A DNA stretch of 44,280 nt, taken from the NCBI GenBank assembly GCA_015061665.1, contig SUWC01000018.1, forward strand, positions 1 to 44,280, written 5' to 3'. Positions 1-44,280 of the stretch are shown here, in pieces (the stretch's first letter is position 1; each line of letters opens with the position of its first letter). Source of the stretch: Lentisphaerota bacterium. GTDB taxonomy: Bacteria; Verrucomicrobiota; Kiritimatiellia; RFP12; UBA1067. Position numbers and translations under genes: made by a program. Below the pieces are notes generated by a model. The model did not search any database. It saw only the letters and a program-made list of their open reading frames with translations, and was not told the DNA's origin.

Positions 1-65
1 AAACGCAAGGAGGTGCGGCGTCTCGCCGCGCCCTACCGTTTAAACAACAATGAAAGGCGAAATCT

Positions 66-338
66 ATGAAACTGAAAATAGACTGGAAAGCACTTGCGGT
101 GCAGATATGGAACGCGCTCAAGCCCGTGATAATCGGGGCCGTCGGCGGAGGCATCGTCTCGTTCTCTGCGAGCGGATGCTCGTCGCTGACTCCCAGCGAC
201 AAGACGCAGACGATGGGCGTCTACGCCTTCGGCATCCCCGGCATCGCGGTCATATCGCAGACCACGCAAGCGGCGGACAACAAGGGCGAAGACTCCAACG
301 TCCCCGTCCAGGTCAACCCCGTCGGCGTCAAGCCGTAG
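66..338 (+). CDS. Small membrane-anchored protein of unknown function
   Basis: A 90-residue protein that I do not recognise firmly. It opens with a short charged stretch (MKLKIDWKA), then a glycine-rich hydrophobic segment at about residues 14-37 containing VGGG and SGCSS, which could be a membrane segment or a poor lipobox with Cys at about 38. The C-terminal half is polar and proline-rich. The ATG is preceded by GAAAGG about 10 bases upstream, which supports this start. The N-terminal pattern resembles very small proteins found in some phages and mobile elements of gut bacteria, but that is only an impression. It sits alone ahead of the tRNA-Thr gene, which reads the opposite way. Confidence 0.5.
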   Translation: MKLKIDWKALAVQIWNALKPVIIGAVGGGIVSFSASGCSSLTPSDKTQTMGVYAFGIPGIAVISQTTQAADNKGEDSNVPVQVNPVGVKP

Positions 339-470
339 GCACCACAGGCGCTACGGGGTGGCGGGCCGGGGCTCCTCAAACGCTACGGGGGCGAGCCCGA
401 CCCGCTCGCCCGACCCAGAAAAAGTGGGGAACCTCCAAGCCACAGATGGCAAAAAGAAGAGGCGCGGGGA

Positions 471-556
471 TGGAGCCGAGGAGTGGATTCGAACCACCGT
501 GTCCTTACGGATCCTGATTACAAATCAGGCGCAATCGACCGCTATGCGACCCCGGC
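471..556 (-). tRNA. tRNA-Thr(UGU) with an extended variable arm
   Basis: An 86-nt cloverleaf with encoded CCA. The acceptor stem is GCCGGGG/CCTCGGC with discriminator U. The anticodon arm CCTGA-TTTGTAA-TCAGG gives anticodon UGU, which reads ACA (Thr). The T arm is GGTGG-TTCGAAT-CCACT. G1-C72, C2-G71 and anticodon G35/U36, all known threonyl-tRNA synthetase determinants, are present. Two features are unusual for Thr: the D stem has only three pairs (GCA/TGC), and the variable region is 14 nt with a possible TCC-GTAA-GGA stem, as in class II tRNAs. Anticodon and acceptor both argue for Thr rather than Ser, Leu or Tyr. Confidence 0.88.
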
Positions 557-571
557 TAGAAAACATTAGAT

Positions 572-601
572 ATTTTACCATTTCCCACCGTCAAAAGTCA
601 A
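572..601 (-). promoter_or_regulatory. Promoter of tRNA-Thr
   Basis: On the minus strand a -35 TTGACT (596-601) is followed after 18 bases by a -10 TAAAAT (572-577) preceded by TGG, an extended -10. The hexamer ends 15 bases before the tRNA 5' end. Confidence 0.65.
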
Positions 602-671
602 TTGCCCAAATTTTGCTTTGCAAGCGTCGCAGATTCCTCCGAGGCGCTAGGAATGGTCGTTTGCCCTACGG

Positions 672-734
672 CCAACGCATCAAAAATTCCTTCTCCCCGC
701 TGACGCGGTGTAGAACGAATTTTTGATGCGTTGG
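672..734. repeat. Subterminal hairpin at the distal end of copy A
   Basis: Perfect 18-bp arms at 672-689 and 717-734 enclose a 27-nt loop containing CCGCTGACGCGG. The same loop core recurs in copy B on arms of different sequence. Confidence 0.85.
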
Positions 735-914
735 AAGTGTTTCAGCAGCCAACAACCAGCGATCAGCGCCCAATCCGGGCGGTCGTGGCGCGCATCTTGG
801 ACTTTCAGGAGGTGTCCAAGTCGCATTCATCGGGCGCGCCCGTCCTTTTTGTGAACGCGCGGGCATCGAGCCCGAGCGGGTTCGATGCAGTCGCCTTGAA
901 GTCTTCTTCCCGCC

Positions 915-977
915 CTATGCCGCCGCCATCAGCTTTAGCAGCTTGTCGTCGTCCCATGCGAGTTCCTTTCGTTTCAC
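915..977 (-). other. Possible 20-codon ORF inside mobile element A
   Basis: A GTG codon at 977, with GGAGG seven bases upstream, opens a frame of 20 residues starting VKRKELAWDDDKLLKL and ending in TAG at 915. The charged WDDDKLxKL pattern resembles the start of small helix-turn-helix proteins, so this may be the remnant of a passenger or transposition gene. It is too short to call a gene with confidence. Confidence 0.25.
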
Positions 978-1141
978 GCTGATTCCTCCGAAGACCGAAG
1001 ACCGCATGCAGGGAAAAGCCATCGGAGCGTAGGCTCGATGCCTACGCACAAAAGATGATCGGGCGCGGCCGATTTGTTGCCCCTAGTATGTCCTAGGGTC
1101 GCACTAGACGCGCCACGACCATTCGGATTGGACACTGCGCT

Positions 1142-1206
1142 GCTCGCCCCGAGCATAGCTCGGGGGTTGCGCCCTATAAACGGGCGCCCCCGCTAGGGGC
1201 GGATAC
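1142..1206. repeat. Three tandem hairpins inserted in copy A
   Basis: These 65 bases replace only 3 bases at the same place in copies B and C. They hold three small palindromes end to end: CCCCGAGC-ATA-GCTCGGGG (1147-1165), GCGCCC/GGGCGC (1169-1187) and GCCCC/GGGGC (1186-1200). Confidence 0.7.
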
Positions 1207-1239
1207 GGCTGCTGGTTGCTGAGGCACTTCCAACGCATT

Positions 1240-1277
1240 AAAAAAAGATCCAGGGGCCCCGAAGGGGAAGGATCGGC
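1240..1277 (-). terminator. Rho-independent terminator carried by element A
   Basis: On the minus strand a GATCC/GGATC stem with an inner GC-rich hairpin (CCCC-TTCG-GGG core) is followed by seven T residues. It lies just beyond the stop codon of the histidine kinase at 1280, so the element supplies this gene's terminator. Confidence 0.75.
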
Positions 1278-1279
1278 TT

Positions 1280-2506
1280 TTAATGCGTTGGCCGTACGTT
1301 TGCCCCGCTTGAGCGGACATCGCCGCTAACTGGCAATGAAATAATGAAGCGGCAGCCGCTTGGATGCGACGCCTCAAGCGCGGCAGAACCACCGTGCATC
1401 TCGGCTATGCGCTTTACAATGGCAAGCCCAAGGCCGCTGCCTCCAGTCCCCTCCCTCGAAGAATCAACCCTGTAGAACCGCTCGAACACGCGCGACGCGT
1501 GCTCGGACGGTATGCCGCGCCCGTGGTCCTCGACGGACACCTCGACGCGCCTTCCCTTCCGCTCGGCCGCAATCCTCACTGTCCGCGAACCGGAATGACG
1601 AAGCGCATTGACGACAAGATTGGAAACCGCACGCTCCAGGAGGCCCCTGTCGCCTTCAACGGACAGCTCGTCGCCGCATTCCCACGAAACCTCGACGCCC
1701 TTCTCGCTCGCCCCCACCTCGAAGCGCTCGGCCGTCTCCTTGACGAGCCCGCGCAAATCGACGCGCTCCACGCCATGCGGGGCGTCGCTGCGCTCCAGCT
1801 TCGCAAGGTCAATAATCCCGCGCGCCAGCGCGTCCAGCCGCTTCGACTCCCCGCGCATCATCGCGACAAGCCGCCGACGGACATCAGGCGGCGCATCGTC
1901 GTCCAACAAGTCCGCCGCGCCAATGATCCCTGTAAGCGGAGTCTTCAGCTCGTGCGAGAAGTCCGCGATGAACTCGCTTCTGAACTTCTCCAGGCGGGCG
2001 AGTTCGCGGATGCGCACGCGCTGCCGGTACGAGAAGAAGAACACGAGCATCACCCCCGCGCCGCCCGCAAAAGCCGCAAGCGCGAACGAAAGCCTGGCGC
2101 GGCGGAACGGCGCAAGGACGCGCGAGCGCGGAATACCGATCCGAACCGTGTGTCCGCCAAGCGGCGCCGAGGCGTAGATTTCGTCGGGATGCATGCCAGG
2201 CCTGCTGGACGAATCGAAGACCAGGCCGCCCCGCAGGCTGAACACGGTCATCCTGAGACCTTCCTCCTCGCACTTCGAGCCAATGGAATGTATCGCCTGG
2301 AAATCACCCGTGTCCAGCGGCTCCCTGAGCGACGAGGCAACCATTGACGCGCGCTCTTCAAGGTCGCGCTCCGCCCAGCCGACGACTGCACGGCGGAATG
2401 ACGACGCCTCGCGGACGAATACGGCGACAAGAAGCACGAACGCCAGAGCGGAGATCGCTGGTGCGGCAAAGTCGCGGAGAAAGGACGATCTGGCAACGCG
2501 TCTCAT
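1280..2506 (-). CDS. PhoR-type sensor histidine kinase
   Basis: 408 residues. An N-terminal membrane segment (about 13-32) and a second one (about 143-165) flank a small periplasmic sensor region. The H-box FIADFSHELKTPLTG, an N-box (RAVSNLVVNALRHSG) and the G1/G2 motifs (DHGRGIP, GSGLGLAIVKRI) of an active HisKA-HATPase kinase follow. The gene overlaps the 3' end of the response regulator gene by 4 bp, so the pair is translationally coupled. Its C-terminus has been altered by element A: the last codons, VRPTH and TAA, come from the element's terminal repeat. Removing the element and one target copy predicts an original end of GANDHS-TAG. The catalytic core is untouched and the kinase should still work. 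Confidence 0.92.
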   Translation of the reverse strand: MRRVARSSFLRDFAAPAISALAFVLLVAVFVREASSFRRAVVGWAERDLEERASMVASSLREPLDTGDFQAIHSIGSKCEEEGLRMTVFSLRGGLVFDSSSRPGMHPDEIYASAPLGGHTVRIGIPRSRVLAPFRRARLSFALAAFAGGAGVMLVFFFSYRQRVRIRELARLEKFRSEFIADFSHELKTPLTGIIGAADLLDDDAPPDVRRRLVAMMRGESKRLDALARGIIDLAKLERSDAPHGVERVDLRGLVKETAERFEVGASEKGVEVSWECGDELSVEGDRGLLERAVSNLVVNALRHSGSRTVRIAAERKGRRVEVSVEDHGRGIPSEHASRVFERFYRVDSSREGTGGSGLGLAIVKRIAEMHGGSAALEASHPSGCRFIISLPVSGDVRSSGANVRPTH

Positions 2507-3198
2507 GGCTTTATCCTGTACCCCACTCCCCGCACCGTCTCGATGTGCGACGCCCAGTCGCCAAGCTTGCGCCTTAGCCCTGCTATCTGGACGTCAACGG
2601 TCCGCTCCGTCACAACCTCCGCGTCGTCGCGCTGAACTGCATCCAGTATGCGCTGGCGCGAAAGGACGCGTCCCCTGTTCGCCGCCAGAAGCGCAAGCAT
2701 CATGAACTCGCCGCGCGCAAGCCGCAGTTCCGTCCCGTCAAGGGAGGCCGACATCGCGCCCTCGTCTATGCGTAGGCCGTCGAAATCCTCTGCGGACGAT
2801 ACGGACGCTCCGCGCCTCAGGACCGCGCGCACGCGGGCGAGAAGCACCATCCTGTCGAACGGCTTCGTCACATAGTCGTCTGCGCCGCAGTCGAGTCCGC
2901 GGACAATGTCCTCAGGCTCGGTCTTCGCGGTCAGCATTATGACGCGGGCCTGCGCCGTCGCGGAATCCTCTCGGATCCTGCGGCAGATCGTGAAGCCGTC
3001 CACTCCAGGCAGCATCACGTCAAGAAGCACCAGGTCAGGCGGACGCGCCTTGATTTCGGAAAGAGCCTCGTCGCCGCGCGCGCATTCGCGAACGTGGCGA
3101 AAACCCGCACCCGCAAGCGCCATGCCGAGAATCGTCCGTATCGTGGGATCGTCCTCGACAACAACGAGCTGCGCCAGTTCTTCAATAGTCGTTACCAT
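2503..3198 (-). CDS. OmpR/PhoB-family response regulator
   Basis: 231 residues. The receiver domain (about 10-125) has the acidic pair in VVEDD, the phospho-acceptor Asp in LLDVMLPG and the conserved Lys in VTKPFD. A winged-helix DNA-binding domain follows (about 135-231), ending in the typical HIETVRGVGYRIKP. It is the cognate partner of the kinase encoded immediately downstream. It has its own promoter directly in front of the ATG with no room for a ribosome-binding site, so its message is probably leaderless. The signal sensed is unknown. Confidence 0.95.
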   Translation of the reverse strand: MVTTIEELAQLVVVEDDPTIRTILGMALAGAGFRHVRECARGDEALSEIKARPPDLVLLDVMLPGVDGFTICRRIREDSATAQARVIMLTAKTEPEDIVRGLDCGADDYVTKPFDRMVLLARVRAVLRRGASVSSAEDFDGLRIDEGAMSASLDGTELRLARGEFMMLALLAANRGRVLSRQRILDAVQRDDAEVVTERTVDVQIAGLRRKLGDWASHIETVRGVGYRIKP

Positions 3199-3204
3199 GC
3201 CAAT

Positions 3205-3213
3205 ATTATACCA
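3205..3213 (-). promoter_or_regulatory. Extended -10 for the OmpR-type regulator, leaderless
   Basis: Minus-strand TGG-TATAAT. The hexamer (3205-3210) ends only 6 bases before the ATG at 3198, so transcription should start at or next to the start codon. Confidence 0.75.
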
Positions 3214-3215
3214 TC

Positions 3216-3908
3216 TTACGCGGACGTTGCGCAGACATGCGCTTCGCCTGCGTATATCCTAACCCCCGCGACGGAAAGCGAACCGTCCGGCATGACCCCG
3301 TCGCATATTCCCTCGACCGGCTCCGGGTCGGAGTCTGTCTGGATTATGCGCACAAAGCGTCCGCGAAGCGCGTCATGCCGAGCAATCTCCGGCTGGAGCG
3401 CGGCAAATCCGCCGCGAAACCACTGCTCGTAAAGATCGGAAAGCTCGGCGAGGACACGATCGAGCGTCCCCGCCACGGACTGCTCGCGCCCCGTGACAAG
3501 GCGAAGCGAAGTCGCGCGGTCCGCGATCTCGGGAGGAAAGGACGTCTGGTTCACGTTGATCCCGATTCCGCATATCACATTGTCGCCCACGCGCTCGCAT
3601 AGGATTCCGGCTATCTTCCGTCCGCCAACCAGAACGTCGTTAGGCCACTTTATCGCACCTCCGGCGACTCGTCGCACTGCGAGCCCTGCGACGAGCGGAA
3701 GCGTCGCCGCTTCTTCAGGCGGCATTCCGGCTACGGAAAGAACGACGGAAAACGTAAGGCTGTCGCCTGGACGCGAGAGCCAGCGGTGTCCGATCCGCCC
3801 GCGCCCAGCCGTCTGCTCCGTCGCCGTGAAGACGTCGCCGTGCGAACCCGCCCGCGCGTCGTTGTTCGTGCTTTCAGTGACTTCCTTGCGGTGTACGGCG
3901 AATTTCAT
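3216..3908 (-). CDS. birA: Biotin--[acetyl-CoA-carboxylase] ligase
   Basis: 230 residues, a class I biotin protein ligase without the N-terminal DNA-binding domain. It activates biotin as biotinyl-AMP and attaches it to the carboxyl carrier protein. The biotin/ATP loop GRGRIGHRW lies at about residues 36-44, and the catalytic IKWPNDVLVGGRKIAGIL block and GIGINVNQ are clear. A short C-terminal domain is present (VRIIQTD onwards). The start overlaps the end of the upstream VIT-protein gene by 4 bp, so it is the last gene of the division/exosortase operon. Lacking an HTH, it should not act as a biotin repressor. Confidence 0.95.
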   Translation of the reverse strand: MKFAVHRKEVTESTNNDARAGSHGDVFTATEQTAGRGRIGHRWLSRPGDSLTFSVVLSVAGMPPEEAATLPLVAGLAVRRVAGGAIKWPNDVLVGGRKIAGILCERVGDNVICGIGINVNQTSFPPEIADRATSLRLVTGREQSVAGTLDRVLAELSDLYEQWFRGGFAALQPEIARHDALRGRFVRIIQTDSDPEPVEGICDGVMPDGSLSVAGVRIYAGEAHVCATSA

Positions 3909-6610
3909 CTGCGCAGGAGCTTTTTCATGTTGGACAGCAGGAAGAAGAGGAACAGCATCGCAGCCAGCACAAAGAAACCCGGCGCATCGCCTTGAACGGC
4001 GGTCGACTCGTCGAAGTCGTACGACTTGTCGCCGTGCAGCGCTTCCTTTTCCTTGAGCGAAAGAGCCTTCTCCTGAGCGGATGTCTCGACGACGATGTAC
4101 GACGTCTGCGTGGTGAGAGCGACATTTCTGCGCGCGGCGTCCAGAAGCTCGCGACGGACGTCAAGGGCCGGCTTAAGGAACGCCCTGTTCTCGAGCTCCC
4201 ATGCCTTCGCGCCCTCGGACCATTTCTCTCCGACGACCTTCGCCCCCTTGAGCCGAGCGAAGACAACCGCCCCGCCTCCGCCGCGCCTGAACGGGACAGC
4301 CGCCTTGCGCCCGTCTTCGGTCTCGAGCATGAACCATCCGTCGACATGATCGTCGGTCAACTTTGCGACGCCAGGCATTTCGCGATTAAGAACGGTCCTT
4401 TCGCGCCTGTTCAAGAATGCCGCCGGCAGCCGAGGCTCATTCGTCACCGCGTCGCCTTCTTTCTTTTCCAGGACGAGCGGACGAATTGTCCCGTTCGCCG
4501 AAACGGACGCGGCGGATTCCCGCATGTAGCGGCGGAGCTTGCGCATGAGCCCTTCCTCATCGATGGAAACGCGGCAAGGCTCGCCCTCCTCTTTCAGCTG
4601 GACCGCATCCGACGCCCGAGCGTCCATCCAAGCCTGCGGCACTACGCTGACAGCCGCGTCCCGCGCGGCGAAAATATCGTTGGCTGACGCCTTGGCGCAA
4701 AGCGGATTTGCTATTTCCCTGCCGTCGAGCTTCATGACCCATGTCGACGAATGCGCATCTGGAAGCCTAACCGTCAACTCGACCTCACGTCCATTCCTGT
4801 CGACGGGGAACACCTTCAGCTTTCCTGCGGTCGGCGTGTCGAGAGTGACAATGGAAGGATCCCTGCGCTGCTCCGTTATCTTGTTGTAGACCCACTCGGC
4901 GGCCTTGCGCTCCGACGCTCGCGCCGTCTTCCACTCGCCGTCCGACATCTTGAGGCGCATTCCCTCGATCCACGCTCCTGCGGGAAGCTCCATGTCCGCA
5001 ATGAATTCGTAGTCCTGGCTAGGCGCGGTTGGCTTCACCAGTACCGCAAAGCGCGCTTCGTCGCCGTTGCCGATCGACGTCGCCTCGGCTGAATAGGTGT
5101 TGATGCTCGGCGGACGTCCAACCCAGAACGACCGTCCCCTGTTACTAGACTGGCGCGCGGAGTTCATGCCGAAGATAGACCCAAAGTCGTTCCTGTGCCT
5201 TTTACGCCAGTCGCGATCGTCATTCACCGCCTTGCCAAGAATGCGCATGTTCAGTTCGTTGCGCAGCTTGTCCGCCATATACATCCCGCCGTAGACGCGC
5301 CACGTGCGCCAGCCGGAAAGAAACGGAGTCTCGGATCCGAACGTGTAATCGTTCACTCCGTTCATGATCTTCTCCGCGCGCTTCTGCGACACCGGCATGG
5401 GCGCGGGCGGGAGGTCGAAGTCCTCCTTCGTATGCCAGTCGACGAGCGCGTTCAGCTCCATGCGCTCGACCTCGACCATCACTGCGAACGTCACCGGCAT
5501 AACAAGAAGTCCCGCAATCGCTACGGACGCCACCGCAAGTCGCGTATGCCTCTTGCGCAACGCGGTGTATGCGCGCGCCACTTCGCGCGACCAGAACGCG
5601 AAAAGGAGAGTCGGCGCGAGAATGAGGAAGCCCGTTCCGACGGCAAGAATCGCAAGGATCGACAGCGGCAGGAACGGCAGGAAGAGTAGGAAAAAGTAAA
5701 GGACAAACGGCGCGACAAGGAGCTTGAGGAACCAGAAGACGAGTCCAAGCGCATCGTCGCGCGGCGGTAGCATCAGGACAAAGCCAGTAGTTATGGCGAG
5801 TCCCCATGCCCACGGATTTGCGAAATCAGCGGGGAACGGAATCTTAGTGTTGAGGGCGAGTCCAGCCACGGGAAGGAAGATGCCTAAAAGCGCGGCACTC
5901 GCAAAACGGCGGAAATTCTCGGGGAACCAGTCGGCGGACGCCCTGTATATCTTGTGGAAGATGCGGATGAGTCCGACGAAGAACACAACGCAGCCGGCAA
6001 AGGCTATGACGACTGTAGCCATCGACACTATGTTCCTGATCAATATATCGCGTTCGCTGGCGTAGCTGAACGGCATGTATACGTTTAGACAGAAACATAA
6101 ATACGCGGCCAGCGGCGGTCCCACAAGGCAAAGAAGCGAAGTCGTGACGTCGCTTGTCCTTGTCATTCTCCAGTCTGCAGTGGCGATGCGCGCAACGCCT
6201 GCGAAAATCACGGGGATGGTTCCGCCAAAGAGGCATAGAAGCGGAGTCGCGCCCAACATCCATCCGTCGACGGCTTTCGCCATGTCGGTCAGGACCGGCA
6301 ATCCAAACCAAAGGAAAAGTCCAGCATATACTCCGAGCAACACCATAGGCCATGCGGGGATACGCTTCGGACGCAGCATCAGCATTCCTGCGGAGCAGAT
6401 GGGAACGACAGCGGACGCCGCAAGCACGGCGATTGCCTTCGCGGGGAGGTCCTCCTTCAGCTCGCCGCACGTAAGCCAGTACATATAGGCGCAGGCTCCA
6501 ATCGCAAGGAGCGGAAGGAGCACATTCGAAACGAGGAACACGACAGGCTTCGCAAACGGCGAAACGTATTCCGCAGAGGACGTGCCTTCAGGCATGGGAT
6601 CGCTATTCAT
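3905..6610 (-). CDS. Multi-pass membrane protein with VIT domain and C-terminal sorting-type tail
   Basis: 901 residues from the ATG at 6610, chosen because GGAAG lies just upstream and the start overlaps the exosortase stop. The N-terminal half has about ten hydrophobic segments. A VIT (vault/inter-alpha-trypsin) domain follows, with VLVKPTAP, ERKAAEWVYNKITEQRRDPS and VELTVRLP. The extreme C-terminus has a short GDAPGFF motif, a hydrophobic stretch and a basic end (MKKLLRR), the layout of exosortase recognition tails. Families with this build (MSEP-CTERM and XrtN-system VIT proteins) are encoded beside dedicated exosortases. It is probably the target of the neighbouring exosortase; its own role is unknown. 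Confidence 0.8.
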   Translation of the reverse strand: MNSDPMPEGTSSAEYVSPFAKPVVFLVSNVLLPLLAIGACAYMYWLTCGELKEDLPAKAIAVLAASAVVPICSAGMLMLRPKRIPAWPMVLLGVYAGLFLWFGLPVLTDMAKAVDGWMLGATPLLCLFGGTIPVIFAGVARIATADWRMTRTSDVTTSLLCLVGPPLAAYLCFCLNVYMPFSYASERDILIRNIVSMATVVIAFAGCVVFFVGLIRIFHKIYRASADWFPENFRRFASAALLGIFLPVAGLALNTKIPFPADFANPWAWGLAITTGFVLMLPPRDDALGLVFWFLKLLVAPFVLYFFLLFLPFLPLSILAILAVGTGFLILAPTLLFAFWSREVARAYTALRKRHTRLAVASVAIAGLLVMPVTFAVMVEVERMELNALVDWHTKEDFDLPPAPMPVSQKRAEKIMNGVNDYTFGSETPFLSGWRTWRVYGGMYMADKLRNELNMRILGKAVNDDRDWRKRHRNDFGSIFGMNSARQSSNRGRSFWVGRPPSINTYSAEATSIGNGDEARFAVLVKPTAPSQDYEFIADMELPAGAWIEGMRLKMSDGEWKTARASERKAAEWVYNKITEQRRDPSIVTLDTPTAGKLKVFPVDRNGREVELTVRLPDAHSSTWVMKLDGREIANPLCAKASANDIFAARDAAVSVVPQAWMDARASDAVQLKEEGEPCRVSIDEEGLMRKLRRYMRESAASVSANGTIRPLVLEKKEGDAVTNEPRLPAAFLNRRERTVLNREMPGVAKLTDDHVDGWFMLETEDGRKAAVPFRRGGGGAVVFARLKGAKVVGEKWSEGAKAWELENRAFLKPALDVRRELLDAARRNVALTTQTSYIVVETSAQEKALSLKEKEALHGDKSYDFDESTAVQGDAPGFFVLAAMLFLFFLLSNMKKLLRR

Positions 6611-7103
6611 AGACGACTTCCTTTCGAAGAGACGAGAAGAACCAAAGAATTCCGAATACCGGCATAAACACCGAAATCCCGATGGCCATGTGTATGGACG
6701 GAATCTGCGCCGCCGAGAAGATCTCGTCGATCGGGACAAGCATCACGAGCCGCGTCGCGTTCGCGAAGACTGCCGCGCACCATGCAATCGCAAGCGCCGC
6801 TGGAATGCGCAGCCAAAGCCGCCTTATCCTCATCCTGAACGCCAGCAGCGCGAAGGCAAGCGAAAAGAAATCTGTCGCCGAGCAAGCGCGCGTGACCACG
6901 ATCGTAACTCCGCGCGCCACGAAGGAAAGCGGGGAGTCGATCAGCGGCACGCTCCAATATAGCGCGGCAGCCTTTGCGGAGGGAAACATAAACAGGTGCT
7001 TCACTCCGGACTCCGGCACAAGGTCGATGGCAAACTTGACGGCAAACGCCAGCAGCATCATCCAAAGCCAGCCGTAAAAAGCGTTTCGTCGCTCCGCACT
7101 CAC
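6603..7103 (-). CDS. Exosortase-family transpeptidase (XrtK-like)
   Basis: 166 residues with about five membrane segments. The three residues of the exosortase/archaeosortase active site are in order: Cys74 in TRACSATDFF, Arg118 in NATRLV and His138 in IHMAIG. Exosortases cleave C-terminal signals of exported proteins at the membrane. The small size and the neighbouring VIT protein suggest the dedicated exosortase K/N type rather than the broad PEP-CTERM type. The start is GTG, supported by a strong AAAGGAGG site six bases upstream. The 3' end overlaps the VIT-protein gene by 8 bp. Assignment to the superfamily is firm; the subtype is inferred. Confidence 0.85.
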   Translation of the reverse strand: MSAERRNAFYGWLWMMLLAFAVKFAIDLVPESGVKHLFMFPSAKAAALYWSVPLIDSPLSFVARGVTIVVTRACSATDFFSLAFALLAFRMRIRRLWLRIPAALAIAWCAAVFANATRLVMLVPIDEIFSAAQIPSIHMAIGISVFMPVFGILWFFSSLRKEVVYE

Positions 7104-7118
7104 TTATGGCCTCCTTTC

Positions 7119-8975
7119 TCAGCCTGCTTCCTCGGCTTCCGCGGCAGTTTTGCCGCGCTCCTCCATGATTTCGTCAAGCCCGTCGTCGTCGCCTTCGAAA
7201 AGGAGCTCGTCGGGACGGTCCGGCTCGACTTCGTAGTACCGCATCGCGGCCGTCGCGACGCGCTTGAAGATGGGTGCGGACGAGTTGCCGCCCTGATGGA
7301 ACTTCGCCTTGTGCTCGAAGTCAAGCGTGACGAGGATCACGACGCGCGCGGGAACGGGCTCCGCGTCGTTCTCGTTGCGCTTTACGACGCCCGAGGGGAC
7401 GATGCCGCAGAACGTCGCCCTGTAGAGCGAATCGGAGTAGCGTCCGTCAACGACCTTCTGCGCCGTGCCCGTCTTGCCGGCGACAGAATAGCCCTTGATC
7501 GCGGCGCGGCGCGCCGTTCCGCTTTTGGACGCGACGCCAAGCATCATCTCGCGAACCGTCCTTGATGTTTCCGCAGAGATCGGGCGCGCGACGGCCTCAG
7601 GCTCGAAGGACTTTAGAAGCGTTCCGTCGGGGCGCGCGATTCGCTCCAGCAGGTGAGGCTTCATGCGAACGCCGTCGTTCGCAATCGCCTGGTACGCCGA
7701 CGCAATCTGGATCGCCGTGACGGCGACGCCCTGTCCAATCGGCGCGCGCGACCACTTCACCTTGTCCCACCTCTGCCATGGAGGGAGAAGACCAGGCTCC
7801 TCGCCTGGCGACTCGACGCCGGTCTTGCGCCCAAACCCAAACTCCTTCATGTAGCCGTAGAGCCTCTCGGGACCGATGTCCACACCTAGCTTCCCGATGA
7901 CGATGTTTGACGAATGGACAATCGCGTCGCGGACCGTCATCGTCGGCTCCCAGACGTGGGTTCCGTCTCCCGGGAGCCTATAGTACCTGTCGTCGTTTCT
8001 GTTGGTGTTGTAGAGCGTGTCGGCAGTCACGATCCCCGAGTCGATGCCTGCGCACGCCGTGATGACCTTCATTACGCTGCCAGGCTCGTAGACGATGTTC
8101 GTGGCGCGGTTGACCTTCGCCGCGTCGGAGGTCCGCCCGAAGACAAGCGGATTGAAGTCGGGGAGGGACGCCAGCGCGAGGACCGCGCCCGTCTTCACGT
8201 CGAGGACAATGCACCAGCCCGAGCCGGCGCCGAACTCCTCGACGCCAGCCGCAAGCGCTGTCTCCACCTCGTACTGGAGGTTGTGGTCTATCGTGAGGTG
8301 AAGGTCTGCGCCAGGGATCGGCGCGACCGTCTCGATGCGCTTGTCGTACAGCTCCGCGCCGCGCGCATCCCGGCAGCCGTGTATGCGGCCCGGTATGCCG
8401 GTGAGCTCGCGGTTGTACCGAAGCTCGAGTCCTGCCGAGCCGACGCCTTCCTTGTTGACCGCGCCGATGACGTGCGAAAGGCGGCGCGCGTGGAAATACT
8501 GGCGCACTTGCCTGTCCTCTATGACAACGCCCGAGACAAGGCGCCTATCCGCAAGTATCCTGTGCACCTCGGGATCCGAGGACTGTCCGAGGTACTGGTA
8601 GCGCCGCCCCGACTTCTCGCTCATGGAGAGGACGCGGTGGTAGTCGAGCCCGAGCGCGGTCGATATCTGACGGCAGATGGCCTGGCGCGTGCGAGGGATA
8701 CGTTCGCCCTTCGGGCGCACGACGGTGTTTGTCAGGGATACTGGATCCAGGTGGTATTCCCAAAGCGGGACTGATCGGACTAGCGGGCAGGCCTTGCCGG
8801 TCGCGTCGTAGATTGCGCCTCGGCAAGCGGGCAGCTCGCGGTCGAACTCGTAGTTCGGCACGGCCACGTCGGCCTCAAAGTGAGCCCGTATCAGCTTTTG
8901 CGAGCAGTAGCAACCGAACAGCCCCAGCCCGATGACGGGGAGCCAGAAGCGCCATGTCTCGTTGATACGGAACAT
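7119..8975 (-). CDS. ftsI: Class B penicillin-binding protein, septal transpeptidase
   Basis: 618 residues with a single N-terminal membrane anchor (about 10-28), a PBP-dimerisation domain and a transpeptidase domain. The active-site motifs are the SxxK tetrad in PGSVMKVITA, the SxN motif in HSSNIV and the KTG triad in VAGKTGTAQK. It crosslinks septal peptidoglycan at division. Its position right after ftsL in an mraZ-rsmH-ftsL order marks it as FtsI rather than an elongation PBP2. No PASTA domains are visible. What follows is not murE but an exosortase gene, 15 bp downstream. Confidence 0.95.
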   Translation of the reverse strand: MFRINETWRFWLPVIGLGLFGCYCSQKLIRAHFEADVAVPNYEFDRELPACRGAIYDATGKACPLVRSVPLWEYHLDPVSLTNTVVRPKGERIPRTRQAICRQISTALGLDYHRVLSMSEKSGRRYQYLGQSSDPEVHRILADRRLVSGVVIEDRQVRQYFHARRLSHVIGAVNKEGVGSAGLELRYNRELTGIPGRIHGCRDARGAELYDKRIETVAPIPGADLHLTIDHNLQYEVETALAAGVEEFGAGSGWCIVLDVKTGAVLALASLPDFNPLVFGRTSDAAKVNRATNIVYEPGSVMKVITACAGIDSGIVTADTLYNTNRNDDRYYRLPGDGTHVWEPTMTVRDAIVHSSNIVIGKLGVDIGPERLYGYMKEFGFGRKTGVESPGEEPGLLPPWQRWDKVKWSRAPIGQGVAVTAIQIASAYQAIANDGVRMKPHLLERIARPDGTLLKSFEPEAVARPISAETSRTVREMMLGVASKSGTARRAAIKGYSVAGKTGTAQKVVDGRYSDSLYRATFCGIVPSGVVKRNENDAEPVPARVVILVTLDFEHKAKFHQGGNSSAPIFKRVATAAMRYYEVEPDRPDELLFEGDDDGLDEIMEERGKTAAEAEEAG

Positions 8976-8981
8976 CTGGCA

Positions 8982-9392
8982 TCAACGCCTTGAAGTACGT
9001 CTGGCGATTCCGGCCGTGGCGACTGCTGGAGTGCGCTGGGCGGCCTTGGCAACCGATATCTGGTTTGGATAGGGCCTGCCGTCGGGCTGCATCCGGATCG
9101 TCTGGCTCGCCTTGGCGAAGAACATCGGCAGATTGTGGTCGGCAAGCGCCTTTTCGAGTCGCTCGGGGGTCTGCATTGCCTCCCACCTTGCGCTCTCGCG
9201 CGTAAACTCGTCCTGAAGCTTCGCAAGCTCCTTTTCCTTGAGGCCGATCGACCTGCTGAGCTGCGAGCAGCTGGACTTCACGAGCAGATTGACGACGACG
9301 GTGGCGAACAGCGCGATGATGATGGCCGCGAGATACGCGAAGTGCTGAGCCATCACAGACATCTTGGTAGAAACTCTGCGATTCTTTCTCAT
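8982..9392 (-). CDS. ftsL: FtsL-like cell division protein
   Basis: 136 residues, poorly conserved in sequence but with FtsL architecture and position: a basic N-terminus, one membrane segment (about 18-40), then a periplasmic helical stretch predicted as coiled coil (SIGLKEKELAKLQDEF). FtsL recruits FtsB, FtsI and FtsW to the septum. The ATG overlaps the rsmH stop in a TAATG arrangement, and ftsI starts 6 bp after its end. The last 35 residues are basic and Ala-rich. The function is inferred mainly from synteny. Confidence 0.75.
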   Translation of the reverse strand: MRKNRRVSTKMSVMAQHFAYLAAIIIALFATVVVNLLVKSSCSQLSRSIGLKEKELAKLQDEFTRESARWEAMQTPERLEKALADHNLPMFFAKASQTIRMQPDGRPYPNQISVAKAAQRTPAVATAGIARRTSRR

Positions 9393-10318
9393 TACGCAGC
9401 CACCTCCCTTTCTATTTCGATTGCGCGCAGTTTCGCGCTTCTCGACCTTGGATTTTCAGAAATCTCCCTTTCGCCTGCCGTTATCGCGCGCTTCGACACG
9501 GCGAGCGCGCGCGGAAGTTCGCCCACCCACTTCTCCCCGCCCTGGATAAGCGACTCCATCTTCCCCACATGGGCGGCGAAGAAACGCTTGACCACGCGGT
9601 CGGTCAGCGACTCGAAAGTAATCACTGCGAAGCGTCCGCCAGGCGCCAGAAGGCCCATTCCTCCTTCAAGCGCGCGCTGTAGCTGCCCCATTTCGTCGTT
9701 GACCTCCATGCGCAGCGCCTGGAACACGCGCGTCGCCGGATGATGCCCGCCATGACGTCCGACCAGACGCTCGATGAAATCGGCGAGGTCCTTCGTAGTG
9801 GAAAACGACTTGTGCGCACGTTCACGGACGATTCCGTTCGCGATTCGCGACGCCTGCTGCTCCTCGCCGTATTCGCGGAAGATCCGCCTGAGCTCGTCGG
9901 CCGACGACTCGTTCACGACGTCCGCGGCACTTTTGCCGCGCGATGGGTCCATGCGCATGTCTAGAGGACCATCCCGCAGGAAGCTGAAGCCGCGCTCCGC
10001 GTCGTCCAGCTGCGGACTGGAGACGCCGAGGTCAAGGAGGATTCCGTCCACCTTCTCCCACCCGTGAGCATTGGCGAGCGCCTTGAGGTCGGCATGCTCG
10101 CCCTTGACGGCAACGATTCCATCCAATCCCATCGCCGCGACCTCGGCGAGCGCCTGGTCGTCGCGGTCGATGCCGAGCACCGTCCCCCCGCGTTCGACCA
10201 CGGCCCTGGCATGCCCCGCCCTTCCGAGCGTGCCGTCGACATAGCGTCCGCCCGGCTTCACCGCCAGGGCAGCCATCGTCTCCTCCAGGAGGACCGGTAT
10301 GTGACGTTCGTTTGCCAT
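9392..10318 (-). CDS. rsmH: 16S rRNA (cytosine1402-N4)-methyltransferase
   Basis: 308 residues, full length for the family. It uses S-adenosylmethionine to methylate N4 of C1402 in the decoding site of 16S rRNA. Characteristic blocks are HIPVLLEE near the start, the SAM-binding YVDGTLGRAGHA, LLDLGVSSPQLD, DGPLDMRMD and the C-terminal FESLTDRVVKRFF. It is the second gene of the division cluster, starting 3 bp after the mraZ stop and overlapping ftsL by 3 bp. Confidence 0.97.
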   Translation of the reverse strand: MANERHIPVLLEETMAALAVKPGGRYVDGTLGRAGHARAVVERGGTVLGIDRDDQALAEVAAMGLDGIVAVKGEHADLKALANAHGWEKVDGILLDLGVSSPQLDDAERGFSFLRDGPLDMRMDPSRGKSAADVVNESSADELRRIFREYGEEQQASRIANGIVRERAHKSFSTTKDLADFIERLVGRHGGHHPATRVFQALRMEVNDEMGQLQRALEGGMGLLAPGGRFAVITFESLTDRVVKRFFAAHVGKMESLIQGGEKWVGELPRALAVSKRAITAGEREISENPRSRSAKLRAIEIEREVAA

Positions 10319-10320
10319 CT

Positions 10321-10806
10321 TCAGTTTTCCAGCACGTCGAGCGCGGCGTTGAACTCCGCCATGTCGATTTCGCCCGAAGGCTTGAGACGCTGAGGATCCC
10401 AGAGTTTGATCATGCGGAACGAGCCCACCATCACGACAGTCGTCGTCAGGTTCGCAAACCGAAGGAGCTTGTCGCAGATGCGGATTCGTCCCTGAACGTC
10501 AAGGGGGAGCATTTCGCTCATGCGGCCGAGGGTCATGGCAGCCTGGTTCAGCGCGGGGTTGAAGAGAGCCTTCTCCTGCAGCTTCGCACGTATGGCGTCC
10601 ATCTCCTCAGGGGGCAGGAGGTTCAGGCACTGCCCGCCCCTGTCCGGCATGACGTAGACATACGCAGGGTTCCCCATCGCAGCACGCCATCCGCTCGGGA
10701 TGGTCAGGCGCTTCTTGGGGTCCAAGGAATGCTCCACCTCGCCCGCAAGCGAGGCCGATACAGCCTTGGTCGACACCGCGACAGTCTGGTTGGTCTCCTT
10801 TGACAT
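10321..10806 (-). CDS. mraZ: Transcriptional regulator MraZ
   Basis: 161 residues with two SpoVT/AbrB-like MraZ domains, each carrying the diagnostic DxxxR motif: DPKKR in the first and DVQGR in the second. MraZ represses its own division-cluster operon by binding tandem repeats in front of the gene. Four such repeats at 10-bp intervals lie upstream and run into the start codon. It is the first gene of the operon that continues through rsmH, ftsL, ftsI, the exosortase and birA. The ATG has no ribosome-binding site and lies 11 bases after the -10 hexamer. Confidence 0.97.
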   Translation of the reverse strand: MSKETNQTVAVSTKAVSASLAGEVEHSLDPKKRLTIPSGWRAAMGNPAYVYVMPDRGGQCLNLLPPEEMDAIRAKLQEKALFNPALNQAAMTLGRMSEMLPLDVQGRIRICDKLLRFANLTTTVVMVGSFRMIKLWDPQRLKPSGEIDMAEFNAALDVLEN

Positions 10807-10846
10807 TTTCTGACACTATTATACACTTTATGACACCAGCAATCAA
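10801..10846 (-). promoter_or_regulatory. mraZ promoter with overlapping MraZ-type operator repeats
   Basis: Minus strand: -35 TTGATT (10841-10846), 17-bp spacer, -10 TATAAT (10818-10823), then 11 bases to the ATG. Four decamers of the form GTGTCN5 follow each other with exact 10-bp spacing: GTGTCA (10831-10836), GTGTAT (10821-10826), GTGTCA (10811-10816) and ATGTCA (10801-10806). The last contains the start codon. The spacing is that of known MraZ boxes, while the core differs from the usual TGGGN. Confidence 0.75.
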
Positions 10847-10918
10847 TAGCAGGACGCCAAGAATACGAAAAAAAGCAAGAGAAAAGTTAAAAAAAAGTCA
10901 AAATCAGGACAAAATGAG

Positions 10919-10952
10919 GGGCGGCAGCGGGTGTTTCGACCCTCTGCCGCCC
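10919..10952 (-). terminator. Terminator of the sugar-porter gene
   Basis: Nine-bp stem GGGCGGCAG/CTGCCGCCC with an inner GGG/CCC pair and a TTCG-containing loop. On the minus strand it is followed by a T-rich stretch. It lies about 50 bp past the transporter stop and before the mraZ promoter. Apart from this hairpin and an A-rich run at 10869-10900 I see nothing else in the 10847-10999 gap. Confidence 0.6.
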
Positions 10953-10999
10953 TTCGCGCGCCTCCACGGAACGCCCCGCGAGGCTTTTATGTCAGACCG

Positions 11000-12352
11000 T
11001 TAGTCCATCTTGCCGGTCGAGAAATATCTCTCGATTTCCTCCAGCGTCCTGCCCTTCGTCTCGGGCATGAAGAACGCCGCGGTTATGAAGTATACGACCG
11101 TGCAGAGCGCGAGCGTGAAGAAGACCCACGCATATCCGACGGCGTTGACCCACGGATAGAAGACGCTGGCAATGGTCGTGGAGACGCCCTGGTTGATGAG
11201 GAGCGCGATTGCCATGCCGTTGGCGCGGATGCGCGCGGGCATCAGCTCCGAAAGCGCGAGCCACACGCAGACGCCGGGACCCGAGGCGAAGAAGCCGATA
11301 AAGATCATGAACGAGATCGCCGTCGCCCAGCCGGTGATCTGGGACGCAGCGCAGATGTTGTGCTCGATGCAGAAGAAGCTCGCGCCGACGCCTGTAAGCC
11401 CGACAATGATGCCGAGAGTGCCCATCTTGAGAAGGAACGTGCGGCCCTTGCGGTCCACGAGCGAGACGGCGAGGATGGTCATCACGAGGTTGACGATCTT
11501 GATTGCGGTATCGGCGTAGTTCGCGACGATGCCGGGGAGGCCGGACTTGTTGAAGATGTCGACCGAGTAGTTGAGGACCGAGTTGATGCCGGTCGCCTGA
11601 GTGCAGGCAAGGACGATGACCGCGAGGCAGAACGGATAGACGTACTTGCGGCTGAAGAGGCTGTCCTTCGCAACAGGCGCGGCGGAATCCTCCTTTTTCT
11701 CGACGATCCCCGCCTTCTTGTCGGCAACCTTCTTGAGCCAGGTCGGAGACTCCTTGAGCCCGAAGATTCCGAAGAGGAATATTACGCCGGGGATGGCCGA
11801 AAGCCAGAACACCGTCTTCCAGGCTGCGACTTTCGTAGCGGCGGATATCGTCTCGGAGTCGGCCGGGCCGAAGAACTTCGTGACACCTACGCCCACGAGA
11901 GCCATGAAGACGAGTCCAGTCGTCAGGAAGAGCTGGAAGAGCCCCGTCCCCTTTCCGCGCGATTCGGGCGGAAGGCACTCCGCGAGGTACATCGGGATCA
12001 CGACGCCGAGAAGACCGGCGGACGCGCCCTGCACGAAGCGTCCCGCGACCATCACTCCGTAGTTGCCGTCTGAGAAAACGATCATCGGAATGGATGCGAG
12101 GAACACGATCGAGCCGATGAGAATCGCCTTTTTGCGTCCAAGCCACTCTGCAAAGACGCCTGCGGGCAGGGATCCGATCACGGAGCCGAAGAGCACCGCG
12201 CCGACGACAGTCGAGAGCTTTGCCTCGGAAAAGTAGGACAGCGCCTTTATGTATGGCAACGCCGACGCTATCGCCCCGACGTCGATTCCGTACAGGAGGC
12301 CGCCAAGCCCCGCCATAGCCATCAGATAGATGATGTATCCTTTTTGCGTCAT
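11000..12352 (-). CDS. Sugar porter, major facilitator superfamily
   Basis: 450 residues with twelve hydrophobic segments. Sugar-porter signatures are present: GGLLYGIDVG in helix 1, GRKKAI in the 2-3 loop, PMYLAE after helix 4, a variant of the PESPRxL motif (KESPTWL) after helix 6, and GPGVCVWLALSELMP in helix 10. It likely imports a pentose or hexose by proton symport; the substrate cannot be read from sequence. The ATG is preceded by GGAGAGGAG. It follows the cytidylyltransferase gene by about 60 bp on the same strand. Confidence 0.92.
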   Translation of the reverse strand: MTQKGYIIYLMAMAGLGGLLYGIDVGAIASALPYIKALSYFSEAKLSTVVGAVLFGSVIGSLPAGVFAEWLGRKKAILIGSIVFLASIPMIVFSDGNYGVMVAGRFVQGASAGLLGVVIPMYLAECLPPESRGKGTGLFQLFLTTGLVFMALVGVGVTKFFGPADSETISAATKVAAWKTVFWLSAIPGVIFLFGIFGLKESPTWLKKVADKKAGIVEKKEDSAAPVAKDSLFSRKYVYPFCLAVIVLACTQATGINSVLNYSVDIFNKSGLPGIVANYADTAIKIVNLVMTILAVSLVDRKGRTFLLKMGTLGIIVGLTGVGASFFCIEHNICAASQITGWATAISFMIFIGFFASGPGVCVWLALSELMPARIRANGMAIALLINQGVSTTIASVFYPWVNAVGYAWVFFTLALCTVVYFITAAFFMPETKGRTLEEIERYFSTGKMD

Positions 12353-12413
12353 TTTACGCTCCTCTCCTGTTGTTTCCCTTTTGTTTGGTTTGCCTTTCGG
12401 TTGTATTGCCTTT

Positions 12414-13148
12414 TTACAGCAAATTGCCGCCGCCCGCCCGACGCCACCTGATCAGCGCCTCGAGAGTCACGATGTCCTCCGGCGTCGTGATCTTGACGTT
12501 GCCGCGATTGCCGGGCACTAGGTGGACGTCTATGCCCAGCGTGAAGCAGATCGTCGCCTGGTCGACCATATCCGTGTAGCCTTCAGGCCGCGCGCGTATG
12601 CGCTCGTGCGCGGCCAGTATTCCGCCCAACCTGAAGCTCTGCGGCGCCTGGGCCGTGTAGGAGTCGCTGCGCCTCGGAATCGATTCAATGCGCGCGCCGT
12701 CGGACGAAAGGACAATCGTCTCGTAGCAGGGCGTGTACGTTATCGCGTTGCCGAACTGCCTCGCCGCGTCTATGTTCGCCTGTATGACTTCGGGCGTGAC
12801 GTACGGACGCACCCCGTCATGGAGAAGGACGATCGAGTCGGACGCCTCGCGCTGCGCGACGAACCTTAGCGCGCTGTATATGGAGTCCTGCGCCGTCTTG
12901 CCGCCAGGAGCAACGCCTCGCAGCTTCGTCACGCCGTACTCCTGCGCAAAGCCCTCCGCACGGTCCATCCAGTCGGCATTCACCGCCATGTATATTCCGT
13001 CGACGGATGGATGGGACTGAAACAGGTCGAGGACATGCGCCAGTACCGGCTTGCCGTCCAGGTTCAGGAACTGCTTGGGTATCGCGGCGCCCATGCGAAC
13101 CCCGCTGCCCCCGGCAAAAACTATCGCTATGTTCTGTGAATCACTCAT
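12414..13148 (-). CDS. IspD/TarI-family cytidylyltransferase
   Basis: 244 residues of the CTP:sugar/polyol-phosphate cytidylyltransferase fold. The CTP-binding FAGGSGVRMG loop and PKQFL lie near the start, with HDGVRPYV and VKITTPEDI later. IspD makes CDP-methylerythritol in isoprenoid synthesis; TarI makes CDP-ribitol for polymers. The DGVRP form (rather than DAARP), QDSIYSAL and AQAPQSFRL resemble the TarI-like branch, so either role is possible. No ispF lies beside it. Transcription starts from a -10 placed 10 bases before the ATG. Confidence 0.85.
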   Translation of the reverse strand: MSDSQNIAIVFAGGSGVRMGAAIPKQFLNLDGKPVLAHVLDLFQSHPSVDGIYMAVNADWMDRAEGFAQEYGVTKLRGVAPGGKTAQDSIYSALRFVAQREASDSIVLLHDGVRPYVTPEVIQANIDAARQFGNAITYTPCYETIVLSSDGARIESIPRRSDSYTAQAPQSFRLGGILAAHERIRARPEGYTDMVDQATICFTLGIDVHLVPGNRGNVKITTPEDIVTLEALIRWRRAGGGNLL

Positions 13149-13158
13149 CTATGTAACA

Positions 13159-13167
13159 ATTATATCA
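13159..13167 (-). promoter_or_regulatory. Extended -10 for the cytidylyltransferase gene, leaderless
   Basis: Minus-strand TGA-TATAAT; the hexamer (13159-13164) ends 10 bases before the ATG at 13148, and the gap holds no Shine-Dalgarno sequence. Confidence 0.72.
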
Positions 13168-13210
13168 TAAAATTATAAGTCGCGCGTAACGGGCAAGGCA
13201 AAGCGACTGG

Positions 13211-13807
13211 CTATGGACGAAGTATCCCAAGCTCGTAGGCCCGGTTCACGGCTGCCGTCGCGTTGCGCACGTCGAGCTTCATCTGGATCGTCTTGGAATG
13301 GGTCTTGATCGTTTCGGCCGACACGCCCAGGATTATTCCAACCTCCTCGCGCGTCTTGCCTAGCGCAAGGTACTTGAGAACCGACATCTCGCGCGCAGTC
13401 AGCATGTTCGGCACCTCCGGCAGCGGCTCCTCCTGGAACGGACCATCCGCCGCCGCCTGCTCGACCGCCTCGACAAGACGCCTGTGATCGACGTTCTTCG
13501 GCAGATACCCCTTGGCGCCGAGCTGCTTCGCCCGCTGGAGCTCGACTTCAAGCGGCATCCCCGCAAGCAAAAGCGCCTTGACGTCCGGCACAAAGCGCTT
13601 GAGCCTCTCCAGCGTGGCGAATCCGTCCATCCCCGGCATCCGGATGTCCATTATGACAACATCCGGCAGCTTCTTGCGGAACAGCGCCTCAGCCTCCTCA
13701 CCAGACCCCGCCATCCCGACGACCCGAAAGCCGCGGTAGCTTTCCAACATCGCCTCCAAACCGCCTCGCACGACAGGATGATCGTCGACAATCATGACGT
13801 TTATCAT
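13211..13807 (-). CDS. NarL/LuxR-family response regulator
   Basis: 198 residues. The receiver domain (about 1-118) has IVDDHPVV, the phospho-acceptor Asp in VVIMDIRMPGMDG and Lys in GYLPKNV. A LuxR-type HTH follows (about 135-198) with LTAREMSVLKYLALGKT and VSAETIKTHSKTIQMKL. It pairs with the HisKA_3 kinase encoded just upstream, whose stop overlaps this ATG by 4 bp. Confidence 0.95.
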   Translation of the reverse strand: MINVMIVDDHPVVRGGLEAMLESYRGFRVVGMAGSGEEAEALFRKKLPDVVIMDIRMPGMDGFATLERLKRFVPDVKALLLAGMPLEVELQRAKQLGAKGYLPKNVDHRRLVEAVEQAAADGPFQEEPLPEVPNMLTAREMSVLKYLALGKTREEVGIILGVSAETIKTHSKTIQMKLDVRNATAAVNRAYELGILRP

Positions 13808-15222
13808 ACCTTCACCTCCACGATTATACAGGTTCCGTGATCGATTTCGCTCAGCACCTTGAAGCGTCCGCCCAATGAGCGAGCGCGCTCCTCCATTCCC
13901 GAAAGGCCCAGCCCGACCGGATGGTTCACCAGGTCGAATCCGCTGCCGTCGTCGATGATGCGCAGCGTAAGCCTCTCTCCGTCAAAGTCTACATGGACCT
14001 TTACGTGCTGGGCCTTGCCATGCCTGAGCGCATTGCCGACGGCCTCCTGCAGTATCATGAGCAGCGCGCCGGCAATCGTGCGCGCGAGATGAGGCTCGTG
14101 CCCCGAACTGACGATCTCGACCTTCCCCGCCCAGTGCGCCATGCGCCCTGCCGCGTAGCGGAAAAGGTCCACCAGCGCACTGGGCCCCTCGGACTCCTCC
14201 TTGAGCCCCCATAGGACAGCCCTCAGCTGGCTCTGGGTGTGGACGAGGTCGTTGCGTGCCTTTTCAAGCTGCGCCTGCGCGCGGCCGATGTCGTTATCCG
14301 CCATCCAGTTAAGCGCTGCCGTGATGCGGAAGAGCGACCCGGAGAGTAGCTGCTGGAAGTCGTCGTGGAGGTCGTGCGAAAGACGAAGCCGCTCGCGGCG
14401 TTCGCCTTCGGCTACGGCCCGCTCCCTCAGCGCAGTCTCGATGACCTTGACCTGGCGCGCCACCGTCCGTCGCAGGACACTTACCCAGATCAGGAGAAGA
14501 AGCAAAATGAACGCCGCCAGGCCAAGCGCCAGCCAGACGCGAAGCGGAGTCCAGAACGGGGAGACCGAAAGCACCGTCAGGTCGCGGACCGACATCATCA
14601 TCAGCGTCGGCTGGGAAATGCCGCAAAAAGCGCCGCGGTTCTTGCTGTCCGACAACGTGACGTAGGAGTAGCCGCCCTTTACGCGGACCGTCGCGCCGAT
14701 CTTGAGGTCCTTCGGAAGCGGCTCGTCCGGCGGCATGCTGAACGTGACGCTCGCGCTCTTCGCCCCGTCCGAGACAATCATCTGGACAGCTGTCAGTCGT
14801 CTGTTGATGTCCAGCACCTTGCCCGAAAACGCAAGCAGCCGCGCAAAGCGGTCAGGAACCTGGGTGCCGTAGACAGGGTGCTCGTGGAGCTGCGAAACCG
14901 TCACCTCTTCATACGCAGGCACGGCATGCTCGTCATGCCCCGTTACCGCAAGCGTGCACCAGTCGATGCGGTTGTTGACGGTCTGCCTCAGCACCTCGCC
15001 CGAGACATCGACGATGTCGCCGACATGCGGCATTGTCTCCGACGGCGACAAGCCCACCCTCCACCATTCCCCGGAATCGGTGTGGATGAAACAGTAGTTC
15101 GCGCCCTCCTCCGCAAACGTGACGACGCCTGAGATCGTCCGCTTCCCGTGGACGACCGTGACTTCAAACGCCTGAACCGTCGCAGCGGCCAGAGCGAGGA
15201 TCAATGACACGATAGTTCGCAT
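13804..15222 (-). CDS. HisKA_3-type sensor histidine kinase with OB-fold-like periplasmic region
   Basis: 472 residues. A signal peptide or first membrane helix (1-18) precedes about 215 periplasmic residues with two beta-rich repeats; phrases such as VGDIVDVSGEV and IGATVRVKGGYSYV suggest OB-fold modules. A membrane segment follows (about 233-255). The dimerisation/phosphoacceptor box is RLRLSHDLHDDFQQLL and the HATPase block has QEAVGNALRHGKA, DDGSGFD and GLGLSGMEERA. The architecture is that of NarX/LiaS-type kinases, and it is coupled to the NarL-type regulator. The ligand is unknown. Confidence 0.9.
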   Translation of the reverse strand: MRTIVSLILALAAATVQAFEVTVVHGKRTISGVVTFAEEGANYCFIHTDSGEWWRVGLSPSETMPHVGDIVDVSGEVLRQTVNNRIDWCTLAVTGHDEHAVPAYEEVTVSQLHEHPVYGTQVPDRFARLLAFSGKVLDINRRLTAVQMIVSDGAKSASVTFSMPPDEPLPKDLKIGATVRVKGGYSYVTLSDSKNRGAFCGISQPTLMMMSVRDLTVLSVSPFWTPLRVWLALGLAAFILLLLLIWVSVLRRTVARQVKVIETALRERAVAEGERRERLRLSHDLHDDFQQLLSGSLFRITAALNWMADNDIGRAQAQLEKARNDLVHTQSQLRAVLWGLKEESEGPSALVDLFRYAAGRMAHWAGKVEIVSSGHEPHLARTIAGALLMILQEAVGNALRHGKAQHVKVHVDFDGERLTLRIIDDGSGFDLVNHPVGLGLSGMEERARSLGGRFKVLSEIDHGTCIIVEVKV

Positions 15223-15231
15223 TACTCTTAT

Positions 15232-15240
15232 ATTGTATCA
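15232..15240 (-). promoter_or_regulatory. Extended -10 for the HisKA_3 kinase, leaderless
   Basis: Minus-strand TGA-TACAAT; the hexamer (15232-15237) ends 9 bases before the ATG at 15222, with no ribosome-binding site between. Confidence 0.65.
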
Positions 15241-15309
15241 TTTCTACCGCCATTCTACAAAGCCGCCAATCGGAACGCAAGATACGCAAGACGCGCTACC
15301 ACCCGCCGA

Positions 15310-18300
15310 TTACCGCAGTATTATACCGAAGCCTGCGTCTGGACCATAGTCGCCGTTCAGGTCGGCGAACTCTCCGAAACCAGAGAAAACGATCTCCGAG
15401 ACCGTGCTCGACACTGGGAACGCGGTGTTTCCGTCCGCGTCGGACAGTTCGCCCCATCCCGAGCCGCCGAGAACCGAGTAGGATATGGTCGGACGCGCGG
15501 TCCTGAAGTTCAGCACAAGCCTGAGCCTGTAGTTGACCTCCTCGGCAGGGGCTACTCCCGCATTCGAGACCTCGCGCCATTGGCTCCCGTCGTACATGCA
15601 GAAGACATAGCTCCTGTCCGGCTTCCTCGCAATCGTGAACGCGGCGAGCCCAGCAGGCTCTAGGTCCGCGAAGTCGACTGCATCGGGGAAGCATGCCGTC
15701 ATCTCTATAACTGACGTCCGACGCGACTTCTGCGCCTCCGATGGAGCGAACACAAGCTCGTCGCCCTTCTTCAGATCGCCCCTGACGTCGACATACCCGT
15801 ACCCAAGACGGCTCGCAACGGTCCCAGTCGCTCCGCCCAACGCGGAAAACGAGCCACGGAACGCAGAGGAGTCCACTGTCGTCACGTCGGTGCCGCGCGC
15901 AATGTTCTGAACCGACGCGTCGAACCACTTTGCCGCGCGGCCTGTCTCCGGCGTGAAGGCTGCTCCGCCCGACTCGCCCGAGGCGGAGGCGGTGAGCGTC
16001 ACCGCGCCCGTCCCGGAAAAGTCGAAGTTTCCGACTACGACACGGTCCCCAAGCTCCGGACGATTCGCGGCGACCCAGCTCCTGCGGTCGCGCACAAGCG
16101 TGATTGTGTCCTTCGCGTCGACAACCGTTCCTCCCGGGAGCGTTCCGGAAACGCCGCCGGAAAGCGTCCATCCGCTGAGGTCGAGCGCGTCGATCCCGCT
16201 GTTGTAAAGTATTAGCTCGTCATCCGTCTTGCCGACCAGCTGCAGGTCTGCGCCGAACGCGGCGGCAGGAAGCTGAGCATCGGGAATGCCGGCCGAAAGC
16301 TCCGCTGAGTATCCGATCCCCTTCGCGGTGTTGTGGATCGAATGAGTCTCGTAGAGGTGACGACGGCGAGGGACGATGTAGTTGACCCAAAGATCCTCCA
16401 CCCCCTGGTCGTGCGTGATCTTCCCCGTCCAGCAAAACGTCCCCGTCTTAGTCCAGAACGTACCAGGGCCTGCGGGATTGCTCTCGTGCGCGCGCCACTT
16501 CTCGTAGTCTAGGATCGCGCACCCGTACGTGGCGTTCGTTATCGCTACGACGTACTGCCACGCCTTCGTCTCCTCCTTCGGGGTTCCGGGAGCGCCGAGC
16601 CATTCGTCCATGAGCGAGCGCAGGCGGCGCAGGTAGATGCGGCGGAACTTCGTGGACTGCAAAATCGCCTCAAACGCATAGTTGGGACGATCCTCCGCGC
16701 TTCCGTCGGACTTGTGGCTGAGTATCCGCATCCCGCCGAAGAACGGATGCGCCTTGTGGCTGTCGATCTCTGCGTACGGATTTGCCATAACGGTGCCAGG
16801 CGTTATCTTCGTGCCGTTCCACTGTCCGTAGTATATGTGGCCCCAGCTCTGGTTCATGTCGTAGGCAAGCGGCTTCCAAGTGCCGGTGCCGTTAAGGTCT
16901 CCGTAGGTCGAGAGGTTCGCCCAGGTGTCGTCGCACTCCATGGTTATGCGCGTGGCGGCCATGTAGTTTATCCACGCAGGGAGGTCGAAGCTCTCCACCA
17001 CGGCGCGGCTGACCGCCGCCTGGTCGTCCACTCCCTTGACGAGCGAAGAGCCGAAGCCGGAGGTCCACGCCACGAGCGGCGCATACGCCTTGGCCGTCGT
17101 CTCCTCGCCGTCGTCCGGCGTCTTCTTCTCGCATGTCACCGTGCTTCCAGCGAGCCTGTCGCCGCTGCGGGTCGGCGCAAGCGTTCCCGAGTTCTTGTAG
17201 CCGTAGCCGTACTCGTCGAACTCGTACCAGTCCTCTATCATCTCGTCCGAGAACCGGTTGGAGTGGAACGCGAGCTGGTAGAACGCGCCGTTGAGGTTAA
17301 CTCGGACGGGATAGTGGAACGGAGCGTATCCGCCCGATTCGCGGATGAGGTGGAACGCAAGCGACTGGCGCACGTACGCGGGGTCGCAGTATTCGGCCAC
17401 AAGGCTCGTCTTGCGCGTCTCTATCGAGCGGAACTTCTCGTTCTGCTCAAGCTCGTTTACGCACTTCATCGGCTGGCACTTCGAGAAGCGGAATCCATGC
17501 GACTTCTTGCGGAAGCCGCCGGACGTATTGCCGCGGAGGTCGATGCGGACATTGTCGTAGTAGACGCCCGTCTGCGAATCGTAGATCGAGCAGCGCGCGT
17601 TGTAGGGGACGAGGGTCAGGTTCTGCTTGTCCGCGTCGACATCCATCTGCGCGAGGTTGCCTTCGCCCTCGACGAACATGTGCCACGTCTGGAGCTTCGC
17701 GTCGTCAAGTGCCCCTGGTTCGGTAATCGTGCCGTACCACGCATAGCCGTCGTCGGGATTGCGGAAGCTTGGAGATGTCCAAACGTTGCCGTCGGCGTCA
17801 GTGATCTTCGCGCGCCAGCGGATGAGGCGCCCCGGCTCGGACGGAATCGCCGACGCGGGGATCTCCGCAGACCAGACATCGCCTTTCGCCTTGTCGCGCG
17901 CTCCCTTCGTCATTGGAACGCTGTTCGTAACGCCGAAATCGCAGCAGTATTCAAGCGCAACCGAGGTGATGGCGTCGCCTGACATCGCCGAGCCCGAAAA
18001 CGGATTCACCGCCATAGAGACCGAGTATGGAACGCCGCTCGTGGCCACCGCAGTCTGGGCGAGGTCGGAAAAATCGTGCTTAACGCCGTAGAGCGGCCCG
18101 ACGTTGGGTCCGTACGGAACCGACTCGCCGCCAAAGACAATGTTCCAGGCATATCGCGTATCTACCGACCAGTCGCGCTCGAACGTCGCGCCGTCTTTTA
18201 TGTCCACTGGAATCGCCACTGCGTCGACTAGATTTGTCGTATCCGTCTTGTGGTAAAGCGCGAGATACGGGAACTTCTTCGGATTGACCTTGTTGGGATA

Positions 18301-18651
18301 GACCATGCGTCCATCAAGGACCTCGACGTTGCCGGAGCCACCGAGGTCCTTGCAGTTCGCATACTCCTCGCTCGTCCAGACGCGCAGAGTCTCGCCAGGC
18401 GCAAGGGAGAGCTTCGCAAGGTTCTTCTTCTTTGCGCCAGGCTCAAGCTTCTTGCCGCGGTTGACACGCACAAGTTCGTACTCGCTCAGCTGCGCAGCCT
18501 CGTCGCCTTTGTTGACGAGCTCAACCCAGCCGGACTCCCTGCCCGTCTCGTCCAGAACCCCCGGCCTCGGACAGACTGCGTTGATGCGGACATCGGCAGA
18601 CGCACAGACAGCGGCAAGACCGAGCAGCGCAACGATTCCGAACTTGTGCAT
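15310..18651 (-). CDS. Secreted CotH-kinase/lamin-tail-domain protein
   Basis: 1113 residues with a signal peptide (cut after about residue 19, CASA). A lamin-tail-type beta domain follows (about 20-150, ESGWVELVNKGDEAAQLSEY). The central CotH-like kinase region (about 330-760) has DLRGNTSGGFRKKSHGF and LAYDMNQSWG, where the acidic and basic residues fit the atypical protein kinase fold seen in spore-coat CotH. A second lamin-tail domain lies near 820-890 (ELILYNSGIDALDLSGWTL). A C-terminal beta region ends in GFGIILR. CotH proteins phosphorylate exported proteins or occur in large surface proteins. An AAAGGAG site precedes the ATG, and the gene lies 15 bp after the giant beta-helix gene. Confidence 0.82.
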   Translation of the reverse strand: MHKFGIVALLGLAAVCASADVRINAVCPRPGVLDETGRESGWVELVNKGDEAAQLSEYELVRVNRGKKLEPGAKKKNLAKLSLAPGETLRVWTSEEYANCKDLGGSGNVEVLDGRMVYPNKVNPKKFPYLALYHKTDTTNLVDAVAIPVDIKDGATFERDWSVDTRYAWNIVFGGESVPYGPNVGPLYGVKHDFSDLAQTAVATSGVPYSVSMAVNPFSGSAMSGDAITSVALEYCCDFGVTNSVPMTKGARDKAKGDVWSAEIPASAIPSEPGRLIRWRAKITDADGNVWTSPSFRNPDDGYAWYGTITEPGALDDAKLQTWHMFVEGEGNLAQMDVDADKQNLTLVPYNARCSIYDSQTGVYYDNVRIDLRGNTSGGFRKKSHGFRFSKCQPMKCVNELEQNEKFRSIETRKTSLVAEYCDPAYVRQSLAFHLIRESGGYAPFHYPVRVNLNGAFYQLAFHSNRFSDEMIEDWYEFDEYGYGYKNSGTLAPTRSGDRLAGSTVTCEKKTPDDGEETTAKAYAPLVAWTSGFGSSLVKGVDDQAAVSRAVVESFDLPAWINYMAATRITMECDDTWANLSTYGDLNGTGTWKPLAYDMNQSWGHIYYGQWNGTKITPGTVMANPYAEIDSHKAHPFFGGMRILSHKSDGSAEDRPNYAFEAILQSTKFRRIYLRRLRSLMDEWLGAPGTPKEETKAWQYVVAITNATYGCAILDYEKWRAHESNPAGPGTFWTKTGTFCWTGKITHDQGVEDLWVNYIVPRRRHLYETHSIHNTAKGIGYSAELSAGIPDAQLPAAAFGADLQLVGKTDDELILYNSGIDALDLSGWTLSGGVSGTLPGGTVVDAKDTITLVRDRRSWVAANRPELGDRVVVGNFDFSGTGAVTLTASASGESGGAAFTPETGRAAKWFDASVQNIARGTDVTTVDSSAFRGSFSALGGATGTVASRLGYGYVDVRGDLKKGDELVFAPSEAQKSRRTSVIEMTACFPDAVDFADLEPAGLAAFTIARKPDRSYVFCMYDGSQWREVSNAGVAPAEEVNYRLRLVLNFRTARPTISYSVLGGSGWGELSDADGNTAFPVSSTVSEIVFSGFGEFADLNGDYGPDAGFGIILR

Positions 18652-18666
18652 GGGCAGCGCTCCTTT

Positions 18667-21600
18667 CTATCGGAGTGAGATGACAAAGCCCTTCTTGTGG
18701 AACTCCGCCACAAGCTGATACGTCGGGCTTCCCTCTTCCGTCTCGGCGGGGATTTCCCTCACGACCAGCTTCCACTTGCCGCGCTCGTTGTCGGCATTTT
18801 CCAATGTCGGCAGCGGACCGGAAATCGGATTGGCAACCGTAAGCGCGACATATTCGGCGGAAAGATCGGTGAGCGCGGTCTCTGAGGTGAAGCGGAACTT
18901 TACGCCATCATTCAACGTCAGGTTGTTCACCTTTCCGTTGCCGTTCCCGCCTATTGTCGCGCCGGAAAGGCAGGTGAGATTGTAGTCGTCGTTGTTGTTC
19001 ATTATCCATGTGACGCCGGACTCAATCGTGATGTTGCCTGTCAAGACGTTCGCGTCGCTTGACACCAAAAACGTCCCGCCTTTGACAGTGCCGTTGTTTT
19101 TATTAAACTCGTAGTTTATGCCGTGCATTTCAATTGTGCCGGTAAGGTTTTCAAACGTGCAACCATCAAACTTAATGGATCGCGCATTCGAACCTTTCTG
19201 ATAGATTGTGAGTTTCCCGCTACCGGAGATGTCCCCGTTGATTTTGACATGAGCTCCCATATTGCCACGTGACTTCTGGTTCCACCAGATGCTGGAAGTA
19301 CCATCTGCCAATACCACGTCTCTCAGATTCTCCTCTGCGGCATCATTGCCGAAGCGCTCGATTGTGCCGCCGGCCATCTTCAGTGTCGCACCGCCGAAAA
19401 TCGCCCCGCCGTTAAGGTAGTTGGCATCGTCGAATTGCGAGCCTTCGCCAAGGACAACCGTGCCTGCGAAGTTTTTAAACAATTCAGGATTGTTAAGAGT
19501 AAGCTTGGCGTTCTTTATCTCGACCTCGCCAGTGCCGTCAATCTTGTAGGACGGTGTCCAGTCCTTCTCACGGACAAGCTTTCCGTTGACGGTGCTGTCC
19601 ATGTGAAGTGAAGTGAGCAGATTGACCGTTCCATCCGCAAACAGCGCCTTGCTGACATCGACATCGCCCTCAAGCGTGCGTTCGAGCGCGACATCCAGAT
19701 TCAGCGGGCCTTCCGCGTCGCCTGCGAAGCCGACCACGCCCTTGACCGAAAGTTCGGCAGGAGCGAACGTGCCGTGGCCCTTGATGAGCGCGTATGAGTT
19801 CTCGCCCGTCACCTCGACATCGACGCCAAGCGGCGCGACTTCGGAATTGACGAGGACCGTCTGGACGGTATTGTCCTCGGTAATAACGAACGCCGCGCGA
19901 TCCTTTTCAGTGAACGCCCTGACAGTTCCGCTCGTCTCGCCCTTCCATGTGTCGGCGGCGGTCCACTCTCCGCCGTCGGTGTTAATGACCAATCTTTCAA
20001 GACCAGACACAGTAACCTTGAGAACATTGTTTTCGACCGTATAGGCAAGAGTCGCGACACCCGGCAGGCCGACAATGTCAACGTTGTCGGACGTAATGGT
20101 CGTGTCGACAAGTCCGCCGGAAAGCGTGACAAGATCATAGCTGCCGTTCACGCTTATTCCGCCGGAGACATCAACGACAAGCGTTCCATCCGCGTCGATC
20201 TTTAGCGGCTTCTCCACCGTGCCGCCCATCGCGACGACCATGACGCCGTTGGAGGCGATCTCGAAGGAATCGATCTGCTCGAAAGTGGACGAAGCGAAGG
20301 AAATCACGCCGGTGCGGTCAGCGCCGGTGAACACAGCCTTTATCGGCTGCTCCTCTGCGGCAGGCGTCAGATTCGCAGAAAACGTCGCGGAGTATCCGCC
20401 AGATGCAAGTCCGATGCCGTTCGCGCCGACAGTCATGGGAACGTCGGCAAGCCAGTCCGCCTTGTCCGTAACAGGTGCGAAGGAGCCGCCGTTTACCGTC
20501 AGGGTCTGCGTCACGCCATCCCTGGTAGACATCGTGATGGTATCGGTGTGGAATGTTCCGCCGTTAAGCTGCATAGCAGCAGATGTTCCCGTGTCGTTGT
20601 TGAAGCAGAGATCCTGCCCAGCTGGAACGTATATGTCGCCGCCAGTCATGTTCAGCGTGCCCGAGCCGCGCCATGCGATGTGAAACCTCTTGCCGCAGTT
20701 CACCGTGCCGCCCTGCATGTTGAAAGTACCGACGGCATTTGCGTTGCCGCCGACAACGATATCCTGGTCGCTGTCCGTTGCAAGCGTGCCGCCCGTCATT
20801 GTAAATGTCGCATTGCAACCGCTGCTTGTGTGGCTGAAATGCGAGCCGATCCAGAGCTTCCTCGGGGTGAAGGTGCCGCCCGAAAGAGTCATATCTGCGG
20901 TCGAGCCAGTGCCACTCGCAAGGACGAATTCGTTGTCCGTGTCGAAAGTGCCGTCACTCATCGTAATCGTTGCGGAGGAGTTGGAGCCGACTGCAGCGCG
21001 TGAAAAACCGACGACTTTGATTGTTCCGCCCGAGATGTCCATCGTCGTTGTCGCAGTTCCGCTTTTGCCTTCGGCGAGCATGAGCTGTCCGCCGACTCTG
21101 AACGAGCCGCCGCTTATGTTCATTTCGGAAGTTCCCTGGTTCTCGCTGCATGTCGCGTTCGCCGCCGTGTCGACGGAGCCGCTCATCAAGTTGAACACGC
21201 CTTTGCACCCAGAATGGTTGCCCTGGCCCACGATAAACGTGTTGCTGTTCTGCCGGAACGTTCCTCCGTTTACGGTCATTGTCGCAGTGCGGCTATATCC
21301 ACCGTAGCCGATGCATGTATAGGACTGGTTGGTGAACACGCCGCCATTGAGCGTAAAATACGAATCTACGGCGCCATTGCCGATCCACAGTTCGCTGGGG
21401 AAATAATACACGCCGCCTTCAATCGTAAGGCCGCCATGATTGCCCGTACCGACGTTGATTGCCTTTCCCCACTTGCTGCTTGTGAATGTCGTTGAAAGGC
21501 CCGCATCGGAATCCGCGCCCTCCTCCACGCGCCAGACAATGTCAGGCTTTTCCGCGTTCTCGATCCATATTCCGTCAGAAAGCGAAACGTGGTTCGTGAA

Positions 21601-21828
21601 AGTCACGATAATCGGGGTTGGTTCGTCTGGCAATTGGGCAACTTGTCCGCCGCCGAAAACCCAGTTGCCGGAGCCATTGCCTGCCCCCCAGTTGGCGGTG
21701 TCGGTCCAGTCAGTGGTTGCCCCTCCGCCCGTCCAGTGCCTGTCGGCCCAGGCCGGGGATACGGCTCCAAGCGCAACGATTGCAGCCGATAGCGACAATG
21801 TTTTCAACGATTGGTGTTTCCTGCACAT
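18667..21828 (-). CDS. Large exported beta-helix (autotransporter-type repeat) protein
   Basis: 1053 residues from the ATG at 21828, picked for the AAAGGA site nine bases upstream and the signal peptide it opens (MCRKHQSLKTLSL to VSPAWA). The mature part begins RHWTGGGATTDW, typical of passengers with autotransporter-associated strands. Dozens of beta-helix turns such as TMSGGTF, NLMSGSV and TFTMTGGTL fill residues 90-500. A second glycine-rich region lies near 620-1010. There is no C-terminal beta-barrel, so it is not a classical autotransporter. The protein ends in HKKGFVISLR. It is probably a surface or secreted scaffold and leads the operon with the CotH protein. Confidence 0.8.
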   Translation of the reverse strand: MCRKHQSLKTLSLSAAIVALGAVSPAWADRHWTGGGATTDWTDTANWGAGNGSGNWVFGGGQVAQLPDEPTPIIVTFTNHVSLSDGIWIENAEKPDIVWRVEEGADSDAGLSTTFTSSKWGKAINVGTGNHGGLTIEGGVYYFPSELWIGNGAVDSYFTLNGGVFTNQSYTCIGYGGYSRTATMTVNGGTFRQNSNTFIVGQGNHSGCKGVFNLMSGSVDTAANATCSENQGTSEMNISGGSFRVGGQLMLAEGKSGTATTTMDISGGTIKVVGFSRAAVGSNSSATITMSDGTFDTDNEFVLASGTGSTADMTLSGGTFTPRKLWIGSHFSHTSSGCNATFTMTGGTLATDSDQDIVVGGNANAVGTFNMQGGTVNCGKRFHIAWRGSGTLNMTGGDIYVPAGQDLCFNNDTGTSAAMQLNGGTFHTDTITMSTRDGVTQTLTVNGGSFAPVTDKADWLADVPMTVGANGIGLASGGYSATFSANLTPAAEEQPIKAVFTGADRTGVISFASSTFEQIDSFEIASNGVMVVAMGGTVEKPLKIDADGTLVVDVSGGISVNGSYDLVTLSGGLVDTTITSDNVDIVGLPGVATLAYTVENNVLKVTVSGLERLVINTDGGEWTAADTWKGETSGTVRAFTEKDRAAFVITEDNTVQTVLVNSEVAPLGVDVEVTGENSYALIKGHGTFAPAELSVKGVVGFAGDAEGPLNLDVALERTLEGDVDVSKALFADGTVNLLTSLHMDSTVNGKLVREKDWTPSYKIDGTGEVEIKNAKLTLNNPELFKNFAGTVVLGEGSQFDDANYLNGGAIFGGATLKMAGGTIERFGNDAAEENLRDVVLADGTSSIWWNQKSRGNMGAHVKINGDISGSGKLTIYQKGSNARSIKFDGCTFENLTGTIEMHGINYEFNKNNGTVKGGTFLVSSDANVLTGNITIESGVTWIMNNNDDYNLTCLSGATIGGNGNGKVNNLTLNDGVKFRFTSETALTDLSAEYVALTVANPISGPLPTLENADNERGKWKLVVREIPAETEEGSPTYQLVAEFHKKGFVISLR

Positions 21829-21862
21829 TTCGAACAATCCTTTCGATGTTAAATACGGTACT

Positions 21863-21871
21863 ATTTTAGCA
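21863..21871 (-). promoter_or_regulatory. Extended -10 for the beta-helix/CotH operon
   Basis: Minus-strand TGC-TAAAAT (hexamer 21863-21868) lies 34 bases before the ATG at 21828. The leader includes an AAAGGA ribosome-binding site, unlike the leaderless promoters elsewhere in the window. Confidence 0.5.
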
Positions 21872-21920
21872 AACCAGAGGCGGTCATACCACCCCACAAT
21901 TGGGGGATATAGTCGTTAGT

Positions 21921-21970
21921 CGATAGTTGGCTATCGATAAATGGTTTGGAGACGCGGCTTCCAGCCGCGT
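21921..21970. repeat. Two small palindromes
   Basis: CGATAG-TTGG-CTATCG (21921-21936) and ACGCGGCT-TCC-AGCCGCGT (21952-21970) are perfect short hairpins in the gene-free stretch 21872-22535. Confidence 0.7.
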
Positions 21971-22021
21971 TGTGATTGTAAGTGGGCTGTATTAGGGGAA
22001 TGGGGAAGAGGGTAATTTCAC

Positions 22022-22069
22022 AATTCCGCTATTCCACAATTCCAGAATCCCAGAATTCCACAATCCTAC
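22022..22069. repeat. Octamer tandem repeat, six units
   Basis: Six consecutive 8-bp units of the form AATTCCAC/AATTCCAG, with one or two mismatches per unit. Confidence 0.8.
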
Positions 22070-22081
22070 CCGCTCTTCACA

Positions 22082-22199
22082 GGGCAGCACGGGAGGTGAG
22101 TGGCAGTCAGCTCCCGAGGTGGGCATAGGGTAGCTCGCTTGGTGGGAGGTGGGCAGCTCGCGAGGTGGGTAGTGGGCAGCTCACGAGGTAGATGCGGGA
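22082..22199. repeat. Degenerate ~23-bp tandem repeats
   Basis: Four to five units around the motif GGGCAGCTCNCGAGGTGGG with variable ends. The units directly adjoin each other, so this is not a CRISPR-type array. Confidence 0.6.
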
Positions 22200-22285
22200 G
22201 GCAAAAATGTTTCAACAGCTCCGCAGCTATCTGCGAGGCAGGTGAAAACGCCGTCCGAAGCGCGTCAAATAAGGCGATTAAAGGC

Positions 22286-22320
22286 TAGTCGTTAGTCGCT
22301 GGTCGTTAGTCGGTAGTCGC
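22286..22320. repeat. Heptamer tandem repeat, five units
   Basis: Five consecutive 7-bp units of TAGTCGN with one substitution in the third. A shorter relative occurs near 21911. Confidence 0.8.
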
Positions 22321-22346
22321 TAAAAGTGACTGAGCTGTTGCTATCA

Positions 22347-22493
22347 AGGGGGTCCGTCGCTCCGCGACGGACATTCACAGCGCTCGCGCAGAATCAAACA
22401 AATCGGGAGCGCGCGAGGGAAGCGAATGGGAGTGACTTGGAAGTCGACTGCGACACGACCTTTCTAGGTCCGTCGCGGAGCGACGGACCCCCT
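22347..22493. mobile_element. 147-bp palindromic element with 26-bp inverted ends
   Basis: Perfect 26-bp inverted repeats at 22347-22372 and 22468-22493 enclose 95 bp. Each end is itself a hairpin, GTCCGTCGC-TCC-GCGACGGAC. There is no coding capacity and I see no target duplication. It is probably a small non-autonomous repeat; it could also act as a terminator structure between the converging ends. Confidence 0.65.
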
Positions 22494-22535
22494 GCAAGTT
22501 TAGCCGTTCATCCGACTGCTCAACGCCCTCGGCCG

Positions 22536-22859
22536 TCACTGCGCACACTTTGAGATGGGTGCAGGGCCAGCGGCAGCTGGAATGTGCTTCGTCTCAAGGA
22601 CCTTGCGTGCGCGGAAGCCGCCCCAGACGAACGGGCGCCACGGCTTTATCCCCTTCACGACCTTAACGACGCGGTCCGACGAATCGAGAAACGCCGCGTC
22701 GATCGGAAACGACATGAAGAACGTGTGGATGCAGTTGCACTTCTCGATGAGCATCCCCTCGCCTGGTCCCAGGTCGCGCGTTCCGATGAGACCGCGCATC
22801 CGCTCGAGCATCGTCCGCGCGACCTTCGCCCTCACGCCGTTGACGACCACCTCGTTCAC
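22536..22859 (-). CDS. DUF192 family protein
   Basis: 107 residues. The family signature is clear: ERMRGLIGTRDLGPGEGMLI, CIHTFFMSFPIDAAFLD and a VVKVVKGIKPW block. DUF192 proteins are small beta-folds of unknown biochemical role, often exported; this one has no signal peptide. Its ATG overlaps the truA stop by 4 bp, making it the last gene of the NusG-led operon. The last ten residues are less conserved. Confidence 0.9.
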   Translation of the reverse strand: MNEVVVNGVRAKVARTMLERMRGLIGTRDLGPGEGMLIEKCNCIHTFFMSFPIDAAFLDSSDRVVKVVKGIKPWRPFVWGGFRARKVLETKHIPAAAGPAPISKCAQ

Positions 22860-23626
22860 GGGAAGTTCCTGTAGAAGACCTTCTGGAGGAAAAGTCCGCG
22901 CGAAGGAGCCGTCTCGACTCGCGCGGTGCGCGGCGTTTTCGCCGCGAGCAGCTCCGCTACGGCCTCGGGCTTCTCGTTGCCCTTTCCGACGGCTATGAGG
23001 AACCCGACCATCGAGCGCACCTGCTTGTAGAGAAAGCCGTCGCCCCGCACGATGAAGACGATGCGGGGACCGGCCTTCGTGATCTCGAACGAAAAGATGT
23101 TGCGGACCGTCGTCTCAAGGACCCGGTTCGGATTCGCGGCGAACGAGACGAAGTCGTGCTTGCCGACGAAATAAGAAGCCGCCCTGCGCATGGCCTCGAC
23201 GTCAAGCGGACGGTGGCAGAACGTCCAGTAGAGCGCAAGGTGCGGCGGCATGATGTCCGCCTGGTATAGCTGATAGCGGTACTCCTTGCCAAGCGCGGAA
23301 AGGCGCGCGTCGAAGTCCTCGGACGCATACGCCGCGCGCAGTATGCGCACAGAGTCCGGCATGCGCGAATTGGCCGCCTTCACGAGGTTCTTCGGGGGAA
23401 TCGGCTTCGTCAGGCGGAAGTGCGCGACGAAGCCCTTGGCGTGGACTCCTGCGTCAGTGCGCGAGCTTCCGTATACGCGGACAGGTCCGCCCTCGAGAAA
23501 GGCAAGAGCCTCCTCGACGACCTGCTGGATGCCGAGGGCGTTTTCCTGGAACTGCCAGCCCGAGAAGTTCGTTCCGTCGTAGGCGATTTCGACCTTGTAC
23601 TTGCGCCCCTTGTCCTGCTGCGTCAT
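22856..23626 (-). CDS. truA: tRNA pseudouridine(38-40) synthase
   Basis: 256 residues, normal for TruA. It isomerises uridines 38-40 in the anticodon arm of many tRNAs. The catalytic Asp is in SSRTDAGVHAKG, with YDGTNFSGWQ near the start and FLYKQVRSMVGFL later. It overlaps manC upstream and the DUF192 gene downstream by 4 bp each. Confidence 0.96.
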   Translation of the reverse strand: MTQQDKGRKYKVEIAYDGTNFSGWQFQENALGIQQVVEEALAFLEGGPVRVYGSSRTDAGVHAKGFVAHFRLTKPIPPKNLVKAANSRMPDSVRILRAAYASEDFDARLSALGKEYRYQLYQADIMPPHLALYWTFCHRPLDVEAMRRAASYFVGKHDFVSFAANPNRVLETTVRNIFSFEITKAGPRIVFIVRGDGFLYKQVRSMVGFLIAVGKGNEKPEAVAELLAAKTPRTARVETAPSRGLFLQKVFYRNFP

Positions 23627-24639
23627 TTCCTGAAAAGCTTCTTCATGTCCGCGATGCGCGACTTGTCCGCCACCAGCACCGAATCGGGGGTTGTTATCAC
23701 GACGAGGTTCTTCACGCCGAGGAGCGATATCCTGGCGGCGCGCGCGACGCAGATGTTGGACTGCGACTCGACCACGGTGCAGGGGCCCTCGCGCACGTTC
23801 CCCCTGGAATCATGCGGGAAGTACTTGTCGAACGCGGCGAAGCTGCCTACGTCGTCCCACCCGAAGTCGCCGGGCACGACCTCTACGCCAGAACCAGGCA
23901 CCGTCGTTCGCGAGAACGGCTCCATGACCGCGAAGTCGAACGATATCTTCGGCAGCGCCTCGTAGATCCTGTCAAGGCGCGAAGGCGACACGCGCTCGCC
24001 GAAGTTCGCCTCGCTCAGCTCAGTGAGCGCGGGGGCGTAGTTCACAATGGCGGAGCGGAACACCCCCGCGCGCGCGATGAACATGCCCGCGTTCCAGAGG
24101 AAGCCCTTGCTGAGGTACTCCTTCGCCTTGTCGGAACTCGGCTTCTCGACGAACCGCTTCGTCGCGGGATCGACATAGCCGAAGCCCGTAGACGGATATG
24201 TCGGCTTGATGCCGAGCGTGACGATTCGGTGACCGGCGGCTGCGTCGATCGCCTTGCGCAGGGCGACGCGGAATCCCGCCGGGTCTGCCACCATCTGGTC
24301 GCTCGCGAAGAAGCCAAGGACCCCGTTGCCCGCTAGCGCGACGCCGAGCGCGACTGCGGCGCCCGTGTCGCGTCGCATCGGCTCTCCGACGATGTTCTCC
24401 GGCGGAACCTCGGGCAGCTCGCGCCGCGTCGCGGCCACAAGCGCGCGCGACGTGATTATGTACACGTTGCGCGGCCTGACGACGCCATTCAGACGCGTCA
24501 CGCTCTGCCGCAGAAGGCTTTCGCCTCCGAAAACGCGCAGGAACTGCTTCGGCTTCTCCGCCGTGGACAGCGGCCAGAACCGCTCGCCGGAACCCCCGGC
24601 GAGGATGATGGCCTTGAACTCTTCTGTCTTCGTCTTCAA
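23623..24639 (-). CDS. manC: Mannose-1-phosphate guanylyltransferase
   Basis: 338 residues with only the nucleotidyltransferase part, without the isomerase domain of bifunctional enzymes. It makes GDP-mannose from GTP and mannose-1-phosphate. Signature motifs are ILAGGSGERFWPLS, the FVEKP motif (RFVEKPSSDKA) and FLWNAGMFIA. The only sensible start is TTG at 24639, with AAAGGG about 12 bases upstream. GDP-mannose is the precursor of GDP-fucose, which a GT10 enzyme such as the one encoded at 43125 would use. Confidence 0.93.
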   Translation of the reverse strand: MKTKTEEFKAIILAGGSGERFWPLSTAEKPKQFLRVFGGESLLRQSVTRLNGVVRPRNVYIITSRALVAATRRELPEVPPENIVGEPMRRDTGAAVALGVALAGNGVLGFFASDQMVADPAGFRVALRKAIDAAAGHRIVTLGIKPTYPSTGFGYVDPATKRFVEKPSSDKAKEYLSKGFLWNAGMFIARAGVFRSAIVNYAPALTELSEANFGERVSPSRLDRIYEALPKISFDFAVMEPFSRTTVPGSGVEVVPGDFGWDDVGSFAAFDKYFPHDSRGNVREGPCTVVESQSNICVARAARISLLGVKNLVVITTPDSVLVADKSRIADMKKLFRK

Positions 24640-24698
24640 GTGAAACAGCCCTTTCAGTTGCAGCTTTGGATAATCGATGTCAGAGACGGACCATGCCG

Positions 24699-25337
24699 CT
24701 AGACGCCGCTGCGGAACATGCCGAAGGGCGAGAGCGTCTTGCCGTCCGCAATGTCGGAGAACGCCGGCGTCCCGGCCGCGACCGTCGCCTTGGCGCCGAT
24801 TTTGACGCCGGGGAGCGTCGAGCTGTTGGTGCCCATCGTCGCGCCTTCGCCGACGACGGTGAAGCCGGAAAGCGACACGCCCGGCGAAATCGTGGCAAAG
24901 GAGCTGACCGTCGAGTTGTGTCCGACTCCCGCGCGGGCGTTGACCACGGCGAAGTCGCAGATCTTGGCGTCAGTGGAGACAAGCGCGAGAGGCCCGATGA
25001 ACACACCCTCGCCCACGGTGGCCGAATGCGCTACGACCGCAGCAGGGTCGACGAGGGACGGAAACTCGCGGTCGCCCAGACGCGCGTGGACAGTCATGCG
25101 TATCGCGCTGTCGCCAAGCGCCGCGAAAACGGCGGCGTCTGGATAGAGCGCCAGGCTTTCGGCGATAGTGCCGAGAACAGGATGGCCCGAGATCGTCTTG
25201 GGCAGCTTTTCCGCCGCATCGTCGGCAAAGCCGATGACGCGCCAGAGCGGGGATGTAGACGCTGCGTTGATGCGGTCAATCGTCCATGCGACTTCGCGGC
25301 CAAAGCCGCCGGCGCCCACGATGATGATATCAGTCAT
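24699..25337 (-). CDS. NeuD/PglD-family sugar O- or N-acyltransferase
   Basis: 212 residues. An N-terminal Rossmann-like segment (IIIVGAGGFGREVAW) precedes a left-handed beta-helix of hexapeptide repeats. The catalytic His lies in ARAGVGHNSTVSSFATISPG, the family signature. Such enzymes acylate nucleotide-linked sugars for glycan synthesis. Starting 1 bp after der, with GGAAGGAG upstream, and lying just before manC, it probably serves surface polysaccharide synthesis. The exact substrate is unknown. Confidence 0.9.
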   Translation of the reverse strand: MTDIIIVGAGGFGREVAWTIDRINAASTSPLWRVIGFADDAAEKLPKTISGHPVLGTIAESLALYPDAAVFAALGDSAIRMTVHARLGDREFPSLVDPAAVVAHSATVGEGVFIGPLALVSTDAKICDFAVVNARAGVGHNSTVSSFATISPGVSLSGFTVVGEGATMGTNSSTLPGVKIGAKATVAAGTPAFSDIADGKTLSPFGMFRSGV

Positions 25338-25338
25338 T

Positions 25339-26733
25339 TCAGTTGTCTCCTTCCGTTTTTTCCGCCTTTGCGCAGCCGGACGACGAACCCGAAGGCGTCG
25401 CGCTGCGCGGACGAGCCTTCAGGAAGATGCGAAGCGGCGCCCCTTCGAGCCCGAACTTGGCCCTGATCGCCTTCTCCATGTAGCTGAGGTAGGCGGGGGT
25501 GACGAGCTTGGGGTCGTTGACGAAGAGCCGGATGGTCTGCGGATTCGTCGAAACCTGGAGTCCGTAGTATATCTTGAGCCGCTTCCCGCGGATCATGGGC
25601 GAGAGCGTCTTTTTCGCCGCGATCTCTATGACGCGGTTGAGCATTCCCGTCGGGATGCGCATGGACGCGCTTGCCGCGGCAGCGTCGATCGTGTCGACCG
25701 TGCGCTTGATGTTGTAGCCGGACTTGTTGGAGCAGAACACGATCGCCGCGAAGTTGAGGAACGGCATCATGGCGCGGACCGCCCCGATGGCGTCCTTCTC
25801 CTTGATGCCCTGCTCCTGCGCGACGTCCCACTTGTTCATCATGACGACGCACGAGCGCTTGGCGTCGAGGATCTTTCCGGCAATGCGCTTGTCCTGCATC
25901 GTCGGGCCCAGCGTCGGGTCCATGACGAGGATCACGACGTCCGCCTCGTTGATCGCGTCCTCCGTGCGGAAGAGCGAGAAGTTGTCGACGGACGTCTTGG
26001 ACATCTGCGTGTGGGACTTGAGGCCCGCGGTGTCGACGAGCATGTAGCGCCGCGCCTCGGGTCCGCTTCCGATCTGGAACGGCACCTCGATGGCGTCGCG
26101 CGTCGTGCCCGGGATGTCGGAGACTATGACGCGGGGCGCGTTGAGGAGCTTGTTGACGTAGGACGACTTGCCGACGTTTGGACGCCCGACGATCGCCACG
26201 CGGAGCGGACGCTTGGCCGATTCGTCCGGCTCGGCTGGCGCAAGACGCGCGACGACCTCGGAAAGAAGCGCCTCGATTCCGCGCCCGTGCTCGGCGGAGA
26301 CGGGGAAGACAGGCAGCCCGAAGCGCTCGAACTCGGCCGCGCGCCAGTCGTCGTCCGGAGTGTCGCACTTGTTCGCGGCTATCACGCAGGGGCAGCCCGA
26401 TTCGCGCACGCGCTTGATGACCTCAGCGTCAAGCGGAAGTATGCCCTCCCTCGCGTCAACAACGATCACGCAGACGGACGAGTCGCCGACGGCAAGCTCT
26501 GCCTGCATGCGCGTTTCGTCGTCGAGGGGATCCTTCGTCACGCGGCGGTCGAACGCTATGCCGCCCGTATCCACAAGCATAAAGCGGCGGCCCATCACGT
26601 CCACCTCGCGCGTAACGCGGTCGCGCGTGACACCCGGCTGGTCAAACACGATCGCAACGCGCTTTCGCGCTATGCGGTTGAAAAGCGCGCTCTTCCCCGT
26701 GTTCGGACGCCCGGCTAGCGATACTACATTCAT
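25339..26733 (-). CDS. der: Ribosome biogenesis GTPase Der (EngA)
   Basis: 464 residues with two GTPase domains in tandem and a C-terminal KH-like domain. Walker A motifs are GRPNTGKSAL (about residue 8) and GRPNVGKSSY (about 182). Guanine-specificity motifs are NKCD and NKWD; DTGG and DTAG are the G3 motifs. Der acts in 50S subunit assembly. It follows the NusG-like gene by 40 bp on the same strand. Confidence 0.97.
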   Translation of the reverse strand: MNVVSLAGRPNTGKSALFNRIARKRVAIVFDQPGVTRDRVTREVDVMGRRFMLVDTGGIAFDRRVTKDPLDDETRMQAELAVGDSSVCVIVVDAREGILPLDAEVIKRVRESGCPCVIAANKCDTPDDDWRAAEFERFGLPVFPVSAEHGRGIEALLSEVVARLAPAEPDESAKRPLRVAIVGRPNVGKSSYVNKLLNAPRVIVSDIPGTTRDAIEVPFQIGSGPEARRYMLVDTAGLKSHTQMSKTSVDNFSLFRTEDAINEADVVILVMDPTLGPTMQDKRIAGKILDAKRSCVVMMNKWDVAQEQGIKEKDAIGAVRAMMPFLNFAAIVFCSNKSGYNIKRTVDTIDAAAASASMRIPTGMLNRVIEIAAKKTLSPMIRGKRLKIYYGLQVSTNPQTIRLFVNDPKLVTPAYLSYMEKAIRAKFGLEGAPLRIFLKARPRSATPSGSSSGCAKAEKTEGDN

Positions 26734-26773
26734 TGTTTCTTTCTTTCCTTTCTTCCTCTCTTCTTCCCATGCG

Positions 26774-27262
26774 TCAGCACGCGGGCCTGCAGTCTTCAGG
26801 CAGGATCGACACTTCGATCGCCTGGTTCAGTATCTCGATGTTGAGGACGATGGACGAGTTGCGCCCTTCCCGCTTGACATAGCCCTCGATCCCGCGGAAC
26901 GGACCGTACTCGATGCGCACAAGGTCGCCGACCTTGTACGGATTGACCTGGCGTATCTCGCGGTCGCGGCGCGTGGCATGGACAATCTGCCTGAGCTGGT
27001 GGATCATCTTCCTCGGCTCGCGCACGGGAATCGCATGGACCACCATGTTCGTCTCGTACGCCCTTCTCCTCTCGTCTGCGTTCAGACGCGTGAAGATATA
27101 CCCCGGGAACATCGGCATCTGTATGCGCACCTTCCGGCGCTGGACCTTTTTGATCTTGACGTAGGTGACGCAATAGGCAAAAAAACGATAAGCCGTCAGC
27201 AGGGCGGCGAGCTTTTTGTCCGTCCTGGGCTTTACATGCAAAACATACCAGCTTCTTTTCAT
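26774..27262 (-). CDS. Specialised NusG paralogue (RfaH/UpxY/LoaP type)
   Basis: 162 residues. The NusG N-terminal domain has WYVLHVKPRTDKKLA at the start and FPGYIFTRL mid-way. The KOW domain is VGDLVRIEYGPFRGIEGYV. Housekeeping NusG lies beside secE and ribosomal genes; this one heads an operon with der, an acyltransferase and manC. That is the setting of antitermination factors for polysaccharide operons. It has a leaderless-type promoter. Which operon it controls is inference. Confidence 0.85.
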   Translation of the reverse strand: MKRSWYVLHVKPRTDKKLAALLTAYRFFAYCVTYVKIKKVQRRKVRIQMPMFPGYIFTRLNADERRRAYETNMVVHAIPVREPRKMIHQLRQIVHATRRDREIRQVNPYKVGDLVRIEYGPFRGIEGYVKREGRNSSIVLNIEILNQAIEVSILPEDCRPAC

Positions 27263-27273
27263 TCTATGTATAT

Positions 27274-27282
27274 ATTATATCA
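27274..27282 (-). promoter_or_regulatory. Extended -10 for the NusG-like gene, leaderless
   Basis: Minus-strand TGA-TATAAT; the hexamer (27274-27279) ends 11 bases before the ATG at 27262. Confidence 0.72.
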
Positions 27283-27326
27283 AATCTCGCGACATTACGC
27301 TTGCGCAATTGGAAAAGCGCTGCGCG

Positions 27327-28433
27327 TCAGATTCGACGAAGCATCTGCGAGACGCGGGCTAGCGTGACAGGCTTGAGGAGGAGCCCCGTAAACATGGACT
27401 CCACCTCGGGCTTGCGCGCCTCGACGTCGGCCGTCACGGCATACACCGGCAGGTTCTTCAGCTCCGGAACCGCCCTTATGCGGCGAACAAGCTCCACTCC
27501 GCCCATCTCGGGCATCCAGAGGTCAGTGAGCACCAGGTCGAAACACCCCGCCTGAAGCTGCGCGAGCGCTTCCGCGCCGCTCTCGCACTCGACGACCTCC
27601 GACTTCCCGACGCGCGCTATTATGGCCGAAAGGACCGACCTGTTCACCGGCGAGTCGTCGACGAGAAGTATCCTGAGGCTGCGCATCCGCGGCAAATCTG
27701 CCGCGCTGTCCACGTCCGCCGCGTGAAGCATGGACCCGCGGTCGGCCTCTGCGACGTCCTTTAGCGTCACGATGAATGCGCTGCCCTTGCCGTACACGCT
27801 CCTGACCGTGATGGAGCCGCCCATCCGCTTCGCGAGCCCGCTGCAGATGGCAAGCCCAAGCCCCGTTCCGCCCGCGACCGTATTGCTGGCCTGCGCGAAT
27901 GGAAGCATTATGCGCTCAAGCTCGCCGGACTTCATCCCGATGCCGGAGTCGACGACTCGGATCGTGAGCGTGCCCGACGAATAGCCGACGCGAACTCGGA
28001 CCGAGCCCTTTTTCGTAAACTTGACGGCGTTGCCCACGAGATTGAACAGTATCTGGCGCAGGCGCTGTGGGTCGACAGTCAGCACAGGCATCCTGCCGAC
28101 GGTCTTCGCCATCACCTTTATGCCGCGCTTGTCGGCCTCGTGACCGAATGTCGCTACGACATCCTCCGCAAGTTCGCCGCACCTCGTCGGCTTTGGGACG
28201 ATCGCCATTGCACCGGCATCGAGCTTCGATATGTCAAGGACGTCGTTGATAAGCTCAAGGAGAGTCCGTCCGCTCGTGACGATCGCGTCAAGTGCCTTTT
28301 CGCGTTCCTTCTGATCGCTTATGCCGAGCTTGAGCAGCTCCGCGTAGCCGATTATCGCGTTCAGCGGAGTGCGGATGTCGTGCGAGACGTTGGAAAAGAA
28401 AAGCTTCGCCTGCGCAAGCGACTCGGCTTCGCT
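27327..28433 (-). pseudogene. Hybrid histidine kinase lacking its N-terminus, abutting tRNA-Leu
   Basis: The coding sequence runs HisKA (FFSNVSHDIRTPLNAIIG), HATPase (N-box [27 protein letters not shown]) and a receiver domain (LLVDDSPVNR, LTDLWMP, LLLKPV). All catalytic residues are present. There is no sensor or membrane region: kinase homology begins within a few codons of the tRNA CCA end. No ATG, GTG or TTG precedes the H-box outside the tRNA; the only in-frame ATG (28502) lies inside the tRNA gene. It is most likely a decapitated gene, unless a tRNA-derived start is used. The C-terminus is complete. Confidence 0.75.
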
Positions 28434-28516
28434 GGTGCACCTGGTGGGACTCGAACCCACACGCCTCTCGGCAATGGAACCTAAATCCATCGTGTCTGCC
28501 ATTTCACCACAGGTGC
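28433..28516 (-). tRNA. tRNA-Leu(UAG)
   Basis: 84-nt class II tRNA with encoded CCA. The acceptor is GCACCTG/CAGGTGC with discriminator A. The anticodon arm ATGGA-TTTAGGT-TCCAT gives UAG, which reads CUA and related Leu codons. The variable arm is long, as expected for Leu, and the T loop is TTCGAGT. It lies 17 bp after dnaJ and directly against the truncated kinase. Confidence 0.96.
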
Positions 28517-28533
28517 GCCCAAAATGTCAATCC

Positions 28534-29721
28534 CTACTTGCCGCCGTACTTCTCCCTGTGGGACAGGAACGTCCTGACCTTGTTCGCAAACGCGCTCTGC
28601 TCGGGGAACGTTCCGCCGGAGACGAGCTTCTGGAAGGACTCAAGAGCCTCCCTCTGCTTGCGGTCGAGATTAGTCGGCACTTCAAAGATTATGCGGGCCG
28701 CCAGGTCGCCCGACCCGTTTCCATGCGGCGAGGGCACGCCCTTGCCGCGAAGGTTGAACACCTTTCCGTTCGGAGTCCCAGCGGGGATTTTCAGGACTGC
28801 CACGCCGTAGGGCGTCGGAACCTCGACGGTTCCGCCAAGGGCGGCCGTTATCGGGGAGACCGGAATGTCCACGCCGAGATCGAGTCCGTCACGGTCGAAT
28901 ATCTCGCTTTCGCGGACGGCGATCAGGATGTCGAGGTCGCCGTTCGGGCCGCCGCGAAGTCCGCCGCCGCCCTTTCCGCTGAGGCGCACGCGCGAACCGT
29001 TGTCCACGCCAGGGCGTATCTTCACGCTGACGTGGCGCGGGGTCTGGACGCGTCCGGCGCCGTGGCACTTGCGGCACGGCTTCTCGATGACGGAGCCTTC
29101 TCCGCCGCATGTGGGGCACTGCTGGCGCATCTGGATGAAACTAGCGCCGCGGACGACGAATCCGCGTCCTCCGCAGGTGCGGCAGGTGGTCCTCCTGGAG
29201 CCGACGGCTGCACCAGTTCCGTGGCACTCGTCGCACTGCTCGGGGATCGTGATGTCAAAGGCGCGCTCGCATCCGAAAAGCGCCTCGTCGAAATCAAGGG
29301 TCACGCGATAGACAAGATCCTCGCCTGGCTGGGGCCCGTTCGGATCGCTCTGGCGCTGACGTCCACCGCCTCCGAAGAAGTCCCCGAAGCCTCCGAAACC
29401 GCCGCCTCCGTGTCCGCCGAATATGTCGCCGAACATGGAGAAGATGTCGTCCATGTTCATCCCGCCGGCGCCGAATCCGCCGGCGCCGCCCTGCTCGAAC
29501 GCCTGATGGCCTAACTGGTCGTAGCGCTGGCGCTTCTCGGGGTCGTGGAGGACGTCGTAGGCCTCCGCGGCCTCCTTGAACTTCTCCTCGGCCGCCTTGT
29601 CGCCGGGATTGCGGTCGGGATGGTACTTCATCGCGAGCTTGCGGTAGGCCGACTTTATCTCGTCGGCCGTCGCCGTCTTGCTCACGCCGAGCACCTCGTA
29701 GTAGTCTCTCTTGTCTGCCAT
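28534..29721 (-). CDS. dnaJ: Chaperone DnaJ
   Basis: 395 residues, type I DnaJ. The J domain has the HPD motif (YHPDRNPGD). A Gly/Phe-rich linker follows, then four zinc-finger repeats ([32 protein letters not shown]) and the C-terminal substrate-binding domains. It stimulates DnaK ATPase and delivers unfolded clients. It lies 6 bp after grpE; dnaK itself is not in the window. Confidence 0.98.
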
Positions 29722-29727
29722 AACAGT

Positions 29728-30351
29728 TTACGCTGGCTTGCCCGAGGAAACGACGACCTGCGCCGCCCTGAGAACCTTGTCCTTCAGCATCCAGCCCTTC
29801 TTAGACTCGATGGACACCTTGCCCTCCGGGATGTCATCGGAAGGAAGGGTCGCTATCGCCTCCATCTTCTCCGTGTCAAGCTCCTTGCCCACGGAGTCGA
29901 ACGGCTCCGCGCCGTGCTCCTTGAGGGACTTGAGCAGCGTGTCGTAGACGAGCTGAACGCCCTTGACGAACGCATCCTCCTTGTCCTTGGCGCTGGAAAG
30001 CGCGAGGGACAGGTTGTCTACTGCGGGAAGCACGTCCTTGAGGATGTCCATCTCCGCATAGCGGTAAGTATCCTCTCGGTCGCGGGCAGCGCGCTTCTTG
30101 TAGTTGTCGAAGTCGGCGAGCGTAAGCGCGTAAAGCGACTTCCAGTCGGGCTCCGATGGCTTGGCCGGCTTTTCGGGCTCGGCTTGCTTCTCGGGCTCTG
30201 CCGCCTTCTCGGGCTCGGCTTGCTTTTCAGACTCGGAGGCCTCGCCCTCTTCGACTGGCGGGACGGGCGTTTCGCCCGCCTCGCCCGCCTTCGCCTCTTC
30301 GGCTGCCTCGGCCTTGGCTTCGGCTTCCTTTTTGACTTCTTCTTCAGCCAT
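29728..30351 (-). CDS. grpE: Nucleotide exchange factor GrpE
   Basis: 207 residues from the ATG at 30351 (a GTG at 30375 would add eight residues). GrpE releases ADP from DnaK. The N-terminal 75 residues are a low-complexity Glu/Ala/Lys/Pro tract with repeated EPEK units. The GrpE coiled coil and beta domain follow (LADFDNYKKRAARDRE, LPAVDNLSLAL, KGWMLKDKVLRAAQVVVS). The long acidic tract is unusual in extent. It follows argG by about 30 bp and probably shares its transcript. Confidence 0.95.
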   Translation of the reverse strand: MAEEEVKKEAEAKAEAAEEAKAGEAGETPVPPVEEGEASESEKQAEPEKAAEPEKQAEPEKPAKPSEPDWKSLYALTLADFDNYKKRAARDREDTYRYAEMDILKDVLPAVDNLSLALSSAKDKEDAFVKGVQLVYDTLLKSLKEHGAEPFDSVGKELDTEKMEAIATLPSDDIPEGKVSIESKKGWMLKDKVLRAAQVVVSSGKPA

Positions 30352-30381
30352 ATTCTTCTTAAACCACCAGCGCACTTTTAA

Positions 30382-31614
30382 TTAAGCCTTGATCAGACCG
30401 GCCTTCGCGAGCATCTTCGCCTCGACGGACTGGATTTCGGCAAAGCCCTGTGAGCTGTGCGGGTTCAGACCGTTGGAAGCCTCCATGGAGCTGTCGGCCT
30501 CGTTGTAGATCGTGGCCTTGAGTCCCTTGAGAGACTCGAAGAAGATGTTGCCCTTGTAGAGCCCGAGCGTGACCTCGGCGGTCGCCTTGTCGGCCCAGAC
30601 CTGGATGGCCGCGCGGGCCGCCTGGGTCGCGGGGTCGAACCAGCGTCCGTCGTAGATCTGGTCTGCGACGAGCTTGGAGAGCTGCTGGAAGAGGAGCGTC
30701 GAGCGGCGGTCCATGATGCCTTCGTAGATGTACTTCAGGCCCCAGGAGAGAACCTCCATGCCGGGGGCCTCGTAGACGCCGCGGCTCTTCGTGCCGATGA
30801 TGCGGTTTTCAAGCGCGTGCTTCATTCCGATGCCGTTGCGCCCGCCGATCTTGTTGACCTCGAGCATCACTTCATAGGGCGTCATCTTCTTGCCGTTGAT
30901 GGCGACGCAGCGGCCCTTCTCGAACTTGAGGGTGATCTTCTCGACCTTGTTGGGCGCCTTATCGGGCCAGACGCCCATCGTGGGCTTGACGATGCGCATC
31001 GAGGTCTCCATGGACTCTAGATCCTCAGCCTCGTGGGAGAGTCCGGCGAGGTTGGCGTCGGTGGAGTATTTCTTCTTCGTGCCGACGAACGCCGTGATCC
31101 CGCGCTCGGCGAGGAAGGCGACCATCTGGGTGCGGCCGGGGAACTTCTTGAGGAGGTCGGAGTCGCGCCAGGGTGCGTAGACGCCGAACTTCGGGTCCAT
31201 CACGTTCGTGTAGCGCTCGAAGCGCATCTGGTCGTTGCCGCGTCCCGTCGCGCCGTGGACGAGTGCGACGCAGCCGGCCTTCTTCATGACGGGAAGGAGC
31301 TTCTGGACGGTGACCGCGCGCGCGATGCCCGTGGAGTTCCAGTATCCGCCGTCGTACATGGCCTGGCACTTGACCGTCTCGAAGCAGATGTCGGCCATTT
31401 CCCTCGTAACGTCGACGATCGTCGTCTCGACGCCGGTGGGCGCCATCTTCTTCTTGATGTCGTTGATGTCGACTTCGTCGGGCTGACCGACGTTCGCGCT
31501 GAACGCCTTGACCTTCACGCCCGCGTCCTTGAGCACGCAGCAAATGGTCTTCGAATCGAGTCCGCCGGATACGCAGACGCCGACGGTCTTGCCCTTGAGT
31601 TCTTCGAGTTTCAT
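30382..31614 (-). CDS. argG: Argininosuccinate synthase
   Basis: 410 residues from the ATG at 31614, which is preceded by GAAAGG. It condenses citrulline and aspartate with ATP to argininosuccinate in arginine synthesis. The N-type pyrophosphatase loop CVSGGLDSKT, HGATGRGNDQMRFE and APWRD are diagnostic. Spacing places grpE and dnaJ downstream in the same operon, an unusual pairing of amino-acid and chaperone genes. Confidence 0.97.
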   Translation of the reverse strand: MKLEELKGKTVGVCVSGGLDSKTICCVLKDAGVKVKAFSANVGQPDEVDINDIKKKMAPTGVETTIVDVTREMADICFETVKCQAMYDGGYWNSTGIARAVTVQKLLPVMKKAGCVALVHGATGRGNDQMRFERYTNVMDPKFGVYAPWRDSDLLKKFPGRTQMVAFLAERGITAFVGTKKKYSTDANLAGLSHEAEDLESMETSMRIVKPTMGVWPDKAPNKVEKITLKFEKGRCVAINGKKMTPYEVMLEVNKIGGRNGIGMKHALENRIIGTKSRGVYEAPGMEVLSWGLKYIYEGIMDRRSTLLFQQLSKLVADQIYDGRWFDPATQAARAAIQVWADKATAEVTLGLYKGNIFFESLKGLKATIYNEADSSMEASNGLNPHSSQGFAEIQSVEAKMLAKAGLIKA

Positions 31615-31647
31615 CTTATGTGCCTTTCGTTGATAAATTGAGCGTAT

Positions 31648-31656
31648 ATTATACCA
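31648..31656 (-). promoter_or_regulatory. Extended -10 for argG-grpE-dnaJ
   Basis: Minus-strand TGG-TATAAT (hexamer 31648-31653) lies 33 bases before the argG ATG and leaves a leader with a GAAAGG site. The hexamer overlaps the TAA stop of the gene upstream. Confidence 0.7.
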
Positions 31657-32647
31657 CAAATCCGACGAAATGGGGAAGCATCGCAAAATTTGCACTGACG
31701 ACGAAATACCGTGTGCGCGTCGAACTCCCATTCTTGAAGACGACCTTGAACGTGCCGGCCTTCGTTGGCTTGCCGCTGAGCGTCGCCTTCGTCGCATTCC
31801 ATTTCATTCCAGGCACGGACCCGCTCGTTATCCACCCCTTGTTCGCGGAGATGGTCAGCGTCTTGGACTCGCCAACGGTGAAGCCACGGTAAGTGGTGCG
31901 CGTCCATTTAGCATACAGCTTTGCGGTGCCGTTCAACGTCGTGGTTAGGTTCTTCACCGTGGCTTTGTTCTTGTAGGCCACGGAGCCTGTGGAAGTCTTC
32001 GCCCAGCCGGCGAAGGCAAAGTCCTCGCGCGTGAAGGCGTTTGCCGGGAGCGCCTTTGAGACGCCGTACTTGGCCGATATCGTCGCCATCTCGCCTTCGC
32101 CCCCGTTGGGGTAGAATGCGATCTTGTACGGCATGTAGTACTTGTACGCCTTTACCTTGTTCTTGATGTAGCTCGCCGCCTTCTTTCCTCCAGTGGCCCC
32201 GGACTTGCGCCCGTCAAGCGTGTCGCCCATCGTGGCGACGTCCACTTTCCCCTTGGGCCAGTATATCCTGACGAACGGGAATGTCATCGTCTTCCCCTTG
32301 CGGCTCCATTCGCACGGCGACGAGCCCGCGTAATGCTCCTTGTCTGAAGAGCAGCCGAACCAGAACACCATCCCGCTCGTCTTCTGGAAGTTCTTGAAGT
32401 TGGTGGAGTTGCACGCGCTCGCGAACCGCATGCAGTGCGCACACGAATCGCCATTGGACCATACCGCGACAAAAGGCACGCCCTTTGACGTCGCATAGTT
32501 CCTGGCCTTCGTGAAGTTGCGCTGCCACTTCCCGAGCGTCACGTTGTCCGTTGACTTCGCGCGCCTCTTGAGAAGCGTACTGGTCTGGCCTGCGAAGCAT
32601 ACAGCCGCCGCAAGCGTCGCAATGGCAAATACTGCAATTCTCCTCAT
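31649..32647 (-). CDS. Secreted thioredoxin-like protein with InlB-type repeat
   Basis: 332 residues with a signal peptide (MRRIAVFAIATLAAAVCFA). A thioredoxin-like region follows with a CxxC-type centre, SCAHCMRFASACN, preceded by VPFVAVWSNGD, as in disulfide-handling proteins. Residues about 183-250 form an InlB/Listeria-Bacteroides repeat (FYPNGGEGE to AKLYAKW), and the remainder looks like a small Ig-type domain (LSGKPTKAGTFKVVFKNGS). An AAAGGAG site precedes the ATG. Redox function at the cell surface is likely but unproven. Confidence 0.75.
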   Translation of the reverse strand: MRRIAVFAIATLAAAVCFAGQTSTLLKRRAKSTDNVTLGKWQRNFTKARNYATSKGVPFVAVWSNGDSCAHCMRFASACNSTNFKNFQKTSGMVFWFGCSSDKEHYAGSSPCEWSRKGKTMTFPFVRIYWPKGKVDVATMGDTLDGRKSGATGGKKAASYIKNKVKAYKYYMPYKIAFYPNGGEGEMATISAKYGVSKALPANAFTREDFAFAGWAKTSTGSVAYKNKATVKNLTTTLNGTAKLYAKWTRTTYRGFTVGESKTLTISANKGWITSGSVPGMKWNATKATLSGKPTKAGTFKVVFKNGSSTRTRYFVVSANFAMLPHFVGFVV

Positions 32648-32673
32648 CGTGGCTACTCCTTTAGTTTAGCGTT

Positions 32674-33588
32674 TCAGTTCCGCGCCTGCAGATCCACTAC
32701 TCCGTGGTCTGGGCACATGTTTTCGCCGAGAAGAGCGGACTTCGGGTCGCTCGCCTCGTAACCTTGTATCCATCCATTTGAGAATCCGAAATCGGCCGCG
32801 GCCTCCGTCACGCTCTCGTACTCCTCTTCGGTGACAGGGCGGTCGAGGGGTGGATGCTTCAGCGCCATATAGGCGGGCGTGTACTGCGCCATTATCGAAA
32901 CGGGCACCTCGTTCGAGACCTCGGTCGCAAGCCACGCCAAATTCTCGACCGCCTCATCCGCCCTCCCGGGCAGGACGAGAATGCGGACAATCAGCTTTGC
33001 GTTGCTCCACGCCCACTTGACCGCTTCGCGCGACGCGGCGACGTAGCCAGGGGCGGACGACAGCTCGACCGCCGAGGCGTCCGTGGAATAGCGCATGTCG
33101 AAGAGCGCCCAGTCGCATAACTCGCGGTATTCCTCAAGCGTCTCGACGCGCTCGTATCCAGACGAATTCCAGACGAACGGAAGTCGCACCCCCTCTTTGG
33201 CGAGCGTATGCGCCGCCTCGCGCACAAATGGAAGATACGGAGTCGGCGAGACGAGGTTCCAGTTCTCGACGCGGTCCTTCAACGCCAGGTCGCGCATGAT
33301 GGACGCAAGGTCCGCAACGGATTTGTCTTCGCCTGCGCCCTTCCAGCTCCATGGGGAGTTCTGGCAGTAGATGCATCGCATCGTGCAGCGCGAGAAGAAG
33401 ATGCAGCCAGAGCCGCGCTCGCCGGTTATCGGCGGCTCCTCGCCGAAGTGCGGCCCCCACCTGAAAAGACGCGGCGAAGAAAGCGCACCGCAGTACCCCG
33501 CCGTAGAACTGTCACGGCGGCGAGCTCTGCAGCGCCTTGGACACAACTCGCACGGTGCGTCCGCGCACGATATATGTGCGGAATCCAT
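32674..33588 (-). CDS. Radical SAM protein, PflA/PflX-like
   Basis: 304 residues from the ATG at 33588. The [4Fe-4S] cluster motif is CTMRCIYC, with a Cys-rich N-terminal stretch (CELCPRRC, GYCG) typical of the COG1313 branch of activating-enzyme-like proteins. SAM is cleaved to start radical chemistry; the target is unknown, and no glycyl-radical enzyme lies nearby. It precedes the thioredoxin-like gene by 26 bp. The promoter is of the near-leaderless type. Confidence 0.88.
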   Translation of the reverse strand: MDSAHISCADAPCELCPRRCRARRRDSSTAGYCGALSSPRLFRWGPHFGEEPPITGERGSGCIFFSRCTMRCIYCQNSPWSWKGAGEDKSVADLASIMRDLALKDRVENWNLVSPTPYLPFVREAAHTLAKEGVRLPFVWNSSGYERVETLEEYRELCDWALFDMRYSTDASAVELSSAPGYVAASREAVKWAWSNAKLIVRILVLPGRADEAVENLAWLATEVSNEVPVSIMAQYTPAYMALKHPPLDRPVTEEEYESVTEAAADFGFSNGWIQGYEASDPKSALLGENMCPDHGVVDLQARN

Positions 33589-33600
33589 CTTTGACAATAT

Positions 33601-33609
33601 TATTATAGC
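33601..33609 (-). promoter_or_regulatory. Extended -10 for the radical SAM gene, near-leaderless
   Basis: Minus-strand TGC-TATAAT; the hexamer (33601-33606) ends 12 bases before the ATG at 33588. Confidence 0.68.
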
Positions 33610-33664
33610 AAAAATACCGAATGCGCACATAACAAGGCGCAGACTTTGGGGACAGCCCACAGGG

Positions 33665-34744
33665 TCATGCTTGGCTACCACGCTGCGTCGCGGAGCGGAG
33701 CACGGCAGCAAGGAACGGTTTGACGCGGTTTGGCCACGTAGTGCAGAGTTTTGCCGGACTTTCCTTTGGGCTCGAAACGCACAACGCGTCCATTGGCGTG
33801 CCGCCAAACCACAGCCCGCTGTCGACGATCTCGATGTTGCTTTCCGGCGGACAGCGGAACTTCTTCTTGACGCCCAGGCCGCCTATGCCTGCAAACGTCT
33901 CGCCTTCGCCGTATTCGATTGTCATCGTCCGCTTGCCGAAAAGCGAAAAAACCGCCAGGCAAAACAGGACCACGGCCACGAGCGCGCAAATCAGCAGAAC
34001 AGTCAAAGTCAAAGGCATCTTACCGTATAAGGCCGCCGCAAGTCCGGATAATAGCGCAACAAGCGCGACGAGGGGAATCCACGATCGCTTGCGATAGGTA
34101 ACGACTGTCCTCTTTCTGGAATCTCGAGTGGCCGATATGCCTTCGGGCGGTCTTGCGAGAAGAGCGCGGTCTCGACTTGCCACGGACGCCTTTGACGCCG
34201 CCGTGGCAGTGCGTTCTGGAACATCGGTTTTGTCGAAGATGAACGCGACGGCTTCTTTTGTCACTCGCAGGAGGCTGTCAATGCGCTCCTCGTCGTCGGA
34301 CGAGTATATTACCCGCGGCACTTCCTTGTCATAAGGCACGCGCACGATTACGCGGAAAATCGTCACTTGGCTCCTTCCCCTTGAGCGTATGACATAGTCT
34401 TTGTCCACCACTCCGCATGCAGGCAGAGAGAATCCCCTGGTGACGCCGAAGGTCCCGATGCCCACGAAGCGAGAGCCCTCAGACCGCTTGAAAAATATTG
34501 TCGTATGTCCGAACAGCGAAAGGACAAGGCCTCCGACAAGAAAAAGCTCCACTACGGAAGCAGCGCAGAAAATGATTACAGCATGAAATGTGAGCGGCGA
34601 CTTCAGGTTGTCTGCAGCGAGCTTGAGAATAAAGCAGAACACCACAATCGCCGCCAGTGCGGCGAAATATCCGTTGGCGTTCCAGTTCCCGAACGTGACA
34701 CGAACTGTGCGCTCTCCATCTATTGTCTTCTTTTCAACTTCCAT
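33665..34744 (-). CDS. Membrane protein with internally duplicated TM-pair/PH-like unit
   Basis: 359 residues, not recognised. Each half has a pair of hydrophobic helices (about 27-80 and 222-270) followed by a beta-rich segment. The halves align: SLFGHTTIFF, VGIGTFGVTRGFSLP in the first and SLFGKRTMTI, AGIGGLGVKKKFRCP in the second. This resembles membrane-anchored PH-like (DUF304-type) proteins. A stretch of about 40 polar residues joins the halves. It is transcribed away from the GH51 gene out of a shared 108-bp gap. Confidence 0.7.
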   Translation of the reverse strand: MEVEKKTIDGERTVRVTFGNWNANGYFAALAAIVVFCFILKLAADNLKSPLTFHAVIIFCAASVVELFLVGGLVLSLFGHTTIFFKRSEGSRFVGIGTFGVTRGFSLPACGVVDKDYVIRSRGRSQVTIFRVIVRVPYDKEVPRVIYSSDDEERIDSLLRVTKEAVAFIFDKTDVPERTATAASKASVASRDRALLARPPEGISATRDSRKRTVVTYRKRSWIPLVALVALLSGLAAALYGKMPLTLTVLLICALVAVVLFCLAVFSLFGKRTMTIEYGEGETFAGIGGLGVKKKFRCPPESNIEIVDSGLWFGGTPMDALCVSSPKESPAKLCTTWPNRVKPFLAAVLRSATQRGSQA

Positions 34745-34752
34745 TGCGAAAT

Positions 34753-34761
34753 ATTATACCA
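34753..34761 (-). promoter_or_regulatory. Extended -10 for the duplicated membrane protein, leaderless
   Basis: Minus-strand TGG-TATAAT; the hexamer (34753-34758) ends 8 bases before the ATG at 34744. Confidence 0.75.
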
Positions 34762-34837
34762 AAACAGAGACGAGAGAGTGGAGAAGGACGTCGGCGCAAT
34801 GTTACCCAAAAGTGGGATGGAAACGCGGCCGCGTTTT

Positions 34838-34846
34838 TGGTATTCT
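34838..34846 (+). promoter_or_regulatory. Extended -10 for the GH51 gene, leaderless
   Basis: TGG-TATTCT; the hexamer (34841-34846) ends 6 bases before the ATG at 34853. It is divergent from the promoter at 34753. Confidence 0.6.
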
Positions 34847-34852
34847 GTTAGC

Positions 34853-36751
34853 ATGAAAACTATAGCAACATCATTGGCCGCCTGCATGGCCATCTGCGCC
34901 TTCGGGGCGGAGAACATCGTAACCGTGGACCCAGCTACTGTCGTGAGCGAGGCGTCGCCCGACCTCTGGGGCATCTTCTTCGAGGACATCGACCTCTCGC
35001 TGGACGGGGGAGTCTACGCGGAAATGGTCCGCAACCGCTCGTTCGAGGATTTCGAAGGACGCAAGAACGAACTGACGCTTGAATTCTGGAATCCCGTCGG
35101 CAACGCCGAATACTTCCTCTCCGAAAAAAAGAATGCACACGCCAACGACAGGCACTGCGTCACCGTAAGAGGCAAAAGAGGCGCTGGCATAGCCAACGAA
35201 GGCTACTTCGGCATGGGCGTCAGAAAAGGCGCCGAGTACAACTTCACGATGGCCGTAAGGGGCGATTTCGCAACGGCGGAAGTATCGCTTGAGGCCTACG
35301 GAAAGCCGACTATAGCAAAGGCGACCATAGACGGCGTATCCGGCGACGAGTGGAAGACCGTCACCGCAAAGCTCGTGGCGAACGACAGCGACCCCCAGTG
35401 CCGCCTCGTCATACGGCTCGCCCCGGCTCCCATTGGAGGACGCAAGATCCACGAAGCCCAGATCGACCATGTCAGCCTCTTCCCTGCGGACGCCGTTGCT
35501 GGCCTGTTCAGGCGCGACCTCGTCGAAAAGCTCGCCGCGCTCAAGCCGTCCTTCCTCCGCTTCCCCGGCGGATGCTGGGTCGAAGGCGACACTATGAAGG
35601 AGGCTTACCGCTGGAAGAAGACGATAGGCGACATGTGGGAGCGCCGCACGCAGTGGAACATCTGGAAGTACTGGTCGACAAACGGCGTCGGCTTCCACGA
35701 ATACCTACTTCTCTGCGAGGCGCTAGGCGCAAAGCCGCTGTTCTGCATCAACGTCGGCATGTCGCACAAGGAAACTGTCCCTATGGACAAGATGGGCGAG
35801 TTTGTCCAGGATGCGCTTGACTGCATCGAATACGCGAACGGTCCCGTTGACTCGAAGTGGGGCTCGGTCCGCGCGGCCGCAGGACATCCGGAGCCCTTTG
35901 GACTCAAATACCTCGAGATCGGCAACGAAAACGGCGGCAAGGCCTACGAAGAGCGCTACGCGCTTATGGCGAAGGCCGTCCGCGAGAAGCATCCCGAAAT
36001 CCAGCTCGTCTTCGACAACTGGAAGGAGACGAAGCGCGTCGACGACCCGAAGGACCTTCGCGACGACCACTTCTACGACACGCCCGACGCGATGATGGGC
36101 GAACTTGCGCATGAGTACGACTCCGCAAAGGGCGACTTCAGCATCTTCGTCGGAGAGTACGCCGTCGTAGCCGACACCCACCGCTACGGCAGCCTCAGGG
36201 CGGCGATCGGCGAAGCGGCGTTCATGCTCGGACTCGAGCGCAACCAGTCGCAGGTCAAGCTCGCGGCCTACGCGCCGCTTTTCGCCAACGCGCAGCACAC
36301 GGTGTGGACCCCGAACATGATCTATCCGACGACGGACGGATGCTTCGTCAACCCCAGCTGGAACGTCCAAAAGCTCTTCAGCGAAAACAGGGGCAAGGAC
36401 GTCCTTAAGGTTTCCGTGTCGACTGACACTTTCGAGACAAGGACCGGCAAGCCGTGGAACAAGGGCAAGTTCAACCACACGATCGAATGCGTGCAGGCCA
36501 GCGCGATGCGCGCGGCGGACGGCTCGCTCATCCTCAAGCTCGTCAACTGCACGGAAACCCCGCAGGATGTCCAGATCAACGGAATCGCTGGCGAAGCGAC
36601 GCGGACAGTATTCACGGGGCCCAGCCGCGACGCGCACAACTCCCCTGCCGAGCCGGACGCGCTCAAGGAGGAGTCCGCGCCGTTCACCCTCTCGGGACGC
36701 GACACGCTGCCCCCTCTCTCGCTCGTCATATACGTACGGCCAACACATTAA
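34853..36751 (+). CDS. Secreted GH51 alpha-L-arabinofuranosidase
   Basis: 632 residues with a signal peptide (MKTIATSLAACMAICAFGA). It should release arabinofuranosyl units from arabinoxylan, arabinan or related plant glycans. GH51 features are LWGIFFEDIDLSLDGGVYAE near the start, the acid/base Glu in YLEIGNENGG and the nucleophile Glu in IFVGEYAV, with FLRFPGGCWVEG between. A CBM4-like insertion (about 70-190) sits before the barrel. The last codons, VRPTH and TAA, come from repeat element B, so the native C-terminus may have been replaced. Confidence 0.92.
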   Translation: MKTIATSLAACMAICAFGAENIVTVDPATVVSEASPDLWGIFFEDIDLSLDGGVYAEMVRNRSFEDFEGRKNELTLEFWNPVGNAEYFLSEKKNAHANDRHCVTVRGKRGAGIANEGYFGMGVRKGAEYNFTMAVRGDFATAEVSLEAYGKPTIAKATIDGVSGDEWKTVTAKLVANDSDPQCRLVIRLAPAPIGGRKIHEAQIDHVSLFPADAVAGLFRRDLVEKLAALKPSFLRFPGGCWVEGDTMKEAYRWKKTIGDMWERRTQWNIWKYWSTNGVGFHEYLLLCEALGAKPLFCINVGMSHKETVPMDKMGEFVQDALDCIEYANGPVDSKWGSVRAAAGHPEPFGLKYLEIGNENGGKAYEERYALMAKAVREKHPEIQLVFDNWKETKRVDDPKDLRDDHFYDTPDAMMGELAHEYDSAKGDFSIFVGEYAVVADTHRYGSLRAAIGEAAFMLGLERNQSQVKLAAYAPLFANAQHTVWTPNMIYPTTDGCFVNPSWNVQKLFSENRGKDVLKVSVSTDTFETRTGKPWNKGKFNHTIECVQASAMRAADGSLILKLVNCTETPQDVQINGIAGEATRTVFTGPSRDAHNSPAEPDALKEESAPFTLSGRDTLPPLSLVIYVRPTH

Positions 36752-36753
36752 AA

Positions 36754-36791
36754 GCCGATCCTTCCCCTTCGGGGCCCCTGGATCGTTTTTT
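36754..36791 (+). terminator. Rho-independent terminator carried by element B
   Basis: CGATCC/GGATCG stem with an inner CCCC-TTCG-GGGG hairpin and a six-T run, directly after the GH51 stop. Confidence 0.78.
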
Positions 36792-37121
36792 AATGCGTTG
36801 GAAGTGTCTCAGCAACCAGCAGCCAGTAGCGCAGTGTCCAATCCGGATGGTCGTGGCGCGTCTAGTGCGACCCTAGGACATACTAGGGGCAACAAATCGG
36901 CCGCGCCCGATCATCTTTTGTGCGTAGGCATCGAGCCTACGCTCCGATGGCTTTTCCCTGTATGTGGGCTATCGAACCCGCGCGGGGTCGGGGGCCCCGC
37001 GCAACAACAAAACAGTCGGGCGCCTCCGATTGGAACCCCTGAAGGTTCAATCAGGCAAATAAAAGGCGCCACGACCACTCGGATTGGCTGCTGATCGCTG
37101 GCTGCTGGCTGCTGAAACACT

Positions 37122-37186
37122 GCTGACGCAGATAAAATCGATTCAGACCGCGTCAGCGGGCGGAATCGACTTTTTCTGCGTCAGCC
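37122..37186. repeat. Right-hand hairpin of copy B
   Basis: Arms starting GCTGACGCAG and ending CTGCGTCAGC, also pairing ATCGATTC with GAATCGA, enclose a loop with ACCGCGTCAGCGG. The loop matches that of the copy A hairpin while the arms differ. Confidence 0.75.
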
Positions 37187-37210
37187 CTGGGCTAGGCCAG
37201 GGCTGACGCA
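37179..37210. repeat. 13-bp perfect palindrome before nrnA
   Basis: GCGTCAGCCCTGG-GCTAGG-CCAGGGCTGACGC. It shares its outer GCTGACGC with the adjoining hairpin and could switch pairing with it. It ends 20 bases upstream of the nrnA -10. Confidence 0.75.
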
Positions 37211-37227
37211 CGCAGAATCCAAACTTT

Positions 37228-37236
37228 TGATATAAT
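37228..37236 (+). promoter_or_regulatory. Extended -10 for nrnA, leaderless
   Basis: TGA-TATAAT; the hexamer (37231-37236) ends 7 bases before the ATG at 37244. The bases between hold no Shine-Dalgarno site. Confidence 0.78.
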
Positions 37237-37243
37237 AGTATGG

Positions 37244-38245
37244 ATGCGAGAAAACTACATAGCGGCAAAGGAACTGATTGACAAAGCTAAGAGAATCCTC
37301 GTCTCCGGGCATCTGAGCCCCGACGGGGATTCTCTTGGTTGCATGATTGCGCTTGCACGCATGCTTTGCGCGGCAGGGAAGTCGGCCTTCGCGACGGCGG
37401 ACGTAAACGCCCTTGGAAAGCTCACCTTCCTCGAAGGAACCAAAGACATCATTCCCGTCAGGAAGCTGCGCGGCAAGTCCTTCGACCTCTTCATCGCGGT
37501 TGACTGCGGCGGATTCGACCGCATGCCGCCCGAAGTGCGTCCGGTCGCAGAAAAGCTACCCACGATCTGCATAGACCACCACGTAACCAACGACGGCACC
37601 TTCGGAAACGTCCAGATCGTCGACCCTGCGGCGTCGTCCGCCGGCGAAATCGTATGGCGCATAGCCAAGTGGATGGAATGGCCCATCGACCGCCCCATTG
37701 CGGAGGCGCTCTGGGTTGCGATGGTGACGGATTCCGGACGCTTCGCATACGACTCGACGAAGCCAAGCACCCTCAGGGCCGCAAGCGACCTCCTGAAGCA
37801 CGACGTCAGAACGTCCTACATCAACGACCTCATCTACGGGACGTTCAACCGCAAGTCAATCGAGCTTAAGCGAATCGCATGGCGTTCGCTCCACATCTGG
37901 AAGAACCGCAAGGTGGCCGAGGTCACGCTTACGCGCGACGACTTCAGGTCCGTGCGCGGGACGAAGGCCGACGCGGAGGACATAATCGAAATCCCGCGCT
38001 CGGTCGCGAAGAACGAAATCGCCCTTTTCTTCTACCAGATCCCCGACAGGACGAAGGAGACGCGCTGCTCGATCCGCACGAGGGGAGAATGGGACGCCAC
38101 CGCGCTGGCCGCGAAGTTCGGCGGAGGCGGACATCTCCGCGCGGCCGGATGCACGATCAAGGCGCCGCTCGGGGTTGCAAAGCGCAAGATGCGAAGCGCT
38201 GTGCGCGACATGCTTTCCCAGCCTCGCAGGACGGAGGTCAAGTGA
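37244..38245 (+). CDS. nrnA: DHH-family phosphoesterase, NrnA-like
   Basis: 333 residues. It is expected to degrade short oligoribonucleotides or 3'-phosphoadenosine 5'-phosphate. Metal-binding motifs are SPDGDSLG, AVDCGG, the DHH motif (CIDHHVTN) and MVTDSGRF. The DHHA1 domain has GGGGHLRAAG. The stop overlaps the next ATG in a TGATG arrangement, so it is translationally coupled to the ELM1 gene. Confidence 0.92.
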   Translation: MRENYIAAKELIDKAKRILVSGHLSPDGDSLGCMIALARMLCAAGKSAFATADVNALGKLTFLEGTKDIIPVRKLRGKSFDLFIAVDCGGFDRMPPEVRPVAEKLPTICIDHHVTNDGTFGNVQIVDPAASSAGEIVWRIAKWMEWPIDRPIAEALWVAMVTDSGRFAYDSTKPSTLRAASDLLKHDVRTSYINDLIYGTFNRKSIELKRIAWRSLHIWKNRKVAEVTLTRDDFRSVRGTKADAEDIIEIPRSVAKNEIALFFYQIPDRTKETRCSIRTRGEWDATALAAKFGGGGHLRAAGCTIKAPLGVAKRKMRSAVRDMLSQPRRTEVK

Positions 38246-39210
38246 TGCGGAAGGTGCTTCTTCTGACGGACGGCAAGGCAGGTCACGAAAACCAGTCGAA
38301 GGCGCTCGCACGAGGCCTCGGCTGCGATTTCGAGACTGCGAGGATATCCTTCTCGTCCCCGCTTGCAAAAGCGGCAAGCTATCTCCTCGACCGCATCGGC
38401 GTCCATTCCCTCGGACTCTACGCAAAGCCCATGGAGGGACCCGACCCCAGGCAGCTTGCGTCGAGGCGCGGCGAATTTGCCGCGGTCGTCGCGACTGGAA
38501 GCGGGTGCTTCTACGCCGCCAAGGGAATCGCGGAGCGCCTGGGCGTGAAATGCGCGGTCGTTCTGTTTCCGCGCGGCTACAGGCTCTCGGACTTCGGCTG
38601 CATCCTGGCGCCGTCGTTCGACCGTCCGCCGAAAAGGCCGAACATAGTCGAACTGCCCGCAAACCTCGTGCCGAACGACGCCGACTTCTACGCCAAGGGC
38701 GTTGAGGCGTTCCGCGAACACTACCTCGGGTCAACCGGCCGCGCGCTTGCGGAAGGCGTCCGCGCCGAAGCCGTTGTGATCGGCGGACCCAACAAGTGCT
38801 CGACCATGACGCCGGAATGGATGAAAGGCGAACTGGACAGGATTTTCGCGGACAGGAAAGGCGAGCTGTGGGTGACGACTTCTAGACGCACCCCGGCTGA
38901 CGTGGAAAAGGTCGTCGACTCCTATCCGTGGGACTACAGGCTCATATATTCGCGCGACAAGTTCAATCCGATCCCCGCTTTCGTGTCGCTCGCCTCGCGC
39001 ATCCACGTAACGGCGGAGTCTACGGGCATGCTTTCCGAGGCGTGCACATGCGGCAAGGCCGAAGTCGCGGTCTTGGACAACCTCAAGCCGGGCGGACACA
39101 AGTTCCGCCGCTTTGTCGACGGGCTTGCGTCGGGCGGCTACACGGGCGGAAACAGGAAGATCGACCTTTCGCTGCAGATCGCCCGCGCCCGCGAGCTGCT
39201 CGGGCTGTAA
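38245..39210 (+). CDS. ELM1/DUF1022-family GT-B-like protein
   Basis: 321 residues from the ATG at 38245, preceded by GGAGG. Family motifs are LLLTDGKAGHENQSKALA at the start, VVIGGPNK mid-way, VTTSRRTP, and the C-terminal VTAESTGMLSEAC that recalls nucleotide-sugar glycosyltransferases. Bacterial members lie near lipid A and LPS genes, and the mitochondrial fission name comes from a plant homologue. A role in envelope glycolipid synthesis is inferred from the neighbours. Confidence 0.85.
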   Translation: MRKVLLLTDGKAGHENQSKALARGLGCDFETARISFSSPLAKAASYLLDRIGVHSLGLYAKPMEGPDPRQLASRRGEFAAVVATGSGCFYAAKGIAERLGVKCAVVLFPRGYRLSDFGCILAPSFDRPPKRPNIVELPANLVPNDADFYAKGVEAFREHYLGSTGRALAEGVRAEAVVIGGPNKCSTMTPEWMKGELDRIFADRKGELWVTTSRRTPADVEKVVDSYPWDYRLIYSRDKFNPIPAFVSLASRIHVTAESTGMLSEACTCGKAEVAVLDNLKPGGHKFRRFVDGLASGGYTGGNRKIDLSLQIARARELLGL

Positions 39211-39225
39211 CTTTACGCCTCTTTT

Positions 39226-39234
39226 TGGTATAAT
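39226..39234 (+). promoter_or_regulatory. Extended -10 for the LOS operon, leaderless
   Basis: TGG-TATAAT, preceded by a T run; the hexamer (39229-39234) ends 7 bases before the ATG at 39242. Confidence 0.78.
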
Positions 39235-39241
39235 ACACTGC

Positions 39242-40228
39242 ATGAGTTCCCGCAAGAGCAAACGCATAATGAGAGCCCTGCGCCGTCCCTTCGAGTGGAT
39301 CGGCATCGGGCTTGGGCTTGCCGTTCTCTCAAGCCTGCCGCGCCGCGGAATGCTGGAGCTCTGCGACTTCATATCGATGGTTATGTACTGGTTCGATTCG
39401 CGCGGACGGCGCCTTGCGGTCAAGAACCTGCGGATAATACGCGGAGCGCCCCTCGAAGGCGAAATGACTTCGACCGAGGAAAAGATCATCCGCCGCAGCT
39501 ACAGGAACATGGCGCGGACCGTCGGGCACGCGTTCTGGACATGCCGCAACGCTGGGAAGCGCGCAGCGGAGGCCGGGGAGCTTTCCGACGAGTGCAGGCG
39601 CTTTCTGGACGCGAACAACCCGGCAGTCACCGTGTCGGGGCACATCGGCTGCTGGGAAATCCTGTCGCAGCTCGCCTTTCTCCAGGGGCACAGGATGATG
39701 TCCGTCGCGAAGGACATCGGAACGAGCGCAATGACGAAGCTCCTCATGAAGGCGAGGATGTCCATCGGGCAGGAGATCATCCATGCCGACGGCGCGTTCC
39801 GTCCGCTCATGGCGGGCCTGAAGGCAGGCAAGTCGCTCGGGCTGCTGGTAGACCAGGCCGTGCGCCCGTCGGACGGGGGAATATGGGTGCGCTTCTTCGG
39901 GCAGCCCCTTCCGGTCTCTGCCGCGCCGGCATTTTTCGCCGCCAAGGGGAAGGCGCCCATCGCGGTCGCCTGGTCGCGACCGCTGAAGGACGGGCGCTAC
40001 CGCTGCGAGATGATCGCGACATACCGTCCAGAAGAAGCCCGCAACGTATGGGCGATGACGCAGCGCTGCATCGCCGACCTCGAAGGCGTGATCCGCCGCC
40101 ATCCGAGCTGCTGGGCGCTCAACTACAATGCATTTCGCAAGGTTCCAACGGAGAAGGAGCTCCTGGAGCTTGAGGAGCGCGAGGCAAAGGCCCGCGCGGC
40201 AAAAGGACAAATGAGGAACGACAAATGA
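39242..40228 (+). CDS. LpxL/HtrB-like lipid A acyltransferase
   Basis: 328 residues of the lysophospholipid/Kdo2-lipid A acyltransferase family. The catalytic HxxxxE motif is GHIGCWEIL, and LLVDQAVRPSDGGIWVRFFG forms the second conserved block. A membrane-associated segment lies near residues 18-40. It likely adds a secondary acyl chain to lipid A, which supports an LPS- or LOS-bearing outer membrane. The operon runs on with 4-bp overlaps. Confidence 0.9.
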   Translation: MSSRKSKRIMRALRRPFEWIGIGLGLAVLSSLPRRGMLELCDFISMVMYWFDSRGRRLAVKNLRIIRGAPLEGEMTSTEEKIIRRSYRNMARTVGHAFWTCRNAGKRAAEAGELSDECRRFLDANNPAVTVSGHIGCWEILSQLAFLQGHRMMSVAKDIGTSAMTKLLMKARMSIGQEIIHADGAFRPLMAGLKAGKSLGLLVDQAVRPSDGGIWVRFFGQPLPVSAAPAFFAAKGKAPIAVAWSRPLKDGRYRCEMIATYRPEEARNVWAMTQRCIADLEGVIRRHPSCWALNYNAFRKVPTEKELLELEEREAKARAAKGQMRNDK

Positions 40229-41025
40229 CAAACTGCAAAGGGCCCGCATTCTCGTGGCTTACGCCGCCTGTTGTTTTCTTCGCGCTTCTCGGCGCGCTTC
40301 TGACTACGTGGGCCATCATGGAGCCTGCCGCACTCGTCCATTTCTTCGACCAGGGTGGCTACTCGCCGTTCGAGCTCGCGACGATCCCCGTCTTCGCGGC
40401 AATAATCCCATTCGTCTGGTGGAAGTGTCCGTTCGCCGGCTCGCGCACGCGCAGGACGGTCCTCTGCCTGATGGTCAGCGTCGTCGTAGTGATGGCGATA
40501 CTCAAGGAACTCGACCTGCACCTCCAGGTGCTACGCTCGATGTACCCCGACATACTCGACGAGTCTGGAAGCATTCGCCACGGGCTGTTCTTCAAGCCGG
40601 ACGGCAGGCCGCTGACGGGCACGCCGTTCAAGATGCGCGTGCTGACGAACGGCGCGATCCCGCTTATGATGAAGGCTTGGATCGTCTTCTACTTCGGGGC
40701 GTTCTTCGGAACGTTCGCGGCAGGCTTCGCCTACTTTGGCATACCGTGGATCCGCGGAGTCCTCAAGCTCGAGGCGCCCGCGTGGTCGTGGGGGTGCTTC
40801 GGCGGTTCGGGCGTTGTCGTGCAGATCTCGGACAGGCTTCCCGCTTGGCTCGACCACGCGTTCGGACTCGACAAGCACGCAGCCGAGGGCATAACCAAGG
40901 CTACGTCGCTCTGCACGTGCCTTGAGGAAGGCGGCGAGATGATGATCGCCATCTTCGCCCTTCTCACGATCTATCTCGGATACCGCGCCGTACGCGCCGC
41001 AGAAGAGGCCCCGTCGGCGCGATGA
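40225..41025 (+). CDS. Polytopic membrane protein of unknown function
   Basis: 266 residues with about five or six hydrophobic segments, not recognised. Charged residues sit in or beside membrane segments: AILKELDLHLQ and TCLEEGGEMMIAIFALL. The ATG overlaps the acyltransferase stop by 4 bp and its own stop overlaps the next gene, so it is made with LOS enzymes. It may be related to the N-terminal membrane domain of the next protein. Confidence 0.75.
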   Translation: MTNCKGPAFSWLTPPVVFFALLGALLTTWAIMEPAALVHFFDQGGYSPFELATIPVFAAIIPFVWWKCPFAGSRTRRTVLCLMVSVVVVMAILKELDLHLQVLRSMYPDILDESGSIRHGLFFKPDGRPLTGTPFKMRVLTNGAIPLMMKAWIVFYFGAFFGTFAAGFAYFGIPWIRGVLKLEAPAWSWGCFGGSGVVVQISDRLPAWLDHAFGLDKHAAEGITKATSLCTCLEEGGEMMIAIFALLTIYLGYRAVRAAEEAPSAR

Positions 41026-42206
41026 TGACGGCGCTCCAGACTTTCGCGACGACCGTTGCGGCCCTTATCGCAATCGTCATCGCGACGAAGCGCCCCGACT
41101 GGCGCGGCGGAGTCCTCGCCGTTGCGTTCCTCATCCTCGCCGCCGCCGCAGATGCCTGCGAATGGTTCTGGGAGGAGTTCATCCCAGAATGGTTCGACGA
41201 ACCGGAGCTAATCCCCATCACGCTTGCAGTCGTCGCCGCCGCGACCGTAGCGCTGGTCTACAGGCGGACGACTCTGCCGGGCTTCCAGGCAATCGTGCGG
41301 AACAGGCGCTTCCCGCTTCTCGTGTGGGGATTCCTCTGCGTGTCGATCATGCCGAACCTCGCGCAGAACAAGCATCTCTGGTCTTACGCCGTCACAGAGC
41401 AGGAAAGCACTCACGCGGTCCGCGAAACGGCGTCCGACATCGTCGCGCTGATGGGCGCCGCCCTTCTCGTCAACTGGGCGATTCTCTTCGCCAAGGACAA
41501 GCGCAGGCGGTCTGGTCGCGTCCCGTCGCCGCACGAGCACCTGCTGTGGGAGAACGAGCTGACGCCGATAGGACGCGGCTCGCGCCGCCAGGCGTACAAG
41601 ATCGGCGACACGGGGTTCTGCGCGAAGTTCTACCTGCCGCCCGAGGAATGCACGCCCGAAAAGATGAAGAAGTCGATACGAAGCGAAATTAGCCGCCGCC
41701 GCTTTTCGCGCCTGTCCAATTCGTCCAGCCAGGAGGTGTACATATTCGGAAAGTTCAGGCACTACATGCCGGAGGACATCCGCTCGCGACTCCCGCCCGT
41801 GTGCGAGCGCGTATATCATCCGCAGTGGGGATGGGGTGTGCTCGAGACATACTACACCAACCCGGACGGAACGGCGATAATCCCCTATAGGCGCGAAATG
41901 GAGCGTCGGAAGGACAAGTCCGGCAAGATGGAGATATACCGCCAGGCGCGCGACATCCTCAGCGAGATGATCGCCGTCTCCGCGCTCTTCCACGAGCCAG
42001 GGAACTTCCACGTTCTCAACGGCGCGGACGGCTCGATCACGCTGAAGCTGATCGACTTCGAGCCCGATCCGAAGACGCTGATACCCCTTGAGGCAATGTT
42101 CCCGTTCGTGCGACGCGCAAAGCTTAGGCGCAAGGCGAGGCGGTTCCTCGCGGAACTTCGCGAGAAACACGGACTTGACATCCCCGTCGAGACGGAGATT
42201 GGATGA
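41022..42206 (+). CDS. Membrane domain fused to a YrbL-like kinase domain
   Basis: 394 residues. The first 155 or so hold four to five hydrophobic segments, one followed by the acidic stretch ACEWFWEEFIPEW. The rest is a small kinase-like domain that starts LTPIGRGSRRQAYKI, has AKFYLPPEE for the ATP-binding Lys region and ends with LIDFEPD, a DFE variant of the metal-binding motif. It resembles PhoP-regulated YrbL and LPS-core sugar kinases. I infer phosphorylation of a core sugar or lipid A at the membrane. The fusion is noteworthy. Confidence 0.75.
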   Translation: MMTALQTFATTVAALIAIVIATKRPDWRGGVLAVAFLILAAAADACEWFWEEFIPEWFDEPELIPITLAVVAAATVALVYRRTTLPGFQAIVRNRRFPLLVWGFLCVSIMPNLAQNKHLWSYAVTEQESTHAVRETASDIVALMGAALLVNWAILFAKDKRRRSGRVPSPHEHLLWENELTPIGRGSRRQAYKIGDTGFCAKFYLPPEECTPEKMKKSIRSEISRRRFSRLSNSSSQEVYIFGKFRHYMPEDIRSRLPPVCERVYHPQWGWGVLETYYTNPDGTAIIPYRREMERRKDKSGKMEIYRQARDILSEMIAVSALFHEPGNFHVLNGADGSITLKLIDFEPDPKTLIPLEAMFPFVRRAKLRRKARRFLAELREKHGLDIPVETEIG

Positions 42207-42207
42207 A

Positions 42208-43128
42208 ATGAAGAAACCGAAATTTGACGTCGCCGGCCTGAAGTCGTTCCTTGAGGAGCGGCTGGGAGGTCCGCTCTCCGAGTTCGAAATGATAACGGAC
42301 TGCTCGCGCGCGCAGAACTTCCGCGGCAGAACCGCCGCTGGGGAGCGGCTCGCGGTCAAATGCGTCCCTCCCGAAAAGACCGAAATCAAGTACTTCGAGC
42401 ATTTCATGAAGCACCTCGAGGAGCTCAGGGGCACAAACGCGATACAGATCGCGCACGGGCCGTGGAAGTACGGCGATTGCACCGTCGTGACGCTTAGATG
42501 GGCCGGCGGAAAGCGCGTCTTCCCCGACAGGCTCACGCCAGAGATGCAGGACGAACTCATCAAGGAATACGGCAGGTTCTCCGACGCCATGCAGCGCACT
42601 ACGATGACGCTGCCCGAGCGGGACAACCTGGCAGTGCGCGCACGAGTGCTGGAGCGTCTGCGCGGATTCGGATGCGGCGGGCTCAGGCGCTTCGTCGAAC
42701 GCGAGCTGACGCCCGAGGTGATGTCCTACGACAAGTCGAAGCTGCGCGTCATACACGGCGACTTCCACCACGGGAACTTCCACTTCGAGGATGGGAAGAT
42801 AACTGGCTTCATGGACCTAGAGGACTTCCGCTGGGGGTATCCCGCGGACGACTGGATCCGCTACGTCGTATGCGCGGCCGAGCATCTGCACTGGTACGAC
42901 TTTGCAGGACGCAGAAAGCTCCTCGCGCTCTACAGAAGGCTTCTTCCGCTCGCACCGGCCGACGAGTGGCTTGAGGCCATCGCGGGGCTCCTTATCCGGA
43001 AATTCGACAGGAGGTTCGCGGCTAGGCGCAGGGAGCCCAAGATATGGCTCGCCCTCAACATGCGCTTCAGGATAGGGCTCTACCGCGAAATGATGTCAAT
43101 CGCCAAATCCAAGGGGTCGAAGGAATGA
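42208..43128 (+). CDS. Aminoglycoside-phosphotransferase-fold kinase
   Basis: 306 residues from the ATG at 42208. The catalytic loop is VIHGDFHHGNFHF and the metal-binding segment GFMDLEDFRWG. LAVKCVPPEK supplies the ATP-binding Lys. The fold covers aminoglycoside, choline and homoserine kinases. Its place between a YrbL-like kinase and a glycosyltransferase suggests phosphorylation of a glycan or of an imported amino alcohol for LOS decoration, but the substrate is unknown. Confidence 0.85.
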   Translation: MKKPKFDVAGLKSFLEERLGGPLSEFEMITDCSRAQNFRGRTAAGERLAVKCVPPEKTEIKYFEHFMKHLEELRGTNAIQIAHGPWKYGDCTVVTLRWAGGKRVFPDRLTPEMQDELIKEYGRFSDAMQRTTMTLPERDNLAVRARVLERLRGFGCGGLRRFVERELTPEVMSYDKSKLRVIHGDFHHGNFHFEDGKITGFMDLEDFRWGYPADDWIRYVVCAAEHLHWYDFAGRRKLLALYRRLLPLAPADEWLEAIAGLLIRKFDRRFAARRREPKIWLALNMRFRIGLYREMMSIAKSKGSKE

Positions 43129-44117
43129 AGATCAAAGTGGTTTTCAAGGGCTCGAAGCCAGGCGCAAAGTGCTTCGAGTACGCCCCGGGCTACGTGTTCA
43201 CGGGCGACGCGTCGTGCAGCGACTACGACTGGCTTGTGGTCTTCGACGAGATTCCAGACAAGACGACCGGCACGTTCCACGACGGATACGAGACTCTGGC
43301 GTGTCCGCGCGAACAGACGATTCTCGCGACTTGGGAGCCCGTCAGCATCAAGTGCTATTCGCGCGCCTACGCAGCGCAGTTCGGGCATCTGCTTTCGAAC
43401 AGGCCGTGGTCGGCCGAGCGCCATCCGCACTACCATCTCGGGCGGGGATACTACCGCTGGCTGAACGACCGCACATACGCCGAGAACCGCGACTTCGTCA
43501 TCCCCGAGAAGACGCTGACCATCTCCGCCGTCTGTTCCGCCAAGGCGATGAAATGGACCAAGCACTACGCGCGCATACAGATACTGAAGAAGCTCGTCGC
43601 GGAAGTGCCTGGCGCGGACTGGTTCGGCCACGACGTCCGCAGCTTCGGAAAGAAGTACGAGGTGCTTGATCCGTACAAATACCACGTCGCGCTTGAGAAC
43701 CACATAGACAACCACTACTGGACCGAGAAGATCGCCGACGCATTCCTCTGCGAGTGCCTGCCCTTCTACGCCGGCGCGCCCGATCTCGCGGACGACTTTC
43801 CCGCCGAATCGTTCATCCCGATTCCCATCGACGACCCGGACGAGGCGATACGGATCATCAAGGAATCGATCTCGAACGACGAATTCTCGAAGCGGCGCGA
43901 GGCCATACGTGAGTCAAAGCGCCTTATACTCGAAAAGTACAACTTCTGGCAGCAGGTGATCGACGTTATCGAATCGGCAAAGGGCCAGGCCCTGGCCGCA
44001 GTGGATCCTGCCCGCCCGGTCAAGATCTGGTCGCGCAAGAAAGTCCGCGCCCGCAATCCGTTCGCAGCGCTTGAAGCAGGGCTGTTCCACCTGAGGCAAT
44101 ACCTGCATCAACTTTGA
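43125..44117 (+). CDS. GT10 alpha-1,3/4-fucosyltransferase-family protein
   Basis: 330 residues from the ATG at 43125. The diagnostic GT10 acceptor/donor block is KYHVALENHIDNHYWTEKI followed by LPFYAGAPDLADDFP. Family members move fucose from GDP-fucose to a glycan; in pathogens they build Lewis-type structures. The C-terminal tail is basic. It is the last gene of the LOS operon and overlaps the phosphotransferase by 4 bp. GDP-mannose from the manC gene would feed GDP-fucose synthesis, though the gmd and fcl genes are not in the window. Confidence 0.9.
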   Translation: MKIKVVFKGSKPGAKCFEYAPGYVFTGDASCSDYDWLVVFDEIPDKTTGTFHDGYETLACPREQTILATWEPVSIKCYSRAYAAQFGHLLSNRPWSAERHPHYHLGRGYYRWLNDRTYAENRDFVIPEKTLTISAVCSAKAMKWTKHYARIQILKKLVAEVPGADWFGHDVRSFGKKYEVLDPYKYHVALENHIDNHYWTEKIADAFLCECLPFYAGAPDLADDFPAESFIPIPIDDPDEAIRIIKESISNDEFSKRREAIRESKRLILEKYNFWQQVIDVIESAKGQALAAVDPARPVKIWSRKKVRARNPFAALEAGLFHLRQYLHQL

Positions 44118-44141
44118 AAGCAATGGGGCAAAAGGGCTAGA

Positions 44142-44280
44142 TACGACCAAACACATTAAAAGCCGATCCTTCCCCTTCGGGGCCCCTGGATCGTTTTTTA
44201 ATGCGTTGGAAGTGTCTCAGCAACCAGCAGCCAGCAGCGCAGTGTCCAATCCGGATGGTCGTGGCGCGTCTAGTGCGACC
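44142..44280 (+). mobile_element. MITE-like element, copy C, cut by the window end
   Basis: It begins TACGACCAAACACAT. From 44150 it matches copy B (36742 onwards) for 131 bases with a single difference (T36827 versus C44235). It runs off the window. Confidence 0.85.
44162..44199 (+). terminator. Rho-independent terminator carried by element C
   Basis: The same CGATCC/GGATCG hairpin and T run as in element B, 45 bases past the GT10 stop. It probably ends the LOS operon. Confidence 0.75.

Follow-up and report, generated by a model that had tools for sequence, protein, structure and literature searches.

A histidine kinase gene of a Lentisphaerota bacterium (assembly GCA_015061665.1) ends inside a short repeat, which raises the question of whether this repeat is a portable gene end, kept for the stop codon and the terminator that it carries, or a mobile element that changes gene ends only as a by-product. 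The window analysed here is the whole stretch of 44,280 nucleotides of contig SUWC01000018.1. The repeat, element A, had been credited in a first-pass annotation with inverted termini of 14 bp that match perfectly and with a target duplication of 9 bp, and both were confirmed when the sequence was read directly. The features concerned are as follows.

658 to 666, no strand assigned: target-site duplication CGTTTGCCC, left copy, 9 of 9 positions identical
667 to 1296, no strand assigned: element A, very probably a non-autonomous deletion derivative of an ISAs1-type insertion sequence
667 to 680, plus strand: 14-bp terminal inverted repeat TACGGCCAACGCAT, left (L) end, read directly
672 to 734, no strand assigned: L-end hairpin with A5 and T5 runs, from self-match and folding
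918 to 998, minus strand: ISAs1-family transposase remnant, last 27 codons, 85% identical to the intact copy
1003 to 1032, plus strand: passenger-gene remnant, last codons RMQGKAIGA*, from by-eye protein comparison
1230 to 1291, no strand assigned: R-end hairpin of intrinsic-terminator shape, with a T7 tail from the kinase side, from scan and folding
1283 to 1296, minus strand: 14-bp terminal inverted repeat, right (R) end, reverse complement of TACGGCCAACGCAT, read directly
1297 to 1305, no strand assigned: target-site duplication CGTTTGCCC, right copy, 9 of 9 positions identical
1280 to 2506, minus strand: histidine kinase, last three codons DHS replaced by VRPTH
34505 to 36751, plus strand: GH51 arabinofuranosidase, VRPTH* end supplied by copy B
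36735 to 37189, no strand assigned: copy B, with the R end at 36735 and a CAGGGCTGACGC-type end at 37178-37189

Element A possesses the features of a MITE, including the absence of coding capacity, terminal inverted repeats, a target duplication and many copies. It is very probably a MITE, that is, a non-autonomous and internally deleted form, of an ISAs1-family insertion sequence (IS) in a genus of the Kiritimatiellae/Lentisphaerae type, with hairpins that were inherited and stop tails that are a by-product.

The changed gene ends can be read from the two genes in the window. When the flanks are joined without element A, the kinase has 406 amino acids and ends in GAN-DHS*, with its stop at 647-649 on the minus strand, while the occupied site gives GAN-VRPTH*; the claimed exchange of DHS for VRPTH is therefore borne out by translation of the joined flanks. 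The ATPase domain of the kinase is essentially complete (residues 285-393, profile positions 1-109 of 111). Among the kinase homologues found, the closest shares about 52% identity, and the C-termini of 19 homologues were compared instead of an empty site. For 18 of them the alignment stops at or before query residue 395 of 408, and for the remaining one, a partial match, it reaches 405, so the replaced tail is not conserved and, as judged from these alignments, nothing beyond this non-conserved end was taken from the kinase. The hairpin core sequence is absent from all 19 kinase homologue loci. As well, the C-terminal Pfam domain of the GH51 protein is matched over its full length (550-739), and the end VIYVRPTH* falls in copy B. 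Copy B had been said to do the same to its gene as element A, which holds for the VRPTH tail; however, a target duplication is not seen at this copy, which carries another kind of terminus, CAGGGCTGACGC, at its far end. Two CAGGGCTGACGC ends stand head to head at 37178-37209 of the window, just outside copy B (GCGTCAGCCCTG...CAGGGCTGACGC), and are perhaps the scar of a second insertion.

New stop codons were thus supplied to both the kinase and the GH51 gene, as had been claimed, and the same annotation had gone further in regarding the element as apparently built to be tolerated at 3' ends, as a portable gene end. Read inward, the L end has a stop in each of the three frames within 60 nt, whereas the R end gives RPTH* in one frame only, within 75 nt, and leaves the other two open for at least 120 nt. 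In the host genome, 20 of the 24 genes whose 3' ends face a copy do not read into it, and the four that do are those at A, B, L068 and L064. Three of these end in RPTH* (A, B and L068), and the gene at L064 runs through the element and is open to the contig end. In relatives, genes at L093, L096 and L178 (G016) also read into the element with other tails, and one at L188 (G016) was called as doing so, its end sequence looking damaged. The stop donation is incidental and depends on the frame, which does not fit an element built to supply stop codons.

In addition to stop codons, a Rho-independent terminator had been claimed within the element, and a predicted terminator-like hairpin was indeed found by a terminator scan at the kinase-facing end of element A, on the minus strand at 1263-1249. 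The scan of 600-1360 gave four sites against a shuffle mean of 0.9, one of the four lying outside the element. Seen from outside, the R hairpin reads GATCC-stem-GGATC, and in most host copies six or seven T come after it; this hairpin, which the scan called in both A and B, has the shape of an intrinsic terminator (a GC-rich hairpin plus a T run). The L hairpin, which has five A before the stem and five T after it, was seen by folding and was not called by the scan. Hairpins with an A run, a stem and a T run recur by folding at the L, R and CAGGG-type ends, and they are predicted from this layout to resemble bidirectional terminators.

The fold of element A as RNA lies far below that of 20 shuffles (z -12.6), which might suggest that a structured or regulatory RNA, rather than a transposon, is the unit of selection. 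Such a fold, however, follows from the nested inverted repeats. Rfam gathering scores are reached by only two tRNAs in the whole window and by no family within the element, and the target duplications and transposase remnants also speak against an RNA as the unit of selection. This reading, which is very improbable, is largely refuted by an insertion sequence with the same arms.

That insertion sequence is carried by a relative, G034, in which a 388-aa transposase (locus L093:3208-4374) is enclosed by the same arms as element A. It matches the ISAs1-family model NF033564 at E 2e-105 (352 bits, cut-off 70), as well as the Pfam families DDE_Tnp_1_assoc and DDE_Tnp_1; the ISAs1-type DDE transposase is therefore found in this autonomous copy, and no intact gene is present in element A. 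The elements at L093 (on the same contig as L208) and L209 are bounded by both termini and by a duplication, of 10 bp and 9 bp respectively, and the one at L210 by both termini without a duplication. Further full-length transposase matches were found in RUG11875 (88%) and in Kiritimatiellae bacterium RGIG2632 from goat omasum (91%), and both are bounded by termini of the element A type. Two passenger genes of L093 (2517-2894 and 2851-3171) lie on the strand opposite to the transposase. One of them encodes a four-helix-bundle protein of the 23S rRNA intervening-sequence (S23) type (TIGR02436, PF05635), and the other, a short protein, has no Pfam or NCBIfam family at E 0.001. A short protein at L210:1132-1461 has the tail SARIQGKVIEA, like that of the latter passenger. 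In the intact element the transposase reads towards the L end and the passengers towards the R end, so that both units point outward; the stop of the transposase gene lies 186 bp inward from the L hairpin, and that of the passenger gene 138 bp inward from the R hairpin.

Element A retains traces of both units. In a second comparison its transposase remnant spanned 918-1004 at 79% identity, and the passenger remnant at 1003-1032, too short for a search hit, corresponds to the gene ending near the R end of the intact element. Since element A shares its termini with transposase-bearing copies, a related transposase may move it in trans. Of the 39 sampled genomes of the genus, 7, the host included, have a transposase match at E 0.001 or better, and among these it is full length only in G034. 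In the host genome, which is 92% complete in 177 contigs broken at repeats, fragments were found and an intact transposase was not, a point against the derivation from such an insertion sequence. The DNA element itself matched at least 10 of 58 genomes, the host included (at most the best 10 candidates per genome were scored); all of them are among the 35 genomes of the host's genus, and none was found among the 23 others in the order. A second ISAs1-type transposase, 43% identical, is present at L107:955 of G034 with a CAGGGCTGACGCA end in the same locus, and it may be related to a third end type, starting CAGGGCTGACGC, that is found in copies B, L046 and L048.

Copies of the element are numerous in the host. 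Exact matches to the 14-bp terminus number 40 and those with one mismatch 16; if up to two mismatches are allowed there are 92, compared with 30 for a reversed control pattern. The 630-bp query gave at least 126 matching pieces (the best 40 of 72 candidates being scored), many of which break off where the contig does, in several cases about 126 bp into the element, which fits an assembler that stops at repeats. The two-ended host copies measure 630, 584, 526, 507, 457, 455, 396, 338 and 338 bp, plus six of 72-73 bp. An exact duplication of 8-10 bp flanks 10 of the 19 two-ended copies (15 from the host and four from relatives), one more has a single mismatch, and 9 of the 19 have no exact duplication. 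At the insertion target, G is weakly favoured at -10 and C at -1.

In the large copies the two end hairpins (L and R) differ from each other and have subterminal repeats and a variable middle between them, while the 72-73-bp copies consist of one hairpin with a terminus on each side. Four of these six small copies have an exact 9-10-bp duplication and one has a duplication with a single mismatch; L044, L071 and L072 are L-like, and the two in L070 and that in L073 are R-like. The relative G023 has a 71-bp copy (L190) without a duplication. In L071 the hairpin is of the L type, and its 3' arm reads TTTTTAATGCG, with an A typical of the R end, which would match the product of a deletion between direct ATGCGTTGG repeats in the inner arm of L and the outer arm of R. 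Remnants of the transposase or of the S23 passenger occur in 9 of 46 sequences (A, B and 44 loci of the host's own genome), namely A, L031, L033, L034, L036, L039, L049, L050 and L060; besides A, transposase pieces are in L031, L034 and L036, and S23 C-terminal pieces in L033, L039, L049, L050 and L060. Near contig ends of G016, L186, L188 and L189 have A-rich, poorly folding sequence after the terminus, with the usual hairpin missing, which may be contig-end assembly errors or decayed copies.

Direct repeats of the ISAs1 family are 8-10 bp long, and the group agrees with the family in its 8-10 bp duplications (9 bp at A, and 10 of 19 copies exact), in the transposase of the intact relative and in the 14-bp terminal repeat. 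One account of the family describes the direct repeat as 10 bp and the terminal repeat as 14-22 bp starting with CAGGG (PMC11946415). Such a start is present at one end of copies B, L046 and L048. Deletion from an ISAs1-type insertion sequence explains the ends of element A, whose terminus fits in length; however, its own termini begin TACGG instead of CAGGG, which counts against this explanation, and the element is therefore better called ISAs1-derived with divergent ends than a canonical member. Within this group, each end is a 62-63-bp hairpin with terminator features, and L093 carries its S23-type and no-family passengers upstream of the transposase in the opposite direction.

The position of the copies relative to genes bears on why they persist. 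Gene calls came from a home-made codon-usage caller rather than a standard program, and the filtered distances and ten tandem sites were entered by hand. Chance terminus matches (L037:175, L151:165 and L178:1386) were dropped from the counts, as were L069 and L074, where element sequence after the terminus is missing or degraded; L035, L038 and L060, whose termini are damaged or absent, and L051, for which no gene was called, were left out. A copy at a contig end contributes a single flank, and one insertion may underlie two such flanks. With these rules the host has 54 usable flanks, of which 24 face a gene 3' end and 30 a 5' end, so that 3'-facing flanks are not over-represented (24/54 against a random intergenic null of 52%, p 0.28). 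The distances do show a bias, since 21 of the 24 3'-facing flanks come within 35 bp of the stop codon, with a median of 13 bp and mostly 0-34 bp, compared with a median of 77 bp for 5'-facing flanks. After distances greater than 400 or not above -50 were dropped (2/24 at 3' and 1/30 at 5' ends), 20 of 22 3' flanks lie within 35 bp against 35% expected (p 9e-8) and 3 of 29 5' flanks against 31% (p 0.008), the 5' distances taken together showing no difference from the null (p 0.49). A first null from gaps of at least 10 bp, inflated by long gaps, was replaced by one from gaps of 20-400 bp, with the same conclusion.

The same proximity is not seen in G016. Its 3'-facing flanks are not over-represented (14/44, null 46%, p 0.07), and only 5 of 14 unfiltered (p 0.26), or 3 of 11 after the filter had dropped 3/14 (null 35%, p 0.8), are within 35 bp; its 5' flanks (0/30 dropped) show a marginal lack of proximity (5/30, p 0.05). 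Proximity to 3' ends is therefore not a general rule. In the other genomes, with 16 termini in 11 loci and not pooled, 5 of 6 3'-facing flanks are within 35 bp. Among tandem sites with both flanks seen, 9 of 10 are nearer to the upstream gene's 3' end (p 0.02, the exception being L045), with the tRNA-Thr at 471-556 taken as the downstream gene of A. In host and G016 pooled, the R end faces a gene 5' end in 39 of 53 flanks and the L end in 19 of 40; the L end faces 3' ends more (21/40 against 14/53, p 0.017), which in the two genomes taken singly gives p 0.10 and 0.08, in a test made after the data were seen. With this bias, the transposase would tend to read against neighbouring genes. Control stretches are 90% coding, yet no flank in the host shows an insertion deep in a gene, a count limited by L064 (where the gene runs through), L051 (no gene call) and L041 (where the called start overlaps the element by 9 bp).

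Two readings of the 3' proximity have to be weighed against the MITE. In the first, the element is kept for its stop codon and terminator and was co-opted by the host at 3' ends, and the close flanks of the host, the three RPTH* tails, the terminator-like hairpins and the L end closed in all frames are in its favour. Most 3'-flank genes stay out of the element, however, the R end stops one frame only, G016 lacks the proximity, 3'-facing flanks are not in excess, and the R hairpin, the more canonical terminator, faces mainly 5' ends, the reverse of what a device for ending the upstream gene would show; we consider this reading unlikely. What stands of the 'portable gene end' is a mobile element with two stops supplied, terminator-like ends and, in the host, 3' proximity, and what lacks support is that it was built as a supplier of stop codons. 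In the second, the transposase would target native terminators or hairpins behind genes, with the proximity a mere target preference, as the tight spacing behind host stops and the weak target bases could suggest. G016 again argues against it, and 60-mers of the empty sites of 11 insertions do not fold better than 105 control windows behind stops (median -15.8 and -15.7 kcal/mol, p 0.63), so that a preference for hairpins is unsupported by this comparison and the reading is doubtful.

For the preferred derivation from an ISAs1-type element, a mechanism can be proposed. Each terminal hairpin would be a bidirectional intrinsic terminator, which ends the element's outward transcripts, keeps host transcripts out and so shields the transposase from host transcription. 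As both gene units stop just inside the hairpins, ending own transcripts and blocking incoming ones is probably their simplest role. For IS1, upstream host transcription was reported to raise transposition and an added terminator to lower it (PMC12428005). Of the parent, element A retains just the arms, namely the L end together with the final codons of the transposase and the R end together with those of the passenger, and such deletion derivatives would inherit the hairpins. The 72-73-bp single-hairpin copies, which have two termini and could still move, may have arisen by further loss of the sequence lying between direct ATGCGTTGG repeats in the hairpin arms. Insertions would survive where they are least harmful, between genes, and host copies facing a 3' end would persist close after the stop, at a distance from promoters. 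A gene would acquire the RPTH* end if the R end happened to land in frame within its last codons, as a by-product and not as a purpose. In one survey, ISAs1 is among the families over-represented between convergent genes (PMC9208149).

Some of these properties have precedents. Like other prokaryotic MITEs, the group is non-autonomous, multicopy, short and intergenic, with terminal repeats and target duplications; it may be distinguished by a graded deletion series down to a 72-73-bp single end that is probably mobile. REP/REPIN-type repeats likewise occur as a single hairpin unit and as an inverted pair, whereas a DDE transposase and 8-10 bp target duplications are found here. According to a MITE review, terminator formation is conceivable (PMC10969869). 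In pneumococci, SPRITE was described as terminator-like and enriched near gene 3' ends, and among 58 annotated genes overlapping BOX, 36 overlap it at their extreme 3' end, with the stop codon in BOX (PMC3049150). Gene-end repeats with a terminator or a stop are thus already known, and BOX and SPRITE are published precedents for the portable gene end; they are likened to element A by description and not by sequence, and differ in their host and in that the parent transposase is identified here. A literature search found no ISAs1-derived MITE with terminator ends, which is not proof of absence.

The element group is spread in the genome of a gut bacterium, often just behind genes, and it is a branch of a known element type whose machinery is not new. 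What it adds to the known cases is that the parent is identified, that the deletions form a graded series and that single-end hairpins carry target duplications, and it presents a decay series of one element from 2.3 kb through 1.4 kb and 0.34-0.63 kb to 72-73 bp. A more far-reaching view, that the ends of this IS group are interchangeable bidirectional terminators, of which a single 72-73-bp end is transposable, so that a very small mobile terminator is scattered over the genome and kept by selection behind genes as their working transcript end, can be held only tentatively and is rather improbable. The group offers a clear example of how host genes may come to end in hairpins whose probable role is to insulate an insertion sequence, and if the 73-bp copies both terminate and transpose, they would be a simple system in which to study how mobile DNA reshapes transcript ends.
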